Below, piece after piece: positions 1 to 64,000 of a stretch of DNA of 64,000 bases. The DNA comes from Enterococcus saccharolyticus subsp. saccharolyticus (GTDB lineage: Bacteria > Bacillota > Bacilli > Lactobacillales > Enterococcaceae), in the NCBI RefSeq assembly GCF_029023825.1, contig NZ_CP118957.1, positions 1,217,501 to 1,281,500 on the forward strand. The letters run 5' to 3'. Under the pieces are notes generated by a model, which was given only the letters and a program-made list of their open reading frames with translations, made no database searches and was not told the DNA's origin. How positions within the stretch are numbered: the stretch's first letter is position 1; each line of letters starts with the position of its first letter. The position numbers were made by a program, and so were the translations under genes.

Positions 1-77
1 GATCAGGTAGATAGGTCAGAAGTGGAAGTGCAGTGATGTACGGAGCGGACTGATACTAATCGATCGAGGACTTAACC
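1..77 (+). rRNA. 23S rRNA, 3' end (partial)
   Basis: The window opens inside the last helix of 23S rRNA. The segment with GGACTGATACTAATCGATCG followed by GGACTTAACC is the conserved firmicute 3' end. The exact mature end (about 77-79) is estimated. The 5' part lies outside the window. Confidence 0.93.
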
Positions 78-164
78 AAAAAGAAAAAAATTGAATTCAA
101 GGTTATGTTGACCTTTACTTTAAATCCAGTTTTGAGTGAATGACTTCATTCAATTAAATAATAG

Positions 165-280
165 TGTGGTGGCGATAGCGAGAAGGATACACCTGTTCCC
201 ATGTCGAACACAGAAGTTAAGCTTCTTAGCGCCGATTGTAGTTGGGGGTTGCCCCCTGTGAGAGTAGGACGTCGCCACGC
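165..280 (+). rRNA. rrf: 5S rRNA
   Basis: A 116-nt 5S rRNA begins TGTGGTGGCGATAGCGAGAA and ends GACGTCGCCACGC; the ends pair to form helix I. The internal CCATGTCGAACACAGAAGTT block is the universal 5S core. It lies 87 nt after the 23S end with no tRNA between them, and a terminator follows directly, so this operon has no distal tRNA cluster. Confidence 0.97.
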
Positions 281-285
281 AAATG

Positions 286-317
286 AAAAGGACTGATATA
301 TTATCAGTTCTTTTTTT
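286..317 (+). terminator. rRNA operon terminator
   Basis: Stem AAAGGACTGATA / TATCAGTTCTTT with a tiny loop and a run of seven T, directly after 5S rRNA. Confidence 0.85.
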
Positions 318-438
318 GTATAATAACAAGAAAATTTATGAAAAAAATTAAATAAAAAGCAAAAATCGAGGTTTTTGACCCTTTTTTCAACTAAAAATGA
401 TAAACTATAATAGAGAAAATTTAGAGGAGGGCATTGTT

Positions 439-1314
439 ATGTCTGAGGAAGTACTAGAAGAAACAGATCGTCAAGAGACATCTGATTCGTATAAAGACTT
501 TGATAAAATCAAAAAAGTAGCTTCAATGAACATTACTTCTATGTTGAAAGATTTGCATGCATTTGAAGCCGCCATTGAGACTGAAAATATTCCTGAGATT
601 TATCGTATTTATAAAGGAAAATTGCATAAAGAATTAAAAGAGACCTCAAATCAAAATCATGAAATTGATGAACTGTTATCAACAAAATTACATGATAAAT
701 TTGTTGAACAATTTCCATTTATGGAATATGTAGAAAAAATTTCGCCGACCATTCACTATTATAAAATCGGTACCTATTATCGCGAACGTGCGACAATTGG
801 TTTTGATGCAAGTATTCCAGAAATTTTTGTTTTGCCAAAAATTGACGAAGAATGGCAACATTATCGTCCAGAAAGTCGTGAATTATTGAAAGCAATTGAA
901 AAGCAAATCGATAATTTAGACGCTAAGATGATTGCGGCAGAAGAAGAACTTAAAAATTTGGAAAAAGAAGCGCAAATATTAGCAGCAAAAAAAGAAGAAA
1001 TTTCAAATAGTAAATCATTTTTCAATCGCGCAAAAACAGAAGAAGAAGTGGAAGCTTTAAATAAACAAATTGCTGAAATCAATAAGAAAAAAACTGAATG
1101 GTTACCATTTGTACAAAATAAAAATAAGTCCAATCAGCAAAAAGAACAACTGATGCGTACCTACGAAGAAACTCGTTTAAAACGTGCAGTTGTAGCAAAG
1201 GAATATCGTTTTATTAATCAATATTTTGGTTCAATGAAAAAAATGAATGAACAAATTCAGCAATTTTTGACAGCTTATTTGTCACCTAAGAAAGGAGAGG
1301 GACATACTAAATGA
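439..1314 (+). CDS. conserved coiled-coil protein of unknown function
   Basis: I cannot assign a function. The start at 439 (MSEEVLEE) is chosen because AGGAGG lies at 425-430; the upstream in-frame ATG at 397 has no such site. The 291-residue product is soluble, with no signal peptide or membrane segment. Its second half, roughly residues 145-230, is a long charged heptad-like stretch rich in E, K, Q and A, so a coiled coil is likely. It overlaps the next gene by ATGA and probably forms a complex or pathway with it. Similar proteins are, as I recall, common hypothetical genes in enterococci. A TATAAT hexamer at 406-411 is a possible -10. Confidence 0.8.
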   Translation: MSEEVLEETDRQETSDSYKDFDKIKKVASMNITSMLKDLHAFEAAIETENIPEIYRIYKGKLHKELKETSNQNHEIDELLSTKLHDKFVEQFPFMEYVEKISPTIHYYKIGTYYRERATIGFDASIPEIFVLPKIDEEWQHYRPESRELLKAIEKQIDNLDAKMIAAEEELKNLEKEAQILAAKKEEISNSKSFFNRAKTEEEVEALNKQIAEINKKKTEWLPFVQNKNKSNQQKEQLMRTYEETRLKRAVVAKEYRFINQYFGSMKKMNEQIQQFLTAYLSPKKGEGHTK

Positions 1315-2219
1315 GTAAAACAAAGAAAAAAATAACACCGAACTCTCCGACTGTTGATAAATCATCAAAAAAAGATAACTATTATGTATTAAAAGAAAAA
1401 GATCATCAAGCGATTATGAACCTTATTGGAGAAAGAGAAGATGAATTAGCAGATTTATACATGCGTATGGCTTTATTAGAAGCCGATTTTGTCGAATTAT
1501 TAGAAGCGTACTGTCAATTTATTATTCCAAATGTACCAATTTCTAAGATAGCGAAAACGAATTTATTAGCGTATTTTTCATATGAATTATTGAAGCCATT
1601 AAAGGCTGTTGGCTTAACACAAACAGATAAAGAAAATGTTTGGAAAAGTAAACATTTTGATGTAGCTTACGAATTAGATAAAAATAATGATTTGGCATTA
1701 AGTTTTAAAATGGAAGTCGTAGATGCTCGTTTTGAGTCTGCTTATATGCCACTTATTTTGGTTCATCCTAAAGAGATGACGGTAGAAGTAGATGAAAAGC
1801 AAGTATTAAAATTAATTCATTTATGGCATAAAGATAAAATCTTTTCGCATAATCAATTGTCTTTAATCAATTACGATTTAAATCAATTATTAGCATGGTT
1901 TAAAGAACTTGGATTTGAAGTTGCACCAAGTCTTTTAGACAATACGCATGCATTAAAACGTGAATTTTCAAGTGAATTATCAGTAGATACCAAAGTGCTA
2001 GATGATATTTTTATCATTACGATGGAATCTACAGATTATGATTTTGAAAAAATCGATGATACCCATTATCAAGTGAAATTAAATCAAGAACAAACAGTTG
2101 ATATTTTTTCTGAAAATGGGAAGACACGCTTGTTTATTGATTCGAATAATCGTCGTCGTTCAATTTTGGATTTCTTTACAAATTATCCATTCTTAGTTCC
2201 ATTAATTGTCCGTAATTAG
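1311..2219 (+). CDS. conserved protein of unknown function, coupled to the upstream coiled-coil gene
   Basis: A 302-residue soluble protein without recognisable motifs. The basic N-terminus (MSKTKKKITPNSP) is followed by a mixed alpha/beta sequence; there is no signal peptide. The start ATG overlaps the previous stop (ATGA at 1311-1314) and has its own AAAGGAGAGG site inside the preceding gene, so the two are translationally coupled. A strong terminator closes this two-gene unit. No function is proposed. Confidence 0.8.
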   Translation: MSKTKKKITPNSPTVDKSSKKDNYYVLKEKDHQAIMNLIGEREDELADLYMRMALLEADFVELLEAYCQFIIPNVPISKIAKTNLLAYFSYELLKPLKAVGLTQTDKENVWKSKHFDVAYELDKNNDLALSFKMEVVDARFESAYMPLILVHPKEMTVEVDEKQVLKLIHLWHKDKIFSHNQLSLINYDLNQLLAWFKELGFEVAPSLLDNTHALKREFSSELSVDTKVLDDIFIITMESTDYDFEKIDDTHYQVKLNQEQTVDIFSENGKTRLFIDSNNRRRSILDFFTNYPFLVPLIVRN

Positions 2220-2222
2220 TAA

Positions 2223-2281
2223 GGGATATCCGAGCTATAAAGAAACTGCTCTGGTGGTTTAAATAGTTCGGATATTTTTAT
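2223..2281 (+). terminator. terminator after the two-gene unit
   Basis: Arms GATATCCGAGCTAT and ATAGTTCGGATATT pair with one wobble around a loop of about 25 nt, followed by a T-rich run. Confidence 0.7.
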
Positions 2282-2299
2282 TTTTACAAAGGAGAAAAA

Positions 2300-3007
2300 A
2301 TGAGTCATTTAGAAGAAGAACGTTTATTTTGGGATGGTTTTGCAGAGGAATATGCTGAAATCCAAGCAGAATCGACAACCACTATTCCACAAGATGTTCA
2401 TGATTTTTTAGTAGCTGAAAACATTTTACCTACGAATACTTTTCTAGATCTTGCCGGGGGAACTGGAAAATATATCCCTGCAATACTTGCTAATGTCAAT
2501 GACTATACGTTAGTTGATTTCTCAGAAAAAATGCTTCAAATTGCGCAAGATACTCACAATTATCCACGACTTCAATTCCTTCATTGTGAACAAGCAGTTT
2601 TTTTGACGCAAACCAAAGATAACCGTTATGATGTCGTATTTTCAGCAATGAATCCAGCTTTAACATCGAAACAAATCCTTAACGAATTGTTACGAATAGC
2701 GAATGAATATGTCTGTATTTTACGTGTGATTGAAGAAAAAGATGAATTGTTTTCTTTGTTTGAACAGACTCCAGAAGAATGGAAGTGGATGGAAACCTAT
2801 AAGGAATGGTTAGATGGAAAGTATCGAACCCAATTGTTTTCATATAATTCATCAGAAAGCATTTCAAAAGAATTTTTCCTAACGTATTTTGAAATGGATT
2901 TTCCTTATAGTCAACTTCAAAAAATCGCAGATGACTTATTCCAACAGAACACAGAGAAATTAAATCGCACAACAATTACTTTTGAATTGTTAATAATTGA
3001 AATATAA
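2300..3007 (+). CDS. class I SAM-dependent methyltransferase
   Basis: A 235-residue protein with the SAM-binding motif I FLDLAGGTGKY (residues 48-58). An acidic motif II (YTLVDFSEKML) and a motif-IV-like VVFSAMNPAL follow. This is the common Rossmann-fold methyltransferase layout. The substrate is unknown; the C-terminal half, which normally sets specificity, shows no familiar signature. AAAGGAG precedes the ATG. The thermonuclease gene starts 14 nt downstream, so co-transcription is likely without implying a shared function. Confidence 0.82.
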   Translation: MSHLEEERLFWDGFAEEYAEIQAESTTTIPQDVHDFLVAENILPTNTFLDLAGGTGKYIPAILANVNDYTLVDFSEKMLQIAQDTHNYPRLQFLHCEQAVFLTQTKDNRYDVVFSAMNPALTSKQILNELLRIANEYVCILRVIEEKDELFSLFEQTPEEWKWMETYKEWLDGKYRTQLFSYNSSESISKEFFLTYFEMDFPYSQLQKIADDLFQQNTEKLNRTTITFELLIIEI

Positions 3008-3021
3008 AGGAAGTTGCAACA

Positions 3022-3696
3022 ATGAAGAAAAAAATAACTAGCTTTTTAACGGTACTTATCGTATTAATTGTCGGTATCTGGCAATGGTTGAATCCCAGTG
3101 AATTTTTAGAAGTAGCGGAACCAAAACAAGAACAAAAACAAATTTCAGAACCAACGAATACCATAGATACAACAATTAATGAAAAAACAAGCCAATCAAT
3201 TGACGACATTGATTTAGAAAATCCACCACGTTTTGAGAATATTCGTGTTTCTTCTTTACGAAGTGTCGATGGCGATACGTTTGCGTTTTATACAGCAGAT
3301 GGGAAAGAACACAAATTACGTTTATTGATGGTTGATACCCCTGAAAGTGTGAAAAAAGGTGTATCCGTCCAACCTTATGGAAAAGAAGCCAGTGATTTTA
3401 CGAAAGAACAACTAACGAAAGAAGGTGTTTCTTTGGTTTTTGATAAAGGCGAAGTGGTGGATAACTATGGACGCTTTTTAGCGTATGTCTATATTGGAGA
3501 AAACTCACTTCAAGAGTTATTATTAGAAAACGGTCTTGGAATTGTTCGTTATGTAAATGCAGGTGGTGACAGTTTAGTGGAAGAATTATTAACTGCTCAA
3601 GAAAAGGCGCAAGATGAAAAATTAGGTGTTTGGAGTAAAAAGGATTATGTAATGCAAATGAAAAATGGCTACTATCGTTACAATGAAGTTGAATAA
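3022..3696 (+). CDS. membrane-anchored or secreted thermonuclease (SNase family)
   Basis: A 224-residue staphylococcal-nuclease homologue. Residues 1-22 form a hydrophobic signal/anchor, then an acidic linker to about residue 70, then the SNase domain. The catalytic set is present: D85 in VDGDTF, R100 and E108 in KLRLLMVDTPE, and R151 in DNYGRFLAY, matching Asp21, Arg35, Glu43 and Arg87 of the S. aureus enzyme. It should cleave DNA and RNA outside the membrane in a calcium-dependent way. No lipobox cysteine is seen, so it is secreted or N-terminally anchored. The next gene follows after 15 nt. Confidence 0.9.
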   Translation: MKKKITSFLTVLIVLIVGIWQWLNPSEFLEVAEPKQEQKQISEPTNTIDTTINEKTSQSIDDIDLENPPRFENIRVSSLRSVDGDTFAFYTADGKEHKLRLLMVDTPESVKKGVSVQPYGKEASDFTKEQLTKEGVSLVFDKGEVVDNYGRFLAYVYIGENSLQELLLENGLGIVRYVNAGGDSLVEELLTAQEKAQDEKLGVWSKKDYVMQMKNGYYRYNEVE

Positions 3697-3711
3697 AGTT
3701 GAGGTGATTCA

Positions 3712-5130
3712 ATGAAACTAACTGAGTTGATGGATAAACATCAACAAGTACAGATAACAATTTTTCAATGGATTTTAAAAAGTGAAGGTGCAATTCGCAT
3801 CAAAGATTTGGAAAGAGAATTAGCTATTTCAGTCCCAACCTTACAAAAAGAAATTCGCTCATTAGAAACAGCTTTGGAACTATTTGATGATGAATCTAAG
3901 CTGATGAAGTTAGACAATGATTATTTGAGTTTACATCTGTCAAATGAATTTTCTGTCAAAGCATTTGTTTATTCCTATTTGGAACAAGCACTAGATTATC
4001 AGATAGTTTCGTTTATCTTTCAACATAAAAAAGTGTCAATCACAAAAATGGCACTTGATTTGCAAGTAAGTGAAGCCTCGTTATTTCGTCGCTTGAAATC
4101 AATTAACCAACAATTGGAAGAATTTGAAATTCAATTTCGCAATAAAAAAATGATTGGTGATGAACTTCAAATTCGAGTATTTTATTATTATCTTTTTTGG
4201 ACAAGTTTACCTTTTGAGCAATTGCAAAAAAAGTTTCGTAATCCTACCATACAAAACTTAATTCAAGTAATTGAAAAACACTTCCATTTAACTTTTACAA
4301 AAGAACAATATTGGAAGTTGTCCTTATGGTTAGGAATTATGCATAGTCGCTTTGATTATCGTGGGGAACAGAAATACCGTTTGCGCAAAGAGACTGTTCA
4401 CGAAATTGAACAAGACATGTTTTATCAAGAATTAAAGAATATGCTAGCGCGTTATTTAAGTCGTTTTGCCTTCCAAGGATCAGATGAAGAATCCGTCTAT
4501 CTTTATTTATTCTTTTTATCAGAAAATCTGTTGCCATCAGAGAAAAAATGGCTAACAGAATCGCCTTTTATCGCTAAATTTTTGACATTAAATCAAAAAA
4601 TTTACCAAGAGTTAGTGCATGATTCAGATGTCTCTTCATTTGATGCTTTTTTATTGGAGTTGCACATAAAATTGGCATTTTCTAAAGGATGGATTGATAC
4701 CGAAGAAAATGATTTATTGTTACTGTCGGATTACGATTCGTCAAAAATGTCCGCCTGTATGTCAATCATTGAAGCAGAATTATCTAAGGATATTTCGAAT
4801 TCCCAATGGCGTATGTTAGATCAGGCGTATGGTCTAGTAGTCGATATTTATCAAAGAAGGCAACAAAAAGAATTACTTGTTGGCATTGCATCCGACGATT
4901 CCTTACAATCAGAGGAAGTGTATCAATTTATTGAGCAACATTTGGCAAGTTTGCCGCATGTAAAAGTTAAAAAAGCAAAAAATCGCGTGTATTCGTTACT
5001 AGTTGCATCAGAATATACGGACATAACAAACTATGCTTATGAGGAACGCTATATTTTTAGTGGTCGCTTATCCTTATTTGAAGTGAATCGATTAAAACAA
5101 GCGATTGAAAATTGCTATGATAGGAGTTGA
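3712..5130 (+). CDS. Mga-family (PRD-like) transcriptional regulator
   Basis: 472 residues. There are two N-terminal helix-turn-helix units: a winged HTH around 20-55 (IKDLERELAISVPTLQKEI) and a second at about 80-112 (MALDLQVSEASLFRRLKSI). A helical middle resembles the PRD-like part of Mga/AtxA regulators. The C-terminus (about 385-472) reads like a degenerate PTS EIIB domain. Such proteins are activators tied to sugar status. The gene sits 6 nt before the flavoprotein gene, so that neighbour is the simplest target, by inference only. GAGGTG precedes the ATG. Confidence 0.82.
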   Translation: MKLTELMDKHQQVQITIFQWILKSEGAIRIKDLERELAISVPTLQKEIRSLETALELFDDESKLMKLDNDYLSLHLSNEFSVKAFVYSYLEQALDYQIVSFIFQHKKVSITKMALDLQVSEASLFRRLKSINQQLEEFEIQFRNKKMIGDELQIRVFYYYLFWTSLPFEQLQKKFRNPTIQNLIQVIEKHFHLTFTKEQYWKLSLWLGIMHSRFDYRGEQKYRLRKETVHEIEQDMFYQELKNMLARYLSRFAFQGSDEESVYLYLFFLSENLLPSEKKWLTESPFIAKFLTLNQKIYQELVHDSDVSSFDAFLLELHIKLAFSKGWIDTEENDLLLLSDYDSSKMSACMSIIEAELSKDISNSQWRMLDQAYGLVVDIYQRRQQKELLVGIASDDSLQSEEVYQFIEQHLASLPHVKVKKAKNRVYSLLVASEYTDITNYAYEERYIFSGRLSLFEVNRLKQAIENCYDRS

Positions 5131-5136
5131 GAAATT

Positions 5137-6492
5137 TTGCGAGTGGTAATTATTGGTGGATCTCATGCAGGGATTGCTGCAGCGAGACATTTAAAGAAAA
5201 TTGACGAGAGTGTCGAAGTAATTATCGTCGAACGATCCAATGTTTTGGGGTACATTGGTAGCAGTTTAAATCTTTATTTAGAAGGTTTTATTGATAAATT
5301 AGAGGATGCAAGAACTGTGACTCCAGGCCAATTATTGGCAGAACAAATCAACGTATTGTTAAATAGCCGAGTAGTTTCTGTAGATGCCAAAAATAAATCT
5401 GTGGATTTTACAACAGATAATGGAGATATTCATTTAACAGATAATATTTCTTACGATTATTTAATTTTAGCGATGGGGTCAAGCCAATACCATACCGATT
5501 TTTCATCGGAAACAGAAGCAACAATGACAAATTTTAAAACACTAACACAATCAAAAACAGCGTTAGATACTTTAATGGATGCCAAGAAAGTCGCAATTAT
5601 TGGGGCAGGGTTAATCGGTTTTGAATTGGCAGAGTCTTTAAGTAAATACAACAAAGAAATTTATTTAATTGATCGCATGGACAGCGTGCTGTTTCGTTAC
5701 TTTGATGAAGAAATTACGCAAGAATTAGTGCAAAAACTGCCGGAGAATGTCCATATTTTATTAAATAGTGATGTCCGTGAAATTACAATGACTGATGAAC
5801 AAAAAGTCACAGGTGTCATCTTAGCGAATGGTCAGACGGTTGCAGTAGAAGCAGCTGTGTATGCCATTAACCCACGACCAAATGTCGAATTAGTGACAGA
5901 TATTTTAGATATCAATATGGATGGAACGATTGATACCAATGAGTTTTTAGAGACGTCTGATCCGTTTATTTATGCAGTAGGGGACTTAGTGTCTGTTCAC
6001 TTTAATCATTCTGCTATGCCAATTTATATTCCGTTAGTGACAAATGCGTATCGAACAGGGATGATTGCTGCGTCAAATATTTTATTAACCGATAAAATTC
6101 CTTTCCCAAAAGTACAACGCACGATTGTCAGTGCATTATTTGACACCTATTTAGCAAGTTGTGGAGTCAATGAAGAAGAAGCTCCTTATTATGGTTTAGA
6201 CGTAGCATCTGTCTCCAAAACCTTTCATAAAGAAGCCTTATTTCAACTAGATGATACGTTTGAATTAACGATTAAACTGGTATTTGATGTTAACACAAAA
6301 CAGTTAATGGGGGGGCAATTAATGACTAATTCCAAAAAGACGCTAGAAATTATTAACACGTTATCTACCTTGGTAACAATGGAAACAACGTTGAATCAAT
6401 TAGTCACGATGGATTTTTATTTTAATCCTAAATTATCAACGCCCTTGCATTTTCTAAATGATTTAGCATTGGAAGGGGTCATTAAACGTTAA
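5137..6492 (+). CDS. NADH peroxidase/oxidase-like FAD flavoprotein lacking the redox cysteine
   Basis: 451 residues, pyridine nucleotide-disulfide oxidoreductase class III (NADH peroxidase, NADH oxidase, CoA-disulfide reductase). The start is TTG at 5137 with TAGGAG 10 nt upstream. Features in order: FAD-binding VVIIGGSHAGIAAARHL (3-19, with the conserved His10), NAD-binding VAIIGAGLIGFELAESL (about 151-167), the second FAD motif IYAVGDLV, and the dimerisation domain. The active-site segment that reads SFLSCGMQLYLEG in E. faecalis Npx reads GYIGSSLNLYLEG here, placing Ser at position 42 where the sulfenic Cys42 should be. It may therefore be a plain NADH:acceptor reductase. A terminator follows. 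Confidence 0.85.
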   Translation: MRVVIIGGSHAGIAAARHLKKIDESVEVIIVERSNVLGYIGSSLNLYLEGFIDKLEDARTVTPGQLLAEQINVLLNSRVVSVDAKNKSVDFTTDNGDIHLTDNISYDYLILAMGSSQYHTDFSSETEATMTNFKTLTQSKTALDTLMDAKKVAIIGAGLIGFELAESLSKYNKEIYLIDRMDSVLFRYFDEEITQELVQKLPENVHILLNSDVREITMTDEQKVTGVILANGQTVAVEAAVYAINPRPNVELVTDILDINMDGTIDTNEFLETSDPFIYAVGDLVSVHFNHSAMPIYIPLVTNAYRTGMIAASNILLTDKIPFPKVQRTIVSALFDTYLASCGVNEEEAPYYGLDVASVSKTFHKEALFQLDDTFELTIKLVFDVNTKQLMGGQLMTNSKKTLEIINTLSTLVTMETTLNQLVTMDFYFNPKLSTPLHFLNDLALEGVIKR

Positions 6493-6498
6493 AACCAA

Positions 6499-6535
6499 TA
6501 AAAGAATTGCTATTTCAGCAATTCTTTTATTTTTA
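6499..6535 (+). terminator. terminator after the flavoprotein gene
   Basis: Perfect 12-bp stem TAAAAGAATTGC / GCAATTCTTTTA with a 7-nt loop, then a T-rich tail. Confidence 0.88.
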
Positions 6536-6548
6536 TTTGAAAAAAGCA

Positions 6549-6602
6549 TTGTAATTTTCTGTATTTTCTAATAAACTAGTTAAGAGAATGAGAATCGTTC
6601 TC
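6549..6602 (+). promoter_or_regulatory. promoter with Fur box for the siderophore transporter operon
   Basis: TTGTAA (6549-6554), 17 bp, TAAACT (6572-6577). Just downstream, 6584-6602 reads GAGAATGAGAATCGTTCTC, which matches 15 of 19 positions of the classical Fur box. The box would overlap the transcription start, so iron-loaded Fur should block transcription. Confidence 0.85.
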
Positions 6603-6625
6603 AACTGTATTGTAAGGAGTTTGTC

Positions 6626-7573
6626 ATGAGGAAAGTTTGGTTATTTCTGAGTTTATTACTTCTTGCTATCGTTTCGCTTTTTGTGGGTGTTCACCAAGTC
6701 TCATTATATGGATTAATGAATGGCGATGAGACCCAATGGATGTTGTTGTTAAAAACACGAATCCCCCGAACAATTAGTTTGATTTTAGCAGGAGGAATGT
6801 TAAGTGTCTGCGGAAAAATTATGCAACACTTAATGCAAAACAGATTTGTTTCTGCTGGAACAATTGGGATGATGGATAGTGCACGGTTAGGGATTTTGTT
6901 AGTCATGTTACTATTTCCGAACGGATCGATTTTATTACGTGCGGGAGTAGCGTTCATCTTTGCTTACATAGGTGTTTTGCTATTTTTGAATTTAAGTCGA
7001 ATTCTACCTAAAGGTGATCCGATGATTTTACCATTAACGGGTGTCATGTTTGGAAATATTATTGGTGCAGTCGCTTCATTTTTTGCGTATCAATTCCAAT
7101 TGGTTCAAAATTTATCGTCTTGGCTTCAAGGAAATTTTGCGACAGTCATGGAAGGTAGTTATGAATTAATCTACATAACCGTACCAGTATTTATAATTTT
7201 ATATTTACTAGCCTATCAAATGACGATTGCCGGATTGGGTGAGGAACTCGCAACCAATCTTGGTATGAACTATCAATTGTTACAATTTATTGTCTTTGCG
7301 TTAGTCGCATTAGGCAGCAGTGCAGTCTTAATTATGGTCGGTAACATTCCTTTCTTAGGAGTGGTTATTCCCAATCTAGTATCTTTATTTTACGGAGATC
7401 ATTTAAAGAATACCATGAGTGTAACAGTTATCTTTGGAAGTATTTTCTTATTGATTTGTGACATTCTATCGCGTGTATTGATAGCCCCTTATGAAATTCC
7501 TGTCAGCGTTGTTGTGGGGATGATTGGTGGCGCTCTTTTCTTATTCTTATTGATTAGGAGGAGAAAAGGATGA
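6626..7573 (+). CDS. siderophore ABC transporter permease 1 (FecCD family)
   Basis: 315 residues and about nine membrane segments, with the family signature RIPRTISLILAGGMLSVCG near residue 45. It forms the membrane channel with the next gene's product. The order permease-permease-ATPase-binding protein and the 4-nt overlaps match the yclNOPQ petrobactin operon of Bacillus subtilis and fat/ceu-type systems. This copy would correspond to YclN; the ligand here is unproven. AAGGAG lies before the ATG. It is the first gene after the Fur box. Confidence 0.88.
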   Translation: MRKVWLFLSLLLLAIVSLFVGVHQVSLYGLMNGDETQWMLLLKTRIPRTISLILAGGMLSVCGKIMQHLMQNRFVSAGTIGMMDSARLGILLVMLLFPNGSILLRAGVAFIFAYIGVLLFLNLSRILPKGDPMILPLTGVMFGNIIGAVASFFAYQFQLVQNLSSWLQGNFATVMEGSYELIYITVPVFIILYLLAYQMTIAGLGEELATNLGMNYQLLQFIVFALVALGSSAVLIMVGNIPFLGVVIPNLVSLFYGDHLKNTMSVTVIFGSIFLLICDILSRVLIAPYEIPVSVVVGMIGGALFLFLLIRRRKG

Positions 7574-8529
7574 AAAAAAATCATTTTGCACTCAAAATTG
7601 GTGCGTTATTCGCGTTGTGTTTAGTAGTCGTTGTAGTGTTCTTGACTTACAATACCTATGGAAATTGGGATTTTGCTTTAAAGTTAAGAGGAAAAAAAAT
7701 CTTAGCCTTTATCTTTGTTGCCCTGGCAACATCAGTCAGTACGATTGCTTTTCAAACAATTACACGAAATCAATTTTTAACTCCCGGAATTTTAGGACTA
7801 GATAACTTGTATATTATGATTCAGACATTATTATTCTTTTTTGTAGGGGGAATTAAAATGCTCTCTCAAGAATCAATTTGGATGTTTATTGCGAACGTTG
7901 GTTTAATGACAATTTTAAGCGTCTTGTTTATTTCTTTCTTTATGGATAAAGTGACAGGAAATCTCTTTTTGCTTTTAATGGTCGGTATGATTTCAGGAAC
8001 CTTGTTTTCAAGTATTAGTACATTCATCCAAGTGTTGATGGATCCTAATGAATATGACCTCCTACAAGGACGTTTATTTGCTAGTTTTAGTAATGTGAAT
8101 AGCAATTATTTGATGGTAGCGGCAGCGATTATTATCGTATCTGTCGTGGTCTTATGGTTCGTTGCACCAGAACTAGATATTATGCATATTGGGAGAGATC
8201 ATGCGGTAAACTTAGGGATTTCTGTTAATCGACTACAAACTCTTTGCTTATTTTGTATTTCCTTATTAACGGGAACAGCAACAGCATTAGTTGGGCCAAC
8301 TGTTTTCCTAGGCTTTATTGTTGTAACGATTAGTTATCGTTTATTTGCGACATATCAGCATAAAAAATTATTTATTGGTAGTTTTTTATTAGGAATTTTG
8401 TTGTTAGTTGGTGGGCAGTTTTTAGTAGAGCAAATTTTCCAATGGAGTACGACAATTAGTACAGTTATTCAATTTGTGGGTGGTATCTTCTTTTTAGGAA
8501 AAATTTTATCAGAAAGGAAAAAGGTATGA
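7570..8529 (+). CDS. siderophore ABC transporter permease 2 (FecCD family)
   Basis: 319 residues and eight to nine membrane segments. The start overlaps the previous stop (ATGA at 7570-7573), with AGGAGG just upstream. The sequence around TARNQFLTPGILGLDNLYI (residues about 58-78) is the second-permease variant of the family, equivalent to YclO. It pairs with the upstream permease to give a heterodimeric channel for ferric siderophore. Confidence 0.87.
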   Translation: MKKNHFALKIGALFALCLVVVVVFLTYNTYGNWDFALKLRGKKILAFIFVALATSVSTIAFQTITRNQFLTPGILGLDNLYIMIQTLLFFFVGGIKMLSQESIWMFIANVGLMTILSVLFISFFMDKVTGNLFLLLMVGMISGTLFSSISTFIQVLMDPNEYDLLQGRLFASFSNVNSNYLMVAAAIIIVSVVVLWFVAPELDIMHIGRDHAVNLGISVNRLQTLCLFCISLLTGTATALVGPTVFLGFIVVTISYRLFATYQHKKLFIGSFLLGILLLVGGQFLVEQIFQWSTTISTVIQFVGGIFFLGKILSERKKV

Positions 8530-9284
8530 TTCAAGCACAAGAAATTTCAAAAAAATATGAGAATAAAATCGTGTTACAAAATGTTGACCTAGAACTACCT
8601 AAAGGTAAATTAATTGCCTTTATTGGTCCAAATGGTGCAGGAAAAAGTACCTTTTTGTCGCTAGTTAGTCGATTGCAACCACAATCAAGTGGCGAAATTT
8701 TTCTAGATCGAGAAGAAGTACGGAATTGGAAATCAAAAGAATTAGCGAAAAAGCTAGCGATTTTGAAACAAAGTAATGCCATTCAATTGAATATTTCTGT
8801 TCGTGAATTGGTTTCATTTGGCCGGTTTCCTTATAATCGAGGAAAATTAACTGCTGAAGACGAACGAATCATCGATCAAGCAATTGAGCAGATGGAATTG
8901 CAAGAGATGGTCAATGATTCCATTCATTCGTTGTCAGGTGGCCAATTACAGCGTGTTTATATTGCGATGATTTTAGCACAAGATACGGAATACGTCTTGT
9001 TAGATGAACCATTGAATAATTTAGATATGAACCATGCCAATCAGATGATGCATTTGTTGAAACGTTTGGTAGAAGAACAAAATAAAACAGTGTTAATTGT
9101 TTTACATGATATTAACTTTGCGGCAGGATTTGCCGATCATATTGTGGCAATGAAAAATGGCGAAGTTTTCGCGACAGGAGAAACGGAAACGATTATCCAA
9201 CCTGAAGTATTAAATAAATTATATGGCATGAACATACGGATTTGTGAAATTGAAGGAAAACGATTTTGCATGTATTTTAGCTAA
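8526..9284 (+). CDS. siderophore ABC transporter ATPase
   Basis: 252 residues with Walker A GPNGAGKST (34-42), signature LSGGQLQRV (about 138-146) and Walker B YVLLDEPLNNLD, then the H-loop histidine in VLHDINFA. This is the FecE/FepC/YclP class of iron-siderophore ATPases. The ATG overlaps the permease stop (ATGA at 8526-8529). It powers uptake by the two permeases. Confidence 0.92.
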   Translation: MIQAQEISKKYENKIVLQNVDLELPKGKLIAFIGPNGAGKSTFLSLVSRLQPQSSGEIFLDREEVRNWKSKELAKKLAILKQSNAIQLNISVRELVSFGRFPYNRGKLTAEDERIIDQAIEQMELQEMVNDSIHSLSGGQLQRVYIAMILAQDTEYVLLDEPLNNLDMNHANQMMHLLKRLVEEQNKTVLIVLHDINFAAGFADHIVAMKNGEVFATGETETIIQPEVLNKLYGMNIRICEIEGKRFCMYFS

Positions 9285-9299
9285 TAGGGGGAACTTTTT

Positions 9300-10295
9300 A
9301 TGAAAAAGATTTTTAGTGGCATTCTTGTATTAACAGCAGCATTAACGTTGGCAGCGTGTGGGAACACTGGTGGCGACACAGCGAAATCATCAGAAACAGC
9401 GGCAAGCACAGCAACACCTACAACGGCTGCTTCGTCTGCGGCAGAAGCAACACCAACAGAAGTAACAGTTACGGATTCAGATGGCGATGAAGTCACTGTA
9501 CCATTCAATCCAAGTAAAGTGGTTGTCTTTGATAATAGTGCCTTAGATACGATGGATGCATTAGGTGTCGGTGAATCAGTGATTGGTGCGGCAACAGATA
9601 GCATGCCGGATTACTTGGAAGCTTATAAAAATGTTGAATCTGCAGGTGGTATTAAAGAACCTGATTTGGAAAAAATCAATCAATTACAACCAGATTTAAT
9701 CATTATTTCTGGTCGTCAAGCAGATTACAAAAAAGATTTACAAGCAATTGCACCAACTGTTTTCTTTAGCACAAATGGTGAAGATACTTGGGGTTCAATT
9801 CAAACAAATGTAAAAACAATTGCACAAATCTTTGGCAAAGAAGCTGAAGCTGATGCAAAAATTGCGGAATTAACAACATCTATTGATGAAGTCAAAGCGG
9901 CTGCTGAAGCTTCTGGTGAAAAAGTATTAACAGTACTAGTTAATGAAGGTAGTCTTTCTGCTTACGGATTAGGTTCTCGTTTTGGCATTGTTCATGATAC
10001 TTTTGGTTTTGCACAAGCAGATGAAAATATCGAAGCATCAACACACGGACAAAATGTATCGTATGAGTATGTTTTAGAAAAAAATCCAGATGTGATTTTC
10101 GTTGTTGACCGTACAAAAGCAATCGGTGGTGACGCTTCTCAAAACAATGTAGCGGATAACGATTTAGTCAAAGAAACAAATGCTGGTAAAAATGGTAAAG
10201 TTATCGCATTAGACCCACAAGTGTGGTACTTATCAGGTTCTGGTTTAGAATCAGTGCAAATCATGTTAGATGATGTGAAAAAAGCAGTAGAATAA
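9300..10295 (+). CDS. siderophore-binding lipoprotein of the ABC transporter
   Basis: 331 residues. The lipoprotein signal ends in LAAC with the lipidated Cys20. A Ser/Thr/Ala-rich tether (about 21-60) leads into a class III helical-backbone binding domain (FatB/YclQ type), including VVVFDNSALDTMDALG and PDLIIISGRQADY. It sits outside the membrane and hands iron-siderophore to the permeases. Its own AGGGGG site precedes the ATG, 15 nt after the ATPase stop. It is the last gene of the operon. Confidence 0.9.
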   Translation: MKKIFSGILVLTAALTLAACGNTGGDTAKSSETAASTATPTTAASSAAEATPTEVTVTDSDGDEVTVPFNPSKVVVFDNSALDTMDALGVGESVIGAATDSMPDYLEAYKNVESAGGIKEPDLEKINQLQPDLIIISGRQADYKKDLQAIAPTVFFSTNGEDTWGSIQTNVKTIAQIFGKEAEADAKIAELTTSIDEVKAAAEASGEKVLTVLVNEGSLSAYGLGSRFGIVHDTFGFAQADENIEASTHGQNVSYEYVLEKNPDVIFVVDRTKAIGGDASQNNVADNDLVKETNAGKNGKVIALDPQVWYLSGSGLESVQIMLDDVKKAVE

Positions 10296-10306
10296 TCAAA
10301 TGAAGC

Positions 10307-10340
10307 AACCGTCAATGATTAATCATTGACAGTTGTTTTT
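10307..10340 (+). terminator. terminator of the siderophore operon
   Basis: A perfect 20-bp palindrome GTCAATGATTAATCATTGAC at 10311-10330, extended by CAAC/GTTG on its flanks and followed by T5. Confidence 0.85.
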
Positions 10341-10421
10341 AGAAAGCGGTATCAAAAATGGTTGTTATTAGTTTAAATATATGCTATGGTAAATTTACTA
10401 CAAGGAGAGAAGGTGCGTGCA

Positions 10422-10481
10422 ATGATGAATACAACAAATCAACCGAAGCTAAATTGCAAACACTTCTTCTTAAACAACTAA
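10422..10481 (+). CDS. putative 19-residue leader peptide
   Basis: It reads MMNTTNQPKLNCKHFFLNN and stops. AAGGTG lies 6 nt before the ATG, with AAGGAG further up. It sits between a promoter and an intrinsic terminator. Ribosome position on this ORF could decide whether the downstream terminator forms. A leader role is inferred from layout only. Confidence 0.5.
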   Translation: MMNTTNQPKLNCKHFFLNN

Positions 10482-10513
10482 TAAATTCTTTATTCAATGT
10501 TTAAAAATAAGTT

Positions 10514-10552
10514 CTCTATGATTTTGCAATGAGCGGGTCATAGAGTTTTTTT
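10514..10552 (+). terminator. attenuator terminator before the RsgA-like gene
   Basis: Stem CTCTATGA / TCATAGAG with a 16-nt loop and T7. It is located before, not after, the gene it should serve. Confidence 0.75.
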
Positions 10553-10585
10553 ATGTGCAATTAAACAATGAATAGGTGGAAAAGA

Positions 10586-11454
10586 ATGGAAAATAAATTA
10601 CAACGTGGTCGTGTCGCAATTGTTCATGGCGATTATTACCGTGTATTAACCAAAGAAGGCGAAATATTAGCAAAGTTAGCTGGAAAATTCAGTGAGCAAT
10701 TCATCACAAACCTAGAATTACCGACTGTGGGTGATTGGGTTTTCTTTCAAACAATCGATCAGCAACGAGGAATTATTCAACAAATTGAACCACGAATCTC
10801 AAAATTTTCTAGAAAGATTGCAGGTCATCAGTCAACCGAACAATTGATAGCTAGCAATGTAGAAATTATTGTGGTTTTAACAAAAGTCGATTGTTGCGCA
10901 AATGTAGCTGATTATTTAATTCCTTTGTATGAATTAACGACTACTATTATTGTGACTGGATTGAACGATGATACTGGTATTTTAAAAATTGCTAGTTATT
11001 TAAAAAATGGAAAAACAGGCGCTTTTGTAGGTTCTTCGGGTGTTGGTAAATCGACATTAGTGAATCGATTGGTACAGAATCAACAAATGGCTGTTTCAGG
11101 AATTCGCTTAGAAGACAGTAAAGGGCGGCATACAACAACTCATCGAGAATTGCTTGTTTTGTCAACTGGTGGTATATCATTGATACCCCGGAAATGAGAG
11201 AGTTTCAGTTGTTTGAAGAAAATGAATTGGATGCGACGTTCCAAGATATTGTTGACCTAGCTAAGAATTGTCGATTTAATGATTGTCGGCATGAAACTGA
11301 AAATGATTGTGCTGTTAAAGCTGCAATTCAAGCAGGCGTCTTAACAGAATCTCGTTTATTGAATTATAGCAAGCTACAACGCGAGTTAACTTTTCAGGAA
11401 AGACGTACAAAACAAAAAGAACGATTCAAAAACAAACGAAAAAAGACCCGCTAG
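10586..11454 (+). pseudogene. RsgA-type ribosome small-subunit GTPase paralogue, frameshifted
   Basis: A circularly permuted GTPase related to RsgA/YloQ. The start at 10586 is supported by AGGTGG. The first part has an OB-like region (PTVGDWVFF), the G4-like VLTKVD and the P-loop GSSGVGKST. It then runs out of frame at STGGISLIPRK. The other frame resumes with IIDTPEMREF and the zinc knuckle CRFNDCRHE...C. Adding one T near 11173 restores GGYIIDTPEMRE, and the length (869 nt) fits a 1-nt loss. The N-terminus is also somewhat short for the family. It is either a recent pseudogene or a sequencing error. Confidence 0.83.
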
Positions 11455-11471
11455 TGGGGAGACTAGCGGGT
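11446..11471 (-). terminator. hairpin that reads as a terminator on the minus strand
   Basis: Perfect 10-bp stem ACCCGCTAGT / ACTAGCGGGT overlapping the RsgA-like stop codon. On the plus strand no T-run follows. On the minus strand it is followed by TCTTTTTTCG, a good intrinsic terminator. No minus-strand gene ends here. Confidence 0.5.
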
Positions 11472-11600
11472 AGGAGAAAAATGAAAAAGTGTTAGGGTTG
11501 TTGTTTTAGTATGTCTAAAATATAACGAGAAAATGTGAAGAATTTTTGATAAAAATACGGATAGTTACAGAATTTTTTACTAAGAAAAGGTAGTGAAACG

Positions 11601-12251
11601 ATGTTTGAACGGATAGTACAACAATTTTTAGAAGCTGCTGATCCAAACAAAGCAGAAAAAATGGCTGCTTATATGCGTAATCAATTTCTTTTTCTAGGCG
11701 TGTCTGCGCCACAACGGCAAATGATTTGCAAAGAATTTTATAAAGAAAGCACACAACAAGAAATTGATTGGCACTTTGTTTTTGAGTGCTGGGCATGTCC
11801 TTATCGTGAATTGCAATATGTTGCGATTGGTTATTTACAAGTTCTCAAGAAAAAATTAGAACCAGAGGATGTGGGAGCTATCCAACGATTAGCACAAACA
11901 AAATCTTGGTGGGACACAATTGATGGTTTGGACAAATTAATGGGTGAGCTTGCTTTTCAATATCCAGAGGTAAAGTCTATATTGATTCAATGGAGTACAG
12001 CAGAAGACTTCTGGTTGCGAAGAATTGCCATTGATCATCAATTATTACGAAAACACACAACCGATGTAGAATTATTACGTGTCATTTTAGAAAATAATTT
12101 AAATCAATCAGAGTTTTTTATCAATAAAGCTATCGGTTGGAGTTTACGTGATTATTCTAAAACTAATCCAGAATGGGTCAGAGATTTCATTGAAGCGCAT
12201 CGTAAAGAATTGACGTCATTAAGTATCCGCGAAGCAAGTAAATATCTTTAA
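11601..12251 (+). CDS. AlkD-like DNA alkylation repair protein
   Basis: 216 residues made of HEAT-like helical repeats. The family hallmarks are WWDTID (103-108) and RDYSKTNP (about 183-190), which carry the tryptophans and aspartate that line the alkyl-base site in Bacillus cereus AlkD. It should excise bulky or cationic N3/N7-alkylpurines without flipping the base. It stands alone between two hairpins. The start at 11601 has AAAGGTAG upstream. Confidence 0.86.
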   Translation: MFERIVQQFLEAADPNKAEKMAAYMRNQFLFLGVSAPQRQMICKEFYKESTQQEIDWHFVFECWACPYRELQYVAIGYLQVLKKKLEPEDVGAIQRLAQTKSWWDTIDGLDKLMGELAFQYPEVKSILIQWSTAEDFWLRRIAIDHQLLRKHTTDVELLRVILENNLNQSEFFINKAIGWSLRDYSKTNPEWVRDFIEAHRKELTSLSIREASKYL

Positions 12252-12253
12252 GG

Positions 12254-12276
12254 AACTATTATCGCATTTGCGATAG
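12254..12276 (+). repeat. short dispersed repeat, copy 1
   Basis: Begins ACTATTATCGCATT and continues GCGATAG, so it is partly palindromic (TATCGCA/TGCGATA). Related copies occur at 14090, 37154 and 37591, all in the same orientation and outside genes. Confidence 0.6.
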
Positions 12277-12289
12277 AAAAAAGGCGACA

Positions 12290-12337
12290 AAAAAGAACTT
12301 GTTAGATGATTATGTGGTTCATCTAACAAGTTCTTTT
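12290..12337. terminator. bidirectional terminator between convergent genes
   Basis: A 19-bp stem whose arms end AAAAGAACTTG and CAAGTTCTTTT. It serves the AlkD-like gene on the plus strand and the Ltp gene on the minus strand. Confidence 0.9.
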
Positions 12338-12339
12338 GA

Positions 12340-13041
12340 TTATTCAGGCAAATTTTTTATCGCATATTCTGCTTGTTCCTTAGTAAAACCAGAATAAATT
12401 AATTGATCATATAAGCCTTGATCAGAAGAGGGACTAAAACTTTGTAACTGGATAGCTGATTGAAGTGCTTGTTCATTCCAATCAACATCAATATTCGCCA
12501 AGGCATAGGCTATTTGTTCATCAGTGAATTTTGCATATAGTAATTGTGAAGATAAATTATCTTTTGAAAATGCTGAATAAGAAAGATAAGTATTAGCAGA
12601 TTCTAAAGCGTGTTTGTTCCAATCAGTCTGAATAGTATCAACCGCATATTGCGCCGCCTCGTTAGGATATTTATCAAAAATGAGTTGGTCATATAAACCA
12701 TCCTTTGATAAATGACTAAACGTAAGATACTGTTCGGCGCTCGCTAAGGCATTACTAAATTCTCTAGACACATTGCTATCAGGGGAGGATGTACTGCTCG
12801 TTGTTTCGTTAAAAAAATAACTAGATGACTGACTACTTTCATGAGAGTGAGTTGGTTTCATTGCTTTTGATTCAAGTGTATTACTTAAGGCACCACCTGC
12901 TAACATAATCAGAACGCTGCCAAGAAAAATAAAGACACCAGGTTTTTTCGGCGTTTTTTTGAAAAGAGACCGAATAAATAATACAATGCCGTAAATACTT
13001 CCTAATAAGCCCATCAAGATAAGGATATCTTCTAATTTCAT
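12340..13041 (-). CDS. Ltp-family surface protein with three Ltp repeats
   Basis: 233 residues. There are two N-terminal membrane segments (about 6-24 and 36-54), then a Ser-rich linker (65-90). Three copies of a roughly 47-residue Ltp motif follow at about 97-143, 144-191 and 192-233, each with the pattern AL-SA--YL----S--GLY-QL and the first two ending DWN. Ltp domains occur in host-cell surface lipoproteins and in the superinfection-exclusion protein of phage TP-J34, which blocks phage DNA injection. This one has no lipobox, so it is membrane-anchored. AGGAGG precedes the start. A phage-exclusion role is possible but unproven. Confidence 0.8.
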   Translation of the reverse strand: MKLEDILILMGLLGSIYGIVLFIRSLFKKTPKKPGVFIFLGSVLIMLAGGALSNTLESKAMKPTHSHESSQSSSYFFNETTSSTSSPDSNVSREFSNALASAEQYLTFSHLSKDGLYDQLIFDKYPNEAAQYAVDTIQTDWNKHALESANTYLSYSAFSKDNLSSQLLYAKFTDEQIAYALANIDVDWNEQALQSAIQLQSFSPSSDQGLYDQLIYSGFTKEQAEYAIKNLPE

Positions 13042-13197
13042 CTTTTTCCTCCTTACAAACCAATTTTAGTAAGACATAAAAAAGGAGTTTTTATTTTATT
13101 TTACCAATTTTTGTAAACGGAAACAAACTCTTTTTAAGAAGCTAACAATTAAAACCAGGTAATCCAATGAGATCACCTTATTTTTTGTATCAAAATT

Positions 13198-13913
13198 TTA
13201 CCTAAGTGGCGCACGATACCCTGCTGCTTCGGCTTCTTCAATTGATGTAAATAAAGCTTCTGGGTTAGTCGTACGGTCGTAATAGGTGGAACCAGGGACA
13301 TGATAAATTTTATTTTTTGACCCTTTGATTAAGCCTAACCCATTTGCATCTACATATGGATTAGCTGCTGCTTGTTGTGCAACTTGCTCATTGACTAATC
13401 GTTCTGCTTCAGCTTGTTCAGCGGCAAGTCGTTCTTGTTCTTCTGCCTGTTCTGTAGCGATTCTTTGAGCTTCCGCTTCTTCTTGTGCGATACGCTCTTG
13501 TTCGGCCTTTTCAGCGGCAAGTTTCTCTGACTCTTCCTTTTCTTTTGCCATTCATTCTTGTTCAGATTGCTCAGTCGCGCGTTTTTCGGCTTCTCAAGAC
13601 GCTCAGATTCTTGCATTTTCAGTTGTTCTTGCTTTTTTGCTTCTGCTTCAGAAGAATCTTTTTCTTTTGTTACAGTTGTAGAAGTCTCTACTATGCTAGA
13701 ACTAACCGTAGCGACTTCTTCTGCTGGAGTAGGAGAGGTCATTGCCACTCCAGCAATTGAAAGAACTCCAGTTGCAACAGACGAGAGTGCCAATCGCTTA
13801 GCTGATTTTCTTTTCTTGTGATCTTTTTTTACAAAAGAGACAATCGTCCGATAAATACTTAAACCAACACCCACTAAACTTACCAAAAACAACACTAAAA
13901 ACAAATTTTCCAT
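13198..13913 (-). pseudogene. membrane protein with coiled coil and C-terminal sunset-type domain, frameshift plus stop
   Basis: The intact ancestor would be about 238 residues: two membrane segments near the N-terminus (residues 4-22 and 44-60), a long E/A/Q/K coiled coil, and a C-terminal domain with [20 protein letters not shown]...[10 protein letters not shown]. That domain is the small YHVPG type attached to thermonucleases and surface proteins. A missing base near 13591 throws the N-terminal part out of frame. Even after correcting it, an in-frame TGA at 13552-13554 remains (CGA to TGA would explain it). Two independent lesions argue for a true pseudogene. The ATG at 13551 has no ribosome binding site. 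Confidence 0.8.
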
Positions 13914-14089
13914 TATAAACGCTCCTTATCATTGATATACTAGATATGTCCGTGATATCAATGAAAGACAATTCCCTTAACTTTAGAGAGTGAGAGGGGG
14001 TTGTTTGCGTTTTTTTTACAAAACCTAGGTATTTTGATGCAAGTCTATTATAACCATAGATATGAAATTATACCATCACATTATTATCA

Positions 14090-14115
14090 AACTATTATTG
14101 CATTTTTGATAATAA
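14090..14115 (+). repeat. short dispersed repeat, copy 2
   Basis: Reads ACTATTATTGCATTTTTGAT and continues AATAA. Same orientation as copy 1; the two bracket the Ltp gene and the broken sunset-domain gene (about 1.8 kb). Confidence 0.6.
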
Positions 14116-14250
14116 CAAAAAATCCCTCCCACCAAAAAGAACTAACCCGCACACATTCTTTCCCAACCTTAAATTATCCACCTAAGAACAAGGACATTCT
14201 TCCATGACAGACTAGTAGAACACGCTGATTAATATCCGAAAGGGAATAAA

Positions 14251-14290
14251 AAAATCCCCATCCTATTTTCACAAGATGGGGATTTTTTTA
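14251..14290. terminator. bidirectional terminator hairpin
   Basis: Arms AAAATCCCCATC and GATGGGGATTTTTT pair around a 12-nt loop, with A and T runs on both sides. It lies just beyond the 3' end of the small membrane-protein gene at 14299 and can serve it on the minus strand. Confidence 0.8.
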
Positions 14291-14298
14291 TGGAATCA

Positions 14299-14618
14299 TT
14301 ACTCAATTTTTTTAGTGATAATTTTTATATTATCTATTACTCCACACAGATAGATAAAGACTTTATATACAAAAAAACAGTCACATATAAAAAAGAATAG
14401 TACAATTAAAGTAAATAGCGCATTGAAATGATTTACCCATATAGTTACTACTACGAATGTTAAAAAAATGAAAAAAAAGTAAATGACAAAAAGATAAGAA
14501 AAGAAAAAAGCGAGAGTAAAAAAATAAATTGTTTATTCTTTGTGTTTCTTAAATCAGTCAAAATAAGTTCATCAGCAAATATGATACAACTGCTTAAACA
14601 TTCTAACAAAAATCCCAT
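14299..14618 (-). pseudogene. small multi-spanning membrane protein, homopolymer frameshift
   Basis: Starting at 14618 (MGFLLECLSS, with AAAGGA upstream), the frame encodes one membrane segment and then stops at 14460. The next frame continues FVVVTIWVNHFNALFTLIVL, then a third hydrophobic stretch FFFICDCFFVYKVFIYL, and ends at 14299. One base missing in an A8 (14471-14478) or A7 (14462-14468) tract joins the two into an approximately 106-residue protein with three membrane segments. It is a decayed gene, a phase-variable gene, or a homopolymer sequencing error. The family is not recognised. Confidence 0.6.
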
Positions 14619-14772
14619 ATAAATCCTTTCTTTACCACTCGTTAATATCATTATTATTGCTTATTTTATCTTTTTTATCAACGCAAAATAAAGAAGGAGA
14701 CGATGTGTTCGAGGTAAAAGATAACAACGTCTACGACTTCCGACTGATATTTGACTAATTTATTGATTTTAC

Positions 14773-14812
14773 TTTACCTGTCGTAGTAATTGGGTATATA
14801 ATTACTATGACA
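14773..14812 (+). promoter_or_regulatory. promoter and PadR operator palindrome
   Basis: TTTACC (14773-14778), 18 bp, TATAAT (14797-14802). Arms TGTCGTAGTAATT (14779-14791) and AATTACTATGACA (14800-14812) form an inverted repeat with 12 of 13 matches that spans the spacer and the -10. This is the expected place for autorepression by the PadR protein encoded just downstream. Confidence 0.75.
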
Positions 14813-14839
14813 GATGAAGTAATATGAAGGAGGGGTAAG

Positions 14840-15184
14840 ATGATTACAAGCGATGGTATTCGTGGGTACAATGATGTGATTATTTTATCCCTTCTAAAAG
14901 AAGGCGATTCTTACGGTTATGCTATTTCTAAACAGATCCGGGCAAGAACCAATGATTTATATGTCATAAAAGAAACGACTTTATATTCTGCGTTTACACG
15001 ATTAGGAAAACAAGCGTTGATTGAAGCCTATCCCGGAGAACTAACACATGGGAAAAAAAGAACGTATTATCGCATTACTGACAAAGGAAACGAGTTTCTA
15101 AAAATGAAAAGGCAAGAGTGGGAGCAAACAAAATTCGTAGTGGATGAATTTTTAGAAGGGGGAACTGAAAATGAAAATTATTAA
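14840..15184 (+). CDS. PadR-family transcriptional regulator
   Basis: 114 residues. The winged-helix domain carries the PadR signature: VIILSLLKEGDSYGYAISKQI, then LYSAFTRLGKQALIEAY and KRTYYRITDKG. The short C-terminal dimerisation helix marks the PadR-s2 subfamily. AAGGAGGGG precedes the ATG. It overlaps the HAAS-domain gene by 14 nt. PadR/HAAS pairs are common in firmicutes, and the regulator usually represses its own operon. Confidence 0.9.
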   Translation: MITSDGIRGYNDVIILSLLKEGDSYGYAISKQIRARTNDLYVIKETTLYSAFTRLGKQALIEAYPGELTHGKKRTYYRITDKGNEFLKMKRQEWEQTKFVVDEFLEGGTENENY

Positions 15185-16133
15185 GGACTATTTAGATAGC
15201 TTATTTTTAACCGTACCAATTACACCAGAAACGAAAAAAGCCAAAGAAGATTTGTTGGCGATTATGGAGGATCATTATCACGAGTTGATTGCAGAAGGCA
15301 AAAGTGAACATGAAGCGATTGGTGCTGTTATTAGTGAATTTGGTTCGATTGATGAAATCCTAGCTGAACTTGAGTTAGAACAAGCAGAAGAGGATGAAGA
15401 TTATCCGGAAGTTGATGCAGTATCCTTAGATGAAGCCATTGATTTTTGGGCAGTCACTAGAAAATTTGCATTTGAATTATCATTAGGTATTTTACTCCTT
15501 GCTTTATCAATGTCGGCTATGATGTTTATCGGTTTTTCTGAGTTATTTGCCTTTTTAGGAATCCTTGGATTTAGTGTTTTGGCTGCGGTAGGTATTGGTT
15601 TTATTATTTCTGGTTCGATGAAATATGTTCGAGAAAAACGAAAATTAGACGATCGCCCGTTAGCTAGAGACGTTTACAAAGAAGCTTTTTTCCAACTAGA
15701 AAATTATGATAAAAGTTTTCGAATGGGCTTAGCTTTAGGGATTGGTTTATGTATTTTGGCAATTCCAATGAGTATCTTTTTTACAAGTATCATTTATGCT
15801 GTTACATTAGGTATTAGTGCTTTTTTTGCAACAGGAGGAGTGGGTGTTTTCTTAATTGTTTATACTAGTATTGTTCGAAATGGTTTTAAGAAGATGACGA
15901 ATGGACAATATTTTGTATCAGACGAAGATCATCCTGGTCCACGAGCGATGAAACATTCCTACGGTTCAGCGGCACCATTGATTATTACGCTTAGAAAATT
16001 TTATTGGCCATTGGTTTTTATTTTCTATCTTTTTTGGTCAAATCTTACAGGATGGGCAAACAGCTGGATTATCTTTGTTATCGCAGGAATTTTTTACAGT
16101 CTAGTCAGTGAAACTCTCAAGAAACGTAAATAA
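15171..16133 (+). CDS. HAAS-domain membrane protein (DUF1700-like)
   Basis: 320 residues. The N-terminal cytoplasmic HAAS domain (about 1-70: LLAIMEDHYHELIAEGKSEHEAIGAVISEFG) is followed by two membrane segments near 105-155, a cytoplasmic section, two more near 185-240, and two at the C-terminus. HAAS proteins are paired with PadR regulators and are thought to sense or respond to membrane stress; the activity is unknown. GGGGG lies upstream, inside the PadR gene. Confidence 0.85.
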   Translation: MKIIKDYLDSLFLTVPITPETKKAKEDLLAIMEDHYHELIAEGKSEHEAIGAVISEFGSIDEILAELELEQAEEDEDYPEVDAVSLDEAIDFWAVTRKFAFELSLGILLLALSMSAMMFIGFSELFAFLGILGFSVLAAVGIGFIISGSMKYVREKRKLDDRPLARDVYKEAFFQLENYDKSFRMGLALGIGLCILAIPMSIFFTSIIYAVTLGISAFFATGGVGVFLIVYTSIVRNGFKKMTNGQYFVSDEDHPGPRAMKHSYGSAAPLIITLRKFYWPLVFIFYLFWSNLTGWANSWIIFVIAGIFYSLVSETLKKRK

Positions 16134-16138
16134 ATCTG

Positions 16139-16170
16139 AACAGGAAATCAAATTGATTTCCTGTTTTTTA
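16139..16170 (+). terminator. terminator of the padR operon
   Basis: Stem AACAGGAAATCAA / TTGATTTCCTGTT around a single A, followed by T6. Confidence 0.88.
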
Positions 16171-16408
16171 TGTTCTAATTGAGAATTACAAGCTTTAATT
16201 GAGAATAAATGTTAAATCTATTTCTTAATTGTACAAACGTTATCAAATAGTTTGGTTATGAAAATAGAATGAAAGCACCATCTGATAAGGTTGGCAAGTG
16301 GTCATTACCAAACGTTTTTTATCAAATTAAAATTATTAAAAATAATTGAAGCAAAAGCATTGACCTTATTTCTGACTTTCTATATAGTTATTAATAGAGA
16401 ATATTCTC

Positions 16409-16423
16409 AAATAATTATTCTAA
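16409..16423 (+). promoter_or_regulatory. candidate PerR box before ahpC
   Basis: AAATAATTATTCTAA matches the PerR consensus TTAnAATnATTnTAA at 10 of 12 fixed positions and ends just before the GGAGG site. A GAGAATATTCTC palindrome (16397-16408) adjoins it, and TAATTGAGAAT occurs twice further up (about 16176 and 16197). Peroxide control through PerR is likely. Confidence 0.55.
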
Positions 16424-16437
16424 TTGGAGGACGTATT

Positions 16438-16998
16438 ATGTCATTAATCGGAAAAGAAATTGTCGAATTTAACGCAAATGCTTATCATAAAGGTGAATTT
16501 ATTGAGGTTTCATCAGAAGATTTTAAAGGGAAATGGAGCATTGTTTGTTTTTATCCTGCAGACTTCACATTTGTATGCCCAACTGAATTAGAAGATTTAC
16601 AAGAACAATACGCAACGTTACAAAGTTTAGATGTTGAAGTTTATTCAGTTTCAACAGATACACACTTTACTCATAAAGCTTGGCATGATCATTCAGATGC
16701 CATCGGTAAAATTGAATATATCATGATTGGTGATCCATCACACGTTATTTCTAAAGGATTTGATGTATTAGATGGAGAAGGTCTAGCGCAACGTGGGACA
16801 TTTATTATTGATCCAGATGGTATCGTTCAAGCAGTAGAAATCAATGCAGACGGTATTGGTCGCGATGCAAGTAGCTTAATTGATAAAGTTCGTGCTGCAC
16901 AATATGTTCGTACACATCCAGGTGAAGTATGCCCTGCGAAATGGAAAGAAGGAGCAGAAACGCTAAAACCTAGTCTAGATTTAGTAGGTAAAATTTAA
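16438..16998 (+). CDS. ahpC: alkyl hydroperoxide reductase subunit C (peroxiredoxin)
   Basis: 186 residues, the standard AhpC length, with peroxidatic Cys47 in DFTFVCPTE and resolving Cys165 in HPGEVCPA. It reduces hydrogen peroxide, organic hydroperoxides and peroxynitrite, and is recycled by AhpF, which follows after 10 nt. The ATG at 16438 is chosen because TTGGAGG is 7 nt upstream; the open frame extends further up but lacks a start signal. Confidence 0.97.
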
Positions 16999-17008
16999 GG
17001 AGGATATT

Positions 17009-18541
17009 ATGGCATTAGATAATGAAATCAAAGGTCAACTTGCACAATATTTAGAATTATTAGAGTCTGATATTGTTTTTAAAGCAAGTTTAGGCGATGA
17101 TGAAAATTCAGAGAAAGTCAAAGAGTTTTTAGAAGAAATCGCTGAAATGTCTCCAAAATTATCAATTGAAGCAGTGACTCTTTCACGCACACCTAGTTTT
17201 GCTTTAGCACAACCTGGACAAGAAAGCCGTGTAGCGTTTGCTGGTCTACCATTAGGTCATGAGTTTACCTCATTCATTTTAGCGTTATTGCAAGTTGCGG
17301 GGCGTGCACCAAAAATTGATGCAGCCATTGCTAAACGTATTCAAGCAATTGATAAAAAATTGCATTTTGAAACATACGTTAGTTTAACTTGTCATAACTG
17401 TCCGGATGTTGTGCAATCATTGAATATTATGTCAGTGTTAAATCCAAACATTTCACATACAATGATTGAAGGCGGAATGTTCCAAGATGAAGTTGAAGCG
17501 AAGAAAATTATGGCAGTTCCGACTGTTCTTTTAGACGATGTGGAATTTGCAAGCGGTCGTATGACGATTGAACAATTAGTAGAATTAGCTGCTGGTCCAA
17601 CTAGTGCAGATGAATTTACAGACAAAGACGTCTTTGATGTTTTAGTTGTCGGTGGCGGACCTGCTGGAAATAGTGCTGCTATCTACGCTGCTCGTAAGGG
17701 AATCAACACAGGTATGGTCGTTGAGACCTATGGTGGACAAGTTATGGACACAGTAGGAATTGAAAACATGGTTGGTACACCGTATACGGAAGGCCCACGT
17801 TTGATGGCCCAAGTGGAAGAACATGTGAACCAATACAACGTAGACATCATGAAAAATCAACGCGCAAAATCAATCCGTAAAAATGAATTGATTGAAGTTG
17901 AACTAGAGAACGGCGCTATTCTTAAAGCTAAATCTGCTATTTTATCTGTAGGTGCTGCTTGGAGAAATGTCAATGTTCCTGGTGAGGAAGAATTCCGTAC
18001 CAAAGGGGTAACTAATTGTCCACACTGTGATGGTCCTTTATTTACAGGAAAAGACGTTGCGGTTATTGGGGGCGGAAATTCTGGAATTGAAGCAGCTATT
18101 GATTTAGCTGGTTTAGCAAAACATGTTTACGTTTTAGAATTCTTACCTGAATTAAAAGCCGATCAAGTGTTGCAAGACCGTGTTAATTCTTTAGCCAACG
18201 TGACTGTTATCAAAAATGTTGCCACAAAAGAAATTACTGGAACAGATCAAGTGAATGGTATTTCTTATGTGGATCGTGAAACAAACGAAGAACATCACAT
18301 TGCTTTAGAAGGTGTCTTTGTACAAATTGGATTAGTACCAAATACTGCTTGGTTACGCGAGTCGGATGTGGTATTAAATGAACGTGGTGAAATTGTTGTC
18401 GACAACCATGGCATGACAAGCTTAGAAGGTGTTTTTGCTGCAGGTGACTGTACGGATAGCGTTTATAAACAAATTATTATTTCAATGGGTGCTGGAGCAA
18501 CGGCTGCTTTAGGCGCATTTGATTATTTGATTCGTCAATAA
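17009..18541 (+). CDS. ahpF: alkyl hydroperoxide reductase subunit F
   Basis: 510 residues. Features in order: the N-terminal tandem thioredoxin-fold domain with CHNC (Cys128, Cys131), FAD-binding VLVVGGGPAGNSAAIYAARK, redox CPHC (Cys337, Cys340), NAD-binding VAVIGGGNSGIEAA and the C-terminal FAD motif GVFAAGDCTD. It passes electrons from NADH to AhpC. AGGAGG precedes the ATG, and it shares the ahpC promoter. Confidence 0.97.
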   Translation: MALDNEIKGQLAQYLELLESDIVFKASLGDDENSEKVKEFLEEIAEMSPKLSIEAVTLSRTPSFALAQPGQESRVAFAGLPLGHEFTSFILALLQVAGRAPKIDAAIAKRIQAIDKKLHFETYVSLTCHNCPDVVQSLNIMSVLNPNISHTMIEGGMFQDEVEAKKIMAVPTVLLDDVEFASGRMTIEQLVELAAGPTSADEFTDKDVFDVLVVGGGPAGNSAAIYAARKGINTGMVVETYGGQVMDTVGIENMVGTPYTEGPRLMAQVEEHVNQYNVDIMKNQRAKSIRKNELIEVELENGAILKAKSAILSVGAAWRNVNVPGEEEFRTKGVTNCPHCDGPLFTGKDVAVIGGGNSGIEAAIDLAGLAKHVYVLEFLPELKADQVLQDRVNSLANVTVIKNVATKEITGTDQVNGISYVDRETNEEHHIALEGVFVQIGLVPNTAWLRESDVVLNERGEIVVDNHGMTSLEGVFAAGDCTDSVYKQIIISMGAGATAALGAFDYLIRQ

Positions 18542-18583
18542 AAAAATGAGTGGAAGATCATGAAGATCTTTCACTCATTTTTG
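18540..18583. terminator. bidirectional terminator between ahpF and the minus-strand membrane gene
   Basis: Arms AAAAATGAGTGGAAGATC and GATCTTTCACTCATTTTT are complementary apart from one wobble, with A and T runs outside. Confidence 0.88.
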
Positions 18584-20258
18584 TTTTGAAAAGAAAATAG
18601 ATAGCTATAATCCAAGAAAACATTGAGAAAATAATGGGATAAATAATTTGTTTGCTGCCTTTAAAGGTTACAGTCAATACGTTTTTCCCAGGTTGTTGTT
18701 TGACAGTAATTGTCCCAATTTTGGTTAACAGAATATCTTTATCTGTTAGTTTTTTCCCATTTAAAGAAAGTTCCGTTCGGGCATATTTAACAATGGGAAC
18801 TTTTACTTTTGCTATTTTTTCACCAGTCCATTCGACATAAAGTTGATGATTTTTAACGTATTTTTTGAAATTAGGATTAAGTGCCAAGATATGTTGTTCA
18901 TATTGTCGATAATTGTTTTTATGGTTTTGTTGATAAATTGGCAAATAATCAGGTGTTGATTTTTCCACTAATTTTAAAAATGTGGTGAAATCAGAAGAAT
19001 GCACGGCATTTTTTAGTTCCGTCTTATCTTCAGTACGGACAAATAAATGCTTTTTTCCAGTTTGAATCATCCGTTTTTCCTCATTCCATTCGTGCATAGG
19101 GTCTTGTGCTTTTAACATCACTTGTCCAACACTGACAGCTAAGATGGTAGTAAGAATGGCAATACTTAATAAGCTTTTTTGACAGTAACGTTGAAAGGTG
19201 TAACAGGCTAATAAAATGAGAAAAATTGTTACTGGTACAAAGAAACGAAATGGAAATTGAATCAAATCAACTACAAGAATGTCTCTGCCTTGTAATTTTT
19301 CCCAAGGAACAAGATTGGTTGATAAAATTAAGAAAAAGCACATGGTACCAATACATAGTCGCATGAAGGGTGAATATTTTTTCCATAACAAGACACTAGC
19401 AAGCACTTGTCCAACTAATAATACGGCTAAAAAGATTGGTGTGGTTAACCAGTAGCGTCCGTTCCTTGTAATAGCACTGCGATCCATGTGTTGATTGATA
19501 AATGGGTCAGCAATGGTATTACTACTATAAATCATATAAAAGCTAATCCAAATCGCTAATGTTAATAACAAGAAAATGCCAATAGAGTATGCTAATTTTT
19601 TAATTAATGCTATTTTTTCGGATGTTTGAATCAACGCATATAAGAAAAAAGGGAGATATATTAGAATCAAAATCAAACTTGTAAAAACATGCGTTTGAAA
19701 CATAAGTGCCGTTAAGATTCCTAATTCTAACCAATTGAAATCTTTTTTCTCTGCCATATCAACTATAGGTAATAAACAAAGGGGTAAAATTGCTGCGCCC
19801 CAACTTGAAAACCCTTGACGCATGGTCCAATATTGGATGGAAAATGTGGTTAAATAAAAAATAGCACCTGCGCAACTTAAGGATCCTCGAATATGGGCTT
19901 TGTTCAATAAGGCATACATCGATATTCCTGAAAGTGTAAAAATCATTAAGCGTGATAAGACTTGATAACCAAACCATGATGGACTAAGTAAGACTAAAAA
20001 ACCTTGAATATAGGATACTAAAGGTCCGTATAACGCATTGACAATTCGTCCGGATTGTTGGAAACCATACATTGAAATAAAATGTTGAAAGTTCCCTTCT
20101 TTTATCTGCATCGCAGCATCGTAAAAACGATTATAATGAAAGACGGCATCTGAACCAATCACCATTCCTTTGGTAATCAATTGTGGAAGAATGAGCACTA
20201 AAGAGACTAGAAAAATAAGAAGAATAGCTAGTCCATGTGTACGAATCATTTTTTTCAT
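18558..20258 (-). CDS. large multi-spanning membrane protein (PTPS-related / GT-C-like)
   Basis: 566 residues with about eleven membrane segments. After the first helix comes GMVIGSDAVFHYNRFYDAA, an extracellular loop with an acidic pair placed as in GT-C glycosyltransferases and YfhO-type proteins. A soluble, probably extracellular domain lies near 390-530, then a last helix. It resembles Pfam family PTPS_related, which despite its name is a membrane family. A role in transferring sugars to cell-surface polymers is plausible but unproven. GAAGGG precedes the start. It is monocistronic. Confidence 0.7.
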   Translation of the reverse strand: MKKMIRTHGLAILLIFLVSLVLILPQLITKGMVIGSDAVFHYNRFYDAAMQIKEGNFQHFISMYGFQQSGRIVNALYGPLVSYIQGFLVLLSPSWFGYQVLSRLMIFTLSGISMYALLNKAHIRGSLSCAGAIFYLTTFSIQYWTMRQGFSSWGAAILPLCLLPIVDMAEKKDFNWLELGILTALMFQTHVFTSLILILIYLPFFLYALIQTSEKIALIKKLAYSIGIFLLLTLAIWISFYMIYSSNTIADPFINQHMDRSAITRNGRYWLTTPIFLAVLLVGQVLASVLLWKKYSPFMRLCIGTMCFFLILSTNLVPWEKLQGRDILVVDLIQFPFRFFVPVTIFLILLACYTFQRYCQKSLLSIAILTTILAVSVGQVMLKAQDPMHEWNEEKRMIQTGKKHLFVRTEDKTELKNAVHSSDFTTFLKLVEKSTPDYLPIYQQNHKNNYRQYEQHILALNPNFKKYVKNHQLYVEWTGEKIAKVKVPIVKYARTELSLNGKKLTDKDILLTKIGTITVKQQPGKNVLTVTFKGSKQIIYPIIFSMFSWIIAIYFLFKTKMSERSS

Positions 20259-20452
20259 ACGAAACCCTTCAACTTTCTAATTATTTTTTTGTAAGTATAG
20301 CATGAAAAAAATTTGTAAACGAATGAAATGGGAAACGATTCCTTTTTTTCTGCATAAATTCTTTTGTGATTCTAAGAAAAATTTAAACATTCAGATGGTT
20401 GTTCCAATTTCTTTTTTGTTTTATGCTTAAAAACGGGGAGAAGGAGGCGCGC

Positions 20453-21478
20453 ATGAAACAGAAAATAATCTTAGGAATTGTTGCGACAATTCTTTGTGTT
20501 TTTAGTAGTTTATTGATTCAAACTTACAGTGGGCAATGGTACCACCAACCCTTGGCAAAAATTCAATTAGTAGAAATCAAAGACAGTCAACAACAAATTA
20601 CGGCTATTGGCATCAACGGGGAGAAAAAAGGACAGCAAATGCAATTAGTTGCTCCCTATCAAGAAAATGAAATTGAAAGTGTACACTTGGTGAAAGGGAA
20701 TCAAGTATTTTACCAAGGGAAGGATGTTGTAGAAAAAAAAAGAGATGGCTTTGTGTTTTTTATGGTTAGCTTTTTGTTATTAACTTTGTTATTTGTGGGT
20801 GGCAAAACGGGTATCACGACCTTTATTAGTGCTGTTTTAAATAGTGGGGCTCTTTTCTTCACGATTTGGTTTTATCGTGAGCATACGTCGCTATCATTAT
20901 TGCCGATTACGATGATTTATATGGTGTTTTCGGTAGCAATTACGTTATTTTTAATCGATGGTATCCAAAAAAATAGCCTGCAAAAATTTTTAGCTACCCT
21001 GGTTACTATTTTGACAACGTTTGGTATTTGTTATATGACTATGGCAATGCTGCATGATAAAGGGTTACGCTTTGAAGATATGGGCGTATTAACTAGACCG
21101 TATCGTCCAATTTATTTAGCTAGTTTGTTAGTCGGTGCAATTGGTGCTTCGTTGGATACTGTCGTGACAGTTATTGCAACATTGGAAGAAATTGAAACTC
21201 GTAATCAACATGTGACATTAAAACAATTGATTCAATCAGGGAAAACAGTTGGAAATGATATTAGTGGAACGATGATTAACGTCTTAATTTGTTCGTATTT
21301 TAGTAGCGCCATTCCAGTTATTTTATTGTATTTATTCAATGGTTGGACATTTAGTCAAACAATCAATATGTTATTGTCATTAGAAGCGGTTCGGGTATTA
21401 TGTGGAGGTTTTGGTATTTTATTATCAATTCCTATTTCATTATTCTTCTTTTCACTTGGAAGGAGGAAACTTGCATGA
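20453..21478 (+). CDS. YibE/F-family membrane protein 1
   Basis: 341 residues. The ATG at 20453 has GGAGAAGGAGG upstream; the frame opens earlier without a start signal. An N-terminal anchor and an extracellular beta-rich part (about 25-95) precede a membrane domain of seven or eight helices with the family motifs GALFFTIWFY and GAIGASLDTVVTVIATLEEI. YibE/F proteins occur as fused or paired polypeptides; transport is assumed, but the substrate is unknown. It overlaps the next gene by ATGA. Confidence 0.85.
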   Translation: MKQKIILGIVATILCVFSSLLIQTYSGQWYHQPLAKIQLVEIKDSQQQITAIGINGEKKGQQMQLVAPYQENEIESVHLVKGNQVFYQGKDVVEKKRDGFVFFMVSFLLLTLLFVGGKTGITTFISAVLNSGALFFTIWFYREHTSLSLLPITMIYMVFSVAITLFLIDGIQKNSLQKFLATLVTILTTFGICYMTMAMLHDKGLRFEDMGVLTRPYRPIYLASLLVGAIGASLDTVVTVIATLEEIETRNQHVTLKQLIQSGKTVGNDISGTMINVLICSYFSSAIPVILLYLFNGWTFSQTINMLLSLEAVRVLCGGFGILLSIPISLFFFSLGRRKLA

Positions 21479-22236
21479 GTGTTCTGGGTGTATTGCTTGT
21501 TTTATTTATTCTTTGCATGAGTCTCATTCTTGGGAAGTCAGCAGTCTATGTTTTAAGTGGTTTATTTATGAACTTAGTGTTATTTTTATTGTTTCTTTTC
21601 TTTTTGAATCAAGGCTTTTCGGTATACTTTGTTAGTTTCGTCTATATTTTAGGCAATAGCTTAATTACGTTAGCTTATGTAAATGGGTGGAATGAAAAAA
21701 CAAAAGCGGCATTTTATAGTATGTTACTTTTTTTAGTTGTTTTAGGAGTTATTTTTATTCCGTTAATTCAAAGTTTAGCAGTTCATGGTTTTCCCGCCCA
21801 AGAAATGGAAGAATTATCTGTCATGAATTTAGATATGCCGATTCGTTTTTCGGAATTAAGTGTCGCAGTGTTGTTTATAGGTGTTTCTGGTGCATTGATT
21901 GATGGCAGTATGGCGATTGCTAGTGCAACAACTGAATTGTATCATCGCCGTGAAGGGAACATTGAATTTATGGGTTTGTTTGAATCCAGTATGACTGTTG
22001 TTAAAAGTATTTTAAATTCAACAATTAATACCTTACTTTTTGCGTTTATCAGTAGTAGTTTAGCGTTAATTTTTTGGTATCAGGATCTAAATATTCCTTG
22101 GCAAGAAATGATTCATTCCAAAGCTTTCGTTGATGAATTAGCGATTATTTTATTATCAGGAGTTGGCGTAGCAGTGATTTTACCCTTTACTAGTGTGGTA
22201 ACGTGTTGGTATTTGTTGAAGCAAAAAACGAGGTGA
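21475..22236 (+). CDS. YibE/F-family membrane protein 2
   Basis: 253 residues and seven to eight helices. The start ATG at 21475 overlaps the previous stop and has GGAAGGAGG in the preceding gene. The family segment GVSGALIDGSMAIASATTEL is clear. It has no extracellular N-terminal domain, so it is the membrane-only partner. Its stop codon lies within the terminator stem. Confidence 0.85.
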   Translation: MSVLGVLLVLFILCMSLILGKSAVYVLSGLFMNLVLFLLFLFFLNQGFSVYFVSFVYILGNSLITLAYVNGWNEKTKAAFYSMLLFLVVLGVIFIPLIQSLAVHGFPAQEMEELSVMNLDMPIRFSELSVAVLFIGVSGALIDGSMAIASATTELYHRREGNIEFMGLFESSMTVVKSILNSTINTLLFAFISSSLALIFWYQDLNIPWQEMIHSKAFVDELAIILLSGVGVAVILPFTSVVTCWYLLKQKTR

Positions 22237-22252
22237 ACGCACCTCGTTTTTT
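22223..22252. terminator. bidirectional terminator overlapping the yibE/F stop
   Basis: Perfect 13-bp stem AAAAAACGAGGTG / CACCTCGTTTTTT with loop AACG. It can also end transcription of the minus-strand PucR remnant. Confidence 0.92.
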
Positions 22253-22407
22253 TATGTTTTTGGGTATTGTTTGTGTAATTTTAACGCAAAAGCTAGGTTA
22301 AAAGCTACAGAAGGTGTTGTGAGTGAATATCCCAAGAGTGTTTCAATTTTTTCAATACGATAAAGCAACGTATTGCGATGAATAAACAGAAGACGAGAGG
22401 TTGCAGC
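22252..22407 (-). pseudogene. PucR/CdaR-type regulator remnant, C-terminal HTH only
   Basis: Only about 50 residues remain: LAATSRLLFIHRNTLLYRIEKIE...LGYSL then the final helix FNLAFALKLHKQ. That is the C-terminal helix-turn-helix of PucR-type regulators, which normally have several hundred residues upstream. The coding sequence breaks off at about 22407, exactly where a plus-strand ABC-F remnant begins. Confidence 0.78.
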
Positions 22408-23362
22408 TAAATAGTGAAAGATGGAAAAGAAACGGAATACAAAGGCAATTACGATGCTTATCTGCAACAAAAAGAGCATGGAAAAATTAGCCAAGAATAT
22501 GCGTATCACGAATATCAAAAAGAAGTAACTCGCTTAACCAAAGGCATTCAGGAGAAGAAACAAAAAGCAGCGCAAGCCGTGAAAATTTCAGATAAAAAGA
22601 AAAAAACAAAACGTACGACCAGACCGTTTATCATCTTCAAAACAAAAAGATACGGTACAAAAAAATCTGTATAAACAGGCGAAAGCAATGCATTCTCGCT
22701 TAGAGCAATTAAAAGAAGTTCAAACAGTTGATTGCTTGACAACCATTAAATTTCCAAAACATGAGACAGCAGCAATCCACAATCCGTATCCTTTACGAAT
22801 TGAAAAACTGTCGATTACATATGAAGGTAAAATCATTTTAGATGAAATAGATTTTCAATTGCCCTTAGGAAAAAAAGTTGCCATCGTCGGTGCAAATGGT
22901 GCCGGAAAATCAACTTTCTTGCGTGCTATTTTGACGCAGCACTCAAGTGTTATCGTGTCGCCAAAAGCCCAAATAGCCACCTATCGTCAGATGGATTATA
23001 AATTCACGAGTCAACAACCGTTATTACGGGCGCTAATGGCAGAAACCGATTGGCCAGAAGGAACGGTTCGTTCGTTGTTACACCATTTAGGCTTTACACA
23101 AGAAGAAGTGTTAAAACCATTAGCTGTTTTAAGTGGTGGAGAAGCGACCAGAATAGCAATTGCGCAGTTGTTCACTCGACCATCTAATGTGCTACTTTTG
23201 GATGAACCGACGAATTTTATTGATTTAGTCACCATTCGGGCGTTAGAACTCTTTTTAACTGAGTATGACGGCACGGTTTTATACACGTCACATGATGCTC
23301 ATTTTATTGCGCTTGCTGATGAAGTGTGGAAACTAGAGAATGGCAAACTGATCCAGCAATGA
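22408..23362 (+). pseudogene. ABC-F ATPase remnant (antibiotic-resistance type), N-terminus lost and frameshifted
   Basis: It starts mid-protein at VKDGKETEYKGNYDAYLQQK, the end of the first ABC domain of ABC-F proteins. It continues through the linker and the second ABC domain with Walker A GANGAGKST, signature LSGGEATRI and Walker B VLLLDEPTNFID. The whole first ABC domain is missing. A second lesion in the A-rich tract near 22600 shifts the frame: correcting it restores a linker ending KQAKAMHSRLEQLKEVQ. The layout resembles Lsa/Vga/Msr ribosome-protection proteins. The remnant should not be functional, although an ORF for the second domain begins at 22688. Confidence 0.85.
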
Positions 23363-23446
23363 AAAATATCGCTATTTTAAATTTTTTCTTGCAAAAAACA
23401 AACGTACGTTCTATTCTGTAAGTAACATAAAATAAGGAGAGTCGCG

Positions 23447-24115
23447 ATGAAAACACCGTTAACGATTCAAATGGAAGAAAGTCTGTATTATTATTGTCGT
23501 GAAAATGGCGATATTGTGATTGAAGAAGTAACTATGCCGGAGGAACAAGGAATTGTGGATACGTTGAGTTGTCGCTTAGATGCGATGAATCAATTTGAAT
23601 GGCGTTGTTATGAATTAAAAGTCAGTAAAGCAGATTTTCGTTCAAAAGCAAAGTTATCGTTTGTGGGTCATTACAATTATTTTGTGTTACCTGAAAAATT
23701 ATATCTCGCTGTTCAAGATGAAATTCCTAGTCAAATTGGTGTGTTGGTGTATCATTCGTATATTAACGAAGAAATTGGCGTACCGGGCTATTTTACAACA
23801 GCTAAAAAACCACAACGCCAAGCATTGCAAGTAAACGAACATGAATTACTTTATCGTTTGATTGCTTCTCAAGCTCGTGAAGTTGGCAAGGCTAAAAAAA
23901 CAGCGCGTGGTTTACGTGTTTTTAGCACCGAACAATTATACAAAGAATTGAAGCGACGACAACCAGAATATGATTTATTTGGGGGAGGAGTCAATTACTA
24001 TGACCGCTTTATTGAAGAGATACAGTCACAAGCCGTTGAAACCTTAAAAGAAGAGCTAGAAGCAACTCGTACCGCTTATTTTGAATTGGAAAAACGTTGG
24101 TTGGAGGGAAAATAA
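23447..24115 (+). CDS. MmcB-like protein with PD-(D/E)xK nuclease fold
   Basis: 222 residues. D38 (GIVDTLSCRLD) followed by E56-L-K58 in CYELKVSKADFRSKAKLSF and then HYNYFVLPEKLY is the pattern of the MmcB/restriction-endonuclease-like fold. The C-terminal third is basic and helical, possibly DNA-binding. AAGGAGAG precedes the ATG. Its stop overlaps the start of the next gene by one base (TAATG), so the two are coupled. MmcB proteins are linked to DNA repair, but this two-gene setting suggests a specialised nuclease module. Predicted activity only. Confidence 0.75.
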   Translation: MKTPLTIQMEESLYYYCRENGDIVIEEVTMPEEQGIVDTLSCRLDAMNQFEWRCYELKVSKADFRSKAKLSFVGHYNYFVLPEKLYLAVQDEIPSQIGVLVYHSYINEEIGVPGYFTTAKKPQRQALQVNEHELLYRLIASQAREVGKAKKTARGLRVFSTEQLYKELKRRQPEYDLFGGGVNYYDRFIEEIQSQAVETLKEELEATRTAYFELEKRWLEGK

Positions 24116-24975
24116 TGTATTATCCGTATTTTCGTGGAAAGCAGTTTGATTTAATTGCCTTGCGTACGTTGTTAGAAGACAATCGTTTATCCAAAAAAAT
24201 TCAACCAATTATTGAACCGGTGAAACAAACGACAGCATTGACTAAATTGCTAGAGACAAGCCAACAAACAGCCCATCCATTTTATATTATTCAGAATCCA
24301 CAAGTCGGTGCATTTGCTACAGAGAATGGGTTAGCAACACTACGTCAATTACCAACTCAAAAAGCGTATTTGTTGGATCAACCATTGGAAACGCTAGAAA
24401 CGACGGCGACAATGATGATTGTCCAACAAGCAACTCCCGCGTTAGCGAGTGAATGGACTGTTTATGAAGGGAAAGTCTTAGTTCCTGAAGAATTTCGGTT
24501 ATTGCAAAAAGTGCGTGGTGAACGGATTTTATCAGAAGATGTTTTTACACGACTTCCACGCACGCATTTTTATCAGGAACAGCCCGATGAACTTTTTTCA
24601 ACGACGCATCAAACCTACCAGAAAAAAGGGTTTGCAGGGTTTAGTGACTTCTCAATTGATAGTCGTATTTATTATGAACACGGGTATCCAACGCCAATAC
24701 TAAGTCTACATCTTGTCTATTTTTCTGATGAACAATTGCGAATTCATCACTTTTTATCACCAGAAGAACTACCGTCACAAAAAGAAAAATTCTTAGCGTT
24801 AATGCTAGAAGTCGATCGTTGGCTCACAAAATTATGTGGTACAAAACCGACAAAAGGGTTAGAATTATTGCTAGAAAATGCCGCAAAAGACAAATTTCCA
24901 GGAATGGGTGTGATGCGCAAAGCCGCCGTCATGCATCATTTGGAACTAATGAGCCGGTATTTAGATGGGAGATAG
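24115..24975 (+). CDS. sce7725-family protein (beta-protein-like fold)
   Basis: 286 residues. The start MYYPYFRGKQFDLIALRTLL and the nearby IQPIIEPVK are the hallmark of the sce7725 family, related to the phage-type Beta protein family. The ATG at 24115 has TTGGAGGG upstream inside the previous gene. Its function is unknown; relatives are scattered and often lie beside nuclease-fold genes, including sce7726, which suggests a defence or conflict role. The end (MSRYLDGR) appears natural. Confidence 0.78.
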   Translation: MYYPYFRGKQFDLIALRTLLEDNRLSKKIQPIIEPVKQTTALTKLLETSQQTAHPFYIIQNPQVGAFATENGLATLRQLPTQKAYLLDQPLETLETTATMMIVQQATPALASEWTVYEGKVLVPEEFRLLQKVRGERILSEDVFTRLPRTHFYQEQPDELFSTTHQTYQKKGFAGFSDFSIDSRIYYEHGYPTPILSLHLVYFSDEQLRIHHFLSPEELPSQKEKFLALMLEVDRWLTKLCGTKPTKGLELLLENAAKDKFPGMGVMRKAAVMHHLELMSRYLDGR

Positions 24976-25120
24976 CTGTACCGGCGTATTCAGGAATAGA
25001 CGCTTTATTTCAACTAGAAAAATAATCGTTTGAGGAGAAAATGACTTTTCAGAAATAATTGCTAGAAAGTGTTTTTTACCTTTTCATTTGCTAGTATAAA
25101 GAAAAAGGAGGGAAAACAAG

Positions 25121-25738
25121 ATGAAACGATTACTAATTTTTGGTGGGAGTGGTTTTTTAGGTCGAGAAATCATTAAAATTGCGTGTAAGCAATATCATGT
25201 AATCAGTGTTTCACGTCATGGTCAACCCAAAGAAGTGGAAGAATGGATGTCAGAAATTCAATGGGAAAAAGGGGATGTTTTTCAAACAGAAACATGGTGC
25301 CATCTCTTAAAAGAAGTGGATGTTGTGATTGATGCTGTTGGTTTATTGATTGAAAATCCTAAAAAAGGCATGACGTATGAACGATTTAATATTGAACCTG
25401 CAAGAATTACTGCTCGAAAAGCGCAGGAAATGAAGGTACCACATTTCGTTTATATTTCTGCGAATCAATTTACGACTCTTTTTTTAAAACGCTATTTTCA
25501 TTCAAAAGCTGTAGCAGAGACACTTGTTTTATCCTATTTTCCTAAGGCGTTGTTGGTTCGTCCAAGTTTTATGTATGGTAAAAATCGCAAACTCACTACA
25601 ACGCAAGCGAAACTTATTCGTTTGGCAAAAAAAGTGCCGCTTCTTTCGCAACCAATTAAAAAATTACAACCACAAAATGTCGAAGAGGTTGCACAAGCAA
25701 TTGTTATAAAAATTCAAGAAATGACTGAAAAAACATAG
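25121..25738 (+). CDS. NAD(P)-binding atypical SDR / epimerase-like protein
   Basis: 205 residues with the Rossmann motif IFGGSGFLGREI (6-17) and downstream VVIDAVGLL, HFVYISAN and LLVRPSFMYG. These resemble atypical SDRs such as YwnB/NDUFA9-like proteins. A lysine in YFHSKAVAE replaces part of the YxxxK site, so catalysis is uncertain. AAAGGAGGG precedes the ATG. The MFS gene begins 24 nt later. Confidence 0.78.
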   Translation: MKRLLIFGGSGFLGREIIKIACKQYHVISVSRHGQPKEVEEWMSEIQWEKGDVFQTETWCHLLKEVDVVIDAVGLLIENPKKGMTYERFNIEPARITARKAQEMKVPHFVYISANQFTTLFLKRYFHSKAVAETLVLSYFPKALLVRPSFMYGKNRKLTTTQAKLIRLAKKVPLLSQPIKKLQPQNVEEVAQAIVIKIQEMTEKT

Positions 25739-25762
25739 AGGGTCATTTAAAAGGAGTAAAAA

Positions 25763-27022
25763 TTGAAAGAAACTGAGTTTTCACTAGCGCATTGGCGCAG
25801 AAATTTTTATTTGTTTTTGAGTGGACAATTTTTATCAGGAATCACCAGTATGATTGTCCAATATGCCATTATTTGGTATTTAACAGAAATGACGGGGTCA
25901 GCAACAGTTTTAAGTTATGCAACTATTTTAGGGATGTTGCCGATGGTCTTGTTAAGTCCGTTTGTGGGGCCTTTGATTGACCGTTGGAATAAAAAATTAT
26001 TGTTAATGATTACCGATGGAATTGTCGCAATTTTTGCGATTATCTTATCGTTAGTTGGGACATTTTCAGCCGAATTTCCGATATGGTTAGTGTTTATTTC
26101 TTTGTTTGTACGTTCTGTCGCACAAACTTTCCAAATGCCGACGATTCAATCTATTTTACCGACGATCGTACCTGAAAGCGAATTGACTAAAGTAAATGGA
26201 CAATTAGGTATGGTACAATCAGCCAATTTTATTATTGCTCCAGCTTTGGGTGCATTTTTATTTGCGATTGTTCCGATGAATCAACTTATTTTGTTGGATG
26301 TTTTAGGCGCTATTTTAGGAATCAGCTTATTGTTATTTGTTGCTATTCCTAAAATCATCTCACAAGGGGAAAAAGTGCATTTATTGACGGATACACGTTT
26401 TGGGGTTCAACAGTTGGTCACGAATAAAGGCTTATGGTTGTTATCGTTGATTGGAGCTGCTTTTACGTTGATTTTTATGCCAGCAGCAAGTATGTATCCG
26501 CTGATGACGATGGAATATTTTAATCGTTCTGTAGGCGATGCTGGACTAATCGAAATGGTCTATGCGTTAGGAATGTTAGCTGGTGGTGCCATTATCGGGA
26601 TTTTTGGGAAATGGAAAGATCGCATGAAACCCATTTTTGCAGCATACGCAGTGATTGGAGTGGCCATTGGTTTAAGTGGTATCTTACCTGCAACGAGTAA
26701 AGGATTTATCTACTTTATTATTTTAAATGCCTTTGCTGGGTTTGCGACACCTTACTTTAATACGCTATTGATGGCGATGATTCAACAAAGTTATGACCCT
26801 AAATATCTAGGGCGGATTTTGGGTGTTTTAAATTCATTAATGAGCATTACAGGTCCCGTGGGATTAATCTTTGCTGGTCCTTTAGCAGACAAAATCGGTG
26901 TAGAAAAGATGTTCCTATTAGCTGGTGTGGGTACACTGATATGTGGAATTATCACTTTTATAATTCCTGCAACACGTAATTATGACAAGGAATTACAAGC
27001 AAAGCTAAATCAAGAAGCCTAG
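25763..27022 (+). CDS. MFS exporter (Mef/EntS-like group)
   Basis: 419 residues and twelve membrane helices. The start codon is TTG with AAGGAG 9 nt upstream. The motif GPLIDRWNKKLLLMITDG after helix 2 and the opening FYLFLSGQFLSGITSMIVQYA are typical of the DHA3 group, which includes macrolide (Mef) and siderophore (EntS) exporters. The substrate cannot be read from sequence. It is followed by hairpins. Confidence 0.85.
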   Translation: MKETEFSLAHWRRNFYLFLSGQFLSGITSMIVQYAIIWYLTEMTGSATVLSYATILGMLPMVLLSPFVGPLIDRWNKKLLLMITDGIVAIFAIILSLVGTFSAEFPIWLVFISLFVRSVAQTFQMPTIQSILPTIVPESELTKVNGQLGMVQSANFIIAPALGAFLFAIVPMNQLILLDVLGAILGISLLLFVAIPKIISQGEKVHLLTDTRFGVQQLVTNKGLWLLSLIGAAFTLIFMPAASMYPLMTMEYFNRSVGDAGLIEMVYALGMLAGGAIIGIFGKWKDRMKPIFAAYAVIGVAIGLSGILPATSKGFIYFIILNAFAGFATPYFNTLLMAMIQQSYDPKYLGRILGVLNSLMSITGPVGLIFAGPLADKIGVEKMFLLAGVGTLICGIITFIIPATRNYDKELQAKLNQEA

Positions 27023-27069
27023 CATGTTAGAGTGTATTATTCGCCTATAGATATATAACGTATAAAGAA

Positions 27070-27152
27070 AAAGTTGCAGCTGTTTTTCATAGCTGCAACT
27101 TTCAGACTGTAGACAAAGTCCAAGAAATTGGATGCCATCTACAGTCTTTTCT
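27070..27152 (+). terminator. two tandem hairpins after the MFS gene
   Basis: The first stem is AAAGTTGCAGCT / AGCTGCAACTTT (27070-27102). The second is AGACTGTAGA / TCTACAGTCT (27104-27147) with a T-rich tail. The second has the better terminator shape. Confidence 0.7.
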
Positions 27153-27194
27153 TTTATAATAAGAATTGAAAACGAATACAAGGAGTGGATAAGA

Positions 27195-27374
27195 ATGAAG
27201 CAAAAAACATATGTTGTCTTGAAAGTTCTTTACATTCTATTGATGATCGCATTAGTCATAGTACTTGGAAGAGCAATTTTAATGGGGAATAAGTGGTACA
27301 GCATTATGTTGGTACTAGTGTTAGTTGGAATGACGAAAGATTTATGGCTATTTAAGAAAAGAGTCAAAGAATAA
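27195..27374 (+). CDS. small membrane protein, two helices, unknown
   Basis: 59 residues (MKQKTYVVLKVLYILLMIAL...). The ATG at 27195 has AAGGAGTGG 6 nt upstream. Two hydrophobic helices (about 8-27 and 33-48) and a basic C-terminal tail (LWLFKKRVKE). Monocistronic, between hairpins. No family recognised. Confidence 0.65.
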   Translation: MKQKTYVVLKVLYILLMIALVIVLGRAILMGNKWYSIMLVLVLVGMTKDLWLFKKRVKE

Positions 27375-27717
27375 TAAAGAGTTATCACGTCTACTTTTCT
27401 AGCGGTGATAGCTTTTACAGGTAGAAATAATAGAATATAGCTTGTAACCGCCAAAAAAATTTCTCGTGAATGATTGTTTTGGCGGTTTTATGATTTAGCA
27501 ACTTAAAATAACTGAAATTCAATTTTTTTATAGGCTATCCAAGGATGTACTTCTTCTTATATTGTTATTTAAAATTAATCGTAAATTAATTGTGAATGTT
27601 TAGAAAATTCGATAAAGTTAGTAAATAAGCTTTTTATAACTGTTCTTGTTTTGAGAAGTATTCAAGGCTGGTGAATAAAAAGTTTTTTTATTTTTAAGGA
27701 GTGGTGTGATAAATATT
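27375..27717. other. 343-nt intergenic region before brnQ
   Basis: A weak hairpin GTTATCAC/GTGATAGC (27380-27415) and a good terminator AACCGCCAAAA / TTTTGGCGGTTT (27446-27490) close the upstream gene. The rest is A/T-rich leader to brnQ. No gene is seen. Confidence 0.6.
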
Positions 27718-29022
27718 ATGAAAAAGACACTTTCAACGAGAGAAATTATCTTTATCGGTTTAATGATTTTCTCACTTTTTTTTGGTGCAGGAAATTTAAT
27801 TTTCCCTGCAGAATTAGGGAGAGCTGCTGGAACATCCGTCTGGTCAGGGATGGTGGGCTTTTTAATCGCTGGAGTGGGATTGCCTTTGCTTGGATTATTA
27901 GCCATTGCTCAAGTGAGTGCCGATGGTTCAACAGAAGCGTTAAGCGAGAAAGTTCATCCGATCTTTGCATCTGTTTTAACGTGTGTGACCTATTTAACGA
28001 TTGGGCCTTTATTTGCAGGACCGCGCACAGGTGTGGTTTCTTATGAAATTGCGGTAGCACCGTTTTTAGCGAATCAACCGCATCGCTGGGCACTATTCGC
28101 TTTTACACTGGTTTACTTTGGAATTGTTTATTATTTGGCATTGTATCCAAGTAAATTTGTGGATCATTTTGGTAAAATTGTTACGCCATTTTTATTACTG
28201 ATTTTAGGTGGTTTAATTTTAGCAAGTATTATTCATCCCCTAAATGGACTCCAAGAACCACAATTTCCCTATACAGAGTACCCATTTTTGCGAGGGATTA
28301 AAGCAGGGTATTTAACAATGGATACAATTGTTTCTATCGTTTTTGCGACGATTATTATCACGGCAGTCAAAGACCGTGGTGTGACAGAGAAGAGAGTGAT
28401 CCAAACAATTATTTTCAAAGCGGGTAGTATTGCGGCCTTGTTTTTAGGACTGATTTATTTTGGTTTAAGTTATGTGGGCGCATCAAGTGCACAATTGTCG
28501 TTTGCTTCAGGCGCAGAAATTTTAGCAGGGGTCTCGACACACTATTTTGGCATCTATGGCAATATTATTTTTGGTTTAGCTATTTTATTGGCTTGTATTC
28601 CTACAGGCGCAGGTTTATTGTCTTCGTGTGCATTATATTTCCATCAATTACTTCCACGTTTTTCATACCAACAGTTGTTAACGGCATTTGTTTTGTTTAG
28701 TTGTGGGGTAGCGAATATTGGTTTAAATGAATTAATTCGTATTTCAGTACCTGTATTGAGTTTTATTTATCCAATTATTATTGTATTAATTTTATTAACC
28801 TTTATTGACAAAATTGTTCCTTGTCATCGTTATGTCTATCGGGGGGCGATTGCTTTTACGATGGTCGTAAGTTTAAATGATGGATTGATGGCAGTTCAAC
28901 CCAATTGGGATTTTATCTCGCCAATTATTTATTTACCCTTTACAGAATTAGGTTTTGGCTGGGTATTACCAGCAATCGTTGGTGGGCTCGTCGGCTGGAT
29001 TTATTCTCTTATCAAAGAGTAA
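27718..29022 (+). CDS. brnQ: branched-chain amino acid:cation symporter (LIV-II)
   Basis: 434 residues and twelve helices. IFIGLMIFSLFFGAGNLIFPAELG is the N-terminal signature of BrnQ carriers, which take up Leu, Ile and Val with Na+ or H+. The start is uncertain: ATG 27718 matches the family, but AAGGAG (27696-27701) is 16 nt away; GTG 27706 is nearer. The sequence is otherwise full length. A long leader precedes it, with no T-box or other riboswitch recognised. Confidence 0.9.
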   Translation: MKKTLSTREIIFIGLMIFSLFFGAGNLIFPAELGRAAGTSVWSGMVGFLIAGVGLPLLGLLAIAQVSADGSTEALSEKVHPIFASVLTCVTYLTIGPLFAGPRTGVVSYEIAVAPFLANQPHRWALFAFTLVYFGIVYYLALYPSKFVDHFGKIVTPFLLLILGGLILASIIHPLNGLQEPQFPYTEYPFLRGIKAGYLTMDTIVSIVFATIIITAVKDRGVTEKRVIQTIIFKAGSIAALFLGLIYFGLSYVGASSAQLSFASGAEILAGVSTHYFGIYGNIIFGLAILLACIPTGAGLLSSCALYFHQLLPRFSYQQLLTAFVLFSCGVANIGLNELIRISVPVLSFIYPIIIVLILLTFIDKIVPCHRYVYRGAIAFTMVVSLNDGLMAVQPNWDFISPIIYLPFTELGFGWVLPAIVGGLVGWIYSLIKE

Positions 29023-29063
29023 TATACTACACTAAAAGAAACCAAACGATTGAGGGTGAGTAA

Positions 29064-29396
29064 ATGAAAATAAATGGTAAGCAACTTCTCGTTATTTCTT
29101 GGTGGCTTCATCTAGGCATGATTTGTCTGGTATTTGGGCTATGGTTCCTGTTTATTTTTAATGGCGATTTTACACAAGTGCCAAAGATCACGTGGCAATC
29201 AGGTAGTTCTCTTTTTTTTATTGTAGGATTACAGCTCAGTTTACTGGTTACTTTGATGGGAATTGGTCTTTCACAATGACCAAAATCGAGAGGGTGGACA
29301 CTCTTTTTTATCATCGTTGGTCTTTTATTAGCAGGAACTATCCTTGGGTTGTTAAATGCGGTTGGTGGTTTCATGGTGTGGAAAGAAAAAAATTAA
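29064..29396 (+). pseudogene. small three-helix membrane protein interrupted by TGA
   Basis: The frame from 29064 (MKINGKQLLVISWWLH, GAGGGTGAG upstream) stops at TGA 29277-29279. In the same frame it then continues PKSRGWTLFFIIVGLLLAG to a TAA at 29394-29396. A CGA-to-TGA transition in a 110-residue protein with three helices explains this. The shortened product would keep two helices. The family is not recognised. It is followed by the Tad2-like gene. Confidence 0.65.
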
Positions 29397-29469
29397 ATGG
29401 ACGGGAAAACGAGGATGGTTTTCTCGTTCATTTTATGTTACAACTAGAAGAGAAAATGGAGGGATAACA

Positions 29470-29694
29470 ATGACATTTGAAGAAATTTTACCAAAATTAA
29501 AACAAGGCGAAAAGATTATTCGTGAAGGGTGGAGCGGTTTTGAATTATACGTGACTTGCGTTTCAGGAGAAGTATATGACGGCTGTCCAGTCACCCCGTA
29601 TTTTTTAATTAAAACATCCGATGAAGGTTTTTCAAGCTTTGCACCAACAGTTTGCGATATTTTAGCAGAGGATTGGAAAGTAGTTGACGCATGA
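29470..29694 (+). CDS. DUF2829 / Tad2-like protein
   Basis: 74 residues. The start at 29470 has GGAGG upstream. MTFEEILPKLKQGEKIIREG, then TPYFLIKTSDEGFSSFAPT and VCDILAEDW are the DUF2829 pattern. The characterised member is phage Tad2, which sequesters the cyclic ADP-ribose signal of Thoeris defence. Here the gene is chromosomal, with no phage genes beside it, and overlaps a dehydrogenase gene by ATGA (29691-29694). It is either a captured anti-defence gene or a housekeeping nucleotide-binding relative. Confidence 0.8.
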   Translation: MTFEEILPKLKQGEKIIREGWSGFELYVTCVSGEVYDGCPVTPYFLIKTSDEGFSSFAPTVCDILAEDWKVVDA

Positions 29695-30431
29695 GTGAGT
29701 TTCAAGAAAAGGTAGTGTTCGTCACTGGCGCAGCGTCAGGGATTGGTCATGCGCAAGCAACTGCTTTTTTAGAAGCAGGAAGCTTTGTTTTTGGTGTGGA
29801 TATTCAAACAGATTTCGGTGACTTATCTCGCCAAACGAATTTTTACCCATTTACAGGTGATTTAAGTCAACAAATGGTTTGTCAAGAAGCAGTAGCTACT
29901 TGTCAGCGACATTTTGGTTCTATTGATATTCTCTTGAATACAGCAGGCATTTTAGATGGGTATAAAACGGTTGAAGAAACAGATATCGACTTGTGGCAAA
30001 AAATATTTGCAACGAATGTGACCAGCATGTTCGTTTTGACAAAAGAAATTCTACCGCAGATGGTGCAACGAGCAACAGGAACCATTATTAATATGGCATC
30101 CGTTGCAAGCTTTGTAGGCGGTGGCGGTGGAATTGCATATACTTCGGCTAAACATGCGGTTGCTGGGTTTACCAAACAGTTAGCACTTGATTATGCTGAA
30201 AAAGGACTGCATATTAACGGTATTGCTCCAGGGGCGATTCAAACACCTATGAATGCTGCTGATTTTGAAGGCGATGGTGCGATGGCAAAATGGGTAGCAG
30301 ATGAAACTCCTGTAAAAAGATGGGCGCAACCCGAAGAAGTAGCTGCAGTGACGTTATTTTTAGCGAGTGAGCATTCTCGTTACATGCAAGGAACGATTTT
30401 ACCAGTTGATGGTGGTTGGTTACTAAAATAA
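29691..30431 (+). CDS. short-chain dehydrogenase/reductase (FabG-like)
   Basis: 246 residues, classical SDR: TGAASGIG (about 12-19), NTAGI, catalytic Ser in MASVAS, Tyr-Lys in YTSAKHA, and the C-terminal PVDGGW. A run of glycines lies between Ser and Tyr. It is similar to 3-oxoacyl-ACP reductases, but its lone position makes a role in main fatty acid synthesis unlikely. It is translationally coupled to the Tad2-like gene. Confidence 0.88.
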   Translation: MSEFQEKVVFVTGAASGIGHAQATAFLEAGSFVFGVDIQTDFGDLSRQTNFYPFTGDLSQQMVCQEAVATCQRHFGSIDILLNTAGILDGYKTVEETDIDLWQKIFATNVTSMFVLTKEILPQMVQRATGTIINMASVASFVGGGGGIAYTSAKHAVAGFTKQLALDYAEKGLHINGIAPGAIQTPMNAADFEGDGAMAKWVADETPVKRWAQPEEVAAVTLFLASEHSRYMQGTILPVDGGWLLK

Positions 30432-30487
30432 AAAAATTCTTGCAAACGAATTATTTTTCATTATCATAAATAGTAGTGGTTTTCCAC

Positions 30488-30546
30488 ACTGCGACACTTC
30501 AATCCTTTGGTCGCAGTTATTACCAAGGCAGGTCCTTGTAAAGGAG
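30488..30546 (+). promoter_or_regulatory. preQ1-II riboswitch
   Basis: Stem CTGCGAC (30489-30495) / GTCGCAG (30510-30516). Its 14-nt loop contains TCCTTT, the complement of the ribosome binding site AAAGGA (30540-30545). A second hairpin CAAGG / CCTTG (30524-30538) lies in between. A loop-to-SD pseudoknot plus an embedded hairpin is the preQ1-II design of Lactobacillales and sits directly before queT. PreQ1 binding should hide the SD and stop translation. Confidence 0.8.
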
Positions 30547-30554
30547 AAAGAGAC

Positions 30555-31064
30555 ATGAATAAAGAAAAATCACGTTCAGTTACTCACTGGACAACACAGG
30601 AAACAACAAAAATGGCATTAGTGACGAGTTTATATGTTGTCGTAACGGTCGCATTGGCCGTCGTTAGTTTTGGTGCCGTACAAATTCGATTATCAGAGAT
30701 GTTCAACTATTTAGCGTTGTATAACAAACGCTATATTTGGGCAATTACATTAGGCGTAGCAATCGCTAATTTCTCTTCACCGAATGGCTTGTTGGATGTT
30801 GTTGTTGGGAGTGTCTGCACGTTTTTAGTGTTGGTCGTTAATCATCAAGTAACCAAACGTATCCAGAATATGAAATACAAAATGGTCATTACAGCAATTG
30901 TCTTTTCATTGTCGATGTTCACAGTGGCAGGACAATTAACTTTTTTATATGGTTTACCTTTTTTCTATAATTGGCTAATCATCGGCTTAGGTGAGTTACT
31001 ATCGATGACTGTTGGCGGGATTATTATTTATTTTATTGGACAAAAAGTGGATTTAACAAAATAA
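30555..31064 (+). CDS. queT: queuosine precursor transporter QueT
   Basis: 169 residues and five to six helices. VSFGAVQIRLSEMFNYLALY is the QueT signature (an ECF-type substrate-binding component). It imports preQ0/preQ1 for queuosine in tRNA, using the shared ECF energising module. The ATG at 30555 is set by AAAGGAG; an upstream frame lies within the riboswitch. The riboswitch supports the substrate. Confidence 0.93.
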   Translation: MNKEKSRSVTHWTTQETTKMALVTSLYVVVTVALAVVSFGAVQIRLSEMFNYLALYNKRYIWAITLGVAIANFSSPNGLLDVVVGSVCTFLVLVVNHQVTKRIQNMKYKMVITAIVFSLSMFTVAGQLTFLYGLPFFYNWLIIGLGELLSMTVGGIIIYFIGQKVDLTK

Positions 31065-31068
31065 GGTA

Positions 31069-31105
31069 AAACGCGTATCTAGGATTGAAGATACGTGTTT
31101 TTTTA
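31069..31105 (+). terminator. terminator after queT
   Basis: Stem AAACGCGTATCT / AGATACGTGTTT with T-run. Confidence 0.85.
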
Positions 31106-31141
31106 GTATAATGAGTAACAATACACAAAGGAGGTTGTTAG

Positions 31142-32032
31142 ATGAAGATTCAAGTGGAACATATCGATGCGTTTAGTTCCTTACCAAATAAAGGAAATCC
31201 GGCAGGTGTTGTACACAATGGTGATCATTATACTACTGAACAAATGCAGCAGCTTGCGTCTAAGGTGGGATTTAATGAAACGGCATTTGTTTGTCAGTCT
31301 AATCATGCTGATTTCCAGTTGCGCTATTTCACACCCGGTCATGAAATGAATTTGTGTGGACATGGCACAATCGGAGCAGTCTATAGTTTGTTTCGTCATC
31401 AATTACTTCCATCAAATGAATTTACAATCGAAACAAAAGCCGGAATTTTACCAATTCATATCTTTTTTGAAGCAGAGCGATTGGTTGTGACTATGCAACA
31501 AGCAACGCCGCAATTTCGTCCATTTAATGGATTTGTTGCTCAGTTGGCAAGTGCCCTAGGTTTAGCTGAAACGGAAATTGACACTCGTTATCCCATTGTT
31601 TACGGAAATACCGGCGTTTGGACATTACTAGTTCCCATTAAAGAATTAGCCAGTTTTCAAAAAATGATACCGGTAAATGCGCTATTTCCAGAAGTATTAA
31701 GAGAAATCCCTACAACATCTATTCATCCGTTCTGTTTTGAAACAGTTTATCCAGAAAATGCGATGCATGCACGTCATTTTTCCTCTCCCTATTCAGGAAC
31801 AATTGAAGATCCGGTGACAGGAACAGCATCGGGTGTCATGGGGGCATATTATCAAACGTTTGTTGAGCAACACCCATTACCACATACTGTTTATATCGAA
31901 CAAGGGTTAGAAATAGGCAAAGATGGGCAAGTAGGAGTTCATCTTGCTGGTGAGGATGAATTGACCGTTGCAATTTCAGGGACAGCTGTCTATGTAGATA
32001 CATTCGCGATTGAGCTGGAAGGAGAAAATTAA
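31142..32032 (+). CDS. PhzF-family isomerase 1
   Basis: 296 residues of the PhzF/DapF-like fold. HIDAFSSLPNKGNPAGVV opens the protein, the catalytic glutamate is probably E46 in GFNETAFV, CGHGTIGA follows, and DPVTGTASG lies in the second lobe. PhzF-like enzymes are cofactor-free isomerases or epimerases; the substrate here is unknown. AAAGGAGG precedes the ATG. The next PhzF gene starts directly after this stop. Confidence 0.87.
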   Translation: MKIQVEHIDAFSSLPNKGNPAGVVHNGDHYTTEQMQQLASKVGFNETAFVCQSNHADFQLRYFTPGHEMNLCGHGTIGAVYSLFRHQLLPSNEFTIETKAGILPIHIFFEAERLVVTMQQATPQFRPFNGFVAQLASALGLAETEIDTRYPIVYGNTGVWTLLVPIKELASFQKMIPVNALFPEVLREIPTTSIHPFCFETVYPENAMHARHFSSPYSGTIEDPVTGTASGVMGAYYQTFVEQHPLPHTVYIEQGLEIGKDGQVGVHLAGEDELTVAISGTAVYVDTFAIELEGEN

Positions 32033-32803
32033 ATGAAACAATATATTGTCGATGCATTTACAAAAGAAGTATTTAAGGGAAACCCGGCAGCTATTTGTCT
32101 GTTGGATACGTGGTTACCAGATGAGACCTTGCAAGCAATCGCGTTAGAAAACAACTTGTCAGAAACTGCTTTTTTGGTAAAAGCAGATGAAGGGTATCAG
32201 TTACGTTGGTTTTCTTTAGGCGGAGAAATTGATTTATGTGGACATGCCACCATGGCAGCTGCATATGTATTGGTCAATTTTTATGAAAGCTCCGATGAAT
32301 TAATTTTTCATACGATGAGTGGGAAACTTACCGTCACCCATCAAGCAGGACGCTTTGAAATTAGCTTTCCATCGTTTGCTTTACAAGAGGTACCCATTAC
32401 AGAGGAGATGGTTGCGGCCATTGGTTGTCGTCCGGTGACTGCTTATCTAGGGCGAGATTTGTTATGTGTGCTTGATTCTGCCCAAGCGGTGGTTGCTGTC
32501 GTTCCAAATCAAGAGAAGATCGAAAAATTAGCAGGTTTATTGTTACATGTTACTGCTAAAGACAATCAGTATACTTGTGTTTCCCGTACCTTTGCACCTA
32601 AATTAAACATCGCCGAAGATCCAGTCTGTGGCAGTGGTCATTGTCATATAGTTCCGTATTGGGCGCAAGAATTACAAACCAATGAAATTACGGCGTATCA
32701 AGCTTCAACACGTGGTGGTATTTTATACGGCACTTATGCTGGTGAGCGCACGAAATTAGCTGGTTATGCGACGCTATTTGCGATAGCTGAGATTTTTATT
32801 TAG
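32033..32803 (+). CDS. PhzF-family isomerase 2
   Basis: 256 residues. YIVDAFTKEVFKGNPAAICLL at the start, the probable catalytic E44 in LSETAFLV, CGHATMAAAY, and DPVCGSGHC in the second lobe. It is clearly divergent from its neighbour, so not a recent duplicate. The start abuts the previous stop, with GGAAGGAG upstream. The lyase gene follows after 16 nt. Confidence 0.88.
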   Translation: MKQYIVDAFTKEVFKGNPAAICLLDTWLPDETLQAIALENNLSETAFLVKADEGYQLRWFSLGGEIDLCGHATMAAAYVLVNFYESSDELIFHTMSGKLTVTHQAGRFEISFPSFALQEVPITEEMVAAIGCRPVTAYLGRDLLCVLDSAQAVVAVVPNQEKIEKLAGLLLHVTAKDNQYTCVSRTFAPKLNIAEDPVCGSGHCHIVPYWAQELQTNEITAYQASTRGGILYGTYAGERTKLAGYATLFAIAEIFI

Positions 32804-32819
32804 GAGGGGAGAGAAAACG

Positions 32820-33641
32820 ATGAAAAACATGTTACATTGTTCCTACCATATTGCTGTCCCTACGGCCTTTTTTCAAAATGAAGAATTGAATATTCCAGCA
32901 ACGATGCAACATATTCTTTATTTGCAAAAACAAGGCGTCTCATCAGTCTTAGTTTGTGGTTCAACCGGTGAACAGCATAGTCTCACGCTGGAGGAAAAAC
33001 TACAATTAATCGAAGCAATTGAACACATGGACTTACTAGAAGATTTTGAAATTCTTTTTGGCGTTGCAAGTATTCGTCAAAAAGAGGCTCTTTTATTAGC
33101 CCAAGCCGTCAATCGTACAACTAAAATTGCAGGTGCTTTGGTCGGTTTTCCGCCATATATTCTACCTAGTCAACAAGAAGCGAAAAAATATATGTATGCA
33201 TTAGCTAGTATTATTGCAAAACCGATTATTTTATACAACAATCCCAAGCGAACAGGATTTGATTTAGCGATTGATTCCGTCAACGAGCTTATCCAAATTC
33301 CACAGGTCATTGGATTAAAAGAAGCTGGAGATTACCATCGCATCGCACAAGTTATCTTGTCCGAAACCCCGTTTGATTTCTATGCAGGTGGGGAGATAAA
33401 TTTGCCAGAGAAAGTTGCAGCAGGTTTTACTAGATTGTCTTCGATTGGTGGCAATCTTTACCCAAAAGAAATCGAAGAATGGTTTCAAACCCTGTTACAT
33501 GGAGAAAAGCAAGAATTTCTTCAACAATCGGCACTAGATGACGTGTTACATGGGAATGTACTACCGGCACTGAAAAAAGCAATTAGCGAGAAAGAACAAA
33601 TTGCCATGGGTGTGACTCGTGCGCCATTGGGAAATGAATAG
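32820..33641 (+). CDS. DapA/NAL-family aldolase-lyase
   Basis: 273 residues, a TIM barrel of the dihydrodipicolinate synthase/N-acetylneuraminate lyase superfamily. GSTGE at 47-51 binds the carboxylate, Tyr139 lies in LYNNPKRTG and the Schiff-base Lys167 in GLKEAG. It is somewhat shorter than true DapA (about 290). No other lysine genes are nearby, so it likely acts on another 2-oxo acid with the two PhzF-type isomerases. AGGAGGGG precedes the ATG. Confidence 0.85.
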   Translation: MKNMLHCSYHIAVPTAFFQNEELNIPATMQHILYLQKQGVSSVLVCGSTGEQHSLTLEEKLQLIEAIEHMDLLEDFEILFGVASIRQKEALLLAQAVNRTTKIAGALVGFPPYILPSQQEAKKYMYALASIIAKPIILYNNPKRTGFDLAIDSVNELIQIPQVIGLKEAGDYHRIAQVILSETPFDFYAGGEINLPEKVAAGFTRLSSIGGNLYPKEIEEWFQTLLHGEKQEFLQQSALDDVLHGNVLPALKKAISEKEQIAMGVTRAPLGNE

Positions 33642-33646
33642 CGGTA

Positions 33647-33692
33647 AAAAAACAATCCGAATGCTGATAAAAAGCGTTCGGATTGTTTTTTT
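33647..33692. terminator. bidirectional terminator
   Basis: Arms AAAAAACAATCCGAATGC and GCGTTCGGATTGTTTTTT, loop of 9 nt. It serves the DapA-type gene (+) and the ROK gene (-). Confidence 0.9.
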
Positions 33693-34692
33693 ATAGTTGA
33701 TAAATACTGTCAGTAGTTACTAACCAACGCAAACCATAAGTCAAAGCGGTTTGAAAATCATCGACAAACAATAATTGCGGTTGATTGATTTGTTTGTCTA
33801 AAATCACGGATTGTTCGACTGCTTGTTGAATGGTTGTTTCTGTGACAGAATCAGCAGAAATAACAAATCGGTCGGGGGCGATGACGGCATTATAAATTGC
33901 TAAAATTTCTAATAAATTAGTTGTGAGTTCCTTAGGGGTTTCAGGTGTCGGTGAATCAATCAAATGGGGCAAGAATTTTGCTTCTCCTGCTAAGTTATGT
34001 CCACCTTCAATCAGGCTTCCATTGGCATAAATGGTAATACCAGGCATACTGTTTTCTGGATAAAAAATACCCACAATCGTTTCTGTTTTGCTAAGTTTTT
34101 GTTGGATGCTAGTACCCACTGTTAGGAGGTGGGTATCATTTTGAATCAGAAGCGGAATTGTAGACTGTTTGGCCCAAGCTTTCTCAAATTCCCACTGATC
34201 AAATAGACTTTCCCAACTGGATAACACTACACCGTGATAAATTTTCCCTGGAAAAGACAAGCCAATTTTAGTGAAAGCAATATCTAATTGAACAAAATGA
34301 TTTAAGGTATCAAGAAAGAAGTCTAAAGAAATCTCTGTGAAATCAATATTTTTTTCATATTTGATTTCCCCTGCTAAATTAACAATTTTACCAACAATTT
34401 CTAAGGTTCGATGAATTGCTGCTTTTTTCTCTTGAATACTAAGCAATAAAAAATGTTGTTGATCATAATTAAAGTGATAGCAAATTGCCGGACGTCCTAA
34501 AGGTGGTTGCACCAAATCTCCTTCAAGAATAATTTTTTTCTCCACTAACTCTTTGACTAATGTATTAATAGTCACCACGCTAATCCCGGTCTCTTTGGCC
34601 ATTTCAGCTTTTAATGCTGTCCCTTTAGTAAAAAGGAAAGATTTAAGTACAGCTAAATTTTTATCTCTAATTAGATTTTTGTTTTTTGACAT
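33691..34692 (-). CDS. ROK-family transcriptional repressor
   Basis: 333 residues. An N-terminal winged HTH (about 10-70: KAEMAKETGISVVTINTLVKELVEKKII) precedes a ROK-fold domain with the sugar-contact segment GGHNLAGE. The zinc motif CxCGxxGCxE normally following that segment is absent. The protein is therefore a regulator, not a sugar kinase. GGAGG precedes the start. Matching A/T-rich sites lie before this gene and before the divergent HAD phosphatase gene, so it probably controls both. The inducer is unknown, perhaps a phosphosugar. Confidence 0.83.
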   Translation of the reverse strand: MSKNKNLIRDKNLAVLKSFLFTKGTALKAEMAKETGISVVTINTLVKELVEKKIILEGDLVQPPLGRPAICYHFNYDQQHFLLLSIQEKKAAIHRTLEIVGKIVNLAGEIKYEKNIDFTEISLDFFLDTLNHFVQLDIAFTKIGLSFPGKIYHGVVLSSWESLFDQWEFEKAWAKQSTIPLLIQNDTHLLTVGTSIQQKLSKTETIVGIFYPENSMPGITIYANGSLIEGGHNLAGEAKFLPHLIDSPTPETPKELTTNLLEILAIYNAVIAPDRFVISADSVTETTIQQAVEQSVILDKQINQPQLLFVDDFQTALTYGLRWLVTTDSIYQL

Positions 34693-34704
34693 GGGGAACC
34701 TCCG

Positions 34705-34835
34705 ATTTAATTAAATCTATTAATTAATAATAGGTTCAATATAATATACATTGTCTAAAAAGTAAAACGTTGACAGAAAGGTTATTGACAAGTAACTCTA
34801 TAATTAATATACTTAATTAATAAGATTAATAAAAT
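34705..34835. promoter_or_regulatory. divergent promoter region with paired ROK operators
   Basis: On opposite strands, two similar sites occur: TTAATTAATAGATTTAATTA (read on the minus strand, about 34708-34728) and TTAATTAATAAGATTAATAA (about 34813-34832). One lies before each divergent gene, the expected placement for shared control by the ROK repressor. Confidence 0.55.
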
Positions 34836-34852
34836 AAGAAAAGAGGAGACAA

Positions 34853-35656
34853 ATGATTAAATTAGTAATTACCGATTTAGATGGTACCTTTTTAAATAGT
34901 GCAGGGGATTTTGACAAAGAGTATTATAAACGCGTTCGGCAAGAAATGGTTGCACAAGGTGTTTATTTTGCGGCGTGTACTGGAAAACAATGCGAACGAG
35001 TAGAAGAACTATTTGGTGAAGAAACCAAAGATATTTGGATTTTAGGAGACAGTGCGACAAGAATTAAACATGAAGGAAACTATGTGTACGAATCTCTTTT
35101 ACCAAATCAAATAGGACGTAACATCATTGAAAAATTGGATGCTATTGCGTCGGATCATGTCATTATTGCATGTACACCAACTGCAGCGTTTATCAAAACG
35201 ACTGTACCAGCAGAGGAAGCCAAGAAAGTCCGTGGTTCTTACGCTGTCGTAAAAACATTGGATCATTTAGAAGAGATTGAAGAAGATTTTGTTAAAATTA
35301 CTATTTATGATCCCAAATTGCGTTGTTTTGAAAGCGTATTAGAATTAGCTGATTTCAAAGATGAGGCATATATTGTTGCTTCGGAAGCTGCTTGGATTGA
35401 TATTTCCAATTATGGTGTTCATAAAGGAACAACGGTTAAAGAATTGCAACAGCTCTTAAACGTTACCAAAGAGGAGACAATGGCTTTTGGCGATGGTTTA
35501 AATGATATTGAGTTAATGGAATCGGCAACCTATAGTTTTGCGATGCGTAACGCGTTTGAAGAAACGAAAAAAGCAGCAGCCTTTGTGACACATTCTAATG
35601 ATGACAATGGTGTCTTAGCAACCATCGAAAAAATATTAGCATTACAAACCAAATGA
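34853..35656 (+). CDS. HAD-superfamily (Cof-type, IIB) phosphatase
   Basis: 267 residues: motif I DLDGTF with the nucleophile D8 and acid D10, motif II CTGK, a type IIB cap, motif III Lys in HKGTTVKEL, and motif IV GDGLNDIELM. Such enzymes dephosphorylate sugar phosphates or FMN-like cofactors. GAGGAG precedes the ATG. Divergence from a ROK repressor with shared sites hints at a sugar-phosphate substrate. Confidence 0.9.
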   Translation: MIKLVITDLDGTFLNSAGDFDKEYYKRVRQEMVAQGVYFAACTGKQCERVEELFGEETKDIWILGDSATRIKHEGNYVYESLLPNQIGRNIIEKLDAIASDHVIIACTPTAAFIKTTVPAEEAKKVRGSYAVVKTLDHLEEIEEDFVKITIYDPKLRCFESVLELADFKDEAYIVASEAAWIDISNYGVHKGTTVKELQQLLNVTKEETMAFGDGLNDIELMESATYSFAMRNAFEETKKAAAFVTHSNDDNGVLATIEKILALQTK

Positions 35657-35661
35657 GTGTA

Positions 35662-35697
35662 AGAAGTACCTAGAAGATAGGTGCTTCTTTCTTTTTT
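35662..35697 (+). terminator. terminator after the HAD gene
   Basis: AGAAGTACCTA / TAGGTGCTTCT stem, small loop, T-rich tail. Confidence 0.8.
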
Positions 35698-35699
35698 AT

Positions 35700-35729
35700 A
35701 GTTGCAAATGCAACTGTTTATGGTAAAAT
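35700..35729 (+). promoter_or_regulatory. MarR-type palindrome with promoter-like hexamers
   Basis: AGTTGCAAATGCAACT (35700-35715) is a perfect palindrome around AA. TTGCAA (35702-35707), 16 bp, TAAAAT (35724-35729) would form a plus-strand promoter with the palindrome over its -35. It points into the 3' end of the minus-strand marR gene, an odd location. Confidence 0.4.
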
Positions 35730-35739
35730 AAACACGACT

Positions 35740-36153
35740 TCATTGGAACATGTTTATTTTTTGTAATAATTGATTGAGATGTTGTTTCTCATCGATAGTT
35801 AGTTTTTGTAGTGCTTGTTGAATATACTGACTTTCGAGTGTGAGCAGTGTTTGATAAATCTCGTAGGCTTTAGGTGTAGGGAAAAGTTGATTGAATTTTT
35901 TATTGGTTGGATTCGTTTTTTTGATTACGTAATCGTCATTTTCCAATTTTTTTAACGCGCGACTAAGCGTGGTTTTGTCGATTTTTACTAATTGTGCTAA
36001 TTCTGACTGAGAAATGCCTTCGTTTTCAACAATTCGAATGACATACAAAAATAGATTATTATCTAATTGATAGTCAGCAGCAAATTGGTTCATATCAGTT
36101 GTCGCTTGGCGAGAAATGGAACCAATCAAGCGAAATAGTGCGGTATCATTCAT
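35740..36153 (-). CDS. MarR-family transcriptional regulator
   Basis: 137 residues. The start at 36153 (MNDTALFRL) has AAAGGAG upstream; an earlier non-ATG start is less likely. The winged helix ISQSELAQLVKIDKTTLSRALKKLENDDYVIK (about 57-88) and the wing KKTNPTNKK are typical of MarR. It diverges from a GNAT gene 64 nt away, which is its likely target. A GTTGCA half-site lies between them. Confidence 0.87.
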   Translation of the reverse strand: MNDTALFRLIGSISRQATTDMNQFAADYQLDNNLFLYVIRIVENEGISQSELAQLVKIDKTTLSRALKKLENDDYVIKKTNPTNKKFNQLFPTPKAYEIYQTLLTLESQYIQQALQKLTIDEKQHLNQLLQKINMFQ

Positions 36154-36217
36154 AAGAAAACTCCTTTGCTTTCGTTGCACACTATTTTACATGATTCATT
36201 AGAAAAGAGGAACTACT

Positions 36218-36646
36218 ATGTGGAAAGTAAAATTATTAGAAGAATTATCTAGTCGAGAATTATTAGGGGTCCTACGCTTAAGAATCGATACATTCGTGGT
36301 AGAACAAACACGTATTTATCATGAGGTAGATGACTATGACGAAGTGGCATATCATATTTTTTATCAAACAGAACATGGTGTAGAAGCTTATGCACGTGTA
36401 TTTCAGCTAGATGATCATGTCACGTTTGGCAGAGTTGTGATTAAAGAATCGTTACGTGGTACCGGACAAGGAAAGGCGTTAATGAATCATATTTTAGCGA
36501 CATGTCACAATCATTTTCCAAACCAGCCAATTATCATAGAATCACAAGAACAGGTTGTGCCATTTTATGAAAAATTTGGTTTTGAAACAATCGGAGCAGC
36601 GTTTATTTTTGAAGGAACCCCTCATGTCGAAATGAAATTAGAATAA
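36218..36646 (+). CDS. GNAT acetyltransferase, ElaA-like
   Basis: 142 residues: VLRLRIDTFVVEQ near the N-terminus is the ElaA signature, GRVVIKESLRGTGQGKALM binds acetyl-CoA, and VPFYEKFGFETIG is motif B. The substrate is unknown. AAAGAGGAA precedes the ATG. Divergent from marR. Confidence 0.85.
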   Translation: MWKVKLLEELSSRELLGVLRLRIDTFVVEQTRIYHEVDDYDEVAYHIFYQTEHGVEAYARVFQLDDHVTFGRVVIKESLRGTGQGKALMNHILATCHNHFPNQPIIIESQEQVVPFYEKFGFETIGAAFIFEGTPHVEMKLE

Positions 36647-36697
36647 TATGCTATAATTATTTTATAAAGGAACTGTGATAGGATGGAGGAGAAGGGG

Positions 36698-36814
36698 ATG
36701 AAGAAACAAGAGCACAAGCCAAGTCCGATTTTTGATGTAGGTGCAAATCTTAATCGCTTTATGATTGGTTTTTTAGTTGTCGGATATATTCTGTATGTAA
36801 CATTCTTTACTTAA
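36698..36814 (+). CDS. 38-residue single-helix membrane protein
   Basis: MKKQEHKPSPIFDVGANLNR is followed by a hydrophobic helix (FMIGFLVVGYILYVTFF). The ribosome binding region GGAGGAGAAGGGG is strong; an in-frame ATG five codons upstream overlaps it. It lies 19 nt before another small gene with its own strong site. Function unknown. Confidence 0.6.
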   Translation: MKKQEHKPSPIFDVGANLNRFMIGFLVVGYILYVTFFT

Positions 36815-36833
36815 AAAAAGGGGGAGAGTGGCA

Positions 36834-37052
36834 ATGGAAGAATCTGTTTTTTTCAATAAAGGAAATGCGATTTCTTCAACTGTTGATTTAAAGAATCTAT
36901 ATGAAACTGCGCAAATTGAGAAGTATCGTGGGCTGAATGAAAAATTGGTTATTGTACAAAAGAAGAATGGGGCAGAATACATGCTATTCAATCAAACAGA
37001 CTTCGATCAATTAACAGATCGTGAGGAGTACCAAATTGTTGAACATATTTAA
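36834..37052 (+). CDS. small cytosolic protein of unknown function
   Basis: 72 residues, no membrane segment. The ATG at 36834 follows GGGGGAGAG. The sequence KLVIVQKKNGAEYMLFNQTDFDQL suggests a small beta-rich fold. It lies after the 38-residue membrane gene and before a terminator. No family recognised. Confidence 0.65.
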   Translation: MEESVFFNKGNAISSTVDLKNLYETAQIEKYRGLNEKLVIVQKKNGAEYMLFNQTDFDQLTDREEYQIVEHI

Positions 37053-37063
37053 TCGCATGACTT

Positions 37064-37102
37064 AAAAGGGATGGATTGACAAGCGTCGTTCATTCCTTTT
37101 TA
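37064..37102 (+). terminator. terminator after the small-gene pair
   Basis: AAAAGGGATG / CATTCCTTTTT stem, loop of 17 nt, T-run. Confidence 0.7.
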
Positions 37103-37153
37103 TTTGGTTTAAAAACTAGTATTTCTATAAAAAGGGTGCTATGATAAACCTAG

Positions 37154-37179
37154 AACTATTATTGCATTCGCGATAAGTA
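37154..37179 (+). repeat. short dispersed repeat, copy 3
   Basis: ACTATTATTGCATTCGCGAT followed by AAGTA, just before the ribosome binding site of the gene at 37201. Same orientation as the other copies. Confidence 0.6.
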
Positions 37180-37200
37180 AAAAGAGGAGGCGCTCCAACT

Positions 37201-37533
37201 ATGACTATCAACACTTACGTATATCCACACCCAATTAATGTTTTTGTCATCCGCGATTTAGGAGTTTCTTTAGACCGTTTATGTGAACTGTATGGATTTA
37301 AACAATCAACTGTTGCATCGTGGATTCATCGCGACCGTCGGATTGAATCATTGCCTGTTTCATTTATTCATTCCTTATCCTTAGCATCTAGCCGGAGTAT
37401 GAATACCGTGTATAGTCGATTGTTAGCCTTACAAGACGAATACGATAAACAATTAGAGAAGAACAAAAAGAAAGAAAAAGAACGCCTAGAAGACGTTGCA
37501 GAAGCAATCCCTTTAAAAGAAACATTAGACTAA
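37201..37533 (+). CDS. small HTH-like protein of unknown function
   Basis: 110 residues. Residues 20-50 (LGVSLDRLCELYGFKQSTVASWIHRDRRIE) look like a helix-turn-helix with a CopG- or phage-repressor-like turn. The C-terminus is a charged helix (EKNKKKEKERLEDVAEAI). AGAGGAGGCG precedes the ATG. The gene is bracketed by copies 3 and 4 of the dispersed repeat and closed by a strong terminator. DNA binding is inferred. Confidence 0.65.
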   Translation: MTINTYVYPHPINVFVIRDLGVSLDRLCELYGFKQSTVASWIHRDRRIESLPVSFIHSLSLASSRSMNTVYSRLLALQDEYDKQLEKNKKKEKERLEDVAEAIPLKETLD

Positions 37534-37535
37534 TC

Positions 37536-37575
37536 AATAGTCCTCCATTTTCGTAACGATGGAGGACTATTTTTT
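37536..37575 (+). terminator. terminator after the HTH-like gene
   Basis: ATAGTCCTCCAT / ATGGAGGACTAT perfect stem, T6 tail. Confidence 0.9.
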
Positions 37576-37590
37576 ATAATCGATTTTCCC

Positions 37591-37616
37591 ACTATTATTG
37601 CATTTTAAATAATTAA
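37591..37616 (+). repeat. short dispersed repeat, copy 4
   Basis: ACTATTATTGCATTTTAAAT then AATTAA. Lies 437 bp after copy 3 in the same orientation. Confidence 0.55.
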
Positions 37617-37695
37617 TAAAAAAACTGCCCGCCATATTAGATAAAATTTTCAAGAAAACATTTCCTAGCAATATCTTTCCTTTATGAACAAACGA

Positions 37696-37735
37696 TAAAA
37701 AAGGCTCAGACATTGATAATCCAAGCCTTATTTTT
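37696..37735 (-). terminator. terminator of the MocR gene
   Basis: On the minus strand AAGGCT ... AGCCTTTTTT with a 17-nt loop. Confidence 0.6.
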
Positions 37736-39104
37736 AAATATATAGTTGTGAATCTTTAAAAATAGAACTTTTTTTCTGTTGCAAGGAGACAATTGTTTGG
37801 GCTATTTGGGCAATACCATAATCAATGTCTGTTAATTGTGTTCTTGAAATACTCAAGCGAATCATATTTTTATTCGAGATATGAGGCAAAAACATGCGAG
37901 AAATATCATCCACCAGAATATTTTTCAATTTTAAAGTGGCTGTTAACTCTTGAGAATGAACATTTTCAGGTAGTTGCAATGAAAAATAAAAACCAGTATT
38001 AGGAATCGAATAGGTAACATTTGCTGGTAAATATTTTTGGCAGCTTTTTTTCGCTTGGTGCATTTTTAAAGCATAAATATCTTTCAAGGACTTTAAATGT
38101 TTTTCAAACATGCCATTTTCAATAAAGGTTGCGAGTATTTCTTGTGAAAACAGCGGCGTCGAAAAGTCTCGACAAAATTTATATTCTAAAAAGGTAGGCA
38201 TGAGTGATTGTGGTAAAACAGTGACGGCTAAGCGTAATCCCGGTAAAAAAATTTTAGAAAAACTTTTTAAATAAATCACTCTTCCAGTAGGATTATAAGA
38301 AAACATCGGATCAGCTTTAGCGTTTTGTTCTAAATCGCCCAAATAATCATCTTCTACGATATATACATCATATTTATCCGCTAAAGCAACAATGGCCTGC
38401 TTGAGTTCATTCGTATAGGAATGGCCTAAAGGATTGTGAAAACGAGGGATGATATAAAATAATTTAATCTCATTATTTTTAAAAATATACTCTAAACGAT
38501 TCAAATCAATTTGCTCATCTGCAATGGTGATTCCTAAGATATCTTTACCAGAGATTTTAGCAGAATTTAACGCACCAAAATACGTGGGTTGTTCCACTAA
38601 AATTTTCTCTCTTTTATTTGGAAAGGGCATATTCATTAAAATATCAATTGCTTGTTGTGAGCCCGTTGTGATGACCAAACGTTCCGGACTCGTAAATACT
38701 TGATTATCTTGAAGATAGGGGATTAATTGTTCTTTTAAGCGTTCTAAACCAGATTGATTGCCGTACGATAGAAAATAATCTGGTGATTTACTAAGCACTT
38801 GTTCGGCGCAATGATGCAAATTGGTCATTTGCACGGTGGCATTATCGGGTTCTGCTGATAAAAAATCAATCATACAATCAGTTGGTGTTGCTGCTGCAGA
38901 AGATGTCGCAACAAAAAATCCTTGCTTAGGTACAGAGTAAATGAGATGTTGCTTTTCTAATTCGGATAATGCTTTGATAATCGTGTTTTTACTACAATTG
39001 AATTCATTGGATAGTTGACGGATGGAAGAAATTTTATCGCCAGATGACCATGTCCTTGTTCCGATTTTATTTGCTAAAATGCCTTCAATTTCCTTGTATA
39101 ACAT
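37734..39104 (-). CDS. MocR-type regulator (GntR HTH fused to class I aminotransferase)
   Basis: 456 residues. A GntR winged HTH at about 1-68 (SIRQLSNEFNCSKNTIIKALSELEKQHLI) is followed by an aminotransferase-fold domain with the PLP lysine in YLKSFSKIFLPGLRL. MocR/PdxR proteins sense PLP or amino-acid adducts and often control a divergent operon. Here the divergent operon itself encodes an aminotransferase. AGAAGGAG precedes the start. Confidence 0.9.
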   Translation of the reverse strand: MLYKEIEGILANKIGTRTWSSGDKISSIRQLSNEFNCSKNTIIKALSELEKQHLIYSVPKQGFFVATSSAAATPTDCMIDFLSAEPDNATVQMTNLHHCAEQVLSKSPDYFLSYGNQSGLERLKEQLIPYLQDNQVFTSPERLVITTGSQQAIDILMNMPFPNKREKILVEQPTYFGALNSAKISGKDILGITIADEQIDLNRLEYIFKNNEIKLFYIIPRFHNPLGHSYTNELKQAIVALADKYDVYIVEDDYLGDLEQNAKADPMFSYNPTGRVIYLKSFSKIFLPGLRLAVTVLPQSLMPTFLEYKFCRDFSTPLFSQEILATFIENGMFEKHLKSLKDIYALKMHQAKKSCQKYLPANVTYSIPNTGFYFSLQLPENVHSQELTATLKLKNILVDDISRMFLPHISNKNMIRLSISRTQLTDIDYGIAQIAQTIVSLQQKKSSIFKDSQLYI

Positions 39105-39126
39105 AAGAATTAACTCCTTCTGTATG

Positions 39127-39197
39127 GGTACAGATGACCAAAAAAGTCATTTACAATTACACAAATTATAGCTATTATGTGCCTATCTGTACAGATA
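39127..39197 (+). promoter_or_regulatory. divergent promoter region with MocR-like sites
   Basis: TATCTGTACAGATA (39184-39197) is a perfect 14-bp palindrome; GGTACAGAT recurs at 39127-39135. Between them, TTACAA (39151-39156), 16 bp, TATTAT (39173-39178) gives a plus-strand promoter for the AsnC-type operon. Repeated sites flanking a promoter are typical of MocR control. Confidence 0.6.
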
Positions 39198-39219
39198 CAA
39201 TCGAGAAAAGAGGGATACA

Positions 39220-39717
39220 ATGGAAGTCAAACAGTTGGAGTTAACACTATTACGCATCATCGAAAACAACCCACATATTCATTTAGACATGCTTACCAAA
39301 ATTACTAATGAACCTAAAGAAGTTATTCAGCAAGCTTTAGACGCCTTAATCGCTAATAAAATTTTATTTCAACAGAATTTTGTCATCAATTGGGCAGCAA
39401 TTTCCAATGAAAAACGAATCTTGGCTAGAATTGATTTAAAAACAATTCCTAAAGCGACGTTTGGTTTTGATGAATTAGCAGAAGAAATTAGCCATTTTGA
39501 ACAAGTCCAGTCCGTTTATTTGATTTCAGGTGTGTATGATTTATCTGTCATGGTCCAAACGTCGTCTATGGATGACATTTCTCATCTTGTTTCTCGTTTT
39601 GCAAGTTTAGCATCTGTCCAAGAAACAGCGACAAATTTTATTATGAAACGTTACAAGCATGAGCAAACATTGTTTATCGATGAAGAAAATGATTCACGAA
39701 TGAAGGTGAGTTTATGA
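39220..39717 (+). CDS. Lrp/AsnC-family regulator
   Basis: 165 residues: an N-terminal HTH (about 5-50) and a C-terminal RAM/AsnC ligand domain (VYLISGVYDLSVMVQTSSMDD). It overlaps the aminotransferase start by ATGA. It probably senses an amino acid and tunes its own operon. Confidence 0.85.
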   Translation: MEVKQLELTLLRIIENNPHIHLDMLTKITNEPKEVIQQALDALIANKILFQQNFVINWAAISNEKRILARIDLKTIPKATFGFDELAEEISHFEQVQSVYLISGVYDLSVMVQTSSMDDISHLVSRFASLASVQETATNFIMKRYKHEQTLFIDEENDSRMKVSL

Positions 39718-40874
39718 ATGAAAAGTTATCACATACGGCTATGGCAATCGAGCCTTCAGGTATTCGTCGCTTTTTCTCACTTGCAAATGAAATGGACGAT
39801 GTGATTTCATTAGGCGTTGGTGAGCCAGATTTTAAAACAGCTCAAAATGTACGTGATGAAGCAATTGCTAAATTACAAGAAGGACGAACAGCATACACCC
39901 CTAATGCTGGTTTAGAAGAATTACGAGAATTGATTGCTGCACGTATCTATCAGAAATCAGCCGTTCGTTATCACCCAGCTAATGAAATCATTGTGACAAG
40001 TGGTTCAAGCCAAGCGTTAGATATGACACTTCGCAGTATTATTAATCCAAACGATGAAATCTTAATGATTGAGCCCACCTATGTAGCGTATAAACCATTG
40101 ATTGAATTAGCAGGAGGTGTGCCTGTTGTCGTTCCAGCTAATCCATTAACGTTAAGAATTGATATTCCCGCCATTGAGAAACAAGTGACAGACAAAACGA
40201 AAGCAATTTTACTTTGTTCTCCTAATAATCCAACAGGAATCACGCTAAACCAAGAAGAATTAGAGGCGTTGGCAAATATTCTGGAAAAATACGATTTATT
40301 GGCTGTGTTAGATGAAATTTATTCTGATTTGATTTATGATCGTGATTTTACATCGCTATCACAACTACAGCATATGAAACAACGATGTTTAGTCATTTCA
40401 GGATTTTCAAAAGGTTTCTCTATGACAGGATGGCGTTTAGGATATATTTGCGCACCACAGGAAATTAGTGAGGTCCTATTGAAAATTCAACAATATACCA
40501 TGATGAGTGCACCTACCATCGCTCAATATGCGGCTATTGAAGCATTAAAATCATCGCAAGATTACGTTATCTATATGAAAGAGAAATACAAACAACGACG
40601 TGATTATTTAGTGAAATCACTCAACGAATTAGGTTTAACTTGTGCACTCCCAGAAGGCGCATTCTATGCCTTCCCATCGATTCAGGAAACGGGAATGACC
40701 TCAGAAATATTCTGCGAAGAGCTACTCATTCACAATCGCTTAGCTGTTATCCCAGGAAATGTCTTTGGCCAAAGTGGGGAAGGGCATATACGCTGTTCAT
40801 TTGCCTATTCATTGACCGATTTAGAAAAAGCGCTGGTTCGTTTAGAAAAATTTTTAAAGGAGAGAGTCACATGA
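39714..40874 (+). CDS. class I/II PLP aminotransferase (PatA-like)
   Basis: 386 residues: GVGEPDF, SPNNPTG and the PLP lysine in SGFSKGFSMTGWRLGY are the class I aminotransferase marks. The closest general type is PatA/aspartate-like aminotransferases; the substrate is unknown. Overlaps both neighbours by ATGA (39714-39717 and 40871-40874), so the three genes are tightly coupled. Confidence 0.9.
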   Translation: MNEKLSHTAMAIEPSGIRRFFSLANEMDDVISLGVGEPDFKTAQNVRDEAIAKLQEGRTAYTPNAGLEELRELIAARIYQKSAVRYHPANEIIVTSGSSQALDMTLRSIINPNDEILMIEPTYVAYKPLIELAGGVPVVVPANPLTLRIDIPAIEKQVTDKTKAILLCSPNNPTGITLNQEELEALANILEKYDLLAVLDEIYSDLIYDRDFTSLSQLQHMKQRCLVISGFSKGFSMTGWRLGYICAPQEISEVLLKIQQYTMMSAPTIAQYAAIEALKSSQDYVIYMKEKYKQRRDYLVKSLNELGLTCALPEGAFYAFPSIQETGMTSEIFCEELLIHNRLAVIPGNVFGQSGEGHIRCSFAYSLTDLEKALVRLEKFLKERVT

Positions 40875-41539
40875 GAATCAATGTCTTACAACATACACCG
40901 AATGAAGGACCCGGAACAATCAAACGTTGGGCGCAACAAAATCATCATGACTTATATATCTACCATCCTTACCAATTTGGCGTACTACCTACTGCTGAAG
41001 AAACTGATTTTTTAGTTGTTTTAGGTGGTCCAATGAGCCCTAATGATTCTTTTGCATGGATTATGAAAGAGCGGCAATTAATTCAAACATTAATGGAACA
41101 AGGAAAACCCATTTTTGGCACCTGCTATGGGGCACAACAGATAGCTAAAACACTCGGTTATGCGGTTACAAAAGCACCGTACAAAGAAGTTGGTTGGGCA
41201 CCAGTGTATCTTCAATCAACAGTTATTCCAGGGGTTCCACCCCAATTAATGGCATTACATTGGCACGAAGAAATGTTTGAAATTCCTCGCGAAGCCGAAC
41301 GACTATTCAGTAGTGACCTTGTAAAAAATCAAGGATTTATTTTGAATGGAAATATCCTAGGTCTACAATTCCATTTTGAGCCTGAAGCTGAAGATATTCG
41401 AGAAATTGTTATTAATGATGCTGAATATGCACGTCATCATAATGCCTTGCAACAATCTCCTGAAGAAATTCTACAAATGGCGATTCCTCCTGAGAATAGA
41501 AACGTTATGTTTCATTTATTAGATTTCATTACGAAATAA
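40871..41539 (+). CDS. class I glutamine amidotransferase-like protein
   Basis: 222 residues. VLGGPMSPND, the nucleophile elbow GTCYGAQ with its Cys, and LQFHFEPE with the His-x-Glu complete a Cys-His-Glu triad. It is a free-standing GATase1 like those that hydrolyse gamma-glutamyl or glutamine amides. The start at 40871 is set by the ATGA overlap and AAAGGAGAG; the open frame begins far upstream inside the aminotransferase gene. Confidence 0.87.
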   Translation: MRINVLQHTPNEGPGTIKRWAQQNHHDLYIYHPYQFGVLPTAEETDFLVVLGGPMSPNDSFAWIMKERQLIQTLMEQGKPIFGTCYGAQQIAKTLGYAVTKAPYKEVGWAPVYLQSTVIPGVPPQLMALHWHEEMFEIPREAERLFSSDLVKNQGFILNGNILGLQFHFEPEAEDIREIVINDAEYARHHNALQQSPEEILQMAIPPENRNVMFHLLDFITK

Positions 41540-41678
41540 CCAAAGAGAAATAGGAAAGGCAATATACAGCTTTTCTTGCTTTCCTTTAAAAAGAAGAGCC
41601 GCCTAAAACAGAATAATTGGTTGAATTAGTATATAATAAAAGAAATAAAAGTTATTTCTAAGGCCTACTGATTCTGAT

Positions 41679-41718
41679 TTTTGGTATACTGAAACCTCGG
41701 TTTTATATACTACCAAAA
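41679..41718 (+). promoter_or_regulatory. imperfect inverted repeat upstream of the CDF gene
   Basis: TTTTGGTATACTGAAACC and GGTTTTATATACTACCAAAA are near-complementary, separated by TC, 80 nt before the CDF exporter. It may be a metal-regulator site or an RNA hairpin. Confidence 0.35.
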
Positions 41719-41799
41719 ACATTACATTTCTCAAATTTTCAACTTTTTTCAGTGAATTTTTTGTATGATAAGAACACTCACATTTAGGGAGGAATAATC

Positions 41800-42681
41800 A
41801 TGCACAAAGATCGACAGCAAGACCTCAAAAAAGCCGAAACGGGTGCTATTCTTAGCATCGTTGCTTATATTTTTGTCACTGTCCTAAAACTAGTTGTCGG
41901 TAATCTCGCCAATTCCAAAGCGCTCATCGCAGATGGTTTAAATAACTTTACGGATATCATCGCTTCACTTGTTGTTTTGATTGGATTACGAATTGCTCGC
42001 AAACCAGCAGATAAAGACCATACCTATGGCCATTGGAAAGCCGAAAATGTAGCTAGTTTGATTACATCATTTATTATGTTATTGATTGGTTTAGAAGTAT
42101 TATATTCTTCGATTCAAGCCATGTTAAACCATGATATACAGAGTCCTGACAGTAGTGCCGCCATTGTCGGCGTAATTTCTGCAGTTATCATGTACGGCGT
42201 TTATTTTTATAATAAAAAGTTATCTGAAAAAGTCCGAAGTTCCGCTTTATTAGCTGCTGCGAAAGATAATCGTAGCGATGCTTGGACGAGTATCGGGACA
42301 TCCGTAGCCATTTTTGCTGCGTCTTTTAATTTAGGGTGGTTGGATAATCTAACAGCTGTTGTTGTTGGCGGGCTAATCCTTAAAACGGCAATTGATATTT
42401 TTAGAGAAAGTGCCTTTTCTCTATCTGATGGTTTTGAAGAAGAATTACTTGCGGCGTATTCCGCAGCAGTCAAAAAAATCGCTGGTGTCGATGAGTTAGT
42501 TTCTATTCGTGGTCGCTATTATGGCGCCAATATATTTTTAGATATCGTGATTAAAGTAAATCGTCATTTAACGGTTGAAAAAAGTCATGCTATCGCCGAT
42601 GAAATTGAAACAATCTTATACGAAGAGTTTCATGTATTTGATGTAGATATTCATATTGAACCATTCGAACAGCTTAGTTGA
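41800..42681 (+). CDS. cation diffusion facilitator, Mn/Fe-type metal site
   Basis: 293 residues and six helices plus a cytoplasmic C-terminal domain. The helix 2 site reads N48xxxD52 (ADGLNNFTD) and helix 5 D156xxxD160 (DNRSD), rather than the HxxxD pair of zinc exporters. Asn/Asp-xxxAsp with DxxxD is the pattern of manganese (MntE-type) CDF proteins, so Mn export is the best inference. GGGAGGA precedes the ATG. Confidence 0.85.
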   Translation: MHKDRQQDLKKAETGAILSIVAYIFVTVLKLVVGNLANSKALIADGLNNFTDIIASLVVLIGLRIARKPADKDHTYGHWKAENVASLITSFIMLLIGLEVLYSSIQAMLNHDIQSPDSSAAIVGVISAVIMYGVYFYNKKLSEKVRSSALLAAAKDNRSDAWTSIGTSVAIFAASFNLGWLDNLTAVVVGGLILKTAIDIFRESAFSLSDGFEEELLAAYSAAVKKIAGVDELVSIRGRYYGANIFLDIVIKVNRHLTVEKSHAIADEIETILYEEFHVFDVDIHIEPFEQLS

Positions 42682-42723
42682 AAAACTAACTGTTTTTTTA
42701 CATATAAGATACGGAAGTGTAAA

Positions 42724-43494
42724 ATGGACAATCTAACTATATTTCATGACAAATTAAACCAATATCCTGTTATTTTTAGTTTACCTCATAGTGGGACGAC
42801 AATTCCTGATAGGATGAAGCAATTATTACAACCCAATATATTTCTTCCTAATACAGATTGGTTTTTAAGAGAATTTTATGATTTTTTATCGGAATTAGGG
42901 TTTACCGTTATCCAAAATAACATGAATCACTATGTTGCTGATCCTAATCGAGAAGATATCGCATTTGAACACTCCGGAACTTATCAAACCAATGTTGTCT
43001 ATCAATCAAACATATTTGGTACACCGATATATGCCCAACCACTAACTGAAATAGAGATACAAGAGCGTCTAACTATGGCATATTATCCTTATCACCGTCA
43101 GCTTGAAAAATTAATCGCTAAAAAATTCGAAACATTTAAACATATTTACCTGATTGATTTGCATAGCTTTGCGACATATATTGCTGATTTTGTGATAGGG
43201 AATCAACAGGATCAAACGTCTTCTAAAGAAGAACGAATGTGGTTAACAACACAACTTGAAGCATTGGGTTTTACTGTGTCGGATAACGTTCCATTCAAAA
43301 GTGGCTATATTACCACACATTATGGAAAACACCCCGATATTTCCACATTACAATTAGACATTCGCTACAATAAATATATTGATACTCGTGAGTTCGGTGA
43401 AGAAGAGCTCCGACAATTTAACCCAGTTCTTTTTACTGAAAGCCAAAACAAAATGAAATACCTTGCACAACAATTATTAAAGGAGTTGAGTTGA
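42724..43494 (+). CDS. N-formylglutamate amidohydrolase family protein
   Basis: 256 residues. SLPHSGTTIP near the N-terminus, DPNR, and LIDLHSF carry the metal-binding His/Asp residues of the FGase family. True FGase finishes histidine degradation, but no hut genes are here, so another N-acylated amino acid is possible. Followed at once by the ACT gene; the three genes from here to 44657 form one operon. Confidence 0.83.
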   Translation: MDNLTIFHDKLNQYPVIFSLPHSGTTIPDRMKQLLQPNIFLPNTDWFLREFYDFLSELGFTVIQNNMNHYVADPNREDIAFEHSGTYQTNVVYQSNIFGTPIYAQPLTEIEIQERLTMAYYPYHRQLEKLIAKKFETFKHIYLIDLHSFATYIADFVIGNQQDQTSSKEERMWLTTQLEALGFTVSDNVPFKSGYITTHYGKHPDISTLQLDIRYNKYIDTREFGEEELRQFNPVLFTESQNKMKYLAQQLLKELS

Positions 43495-43875
43495 TTGCTA
43501 TTAACTGTCTTACCAGAAGAGTTTTCTGTTATTCAAATAGGATATTTCTCGGACATTGATTTATCAATTTCGCCACTTTTTATTGGGAAAACAGAAGAGG
43601 AAATTTCTGTTGTATTACCTACAAAAGACCTTACTGCAGCTACATTAAATCGTGAAGATCATTGGAAAGTGTTTAAAATCGAGGGCGTTTTAGATTTTAG
43701 TTTAGTAGGGATTCTGGCTAAATTAGCAACAATTTTAGCCGAGTGTTCAATTAGTATTTTCGCAGTTTCAACATTTAATACAGATTATATTTTGGTTAAA
43801 ACAGCTGATTTTGAAAAAGCCAAACAAGTATTGATACAACATGACTACCAAATAACAGAGGAAGTAGGTAAATAA
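43495..43875 (+). CDS. ACT-domain protein
   Basis: 126 residues; starts with TTG directly after the previous stop, with AAGGAG 9 nt upstream. FKIEGVLDFSLVGILAKLATILAECSISIFAVST followed by YILVK is an ACT domain, similar to the small aspartate-kinase-like ACT_7 proteins. It probably binds an amino acid; no enzyme domain is attached. One-base overlap with the GNAT gene. Confidence 0.82.
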   Translation: MLLTVLPEEFSVIQIGYFSDIDLSISPLFIGKTEEEISVVLPTKDLTAATLNREDHWKVFKIEGVLDFSLVGILAKLATILAECSISIFAVSTFNTDYILVKTADFEKAKQVLIQHDYQITEEVGK

Positions 43876-44657
43876 TGGGAAGCTCACAAATTGTTTTAAG
43901 ACAATCGCTGAATGAACAAGTTTATCAAGACATTTATGGTTTAGAAATGATTTGTCGTCAATATGAAAAGGGGACGTACAAATTGGAACTAGATTATAAA
44001 TTAAAGAATAGCCACGCTCATACCGACGACAATTTAAACGAATTTCTATATTACGTAGACCACGAATTGATTGGTTATATTGGCATTTGTGACTTTGATG
44101 CAGAAGTTTTAGAAGTTACTGGTATGGTTCACCCAGATTTTCGAAATCAAGGAATTTTTTCCAAATTATATGATCTTGTGCAAGAGGAATTTAATAAACG
44201 GCCAGCCCAAGAAATGCTATTATTCTGTCACAAGGATTTGCAAGCTGGACTTCATTTTATCGAACAAAAGGCGAGGTATCATCATGCAGAATATGATATG
44301 TATTTAGATATTTCAGTATTTACGCCTACGATGAAATATCGTTTGAAACTGGAAGAAATTGATTCAAAAGAACATCTTTTCATTGGAAAAGTAGATAATA
44401 CAGCGATTGGACAAGTTCGCTTAGAATTAGGTACTGAGGTTGGTGGGATTTATGGCTTAGAAATCTTTCCTGATTGCCGTAGACAAGGATATGGTCGAGA
44501 ACTACTAACACAGGCAATTGAAAAATTAGTGGCACATGGTATGCAAAAAGTGTTTCTACAAGTAGATACCATGAATGAACAGGCACTAAAACTTTATCAA
44601 TCTTGTGGCTTTGTAGAAGGCGATGTAATGCTGTATTATTCAATATCTAAAAATTGA
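43875..44657 (+). CDS. GNAT acetyltransferase, two-domain
   Basis: 260 residues. The first half has MVHPDFRNQGIFSKLY and the second LEIFPDCRRQGYGRELL, then LKLYQSCGFVEG, so it seems to hold two GNAT-like folds, the second with the better acetyl-CoA motif. The ATG overlaps the ACT stop by one base. The substrate is unknown, presumably related to the formylglutamate-type hydrolase upstream. Confidence 0.82.
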   Translation: MGSSQIVLRQSLNEQVYQDIYGLEMICRQYEKGTYKLELDYKLKNSHAHTDDNLNEFLYYVDHELIGYIGICDFDAEVLEVTGMVHPDFRNQGIFSKLYDLVQEEFNKRPAQEMLLFCHKDLQAGLHFIEQKARYHHAEYDMYLDISVFTPTMKYRLKLEEIDSKEHLFIGKVDNTAIGQVRLELGTEVGGIYGLEIFPDCRRQGYGRELLTQAIEKLVAHGMQKVFLQVDTMNEQALKLYQSCGFVEGDVMLYYSISKN

Positions 44658-44859
44658 TCATCTATCAAATTGATGCTAATAAAATGGAGATTATCTTACT
44701 AATATTTCCCAATATATCTATAGGTATATCTTTATGATAGTTCATCCAATAAAATATGTTACAATATAACGAACAGTAAAGTTTGTGACGGTGGCTATCT
44801 TTTGAAAGGTGGTGGTGCTTATGTATGTAAGTACTAAAATCTGTGGAAGGAGAAGCCTT

Positions 44860-44964
44860 TTGTCTGTAGCTGAAGCATTAGGGCTAATGATTAGTTTCGG
44901 TTCTTTAATCGCAACAATAATCTTTGGCATCCTAACAGCAGTGAAAAATGACAAAAAAAAATAA
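44860..44964 (+). CDS. putative holin-like type I toxin
   Basis: 34 residues (LSVAEALGLMISFGSLIATI then FGILTAVKNDKKK). The TTG start has AAGGAG 7 nt upstream; a longer in-frame form starts at ATG 44821. One membrane helix with a Lys-rich tail and the S-V-x-x-A-L-x-L-M opening match the small holin-like toxins of Lactobacillales. A terminator and a likely antisense RNA lie just downstream. Confidence 0.72.
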   Translation: MSVAEALGLMISFGSLIATIIFGILTAVKNDKKK

Positions 44965-44996
44965 CCGTCAGCTTTAGCCAGAGGACGATTATTTTC
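44959..44996. terminator. bidirectional terminator of the holin-like toxin locus
   Basis: AATAACCGTC / GACGATTATT stem with one wobble and A/T runs on both sides, immediately at the toxin stop. Confidence 0.65.
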
Positions 44997-45071
44997 TAAA
45001 AAATAAGAACACTCGGTCACCGTCTTAAACGGTGCTGTTAGAGGAGTTGTTTGCGCAGCTCCTCTTTTACA
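44960..45071 (-). ncRNA. predicted antisense antitoxin RNA of the holin-like locus
   Basis: On the minus strand, TTGCGT (45100-45105), 17 bp, TATACT (45077-45082) is a strong promoter facing the toxin gene. The transcript would begin near 45071 with a stable hairpin (45041-45068, GAGGAG/CTCCTC) and end at the shared terminator. It contains CACCGT, able to pair with ACGGTG in the toxin leader (about 44788). Confidence 0.45.
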
Positions 45072-45131
45072 TATACAGTATAACAAAAAGAGAGGCAATA
45101 CGCAAAATATGTGAGATAAAAGGAGGGAATC

Positions 45132-45737
45132 ATGAAAAAAATTATTACTATTCAACATACAGAATCTGTTCATCATAATAATGGAATGATCGGTTCTTTA
45201 ACCGACTGGGAATTGTCAGAAAGAGGGCATCAGCAAGCACAACGTCTTGCGAATCGATTAGCCCAAACAATCAATTCTGAAAAATGGAAAATCTATACTT
45301 CTGATCTTAAACGAGCATACCAAACAGCAGAATATTTAGCAAAAGAGTTAGATCTATCTCTACAATTACAACCTGAATTACGCGAAAGAGATTTAGGAGA
45401 AGCCGTGGGTAAATCCGTTGAATGGTTTAAAGAACGACTAACTCCTGAAAAGACGGTTTATGATCGTTTAATTTCCACAGCAGAATCTCGTAGCGATAAA
45501 TGGAAACGATTAACACCTCTAGTGAAAGCAATTAATGAATCTCATGAAAATAATATTGTTTTAGTTTCTCATGGGGATTGTTTAAGTATTTTTTATGCCA
45601 TATGGTTAGGATTATCCGTTGAAGATTTAACTAAAATAAATTTATATGGGGAACCTGGTGGCGTGTCGTTTTTATATGATGACGGACAAAAGAAAAGTAT
45701 TCGTAGATTAAGTGATATGTCTTTTGTTATGGATTAG
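45132..45737 (+). CDS. histidine phosphatase-family protein with QHT in place of RHG
   Basis: 201 residues of the phosphoglycerate-mutase/histidine-phosphatase fold. The N-terminal motif normally RHGE/Q reads QHTES, with the phospho-acceptor His9 kept but the preceding Arg replaced by Gln. The second histidine is in LVSHGD, and YTSDLKRAYQTAEYLA and ELRERDLGE are conserved. AAAAGGAGGG precedes the ATG. Activity on a phosphate monoester is likely but the first pocket is altered. It lies between two toxin-antitoxin loci. Confidence 0.83.
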   Translation: MKKIITIQHTESVHHNNGMIGSLTDWELSERGHQQAQRLANRLAQTINSEKWKIYTSDLKRAYQTAEYLAKELDLSLQLQPELRERDLGEAVGKSVEWFKERLTPEKTVYDRLISTAESRSDKWKRLTPLVKAINESHENNIVLVSHGDCLSIFYAIWLGLSVEDLTKINLYGEPGGVSFLYDDGQKKSIRRLSDMSFVMD

Positions 45738-45807
45738 CTACAGATAAAATAATAGAATAAATCTACTACTTTTAATGATTTTTTTCTTAAACATACGTGT
45801 CAAAGAC

Positions 45808-45836
45808 TTGGTACAATATTTGAAACATGTTATAAT
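45808..45836 (+). promoter_or_regulatory. antitoxin RNA promoter of the Fst-type locus
   Basis: TTGGTA (45808-45813), 17 bp, TATAAT (45831-45836), near consensus. Confidence 0.75.
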
Positions 45837-45841
45837 GAGTA

Positions 45842-45910
45842 TGCGAAACATGATAAATTGTTGCAAGGCAACACAAAACCCCAGCCTACTGGCATAGGTT
45901 GGGGTTTTTT
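45842..45910 (+). ncRNA. RNA II-like antisense antitoxin of the Fst-type locus
   Basis: A roughly 69-nt RNA from the promoter above to the hairpin AAAACCCCAGCCTA / TAGGTTGGGGTTTT. It contains AACATGATAAATTGTT (45847-45862) and CAAGGCAACAC (45864-45874). Near-identical copies lie at the toxin start (46022-46037 and 46042-46052), like repeats DRa and DRb of the par locus of plasmid pAD1, where they allow pairing with the toxin mRNA. Confidence 0.7.
45875..45910. terminator. bidirectional terminator of the Fst-type locus
   Basis: Strong stem AAAACCCCAGCCTA / TAGGTTGGGGTTTT shared by the convergent toxin and antitoxin transcripts, as in par. Confidence 0.85.
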
Positions 45911-46044
45911 ATGCACTCGTTGCGATTCCGAGCGTGTGGGTAGCAAGCAACTTGCTTTTTAGTTGTCATCTTTCTCATCACTAGTTCAATGACTAAGCCC
46001 ACAAAAAGTGGTGCAACAACTAACATGATAAATTGTTCAAACAA
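45886..46044 (-). CDS. Fst/Ldr-type type I toxin
   Basis: 52 residues; TTG start at 46044 with AGGGGG about 7 nt upstream (internal ATG at 46026). MLVVAPLFVGLVIELV aligns with the membrane helix of Fst (IAPIFVGLVLEM). The tail is longer than usual (Fst has 33 residues) and runs into the terminator: KKQVACYPHARN and on to the stop at 45886. The mRNA start has a GGCAACTTGCC hairpin and an extended -10 TGCTATACT near 46081, matching the par layout. Confidence 0.75.
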   Translation of the reverse strand: MFEQFIMLVVAPLFVGLVIELVMRKMTTKKQVACYPHARNRNECIKNPNLCQ

Positions 46045-46115
46045 GACAACACCCCCTTTTAGGGCAAGTTGCCATTAATGAGTATAGCACACTCATTAAT
46101 AAAGAAGTTTACTTT

Positions 46116-47003
46116 TTAATAAAAATCTTTGTATTGTTTTGGGGGATAACCAAATTGCTTTTTAAATTCTTTGATAAAATGGCTTGTTTGGTTAAATCCT
46201 ACATTTAGTGCTATTTCAGAAATAGGAGAGGTAGCCATTAACAACAAATCTAAGCTACGTTTGATTCTATAGTTTATTAAGTATTTGTAAGGAGTTGTAT
46301 GGGTAAATTTTTTGAATGTACGTGTGCATTCTGAACTACTGATACTCGCACTTTGGGCAATATCAGCTAACGAAATACTTTCAGCATAATTTTCGTGAAT
46401 AAAACGCAGCATCGTTTGAATTCTTTCGAAATGTAAATAAGATTTTTGAGAAATTCCTTTTTTAGTAATAAATTCAAGCGATTGAATAATAGTTAGCCAA
46501 GTCTGAACGATCAATGTAGCAATTTGATATTGCCAAGCAACTTTTTGTTCGGATGTATCCAAATAAATTTTTTCAATCTCCCACAAATTTGTAAGTGCAT
46601 TTTTTTGCCAAGTGACATTAGAAGTAAGAATTATATAAGGGAGGACTAATTGCTCAGTATATGGGTTTACATAATTTATTTCTAATCTACTATTGGAGAA
46701 AAAACCTAAAAATGATTGAGGAAAAGTTATACTATGGTAACTTGATCCTGTACCGATTGCAATCATTTGATGGATTACACCACTATTGATAAAAATGCCA
46801 TCATTTTCTTGTAAGACGATTTCTTCTCCATTAATTTGAATACATACTTCTCCTGATTTAATGAGAGTAAATTGTAGTTCCTCATGCCAATGCAAATCGT
46901 TAAATCCGTGTCCTTCAGGGAAAGTTCCTGTAATATCTGTACGATAGATTTCAAAGGGAAAGTGTGGATCGTTATATTTATTCTTTTCGTGTTGTTTATT
47001 CAT
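46116..47003 (-). CDS. AraC-family transcriptional regulator
   Basis: 295 residues. An N-terminal cupin (about 30-110: DLHWHEELQFTLIKSGEVCIQINGE) and a C-terminal pair of HTHs (ISLADIAQSASISSSECTRTFKK and SEIALNVGFNQTSHFIKEFKKQFG). The ligand is unknown, probably a sugar. AGGTGC lies before the ATG. No target gene is adjacent; on its upstream side is a degenerate 1-kb region. Confidence 0.88.
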   Translation of the reverse strand: MNKQHEKNKYNDPHFPFEIYRTDITGTFPEGHGFNDLHWHEELQFTLIKSGEVCIQINGEEIVLQENDGIFINSGVIHQMIAIGTGSSYHSITFPQSFLGFFSNSRLEINYVNPYTEQLVLPYIILTSNVTWQKNALTNLWEIEKIYLDTSEQKVAWQYQIATLIVQTWLTIIQSLEFITKKGISQKSYLHFERIQTMLRFIHENYAESISLADIAQSASISSSECTRTFKKFTHTTPYKYLINYRIKRSLDLLLMATSPISEIALNVGFNQTSHFIKEFKKQFGYPPKQYKDFY

Positions 47004-47980
<977 letters not shown>

Positions 47981-48023
47981 TGATTTACATAATTAGATTA
48001 TGTGCTACTAAAACTTCGGAATA

Positions 48024-48575
48024 TTAAAATCCTAAATGAAATCCTTCTAGAGAGTTGCCAATTTCGTCAGCATTAATACCGATATACATTTTCGTAACAC
48101 GTTCGCTGCTGTGATTAAATAGTTCCATTAAAGTTGCAATATCTCTGGTTTTCTTATAGTAGTGATAACCAAAAGTTTTTCTAAGTGTATGTGTACCGAT
48201 ATCATCACGATCTAAAGTGTTTGCAACGTCTTGAAATATCTTGTAAACAGCATTAACAGTTAAATGTCCACCTTTTTTAGATGGGAATAAATAATCTTCG
48301 TCATTACGACCCTCGATGTATCTTCCGATTAATTCTTGCATATTATCTAGATAAAGAATTTTTCTTTTTCCGGTTTTTTGTTCAATGATAACTGGACGTA
48401 CTGAATAACGAATTGTTTTTACTTGCAGCTTAACAATGTCTGACATTCGTAGCCCTGTGTTAATTCCTAGTAGGAAAAGAAATGAATCTCGCTCTGGGTT
48501 AGCAGTTCTTCTTAAACAAAATAAAAAATCATCAATTTCTATTTTTGTCCGCAATGGTTCTACATTATATGGCAT
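48024..48575 (-). CDS. short tyrosine recombinase, catalytic domain only
   Basis: 183 residues. The full catalytic set is present: Arg43 (TGLRMSD), Lys67 (QKTGK), His129-x-x-Arg132 (HTLRKTFG), His155 (NHSSERVT) and nucleophile Tyr164 (MYIG). The N-terminal core-binding domain of normal integrases is missing. Such short recombinases occur on enterococcal plasmids and islands. GGAGGGA precedes the start. Its site may be the nearby A/T-rich repeats. Confidence 0.88.
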   Translation of the reverse strand: MPYNVEPLRTKIEIDDFLFCLRRTANPERDSFLFLLGINTGLRMSDIVKLQVKTIRYSVRPVIIEQKTGKRKILYLDNMQELIGRYIEGRNDEDYLFPSKKGGHLTVNAVYKIFQDVANTLDRDDIGTHTLRKTFGYHYYKKTRDIATLMELFNHSSERVTKMYIGINADEIGNSLEGFHLGF

Positions 48576-48667
48576 GAAAATCCCTCCAAATCAACTATTC
48601 CCTATTTTAGTAATATATTAACACAATAATGAATTAAAATAAACGTTTTGTAGAATTCCTTTAAAAT

Positions 48668-48717
48668 AAGGGATTCTTATTCATTAAAATGATACAAATA
48701 GTGAATAAGAATCCTTT
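48668..48717. repeat. 16-bp inverted repeat upstream of the recombinase gene
   Basis: AAGGGATTCTTATTCA (48668-48683) and TGAATAAGAATCCTTT (48702-48717). Could be a terminator-like hairpin or a recombinase/regulator site. Confidence 0.5.
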
Positions 48718-48869
48718 CAAGTAAGTAAATACCATATTAAAATAACGTGTGTTAGAAACGTATTTTAAGGAATTTTCATTTCCCTATCTAAGTAGTTATG
48801 CTCTAAATGAGTTTAAAACACACAAATAAAAAAGCACATTACAGTCTCATCTGCTTGCGTACTTTTTAT

Positions 48870-49288
48870 TTAAATTAATCCAACTTCAATTGCAACATAT
48901 TCATCAAAATAGTTTTGCCCATCAAACAGTGCTTGTGGTTCCATTCCATAAACGACAAATCCTAAAGATTCATAAAATATTTTTGCACGTTTATTTTTTG
49001 AAACGACACTTAAATTTAATATGGTTATTTCATTAATCTTTTTCACTTATTCAATAAGAGTTTCCATTATTCGTGTAGCAATTTTTAATTGCCGAAATTC
49101 CGGTTTACAATACACCGCAACGATATTTCCTTTGTGCTTTGTTTTTTCTCCAACACTTTTTGTCCGCTCTCAAAAGCACCAATTGTAAATTGGGTATCTG
49201 TGTTGCGCAATCGTTTTACGAAGGTTTCTTGAGGTAACTTGACTTCCCTTATTTTCATCTCTTGTTTATTCATTGGGTAAAATGTCAT
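48870..49288 (-). pseudogene. GNAT acetyltransferase, frameshift plus stop
   Basis: The start MTFYPMNKQEMKIREVKLPQ is in frame to about GQKVL; the protein then continues in another frame with NIVAVYCKPEFRQLKIATRI. An in-frame TAA follows ETLIE, and the rest reads ITILNLSVVSKNKRAKIFYE then SLGFVVYGMEPQALFDGQNY. These are GNAT motifs A and B. At least one frameshift near 49155 and one stop codon make it nonfunctional. It lies downstream of the Zur-box gene on the same strand. Confidence 0.78.
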
Positions 49289-49339
49289 AGATATCCAGCC
49301 GTGTTCGTTGGATTAACGGTCTGATAGATACTCTTCTAT

Positions 49340-49681
49340 TTATATTTTTTCATCATAATCAAAGTTTCCAGAATCTAACTCTTGCAACAGTTCTCTTTTT
49401 AAGGTAACCGGAATTTCCCAGAATCCATCAACAAGTTTAAATAATTCTTGGTCATATTGTTCGAAAATGGGATACATTGCTAAAAAAGATTCAAAAGAAA
49501 GATTTTCTTCTTCGTAAAAATCTTTAATCCAACCATTCTCTAATGTATATGGTGTAGGCAAGCCATTTTCTGTGATAATTCCTTTTTCAACCATCGAACG
49601 ATACATCTCTGCTTTGCTGATACCTTCGTTAGAATGATATGTCACACTTTGTTCAACGAGCGGCGGATAAACTATTTTCAT
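49340..49681 (-). CDS. 113-residue protein of unknown function under a Zur box
   Basis: MKIVYPPLVEQSVTYHSNEG at the start, then ISKAEMYRSMVEKGIITENG, an acidic middle (FYEEENLSFESF) and an acidic end. No membrane helix, no Cys-rich site, one His only. AGGAGG precedes the ATG. Only 15 nt upstream of the start lies a perfect Zur operator, so it should be made when zinc is scarce. It is too different from the known Zur targets (znu genes, ribosomal paralogues, COG0523) to assign. Its promoter has been cut by an IS element. Confidence 0.7.
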   Translation of the reverse strand: MKIVYPPLVEQSVTYHSNEGISKAEMYRSMVEKGIITENGLPTPYTLENGWIKDFYEEENLSFESFLAMYPIFEQYDQELFKLVDGFWEIPVTLKRELLQELDSGNFDYDEKI

Positions 49682-49695
49682 TCCTCCTAAAATAC

Positions 49696-49716
49696 AAATC
49701 GTAATAATTACGATTT
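49696..49716 (-). promoter_or_regulatory. Zur box
   Basis: A perfect 21-bp palindrome with core TCGTAATAATTACGA (49699-49713) flanked by AAA/TTT. It is identical to the Bacillus subtilis Zur consensus TCGTAATNATTACGA. It lies between the start codon at 49681 and the IS left end at 49746. Confidence 0.85.
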
Positions 49717-49836
49717 AATGTAGTTACTTTATCATTATATAACCTCCTGAATAATTCATACTTTTAATTAAAACCATGTGAAACTGCCTCACGGCAGCTT
49801 ACAATTACTTTTTCATCTTCACCCGTTAAGTGATGA

Positions 49837-49900
49837 AAAAAGAACCCCTTTCTGCTATGGTTAAAGTGACTAAACCAACCAAAAGAAAGGAGTTCTTTTC
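49837..49900 (+). promoter_or_regulatory. hairpin hiding the transposase ribosome binding site
   Basis: AAAAAGAACCCCTTTC (about 49838-49853) pairs with GAAAGGAGTTCTTTT (49886-49900), which contains the transposase SD. Such hairpins stop translation from read-through transcripts coming from outside the element. Confidence 0.6.
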
Positions 49901-51220
49901 ATGACTAGCTTACACAAAAACCAAGTAAAATTCAATTCAAATATCACTATTTCTCATACAGGTGGTCAATTATCGAGTGATTCGGGTCTCGTCCTAGTGA
50001 AAGAGCTGATGAACATCTTTGGTTTTTCTGAACTGGCTAAGCAACACATTCACATTGAAGACGAACGAGCGTATTTTACTCATGACAACTTATCCATACT
50101 TGAGCAGTTCATTATGCAATTAATTGCTGGTTACTCAGCTGATTCTGCAGCTAATCTCCTGAGACAAGATCCTGTGTTTAAAGCTGTTTTAGATAGGAAA
50201 GAACTCGCTTCTCAATCTTCACTTTCCCGATTTTTAGATCGACTATCTGAGGAGAATATCCATGAACTTCAAGCTTTGAACCAAGAACTTATCGATAAAG
50301 CACGCCTCATCCGTAATGATACGGAATTAATCATTGATTTAGATTCGACCCATTCAGATACATTTGGTCACCAAGAACAAACGAATTATAATACACACTA
50401 CCAAACCTATGGTTACCATCCATTGGTAGCTTTTGACGGATTGACTGGTGACTTCTTAAAAGCTGAACTACGTTCAGGAAATCAATATACATCAAAAGGC
50501 GTAAAGGAGTTTCTCACACCTTTATTAGAGCACTATAATCACTCTCTACCAAACACTGACATCTTGGTTCGTGGAGACAGCGGGTTCGCTACACCTGGTG
50601 TGTATGATTCGTGTGAATCAAAAAAGAGTCATTATGTTATTCGACTGAAGAATAATCGTAGACTAGGTCAAATAGCTGAGAAATCAGTACTTTATGGCGA
50701 TAATCAAAAGTGGGAAGAACGAGAAGTTCAGTACTTCTCGACCACTTATCAAGCACAATCCTGGTCACAAAGTCGTCGCGTGTGTATACGCTCAACACGT
50801 GAAGCGGGCGAACTACTCTTTCGACATGAATTTATCGTGACGAATCTATCAGAAAATGTTTCTCCTGATACCATCTTTTCTATCTATGCCAAACGTGGCA
50901 CAATGGAGAACTTCATTAAAGAAGCGAAAGCTGGCTTTTACTTTGACAAAACAGACAGTCCTCGCTTTTTGGAGAATCATGTCCGAATGATGCTCAGCTT
51001 GATAGCTTACAACTTAGTCAACTTCTTAAGAACGATTGGCTTTGAAGAAGTCCAAAAGGGAATGACCATTCATTCTATTCGATTGAAGTTTCTGAAAGTT
51101 GCTGGGAAATTAGTCCAAACGGGTAGACGAGTCTATCTCAAATTATCTAGTTATCATGTGTATCAGAATGAATTCTACAGGGTCTTGGCTCGCCTGAGGC
51201 GAGCCAGTCAATGGATCTAA
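49901..51220 (+). CDS. IS1380-family transposase
   Basis: 439 residues with a DDE core: Asp in LIIDLDSTHSDTFG, Asp in VRGDSGFA and Glu in GTMENFIKEAK, the IS1380 (DDE_Tnp_1 group) pattern. GTLEN-type segment and Y-N-L-V-N-F at the C-terminal side are typical. Full length with no lesions, so likely active. The 3' end carries the stem TGGCTCGCC / GGCGAGCCA within the coding sequence. Confidence 0.93.
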   Translation: MTSLHKNQVKFNSNITISHTGGQLSSDSGLVLVKELMNIFGFSELAKQHIHIEDERAYFTHDNLSILEQFIMQLIAGYSADSAANLLRQDPVFKAVLDRKELASQSSLSRFLDRLSEENIHELQALNQELIDKARLIRNDTELIIDLDSTHSDTFGHQEQTNYNTHYQTYGYHPLVAFDGLTGDFLKAELRSGNQYTSKGVKEFLTPLLEHYNHSLPNTDILVRGDSGFATPGVYDSCESKKSHYVIRLKNNRRLGQIAEKSVLYGDNQKWEEREVQYFSTTYQAQSWSQSRRVCIRSTREAGELLFRHEFIVTNLSENVSPDTIFSIYAKRGTMENFIKEAKAGFYFDKTDSPRFLENHVRMMLSLIAYNLVNFLRTIGFEEVQKGMTIHSIRLKFLKVAGKLVQTGRRVYLKLSSYHVYQNEFYRVLARLRRASQWI

Positions 51221-51436
51221 TCCAACAATCTAACGATTTTTTTACTGGGAAGTTATCCAGGGAGAAGTATGCTCAAAATGCCTTACACCCAAAATTTATT
51301 CCTCAATATTTTTGAACAGTGAATGTTTGAAGTAACTTTTTAGTCAAAATCAGTTGATAGGGATATTAGTGATACATATTTCAATAAAATGTGCCAAAGA
51401 ATTAAAGCTATGAATTATTCAGGAACCTAACTGTCA

Positions 51437-51486
51437 ATAAAAAAATAACATGATTTTTCATTCAAATGAACGTTAAATCATGTTAT
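51437..51486 (-). terminator. terminator of the DUF1697 gene
   Basis: ATAACATGATTT / AAATCATGTTAT with T8 on the minus strand; nine bases beyond the target duplication of the IS. Confidence 0.8.
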
Positions 51487-51492
51487 CTTCGG

Positions 51493-52021
51493 TTAATTAT
51501 TCGTTTCATATTCTTTCGCAATCGCTAAAACTTTTGATAAGGTATTAAAGTTACGTGTAGTAGCTACGATTTTCCAGCTCTTCTCCAGCAGATTATTAGT
51601 CAATTTACTTCTTGCTGAATTACCTGGTATATACATATACGCAGTTTTATAAGCAACATGAATTTGCTCGAATGATACGAATTTCTTCTTCTGTTGGTTG
51701 CTGACTTAACATACTGAAAAAGACACGTTTTAAATCATCGCCAGGTCTTTGAAACGGATTATTCGCTAACAAAGACTGAACTTCTTGCGGTGTACGGATA
51801 ATAATTCCTAAATCAGGACCAATTTGAGTAATAATCAGCATATGAATATGTGTTGCTAATTCGTGAGCCTCTTTTTCAGTTGTCAAAATAATATTACCGG
51901 TGTGAAGATATGTTCGTGCATCTGGATAGCTGTTGTCTCTAAGCAGTTCTTGTAACTGTTTCATAGGCACTCTATTTTTTCCAGAAGGCATCACCCCTCT
52001 TAAAAAGACCAAATGAATCAT
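51493..52021 (-). pseudogene. DUF1697-family protein, frameshifted
   Basis: The start MIHLVFLRGVMPSGKNRVPM, then YLHTGNIILTTEKE and PFQRPGDDLKRVFFSML is the DUF1697 family. The frame breaks after EEEIRII (near 51672) and stops early. The neighbouring frame gives EQIHVAYKTAYMYIPGNSAR, then WKIVATTRNFNTLSKVLAIA, the expected C-terminus. Length 529 nt fits one extra base. It may be a recent mutation or a sequence error. Last gene of the men operon strand. Confidence 0.82.
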
Positions 52022-52044
52022 CGCACTCTCCCCTTTTTCTTCTA

Positions 52045-53154
52045 TTATATAGTTTGTCTATCTGAAAAAGTACGATAACGTTTGATATTGTTCCAATTTA
52101 AGTCTACACCAATTCCTAAACCTTGTGGCACAGCTAGCATACCGTCAATGACTAGCGCAGGCTCGGTTACTATATCAGCCTCATAATAGCGATTGGAACC
52201 TGAGATATCTCCTGGAAATTGGAAAACTTGTTGACTGGCAAATTGTAAATTCAGCGCACGACCAACACCAGATTCAAACATTCCGCCAAGCCAAACTATA
52301 ATCTTCTTCTCTTTACAAAAAGAAAGGATACGTAAAGCTTCTGTAATTCCACCTACACGAGGGATTTTCAAATTAATGCTCTGACAACTACCTAATGCAT
52401 AAGCAGTTTGGACGTCTTCTAACGTACGAATATTTTCATCTAAACAAATGGGTGTTTGTAATCGTTGTTGTAATTGTTGATGGTGTACAAAATCTCGTTG
52501 ATGAAATGGCTGTTCAATCATCGCTAAGTGTAAGGTATCTAGTCTTTCGAGCATCGCCAAGTCTTCCCAAGAGTAGGCAGAATTCGCATCTGCCATCAAG
52601 ACTAACTCCGGAAATTTTTGTCTTACTGCTGCAAGTGGTTCGTAATCCTTCGTGGGCGCGATTTTTATTTTGACACGTTGATAGCCCTGATCAACATAGT
52701 TTTGAACAATTTCTAAGAGATCTGCAATGGTTGGTTGTATCCCTACGCTTACGCCTACTGGGATTTTTTGACGGGTCTCTTCAAAATAAGTAACCAGTGA
52801 ACGATTATGACGTTTTGCATGCAAATCCCAGACGGCTGTTTCAATGGCTGATTTTGCCATATAGTTGCCTTGTATCCCTTGGAATAATTGCCACACTTCA
52901 CTGGGGTGATTGATTTCTTTATCGGATAACAATGGTAGTAAAAAGTCACGGATGACCTGACGCGAATTTGCTAATGTTTCTTCGATATAATCCGGTACTT
53001 CAAAGGCGACGAGTTCCCCGATACCTTGATTGCCTTGTTCATCACTTAAAAGATACAAATCGAAGGCTTTTTCCTTTAATACACCGTAACTAGTCACAAA
53101 AGGCGACTTCAATGGCAAACGTAGTTGTTCATGTCTAACTTCAACGATTCTCAT
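52045..53154 (-). CDS. menC: o-succinylbenzoate synthase
   Basis: 369 residues, enolase superfamily. KIKI supplies the general-base lysine; metal ligands are Asp in MADANSAY, Glu in MIEQPF and Asp in LDENI; the second lysine is in INLKIPRVGG. It dehydrates SHCHC to o-succinylbenzoate. The start at 53154 (MRIVEVRHEQ) overlaps the menH stop by ATGA and has AAAGGAG upstream; the longer frame lies within menH. Confidence 0.93.
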   Translation of the reverse strand: MRIVEVRHEQLRLPLKSPFVTSYGVLKEKAFDLYLLSDEQGNQGIGELVAFEVPDYIEETLANSRQVIRDFLLPLLSDKEINHPSEVWQLFQGIQGNYMAKSAIETAVWDLHAKRHNRSLVTYFEETRQKIPVGVSVGIQPTIADLLEIVQNYVDQGYQRVKIKIAPTKDYEPLAAVRQKFPELVLMADANSAYSWEDLAMLERLDTLHLAMIEQPFHQRDFVHHQQLQQRLQTPICLDENIRTLEDVQTAYALGSCQSINLKIPRVGGITEALRILSFCKEKKIIVWLGGMFESGVGRALNLQFASQQVFQFPGDISGSNRYYEADIVTEPALVIDGMLAVPQGLGIGVDLNWNNIKRYRTFSDRQTI

Positions 53155-53948
53155 CCTAGTTGCTCCTTTAACCAATTCTCCACAAGTTGTAAAAACATAT
53201 CTGGTTGTTCGACATGGACACAATGACCGGCATTCGGCACAGTATGAATGTGCATCGCTGATTGTTTTATGTGCATTTTCCGCGCAATTTCTTGGAACTT
53301 ATGATCCCATTCACCGGTAATATAAAGCAAAGGTATCGTCGTCTCTAATTGATTCCAATAACTTGGTTGTTGTCCAGTTCCCATCATAAACAAGCTCATC
53401 GCCAAACCATACGGCTGTTGGCTCATTCGTTCTTGTCGAATTTTTGCTTGGATTTTTGGTGATAACTGCTTTTGTGAATCAAATAAAGGTAATGCTTGCC
53501 AGAAATCAATAAAATCTCCCAATGGTTCTGTTAATAAACGTTGTGCCAATCGGTTATCTTTGTCAATCCGTGTTGTTCGTTCTGGTAAGGTAGCCAAACC
53601 TGGTGAAGCATTCTCCAAGATAATCCCTTTAACATTCTCATCTGTTAATCCCCACGCTAATGCGACACGCCCTCCCATCGAATACCCCAATACATAATAA
53701 GACGTAATCGCTAAATGCTGTAACAAAGCTTGTAGTTCACGAATGACATTGGTCATTTGGTAATGATCAGGATGAACAAAAACACTGGTTTTCCCATGGC
53801 CAATTAAGTCAATCCCTAGATAGTTATACGCTTCTGAAAATTTCAATGTTTGAAAAGTGTTCGATGTACCCGTAAATCCATGAAGGCAAACAATTGTGGG
53901 CTGCTCTTTCTTATATGGCGTGAACCATTGGTAAGCATACTCAACCAT
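53151..53948 (-). CDS. menH: SHCHC synthase (alpha/beta hydrolase)
   Basis: 265 residues: oxyanion segment VCLHGFTGT, nucleophile elbow GYSMGGRVAL, late aspartate in TGEWDHKF and histidine in PNAGHCVHVEQP. It removes pyruvate from SEPHCHC in menaquinone synthesis. The ATG at 53948 has TTAGGTGAT upstream inside menD; GTG 53957 is an alternative. Confidence 0.92.
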   Translation of the reverse strand: MVEYAYQWFTPYKKEQPTIVCLHGFTGTSNTFQTLKFSEAYNYLGIDLIGHGKTSVFVHPDHYQMTNVIRELQALLQHLAITSYYVLGYSMGGRVALAWGLTDENVKGIILENASPGLATLPERTTRIDKDNRLAQRLLTEPLGDFIDFWQALPLFDSQKQLSPKIQAKIRQERMSQQPYGLAMSLFMMGTGQQPSYWNQLETTIPLLYITGEWDHKFQEIARKMHIKQSAMHIHTVPNAGHCVHVEQPDMFLQLVENWLKEQLG

Positions 53949-55635
53949 GGGTATCACCTAATGCAAGTTGATACTCCTGACAAATCGTTTCCCATAAATC
54001 AACTGGTTCTTTTTGGGTCCCACGAACTTCAATAAGTTGAAACCTAGGTTGTTGTTGTGCAGCAATAATCAATGCCTCAAAATCTTTTAAAGACGTTGGT
54101 TGGTGATACTGCGCCCCGTATAATTTAGCAACATGCTGAAAGTCCATATCTAAAGGAGTGCCAAATAACGGAGTGAAATCTTCGGGTGCCAATGTTTGTT
54201 GTGATAAGAAAGAGAAAATGCCCCCTCCATTATTATTTAATAAAACAATCGTGATTGGTAATTGGTATTGTTTCATCATCTGTAACCCATTCATATCGTG
54301 GAATAAGGCTAAATCACCAATTAAGAGAAAGGTTGGTTGTGCTTGGTTGGCCGCAATTCCAGCCGTTGTCGAAAGTAACCCGTCTATCCCATTCACGCCT
54401 CGATTCCCATGAATTGTCACACGATTAGGATTAGTAGCTGTCAATCGATCAACAAAACGAATAGCATTGCTGTTGGCCACAAATAACTGACTATCATGCA
54501 ATTGATTGACTAAAGCAACCGTCGCTGCCGATTCATTGAATTCCTTTAAAAGTGGTTGGGCTGCTAAAACTTTCGTCGCAAGCTCTTGCTCTTGTTGCCA
54601 AGCAGTGATCCATGAATCCGCAACCTTCGTGAAGGTTGCTTGCTGGATACTCCGTAGGAATTCAGTAATCGTTGCTTCGATAAAGTAATTCGTTGTTTGT
54701 AACTGGTCTTGCCAAGAGAAAGCTGATTCTACTAAAATAGTCGGTGCATGCACTCGTTTTAGATACAACAAGACATTTTTAGTCACAGGTAACCGCCCGA
54801 AACGTAAAATAACTTCCGGTTGTAGTGTTGTCTCACTAAAAATCAAATCACTTTGTTTTAAATAATGCGTTGATGATTGACTGGTTGCGAGATTAGTTAA
54901 AGGATCTCCGACAATAGGCCAATTTAACCATTCTGCTAATGCCAAATAATGTTGTGCTTCCTTTATATCGTGTTGCTCTCCCACAATAATGAGGCCTTTT
55001 TTACCTAGCAATGGGCGTAACAAAGAGATGTCTACATTACGTTGACTCGGCACAATTGTAGAAGAAGTGTATTTTGGTGCTTTCATCGCCAAGTCAGGCA
55101 ATAATGGCTCACGCAATGGGAAATTAACATGTACGGGTCCTTTCGGTGCTTGTTGTGCATGTAAGCTATTGGTTAACCCTTGCCAATGGCTATAACGCAA
55201 TAATTCATCACTCGCTTCTGGGACGGTCATTTCTACAAATCGTTTAACATGACTTGCGTATAATTGTTGTTGATCCATTGCTTGTGGTGCTCCGACTTGC
55301 CGTAATTCAGGTGGACGATCTGTCGTTAAAACAACTAAAGGTAAATTGGTTGCTTCCGCTTCACAAATTGCTGGATAATAATTTGCCGCCGCTGTTCCCG
55401 ATGTACAGACAATTGCAACAGGTTCATCGGTCGCTTTGATTAACCCTAATGCAAAGAATGCCGCCGAACGTTCATCAACATCGATAAAACAAGTGATATC
55501 TTGGTCGCGATGTAGCAGTAAAGACAATGGGGTGGAACGTGATCCAGGGCTAATAACCACTTTTTTAATCCCAGCTGTTTTTAACCCTTCGATAAATGCT
55601 AATAAATAACTAGTCATAACTTTTTGATGATTCAA
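53941..55635 (-). CDS. menD: SEPHCHC synthase (TPP enzyme)
   Basis: 564 residues. SPGSRSTPLSLLL near the N-terminus and the TPP-binding LIGDLALFHDMNGL...LNNNGGGIFSFL at 445-490 are diagnostic. It joins isochorismate and 2-oxoglutarate. A TTG start at 55635 follows GAGGAGTGAAAGG; an ATG at 55617 lacks a site. It overlaps menF by 26 nt and menH by 8 nt. Confidence 0.94.
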   Translation of the reverse strand: MNHQKVMTSYLLAFIEGLKTAGIKKVVISPGSRSTPLSLLLHRDQDITCFIDVDERSAAFFALGLIKATDEPVAIVCTSGTAAANYYPAICEAEATNLPLVVLTTDRPPELRQVGAPQAMDQQQLYASHVKRFVEMTVPEASDELLRYSHWQGLTNSLHAQQAPKGPVHVNFPLREPLLPDLAMKAPKYTSSTIVPSQRNVDISLLRPLLGKKGLIIVGEQHDIKEAQHYLALAEWLNWPIVGDPLTNLATSQSSTHYLKQSDLIFSETTLQPEVILRFGRLPVTKNVLLYLKRVHAPTILVESAFSWQDQLQTTNYFIEATITEFLRSIQQATFTKVADSWITAWQQEQELATKVLAAQPLLKEFNESAATVALVNQLHDSQLFVANSNAIRFVDRLTATNPNRVTIHGNRGVNGIDGLLSTTAGIAANQAQPTFLLIGDLALFHDMNGLQMMKQYQLPITIVLLNNNGGGIFSFLSQQTLAPEDFTPLFGTPLDMDFQHVAKLYGAQYHQPTSLKDFEALIIAAQQQPRFQLIEVRGTQKEPVDLWETICQEYQLALGDTHG

Positions 55636-56968
55636 TACCTTTCACTCCTCGCAACATCGGTTGAAATTTCATCCGCGTTTCTTTTTCTTCTTCTTTAGCA
55701 ATGGATTCGCCGACAATACCACAACCAGCATATAACAAGCCTTCATCTTCACTAAAGACACCTGAACGAATGCCTACCGCAAATTCACCGATGTCTTCTT
55801 TTAAACTTAACCAACCAATCGGTGCTCCGTATAAGCCGCGGCCAGAAACTTCATGTTCGGCTAACCATTGCATCGCCGCTTCTCTTGGTTCCCCACCTAA
55901 TGCCGGTGTAGGATGCAGTGTTTGCACACATTGTAATAAATGCGTACCCTTTTTCCGTTTGCCAAAAAGAGGCAAATAAATATGTTGAATATCACGATTC
56001 TTTAAAAGTCGTCGTGCACCTAAAGTTAGTTCGTCAATAAAAGGAGCGAGTTCTTGTTCAATTCGATTGACGACTAACCCATGCTCATGCGAATTTTTAG
56101 CATCGTTTAATAACGATTGCCCCAATCGTTCATCTTCTGCTAGTGTTGTCCCACGTTTGATGGAACCAGCTACGCTTGCTGTTGCAAAATAATCAGGAGT
56201 ACCTTCAATTAAACGTTCGGGTGTGGCTCCAATAAAACATCTTGTCGCGCCTTCTAAGACAAAGACATATGTGTTAGGTTGTTGATCCAAGAGATGGTTC
56301 AATATAACCGCAGAATCGAATTTTCCTGTCGTACTTAGTTTCATTTGGCGTGCTAAGACAACTTTTTTCAACGCCCCCGCTTGAATTGCTTGAACACTTT
56401 CATCTACCAACGTTAACCAAGGATCAATCCCAAGTTCAGTTGCTTGAATGTCAGGAGCAGGCGTTGCCTGTTCGCTAGGAGGCAACGTTAACAGTGCACA
56501 GACTTGTTCTTCTAACTGTTGAAAGACAGTTTCAACGTGTTCTTGATTGCGTACCGTCAGTGTCACGATACATTGCTCTTCTTGTTGACTAAACAAAATA
56601 AAAGGAACTTGAAAATAACCTTTTTCTAATTCATTCCAGAAAGATTCTGTTTTGCCAGACGAATCAAATGCAAATCCGCCAAATAAAAGCGGTTCTTGGT
56701 AGACTTCTGTTGGCAAAATCGTCGAATGTTCAAAAAAATAGGTTTGAAACGCTTGAATTTCTTCTGTTGTTTTCCCTTGCAACACTTCCAACTGACCTAA
56801 CCCTAGCAAGACCACTTTTTTATCGGCTGATTGCCAAAAGAAGCGTTCCCCTTGATACGCATCGCTTTTCGCAAATAAATCGTTCAAAGCAACCGAAGCA
56901 ATTGGATAAGAATAACTAATATACTCTGTTTGAATGGTTGCCAGTTGTTCATGTAAGTTGGTACACAA
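55610..56968 (-). CDS. menF: isochorismate synthase
   Basis: 452 residues, chorismate-binding fold. VVLARQMKLSTTG, FIGATPERLIEG, ASVAGSIKRG and LHPTPALGGEPREAAM are the signatures of isochorismate synthases; the lysine/glutamate pair for water addition is present. It starts the branch from chorismate. TTG start at 56968 with a weak AAAGAGTG, overlapping menE by 20 nt, so it relies on coupling. Confidence 0.93.
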   Translation of the reverse strand: MCTNLHEQLATIQTEYISYSYPIASVALNDLFAKSDAYQGERFFWQSADKKVVLLGLGQLEVLQGKTTEEIQAFQTYFFEHSTILPTEVYQEPLLFGGFAFDSSGKTESFWNELEKGYFQVPFILFSQQEEQCIVTLTVRNQEHVETVFQQLEEQVCALLTLPPSEQATPAPDIQATELGIDPWLTLVDESVQAIQAGALKKVVLARQMKLSTTGKFDSAVILNHLLDQQPNTYVFVLEGATRCFIGATPERLIEGTPDYFATASVAGSIKRGTTLAEDERLGQSLLNDAKNSHEHGLVVNRIEQELAPFIDELTLGARRLLKNRDIQHIYLPLFGKRKKGTHLLQCVQTLHPTPALGGEPREAAMQWLAEHEVSGRGLYGAPIGWLSLKEDIGEFAVGIRSGVFSEDEGLLYAGCGIVGESIAKEEEKETRMKFQPMLRGVKGIESSKSYD

Positions 56969-58358
56969 TATAGTTCACTCTTTCTTCTGTTAGAAATTTT
57001 CGTTTTAATGGTTTGCCACTTGCTGTTTTCGGAATAGCTGAAACGATAAAATAGGCTTTTGGCTGTTTGTATTTTGCTAAACTCGCCAAATAAGGTTGTA
57101 TCTCTGTACGTTGTAAGGAATCAGTAATCAGTAAATACGCAATCGGCACTTGTCCCCAAGTTGAATCTTCCTGACCAACCACAACGGCCTCTTGAATTAG
57201 TGGATGTTGCATGAGTGCTTGTTCTACTTCGGCAGGATAGATATTTTCACCACCAGAAATAATTAATTCACTCATTCGACTTAATATATATAAATACCCA
57301 TCTTCATCCAAATACCCTAAATCACCTGTATGAAACCAATCGTCTTCATCCCAACTAGTGCGCTGATTTAAATAGGTTTGAACTACGCTAGGTCCCTTTA
57401 ATAAAATCTCTCCCTGTTCAATCTTTAAGTCCACATTTTTTAGCGGTAAACCGGCAGAACCGATTTTTTCGCTGGCTTTTTCAGGTGGTAAAGCAATCAC
57501 TTGGGAACAGGTTTCAGTCATTCCAAATGACTGAATGACTGAAAAGTTTTTTTGCTCGCATTCGTATAAAACAGCTTTGGCAATTGGCCCGCCACCTAAT
57601 AAAAAATGACGGAAAGTAGATGGTTGTTGATGAATTAACGGCAAAAGATCCATTAACATTTTGCTTACAACAGATGCGATGGTTCCTCGCCCTTCAAGAA
57701 TATCTGTTGCTAATTTGCTTGCATCGTATTTTTCATACAAACGAACACTCATCCCTAAAACTAACGAACGCAACATCACTGACAATCCACTAATATGATA
57801 CAGTGCTGTTGGACACAACCAGCAATCATTCGCTGTAATAGCCATATTTTCTTGCGTTGCTAACGCACTGGCTTGATGATTGGCAAAGGTTTGTGGCACA
57901 CCTTTTGGTTTACCGGTTGTCCCTGACGTATACATAATAGAGGCAATGTCCGTTAATTGATAGCCGTTATCCAGATAGTTTTCAGGAGCAATCTTTGCCA
58001 ATTCTTTAGGAAAAGCGATTTGATGCACAATATTTAAGGGTTCTTCCGTAATCATGACAGTTGTTTGCGCATCTTGGAGTTGAAAAGTCAGTTCTGCTTT
58101 TGTTAAACGCGTATTGAGTAATTGGACATCAAGACCTAATTCCCATAGCGCTAAAATAGTAAGATACATCTCCTTAGAATTGCCACTAAAAATTGCGACA
58201 CGTGAGCAATTTTTAGGAAGATGCTGCTGGAAATAATACGCATAAGCTTGAACAACTTCATTTAATGCATGAAAAGACCAGCTTTTATCTTTCCAATAAA
58301 AAGCTGGTCTTTTCGGATAAAGTTGCGCTTGTCGCTGTAACCAACTATTTGGTCTCAT
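56949..58358 (-). CDS. menE: o-succinylbenzoate-CoA ligase
   Basis: 469 residues, acyl-adenylate-forming family: P-loop SIMYTSGTTGKPKG, QSFGMTETCSQV, GDLGYLDEDGYL and the C-terminal lysine in PKTASGKPLKR. It activates OSB for ring closure by MenB. The start is 3 nt after the menB stop with no clear SD, so translation is probably coupled. Confidence 0.94.
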   Translation of the reverse strand: MRPNSWLQRQAQLYPKRPAFYWKDKSWSFHALNEVVQAYAYYFQQHLPKNCSRVAIFSGNSKEMYLTILALWELGLDVQLLNTRLTKAELTFQLQDAQTTVMITEEPLNIVHQIAFPKELAKIAPENYLDNGYQLTDIASIMYTSGTTGKPKGVPQTFANHQASALATQENMAITANDCWLCPTALYHISGLSVMLRSLVLGMSVRLYEKYDASKLATDILEGRGTIASVVSKMLMDLLPLIHQQPSTFRHFLLGGGPIAKAVLYECEQKNFSVIQSFGMTETCSQVIALPPEKASEKIGSAGLPLKNVDLKIEQGEILLKGPSVVQTYLNQRTSWDEDDWFHTGDLGYLDEDGYLYILSRMSELIISGGENIYPAEVEQALMQHPLIQEAVVVGQEDSTWGQVPIAYLLITDSLQRTEIQPYLASLAKYKQPKAYFIVSAIPKTASGKPLKRKFLTEERVNYIVYQLT

Positions 58359-58361
58359 TTA

Positions 58362-59177
58362 TTATGGGAATTTAGGAAACTGATCGAAATCAGGTTCACG
58401 TTTTTCTTTAAAGGCGTCGCGACCTTCTTTCGCTTCATCCATTGTGTAATACAATAGTGTCGCGTCCCCTGCTAATTGTTGAATACCAGCTAGTCCATCT
58501 GTATCTGCATTCATCGCTGCTTTAATCATACGTAAAGCTAATGGGCTTTTCTTCAACATTTCTTCGGCCCATTCCATCGTTACATCTTCCACTTCTTCTA
58601 AAGGAACCACTGTATTAATCCAGTTCATCGCTAAAGCTTCTTCTGCAGTGTATTGTTTGGTCATAAACCATACTTCTTTGGCTTTTTTATGTCCAACCAC
58701 ACGAGCAAGATATCCTGAACCATACCCGCCATCGAAACTACCGACGTTCGGTCCAGTTTGACCAAATTTAGCATTCTCGGCTGCAATCGTAATATCACAA
58801 ACCAATTGAAGGACGTTTCCGCCACCAATTGACCAGCCTTTGACCATCGCGATGACTGGTTTTGGAATGACACGAATTAAACGTTGTAAATCTAACACAT
58901 TTAAACGTGGCACTTGGTCTTCACCAACGTAGCCCCCATGTCCGCGGACTTTTTGGTCACCACCCGAACAAAAGGCTTTCTCACCGGCACCTGTTAAAAT
59001 AATTACACCAATATCTTGGCGGTCACGACTAATGTTGAATGCTTCAATCATTTCTGCGACTGTTTTCGGTGTAAACGCGTTATGTCTTTCTGGTCGATTA
59101 ATCGTTATTTTCGCAACTTTCCCGTATTGTTCGAAAAGAATTTCATCATAGGTTTTAATTGTTTGCCATTCTCTCAT
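58362..59177 (-). CDS. menB: 1,4-dihydroxy-2-naphthoyl-CoA synthase
   Basis: 271 residues, crotonase fold. [31 protein letters not shown] and [13 protein letters not shown] (with the catalytic Asp) are the MenB marks. AAAGGAGGA precedes the ATG. It is the first gene of the minus-strand men operon, 138 bp from the divergent thioesterase gene. Confidence 0.96.
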
Positions 59178-59315
59178 GGAACTAATTCCTCCTTTATTGC
59201 ATCACTTACTCATTATACATAAGATAACAAAAAAAGAGATAATTTTTGCTTCAAAAAAACAACTAGCCATTTTTTTTACTCTCCGCTATACTAAATAAAA
59301 CAAAGGAGCACGATT

Positions 59316-59690
59316 ATGAACCTACTAGAACAGTTAAACATTCAAACAAAACAAGTAACCAAAGAAAAAGTCGTCTTATCTTTGGAAGTAACTGATCAGC
59401 ATAAACAACCATTTGGTTATCTGCACGGTGGTATGAATGGTGTATTAATTGAAACTGCTTGTAGTATTGGCGCAAATCAACAATTATCAGCCGGCTTTGC
59501 AGTAGGTGTTGATTTACAAGTCAGTCATCTTCACGCCGTACAATCTGGTGAATTACAAGTCATCGCCACACCAGAAAAAATTGGTCGGCGCTTGCAATTT
59601 TGGCGTGCTGAAATTTATTTGCTAGATACGTTAGTCGCAACTGGCAAATGTACGTTAATGGTAAACACAAAAACGAGTGACTCGCATTAG
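59316..59690 (+). CDS. hotdog-fold thioesterase, probable DHNA-CoA thioesterase
   Basis: 124 residues, PaaI/YbgC-type hotdog. FGYLHGGMNGVLIETACSIG carries the HGG substrate motif and the catalytic Glu. Divergent from menB, it is well placed to release 1,4-dihydroxy-2-naphthoate (MenI step), which the cluster otherwise lacks. AAAGGAG precedes the ATG. Confidence 0.85.
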   Translation: MNLLEQLNIQTKQVTKEKVVLSLEVTDQHKQPFGYLHGGMNGVLIETACSIGANQQLSAGFAVGVDLQVSHLHAVQSGELQVIATPEKIGRRLQFWRAEIYLLDTLVATGKCTLMVNTKTSDSH

Positions 59691-59706
59691 AGTCACTCGT
59701 TTTTGT
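59668..59706. terminator. bidirectional terminator
   Basis: CAAAAACGAGTGACTC / GAGTCACTCGTTTTTG perfect stem, loop GCATTA, overlapping both gene ends. Confidence 0.93.
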
Positions 59707-60277
59707 GAATAAACTTGCCGACCGTCTCGCCTTCTAAGACAATTGGCCGACAATTAGGAATATGTAAACGTAATGTTTCGTCTTCGGTTAAATTCATTAG
59801 ATGCATCATCATTGTGCGAATACATCCTTGATGCGAAAAAATCGCCATATCATTATGCCAGTAATCATTAAAAAAAGCCTGCATACGCTGCAAAACATCA
59901 GTATAACTTTCACCACCTGGCGCTTTCGCCTGAAAACTATGCGTAAAATCTGACGGTAAGGTGGCACAAAATTCAGTTAAATCAGCTAATGATTGTCCTT
60001 CTAAGGTACCTAATGAGCGTTCTTTTAGACGGTCATCGAGAAGGATATCGTTTCTACTAGTCGCAAGATACGCTGTTTCAAATGCACGTGATAATGTGGA
60101 TGCGTAGACTGTTTCAACCGACTTTAAAGAATGAAATTGTTGGAGTTGACGCGCTTGTTGTCGGCCTTTTTCAGTTAAGGGTGTATCAAATTGTCCAGTA
60201 AAGACACGCTTTTGTGGATTCTCACGATTAAATTTATTATAAGTCGATTCGCCATGTCGAATTAAAATTAGTTTCAC
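59693..60277 (-). CDS. histidine phosphatase-family protein
   Basis: 194 residues. ILIRHGESTYN (His8), TLSRAFETAYLA, ERSLGTLEGQ and FSHQGCIRTMM with the second His. Canonical RHG, unlike the protein at 45132. GTG start overlapping the HIT stop by GTGA, with AGGAGG upstream. Substrate unknown. Confidence 0.87.
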   Translation of the reverse strand: MKLILIRHGESTYNKFNRENPQKRVFTGQFDTPLTEKGRQQARQLQQFHSLKSVETVYASTLSRAFETAYLATSRNDILLDDRLKERSLGTLEGQSLADLTEFCATLPSDFTHSFQAKAPGGESYTDVLQRMQAFFNDYWHNDMAIFSHQGCIRTMMMHLMNLTEDETLRLHIPNCRPIVLEGETVGKFIHKNE

Positions 60278-60666
60278 ACTGTTCCTCCTAATAAGTTTGT
60301 TAATTTTGTCAGTGAAAGTGGCTGTTGCGGGACGTGTTGATTATCCCAAAAAGCATCGTTTTGGTAACGTGGGACCACGTGGACATGAAAATGAGTGCCT
60401 TCATCCATCACTTTCCCATTATTTTGCAAGATAGACACACCCTGAACAGCAAAGTTTGTCTCTAGGATTTCAACTAGTTCTTGTTCTAATTCAATTAATT
60501 CGTGTAACACTTCTTTCGATAACAGTCGTATATTGGTATCATGCGATTTAGAAATAATCAGTAAGTGCCCTTGCTGGATTGGATCGGTATCATAAACGAC
60601 ATAAAAATGTGTGGTTGTTTTCAAATAGTTAGCAGGTAGAATCGTCTCGCAAAAATGACAAAGCAT
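60274..60666 (-). CDS. HIT-family nucleotide hydrolase
   Basis: 130 residues: an N-terminal zinc-type CHFCE, HLLIISKSH and the HIT motif HFHVHVVPR. The start at 60666 (MLCHFCE) follows AAAGGA; the frame extends upstream without a signal. It hydrolyses dinucleotides or nucleoside phosphoramidates. Coupled to the phosphatase gene. Confidence 0.88.
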   Translation of the reverse strand: MLCHFCETILPANYLKTTTHFYVVYDTDPIQQGHLLIISKSHDTNIRLLSKEVLHELIELEQELVEILETNFAVQGVSILQNNGKVMDEGTHFHVHVVPRYQNDAFWDNQHVPQQPLSLTKLTNLLGGTV

Positions 60667-60773
60667 CCGCACACATCCTTTCTTTGAGGTCTTTTTATTA
60701 TCCCAAGAAAAACTGGATTCGTCTAGATTAATGTTTAGTAGTTTACATAAATAAATTATCGTATTCTTAAACA

Positions 60774-60806
60774 ACAAAAAAAACCTTACGTAGATACGCA
60801 AGGTTT
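60774..60806 (-). terminator. terminator of the degV gene
   Basis: AAACCTTGCGT / ACGTAAGGTTT on the minus strand with one wobble, then T8. Confidence 0.8.
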
Positions 60807-60810
60807 TTCC

Positions 60811-61659
60811 TTATTGAGCAGAAATGGCTAAGCCAATTGCTTTTTCTCCTAAATGTGTGCCGATAACTGGACCAAAATATCCAATTTCAACAGGTACATC
60901 GGGATAACGTTCTTGTAATTTTTTCTGTTCTTCTAAAGCCATTTCTAAATTATTCGCATGAATAACATATAATTTTACAGGATGTTTGATTTCGTCTTTA
61001 TGTTGACCAATGACTTCTTCGGCACGGTTAAAGGCTTTTTTACTTGAACGAATTTTTTCAAATAAAACAATTTTCCCTTCTTCAAAAGTCAAGACGGGTT
61101 TAATTTTTAATAAGCCAGCGACAACTGCTGCACCATTAGTCAGACGACCACCACGTACTAAGTTATTTAAATCATCGATGATTAAATAGGCATGCGTGTT
61201 GTCTCGAATAACATCTAAATGTACTAAAATTTCTGCTAAAGATTTCTCTTGATCGATTCCATCCACTGCCACTTCAACCATATGTCCCATCGGCATACTG
61301 GTAATCTTAGAGTCATACGGGATGATTTTGACACCGTCAATGGCATTTTCAATCGTGTGTAAGTTATTGACGAATCCTGAAATCCCTGAAGATAAGTGGA
61401 TACTGATAATGGTATCGTATCCTTTTGCAGCGATTGATTCATATAATTCAAGCGCTTCGCCTAGTGCAGGTTGCGAAGTTGTTGGGAACTCCTTGCTATT
61501 TTTTAATAGTCCATAATATTCATCCGCTTCAATATCGATGCCTTCATTGTAAATTTGACCATCTAAAATAGCTGGAATCGGCATAATGAATAAATCAGGA
61601 TGTTTTTGAATGCGCTCAGGTAAAAACGCTGTGCTATCTGTAACAATTGCTAATTTCAT
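60811..61659 (-). CDS. DegV-family fatty-acid-binding protein
   Basis: 282 residues: AIVTDSTAFLP at the N-terminus, TSQPALGEALELYE and ISIHLSSGISGF are DegV landmarks that hold the fatty-acid carboxylate. It likely acts as a FakB-type partner of a fatty acid kinase, which is not in this window. CGAGGAT lies before the ATG. Confidence 0.9.
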   Translation of the reverse strand: MKLAIVTDSTAFLPERIQKHPDLFIMPIPAILDGQIYNEGIDIEADEYYGLLKNSKEFPTTSQPALGEALELYESIAAKGYDTIISIHLSSGISGFVNNLHTIENAIDGVKIIPYDSKITSMPMGHMVEVAVDGIDQEKSLAEILVHLDVIRDNTHAYLIIDDLNNLVRGGRLTNGAAVVAGLLKIKPVLTFEEGKIVLFEKIRSSKKAFNRAEEVIGQHKDEIKHPVKLYVIHANNLEMALEEQKKLQERYPDVPVEIGYFGPVIGTHLGEKAIGLAISAQ

Positions 61660-61739
61660 TTTCTATCCTCGTTTCAAACAATTTTCAAACGTTAGTACTA
61701 ATATAGCATAAACCTATCCGTTTTTAAAAGTGCTTCTAA

Positions 61740-62813
61740 TCATTTTGACAGAAACTGTTGAATTGCTTGGCGATTCATTTCTGAATCAACAACGAGCACA
61801 CTACCTGCTTCAAATGTTTCACCGTAATACCATGAATTTTCTACAGGCACACTTAAACGATCAATGCCACCTGCACCTTTCGCAATTGAGAAGGTATTTT
61901 TTAGCAAAAAGCCCATAGATACATCGGTCGACGCATACCCCATCACTTTCCCAGCTGCATAAGGTAATTTCACCAGTGATAACGGATTTTTTAATTGACT
62001 AAAGACTGCATTCATCACTTGTTGTTGGCGACGTACACGTCCGAAATCACCTTCTTCATCCATACGGAAACGAGCATATTGTAAAAGGGTTAACCCATCC
62101 ATTCGTTGAGTACCTTTTTTGATTGGAACTTCTAGGTTTTTACTCATATCTTTTTCAGCATCGATTTTTACACCACTTGGAAACAGTGTATCAATGACTT
62201 TTTCAAAGGTTTTAAAATCAACGGTCGTATAATAATTGGTATCAATGCCAAAATTTTGCGAGAGGGTGGTTCGCACAAGCTCGGCACCACCATAGGCATA
62301 CGCGGCATTGATTTTATTGTCTCCTACTCCAGGGATAGTGACCAACGTATCACGCATAAAGGAAATTAATTTCGGCTTCTTCGCTGGGCCATCTAATTGT
62401 AAGACCATAATCGTATCCGCACGAGCAGTTTCTCCTTCACGGCTATCATTTCCGATTAATAAAATATTATGACTGCCATCCGCCGATTTCATCCCGTTGA
62501 ATGTTTCTGGTTGTACGGTAAGATTCGCATCACTTTTTGCTACTTGTTGCCCGACAAAAAATGAAATTCCTGAATAGGCAAAAAACAAGAGAATAAATGT
62601 CACCAGACAGCGGATAAAGCGATGTTTCTTCTTTTGTTTTTTTGGTTTCTTTTTAAAAAAGCTAGATTTTGGTGGGGGCGAGCTAGCCGGTCTCGAATGA
62701 CTAGCCTCATTTTCTTCCCAAGAATCCTCCCAGTCATTCTTCTTTTCAATTGTTTTCCGCGCAAATAATTGCTCGGTTGATTTTTGTTTTTTATGGCGAT
62801 CCATTCGACTCAT
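61740..62813 (-). CDS. LCP-family (LytR-CpsA-Psr) cell-wall ligase
   Basis: 357 residues. A long basic cytoplasmic N-terminus with KKKPKKQKKKHR, one membrane helix at about 67-88, then the LCP domain: LLIGNDSREGETARADTIMV, FMRDTLVTIPG and NKINAAYAYGG with the conserved Asp and Arg residues. It transfers lipid-linked glycopolymers onto peptidoglycan. The start MSRMDRHKKQ at 62813 follows GGAGG; the upstream TTG overlaps that site. Confidence 0.92.
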   Translation of the reverse strand: MSRMDRHKKQKSTEQLFARKTIEKKNDWEDSWEENEASHSRPASSPPPKSSFFKKKPKKQKKKHRFIRCLVTFILLFFAYSGISFFVGQQVAKSDANLTVQPETFNGMKSADGSHNILLIGNDSREGETARADTIMVLQLDGPAKKPKLISFMRDTLVTIPGVGDNKINAAYAYGGAELVRTTLSQNFGIDTNYYTTVDFKTFEKVIDTLFPSGVKIDAEKDMSKNLEVPIKKGTQRMDGLTLLQYARFRMDEEGDFGRVRRQQQVMNAVFSQLKNPLSLVKLPYAAGKVMGYASTDVSMGFLLKNTFSIAKGAGGIDRLSVPVENSWYYGETFEAGSVLVVDSEMNRQAIQQFLSK

Positions 62814-62902
62814 CTTTTGTTCCTCCAAAGGTTTATTCTCTTATAGCATACATGACCCTTTCAATAAAGCAATTTAAAATAAGAAAACTTAAGCTTTTTC
62901 TA

Positions 62903-62931
62903 CAAAAAAACCTATGCTTTTGGCATAGGTT
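62903..62931 (-). terminator. terminator of pheA
   Basis: AACCTATGC / GCATAGGTT stem, loop CAAAA, T7 on the minus strand, overlapping the stop. Confidence 0.88.
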
Positions 62932-63763
62932 ACTGGATAATTTTTACAGGATAACTCCCGATATTTCTAGTATGTCCCTTTAAAAGCTCAATTTCTTCGA
63001 TGGCATTTTGAATGAGTGCTTGATTGTCATCTAATGTTAAATCCACAATGAAGAAATATTCGCCTAAACTGGTTTTTAATGGGCGTGACTCGATTTTGCT
63101 TAAATCAATGTTGCGCCAAGCAAAACACGATAAGACTTTATGCAATGCTCCAGGTAAATTATCTGGCAGTGTCATAAATAACGTATTACGTGCAGGTTTG
63201 CCTAATGAATCAAGTGTTTCGCCTTTTGTTGCAGTTAATACCCAAAAACGTGTTTGATTTAACGCGTTGTCTTGAATATCCTTTGCTAAAATTTCTAACC
63301 CATATTCCCCAGCAGCTTTATTTGAAGCAATCGCTGCGCAGTGCTCTTCTGGATGATTTGCCACATATTCTGCGGCAAATGTCGTTGAGGCAACGGCTTC
63401 TAGTGGCGTATTGGGAAAGTTCGTCTCTAAAAAACGTTGCGACTGCGCCAACGCTTGGGGATGAGACAGAATTTTAGTAATGGTTTGTTCATCGGGGTGT
63501 CCTAGCAATTGCTGACGAATTGGCAAAACGATTTCTCCAGCAACAAAAAGCTTATCTTGATGGAAAATCCGATCCACACTAGCATGTACAGAGCCTTCTA
63601 ACGAGTTCTCAATAGGAACTACTGCAAAACTAATCTGATGTTCTTCTAATGCTTGAATACAAAATGGAATCGACGGATAAGCGACTAGTTCGGTTTCATC
63701 TGTGATGGTGCTGGCTGCTTGGAAGGTAAAGGAATTTTTCGGTCCTAAATAACCAACTTTCAT
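62930..63763 (-). CDS. pheA: prephenate dehydratase
   Basis: 277 residues. The catalytic domain YLGPKNSFTFQAAS...PIENSLEGSV and the NQTRFWVL motif (Thr-Arg-Phe) are followed by an ACT domain with the phenylalanine-binding SKIESRP. Monofunctional, feedback-inhibited by Phe. The ATG follows the aroK stop with no gap. Confidence 0.95.
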   Translation of the reverse strand: MKVGYLGPKNSFTFQAASTITDETELVAYPSIPFCIQALEEHQISFAVVPIENSLEGSVHASVDRIFHQDKLFVAGEIVLPIRQQLLGHPDEQTITKILSHPQALAQSQRFLETNFPNTPLEAVASTTFAAEYVANHPEEHCAAIASNKAAGEYGLEILAKDIQDNALNQTRFWVLTATKGETLDSLGKPARNTLFMTLPDNLPGALHKVLSCFAWRNIDLSKIESRPLKTSLGEYFFIVDLTLDDNQALIQNAIEEIELLKGHTRNIGSYPVKIIQ

Positions 63764-64000
63764 TTACTCACCTACTTGTTTCAAAATTTCTGTGACGATT
63801 TCTTCGGGTGTTTTTCCGGTTGTTTCAATGATAATTCGCGCACTTTCTTCATATAGAGGGACACGTGGTCGATAGATTGCTTCAATCTCTGCAGGTGTTT
63901 TAGAATCCGCTAGAGGTCGAACATTTTCCTCATCATGTGTAACACGTTGAATTAATTCAGATAAGTCCGCCTTCAAATAAACCACATAAGGCATTTTTTT
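63764..64000 (-). CDS. aroK: shikimate kinase, C-terminal part (partial)
   Basis: About 78 codons run off the right edge. VVYLKADLSELIQRV, then the lid NVRPLADSKTPAEI and IYRPRVPLYEESARIIIET are typical of shikimate kinase. It sits directly before pheA, an aromatic amino acid pair. The P-loop lies outside the window. Confidence 0.9.
   Translation of the reverse strand, partial: KKMPYVVYLKADLSELIQRVTHDEENVRPLADSKTPAEIEAIYRPRVPLYEESARIIIETTGKTPEEIVTEILKQVGE

Follow-up and report, generated by a model that had tools for sequence, protein, structure and literature searches.

Organization of the locus

The window, which is the whole stretch of DNA that we have analyzed, comprises 64,000 nucleotides of the Enterococcus saccharolyticus subsp. 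saccharolyticus genome (contig NZ_CP118957.1). It contains a pair of overlapping genes, P1 and P2, with a putative LexA operator in front of them and a deletion scar at their side (Table 1).

Table 1. Features of the P1-P2 locus. Positions are those of the window.
Feature	Position	Strand	Description
ABC-F/PucR scar	22252-23362		PucR HTH tail (minus strand) against a truncated, frame-split Msr-like ABC-F gene (plus strand); adjoins the pair, not part of it
Weak sigma-70-type promoter	23389-23417	+	TTGCAA-17-TATTCT; 8 of 12 consensus positions; LexA box inside the spacer
LexA (SOS) operator-like palindrome	23399-23412		CAAACGTACGTTCT; 14 bases; 48 bp upstream of the start codon of P1; agrees with CGAACRNRYGTTYC at 11 of its 13 specified positions
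P1	23447-24115	+	222 aa; TAA at 24113-24115; predicted PD-(D/E)xK nuclease, MmcB/P4-cII-like, long C-terminal helix
P1/P2 stop-start overlap	24113-24117	+	TAATG, from the sequence; one shared base (24115)
P2	24115-24975	+	286 aa from the ATG at 24115; sce7725 family, barrel-like fold, putative distant relative of Beta (PF14350, P4 beta)

An earlier note on this DNA had described a nuclease-fold gene which overlaps a sce7725-type gene by one base, next to a deletion scar, and had suggested a conflict or defence module. The overlap and the family of the second gene are both as described. The scar is also real: The PucR tail corresponds to PF13556, and what remains of the ABC-F gene, without its N-terminal part, is broken into two frames (22414-22674 and 22688-23362). 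The corresponding position upstream of P1 is occupied by a longer ABC-F frame in a sister species (L040). We have considered the scar as a part of the module and have ruled this out: The pair is intact, and it is found in many other contexts without any scar. The scar is incidental and says nothing on the function of the pair.

P1, a predicted nuclease

A Pfam scan of P1 matched no family, and scans of its relatives gave nothing coherent. Among the PHROG families, P1 matches phrog_2776 (function unknown) at 1.5e-25 and, more weakly, phrog_5429, annotated as "DNA repair protein", at 7.4e-6. A sequence search of solved structures gave no match for either P1 or P2.

The residues D38, E56 and K58, proposed in the note as a nuclease motif, are invariant in an alignment of 37 P1 orthologues of the pair type. 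They are still found without exception when phage relatives are added, which makes 40 sequences. The AlphaFold2 model of P1 has a moderate confidence (pLDDT 83). Its core (helix 4-19, strands 23-29, 36-44 and 50-57) has the helix-strand-strand-strand order of PD-(D/E)xK enzymes, and a nuclease fold is thus predicted for this protein. The PDB structures that match the model best include several nucleases of this type (MspJI, SPARDA, Bax1 and LHK-Exo), but all these matches are weak, with a TM below 0.3. With a D...E-x-K motif on an alpha-beta core, P1 is predicted to belong to the PD-(D/E)xK superfamily. The description of P1 as MmcB-like stands for the fold and the motif, but not for the family itself: PF06319 (MmcB-like) does not match P1 at E<=1, and it is absent among the 25 families listed for P1 relatives at E<=10.

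Solo relatives of P1, with 147-196 amino acids, are found in phages, or in contigs resembling prophages, of Bacillus, Staphylococcus and Enterococcus (L172-L191, L232-L235, L269-L271). They do not have sce7725 nearby, and most of them are without the long C-terminal helix of the pair-type P1. A different case is Enterococcus ratti (L061 8226-9903 and L151 7295-8975), where a frameshift splits P1 into two frames and P2 is still open: a natural example of a lost nuclease with a retained partner.

P2, a member of the sce7725 family

The sce7725 profile NF033831 matches P2 end to end (residues 2-283 of 286; 1.6e-83; 281 bits against a curated cut-off of 60). The structure predicted for P2 is barrel-like and has a very high confidence (pLDDT 95). 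When compared with the PDB, it gives only weak matches to barrel-like structures; its one clear structural match is an uncharacterised phage protein. Five residues are invariant in P2: R7, E34, N61, D178 and H199.

There are some indications of a relationship with the Beta family, PF14350. This profile does not match the P2 protein of the window, and it matches 17 of 54 sce7725 relatives weakly (best 2.7e-4). Profile comparison of sce7725 with beta of phage P4 gives a weak 71% probability. These results suggest that sce7725 may be distantly related to P4 beta, a relationship which is weak by profile. The few papers that we have found mention sce7725 and sce7726 in passing, and none of their titles or abstracts deals with function; PF14350 is named in no paper found in our literature search.

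Pairing and inheritance

The two families nearly always appear together, which is the opposite of the rare co-occurrence that would speak against a functional pair. Among 296 Lactobacillales genomes, sce7725 is found in 55 and P1 in 54, and all 51 genomes with a full-length P1 have sce7725. Three genomes contain only P1, with shorter or partial matches. Four genomes have sce7725 without P1, and sce7726 is the partner in the three neighbourhoods of this kind that we have read. P1 is located directly upstream of sce7725 in 38 of 41 neighbourhoods, and sce7726 takes this place in the remaining three, which also have a downstream gene, c44, whose homologues in a larger set carry a RES domain.

The same picture is found in 80 named loci, 52 with P1 and 28 with sce7726, none with both and none with neither; this set includes related genomes and partly coincides with the 41 neighbourhoods. 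In these loci the choice between two nuclease types beside sce7725, P1 or sce7726, is exclusive and complete. A draw of 398 genomes across the phylum gave eight others with sce7725 (seven sce7726-sce7725-RES triads and a broken copy beside sce7726) and three others with P1, all without sce7725.

The P1 and P2 trees are congruent (Mantel r 0.94), and the 17 strong splits of the P1 tree are all present in the P2 tree. The pair is near-core in Enterococcaceae (38 of 46 genomes), and the Enterococcaceae and Lactobacillaceae that have retained it carry it in many different surroundings on the chromosome. The sequences indicate that the P1-type pair has probably been inherited vertically for the most part. 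P1-type operons, also called type B, have no conserved third gene and no toxin gene. One group of loci has a DNA glycosylase and a SRAP gene upstream of P1.

We have also found the pair on a conjugative Enterococcus faecium plasmid, p114-2 (L255 3306-4957), amid metabolic and transport genes. Given this single plasmid copy, the pair can move occasionally.

A putative LexA operator at the promoter

The promoter of P1 was not listed by the standard promoter scan, since 8 of 12 positions is below the threshold of the scanner. The position of the LexA box is very regular. Of 57 distinct boxes in front of orthologous operons, 43 have the same geometry from box to -10 as that before P1 in the window (offset 13): The box ends on the base with which the -10 hexamer begins. 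LexA would therefore cover the promoter.

Boxes with a score of at least 11 of 13 are found at 30 of 38 P1 operon heads and at 9 of 421 other genes of the same loci (Fisher 9e-32, a value computed on related genomes, which are not independent; 31 upstream regions are left when similar ones are removed). A second, overlapping set of named loci has a LexA-type box in 40 of 52 P1-type operons, including 10 of 10 that start with a helicase gene. A score of at least 11 is reached in only 2 of 27 sce7726-type loci. About a fifth of the P1 operons, Tetragenococcus included, have boxes with a score below 11.

The pattern CRAACRNRYGTTYK is found at only 17 places of the 2.6-Mb genome, including those before lexA, uvrC and addB, and a related box, CGAATGTTTGTTCG, is located upstream of recA. 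The P1 box agrees with the published LexA box of B. subtilis and S. aureus, CGAACN4GTTCG (PMC9578287). These comparisons strongly support a putative LexA operator at the P1-P2 promoter, like those in front of lexA and recA in this genome.

LexA-type boxes also point to other candidate SOS members in this genome: an O6-methylguanine methyltransferase gene (L085 943-1515), a DUF2200 gene with a GNAT gene in divergent orientation (L077 1102-1520) and a gene coding for 179 amino acids without any Pfam match (L074 1501-2162).

A helicase as a possible partner

In 10 Lactobacillaceae neighbourhoods the operon starts with a gene for an XPD/DinG-type (YoaA-like) helicase, with Helicase_C_2 and DEAD_2 domains and an N-terminal Cas4/PDDEXK_1-like region, and in most of them the LexA box is found before the helicase gene. 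Although this gene opens the P1-P2 operon, with its putative LexA control, in lactobacilli, it is a separate gene with a wider distribution, which includes genomes without P1 or P2. Of 46 Enterococcaceae genomes, 44 have it, elsewhere on the chromosome; in the genome of the window it is 39 kb away and has no LexA box. We had expected such a box before the enterococcal helicase: It is present in two Enterococcus genomes that we have examined, but absent in that of the window.

The best PADLOC model of the helicase is type IV DinG, and no CRISPR gene is seen among its neighbours in the loci that we have read. In the genome of the window, the Cas4-like/XPD-type helicase (G000:C1:1199849-1202185, outside the window) matches this model at 6e-129.

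In Lactiplantibacillus plantarum the operon is flanked by LysM genes and by a NADH dehydrogenase gene. By this synteny its helicase would be lp_0308, which was reported to rise under H2O2 together with recA, lexA, rexAB and umuC, and is absent from the list of LexA-motif genes given in the same work (PMC2174512).

Relationship with known systems

A close arrangement is that of the sce7726-sce7725-RES loci (NF033832, NF033831 and PF08808). They have sce7725 directly downstream of a gene of the PD-(D/E)xK type in a tight operon, but the nuclease is sce7726 instead of P1, the third gene codes for a RES NAD+ phosphorylase, and the LexA box is missing (2 of 27, as mentioned above). They are sporadic over the phylum, and some triads are carried by plasmids or by an integrating conjugative element. 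This sister arrangement is defence-like, and sporadic or mobile. P1 itself is not sce7726: It gives 13.7 bits with NF033832, whose cut-off is 70 bits. Profile comparison gives no convincing alignment of the two proteins (1-18% probability), and we therefore treat them as members of the same fold class, not of one family.

In the phage P4 record, beta is annotated as "beta family protein" and cII as "sce7726 family protein". The sce7726 protein of the triads agrees with the P4 cII profile at 98.9% probability. The gop-beta-cII locus of P4 protects Escherichia coli from lambda and P1 phages; gop is toxic without beta, which neutralises Gop (PMC9122126). Beta is paired there with a nuclease-like cII of the sce7726 family, and sce7725 would be a distant relative of Beta. 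Nevertheless, our pair has no gop toxin and no phage or satellite context, its nuclease is not sce7726, and P1 and P2 are co-directional and under putative LexA control. The E-D-E-K core of cII can be aligned with P1 in register, but with a low confidence: At 24% probability, this match is too weak to claim a relationship.

MmcB of Caulobacter crescentus is a SOS-regulated PD-(D/E)XK nuclease which protects from mitomycin C (PMC9578287). P1 resembles it as a predicted nuclease of this kind under putative SOS control, and by its match to the "DNA repair protein" PHROG; the differences are the missing PF06319 match and a different SOS box. There is also some resemblance with component C of PD-Lambda-2, described as a relative of a P4 phage antitoxin, which one P2 orthologue matches weakly in its N-terminal part (E 0.0057). 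However, PD-Lambda-2 has HigB-like and Xre-peptidase partners and no nuclease. PADLOC finds no family for P1 and none for P2, and there is no defence system beside the pair within the window.

Possible function of the pair

We consider it probable that P1-P2 is a LexA-controlled DNA-damage module which takes part in SOS repair. DNA damage would inactivate LexA and free the operator in the promoter spacer, a regulation which the sequence strongly supports. P1 and P2 would then be made together through translational coupling. The P1 endonuclease, whose fold and active site are predicted, might cut DNA with damage or crosslinks, an activity already proposed for MmcB. P2 would bind P1 and restrain or direct it, as suggested by the near-absolute pairing of the two genes, their co-evolution and the putative kinship of P2 with the antitoxin-like Beta proteins; its role in repair may be an antitoxin-like restraint or the aiming of P1. 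In lactobacilli the helicase, first in the operon, would expose the DNA as a presumed partner; enterococci encode it elsewhere.

SOS control alone is compatible with a conflict role too. P1 might be a toxic nuclease which P2, as a Beta-like antitoxin, keeps inactive: With the DNA damage caused by a phage or by prophage induction, LexA would fall and the balance would shift, so that P1 turns on the DNA of the phage or of the host (abortive infection). The relatives of the pair are in line with this explanation, since sce7725 sister loci carry RES genes on plasmids and an ICE, P4 gop-beta-cII is protective, with beta as the antidote of Gop, and solo relatives of P1 are found in phages. In these relatives the suggestion of a conflict or defence module has a real basis, one which the earlier note did not mention. 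The pair itself does not fit so well: It is near-core in Enterococcaceae and mostly vertical, with congruent trees and no toxin gene, it has a putative LexA operator, no PADLOC match and no defence genes around, and several lineages have the helicase and DNA-repair genes as its neighbours. We regard a SOS-triggered conflict system as unlikely, and a plain phage-defence module is also less likely than repair.

Even less probable is an exchange of roles, with P1 a catalytically idle protein or a regulatory DNA-binding adaptor, and the catalysis, on nucleotides or damaged bases, left to the barrel fold of P2. The confident barrel-like model of P2 and its five invariant residues would agree with a catalytic role, but D38, E56 and K58 are kept in 40 of 40 P1 sequences, phage relatives included, and the relatives of Beta have been described as antitoxin-like, not as enzymes. 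As for two chance neighbours without a shared function, left together after a local rearrangement, only the adjoining scar favours this idea. The pair is retained in many chromosomal contexts of two families, and its near-absolute co-occurrence rules the idea out for practical purposes. In summary, a toxin-less pair of a nuclease and a Beta-like protein, acting in the SOS response, is the best reading that the sequences suggest.

The origin of such a module is more speculative. Its starting point might have been a mobile Beta/nuclease conflict system related to P4 gop-beta-cII. In an ancestor of the Enterococcaceae and Lactobacillaceae, this system would have lost the toxin, and its nuclease would have been replaced or have diverged. 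Domesticated under LexA along with the XPD-type helicase, it would now form a new branch of SOS repair. We propose this scenario only tentatively; in this case, a defence module might have become one of repair.

The combination of Beta and a nuclease is already known in kind. The names sce7725 and sce7726 have been taken only from a gene pair, and two aspects are new here: their proposed link to beta and cII of phage P4, and the existence of a branch with a MmcB/cII-type nuclease, a putative LexA operator and no toxin gene, which a large share of the enterococci and lactobacilli carry. A concrete role, that of a SOS-induced nuclease with a Beta-like partner, may thus be proposed for a pair which is common in gut and food bacteria.

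The arrangement of P4 itself is also found outside phages. In several proteobacterial plasmids (L250, L252, L253, L254), Beta-type genes are convergent with genes of the sce7726 family, as beta and cII are in P4: The spread of this plasmid beta-cII arrangement is under-described.
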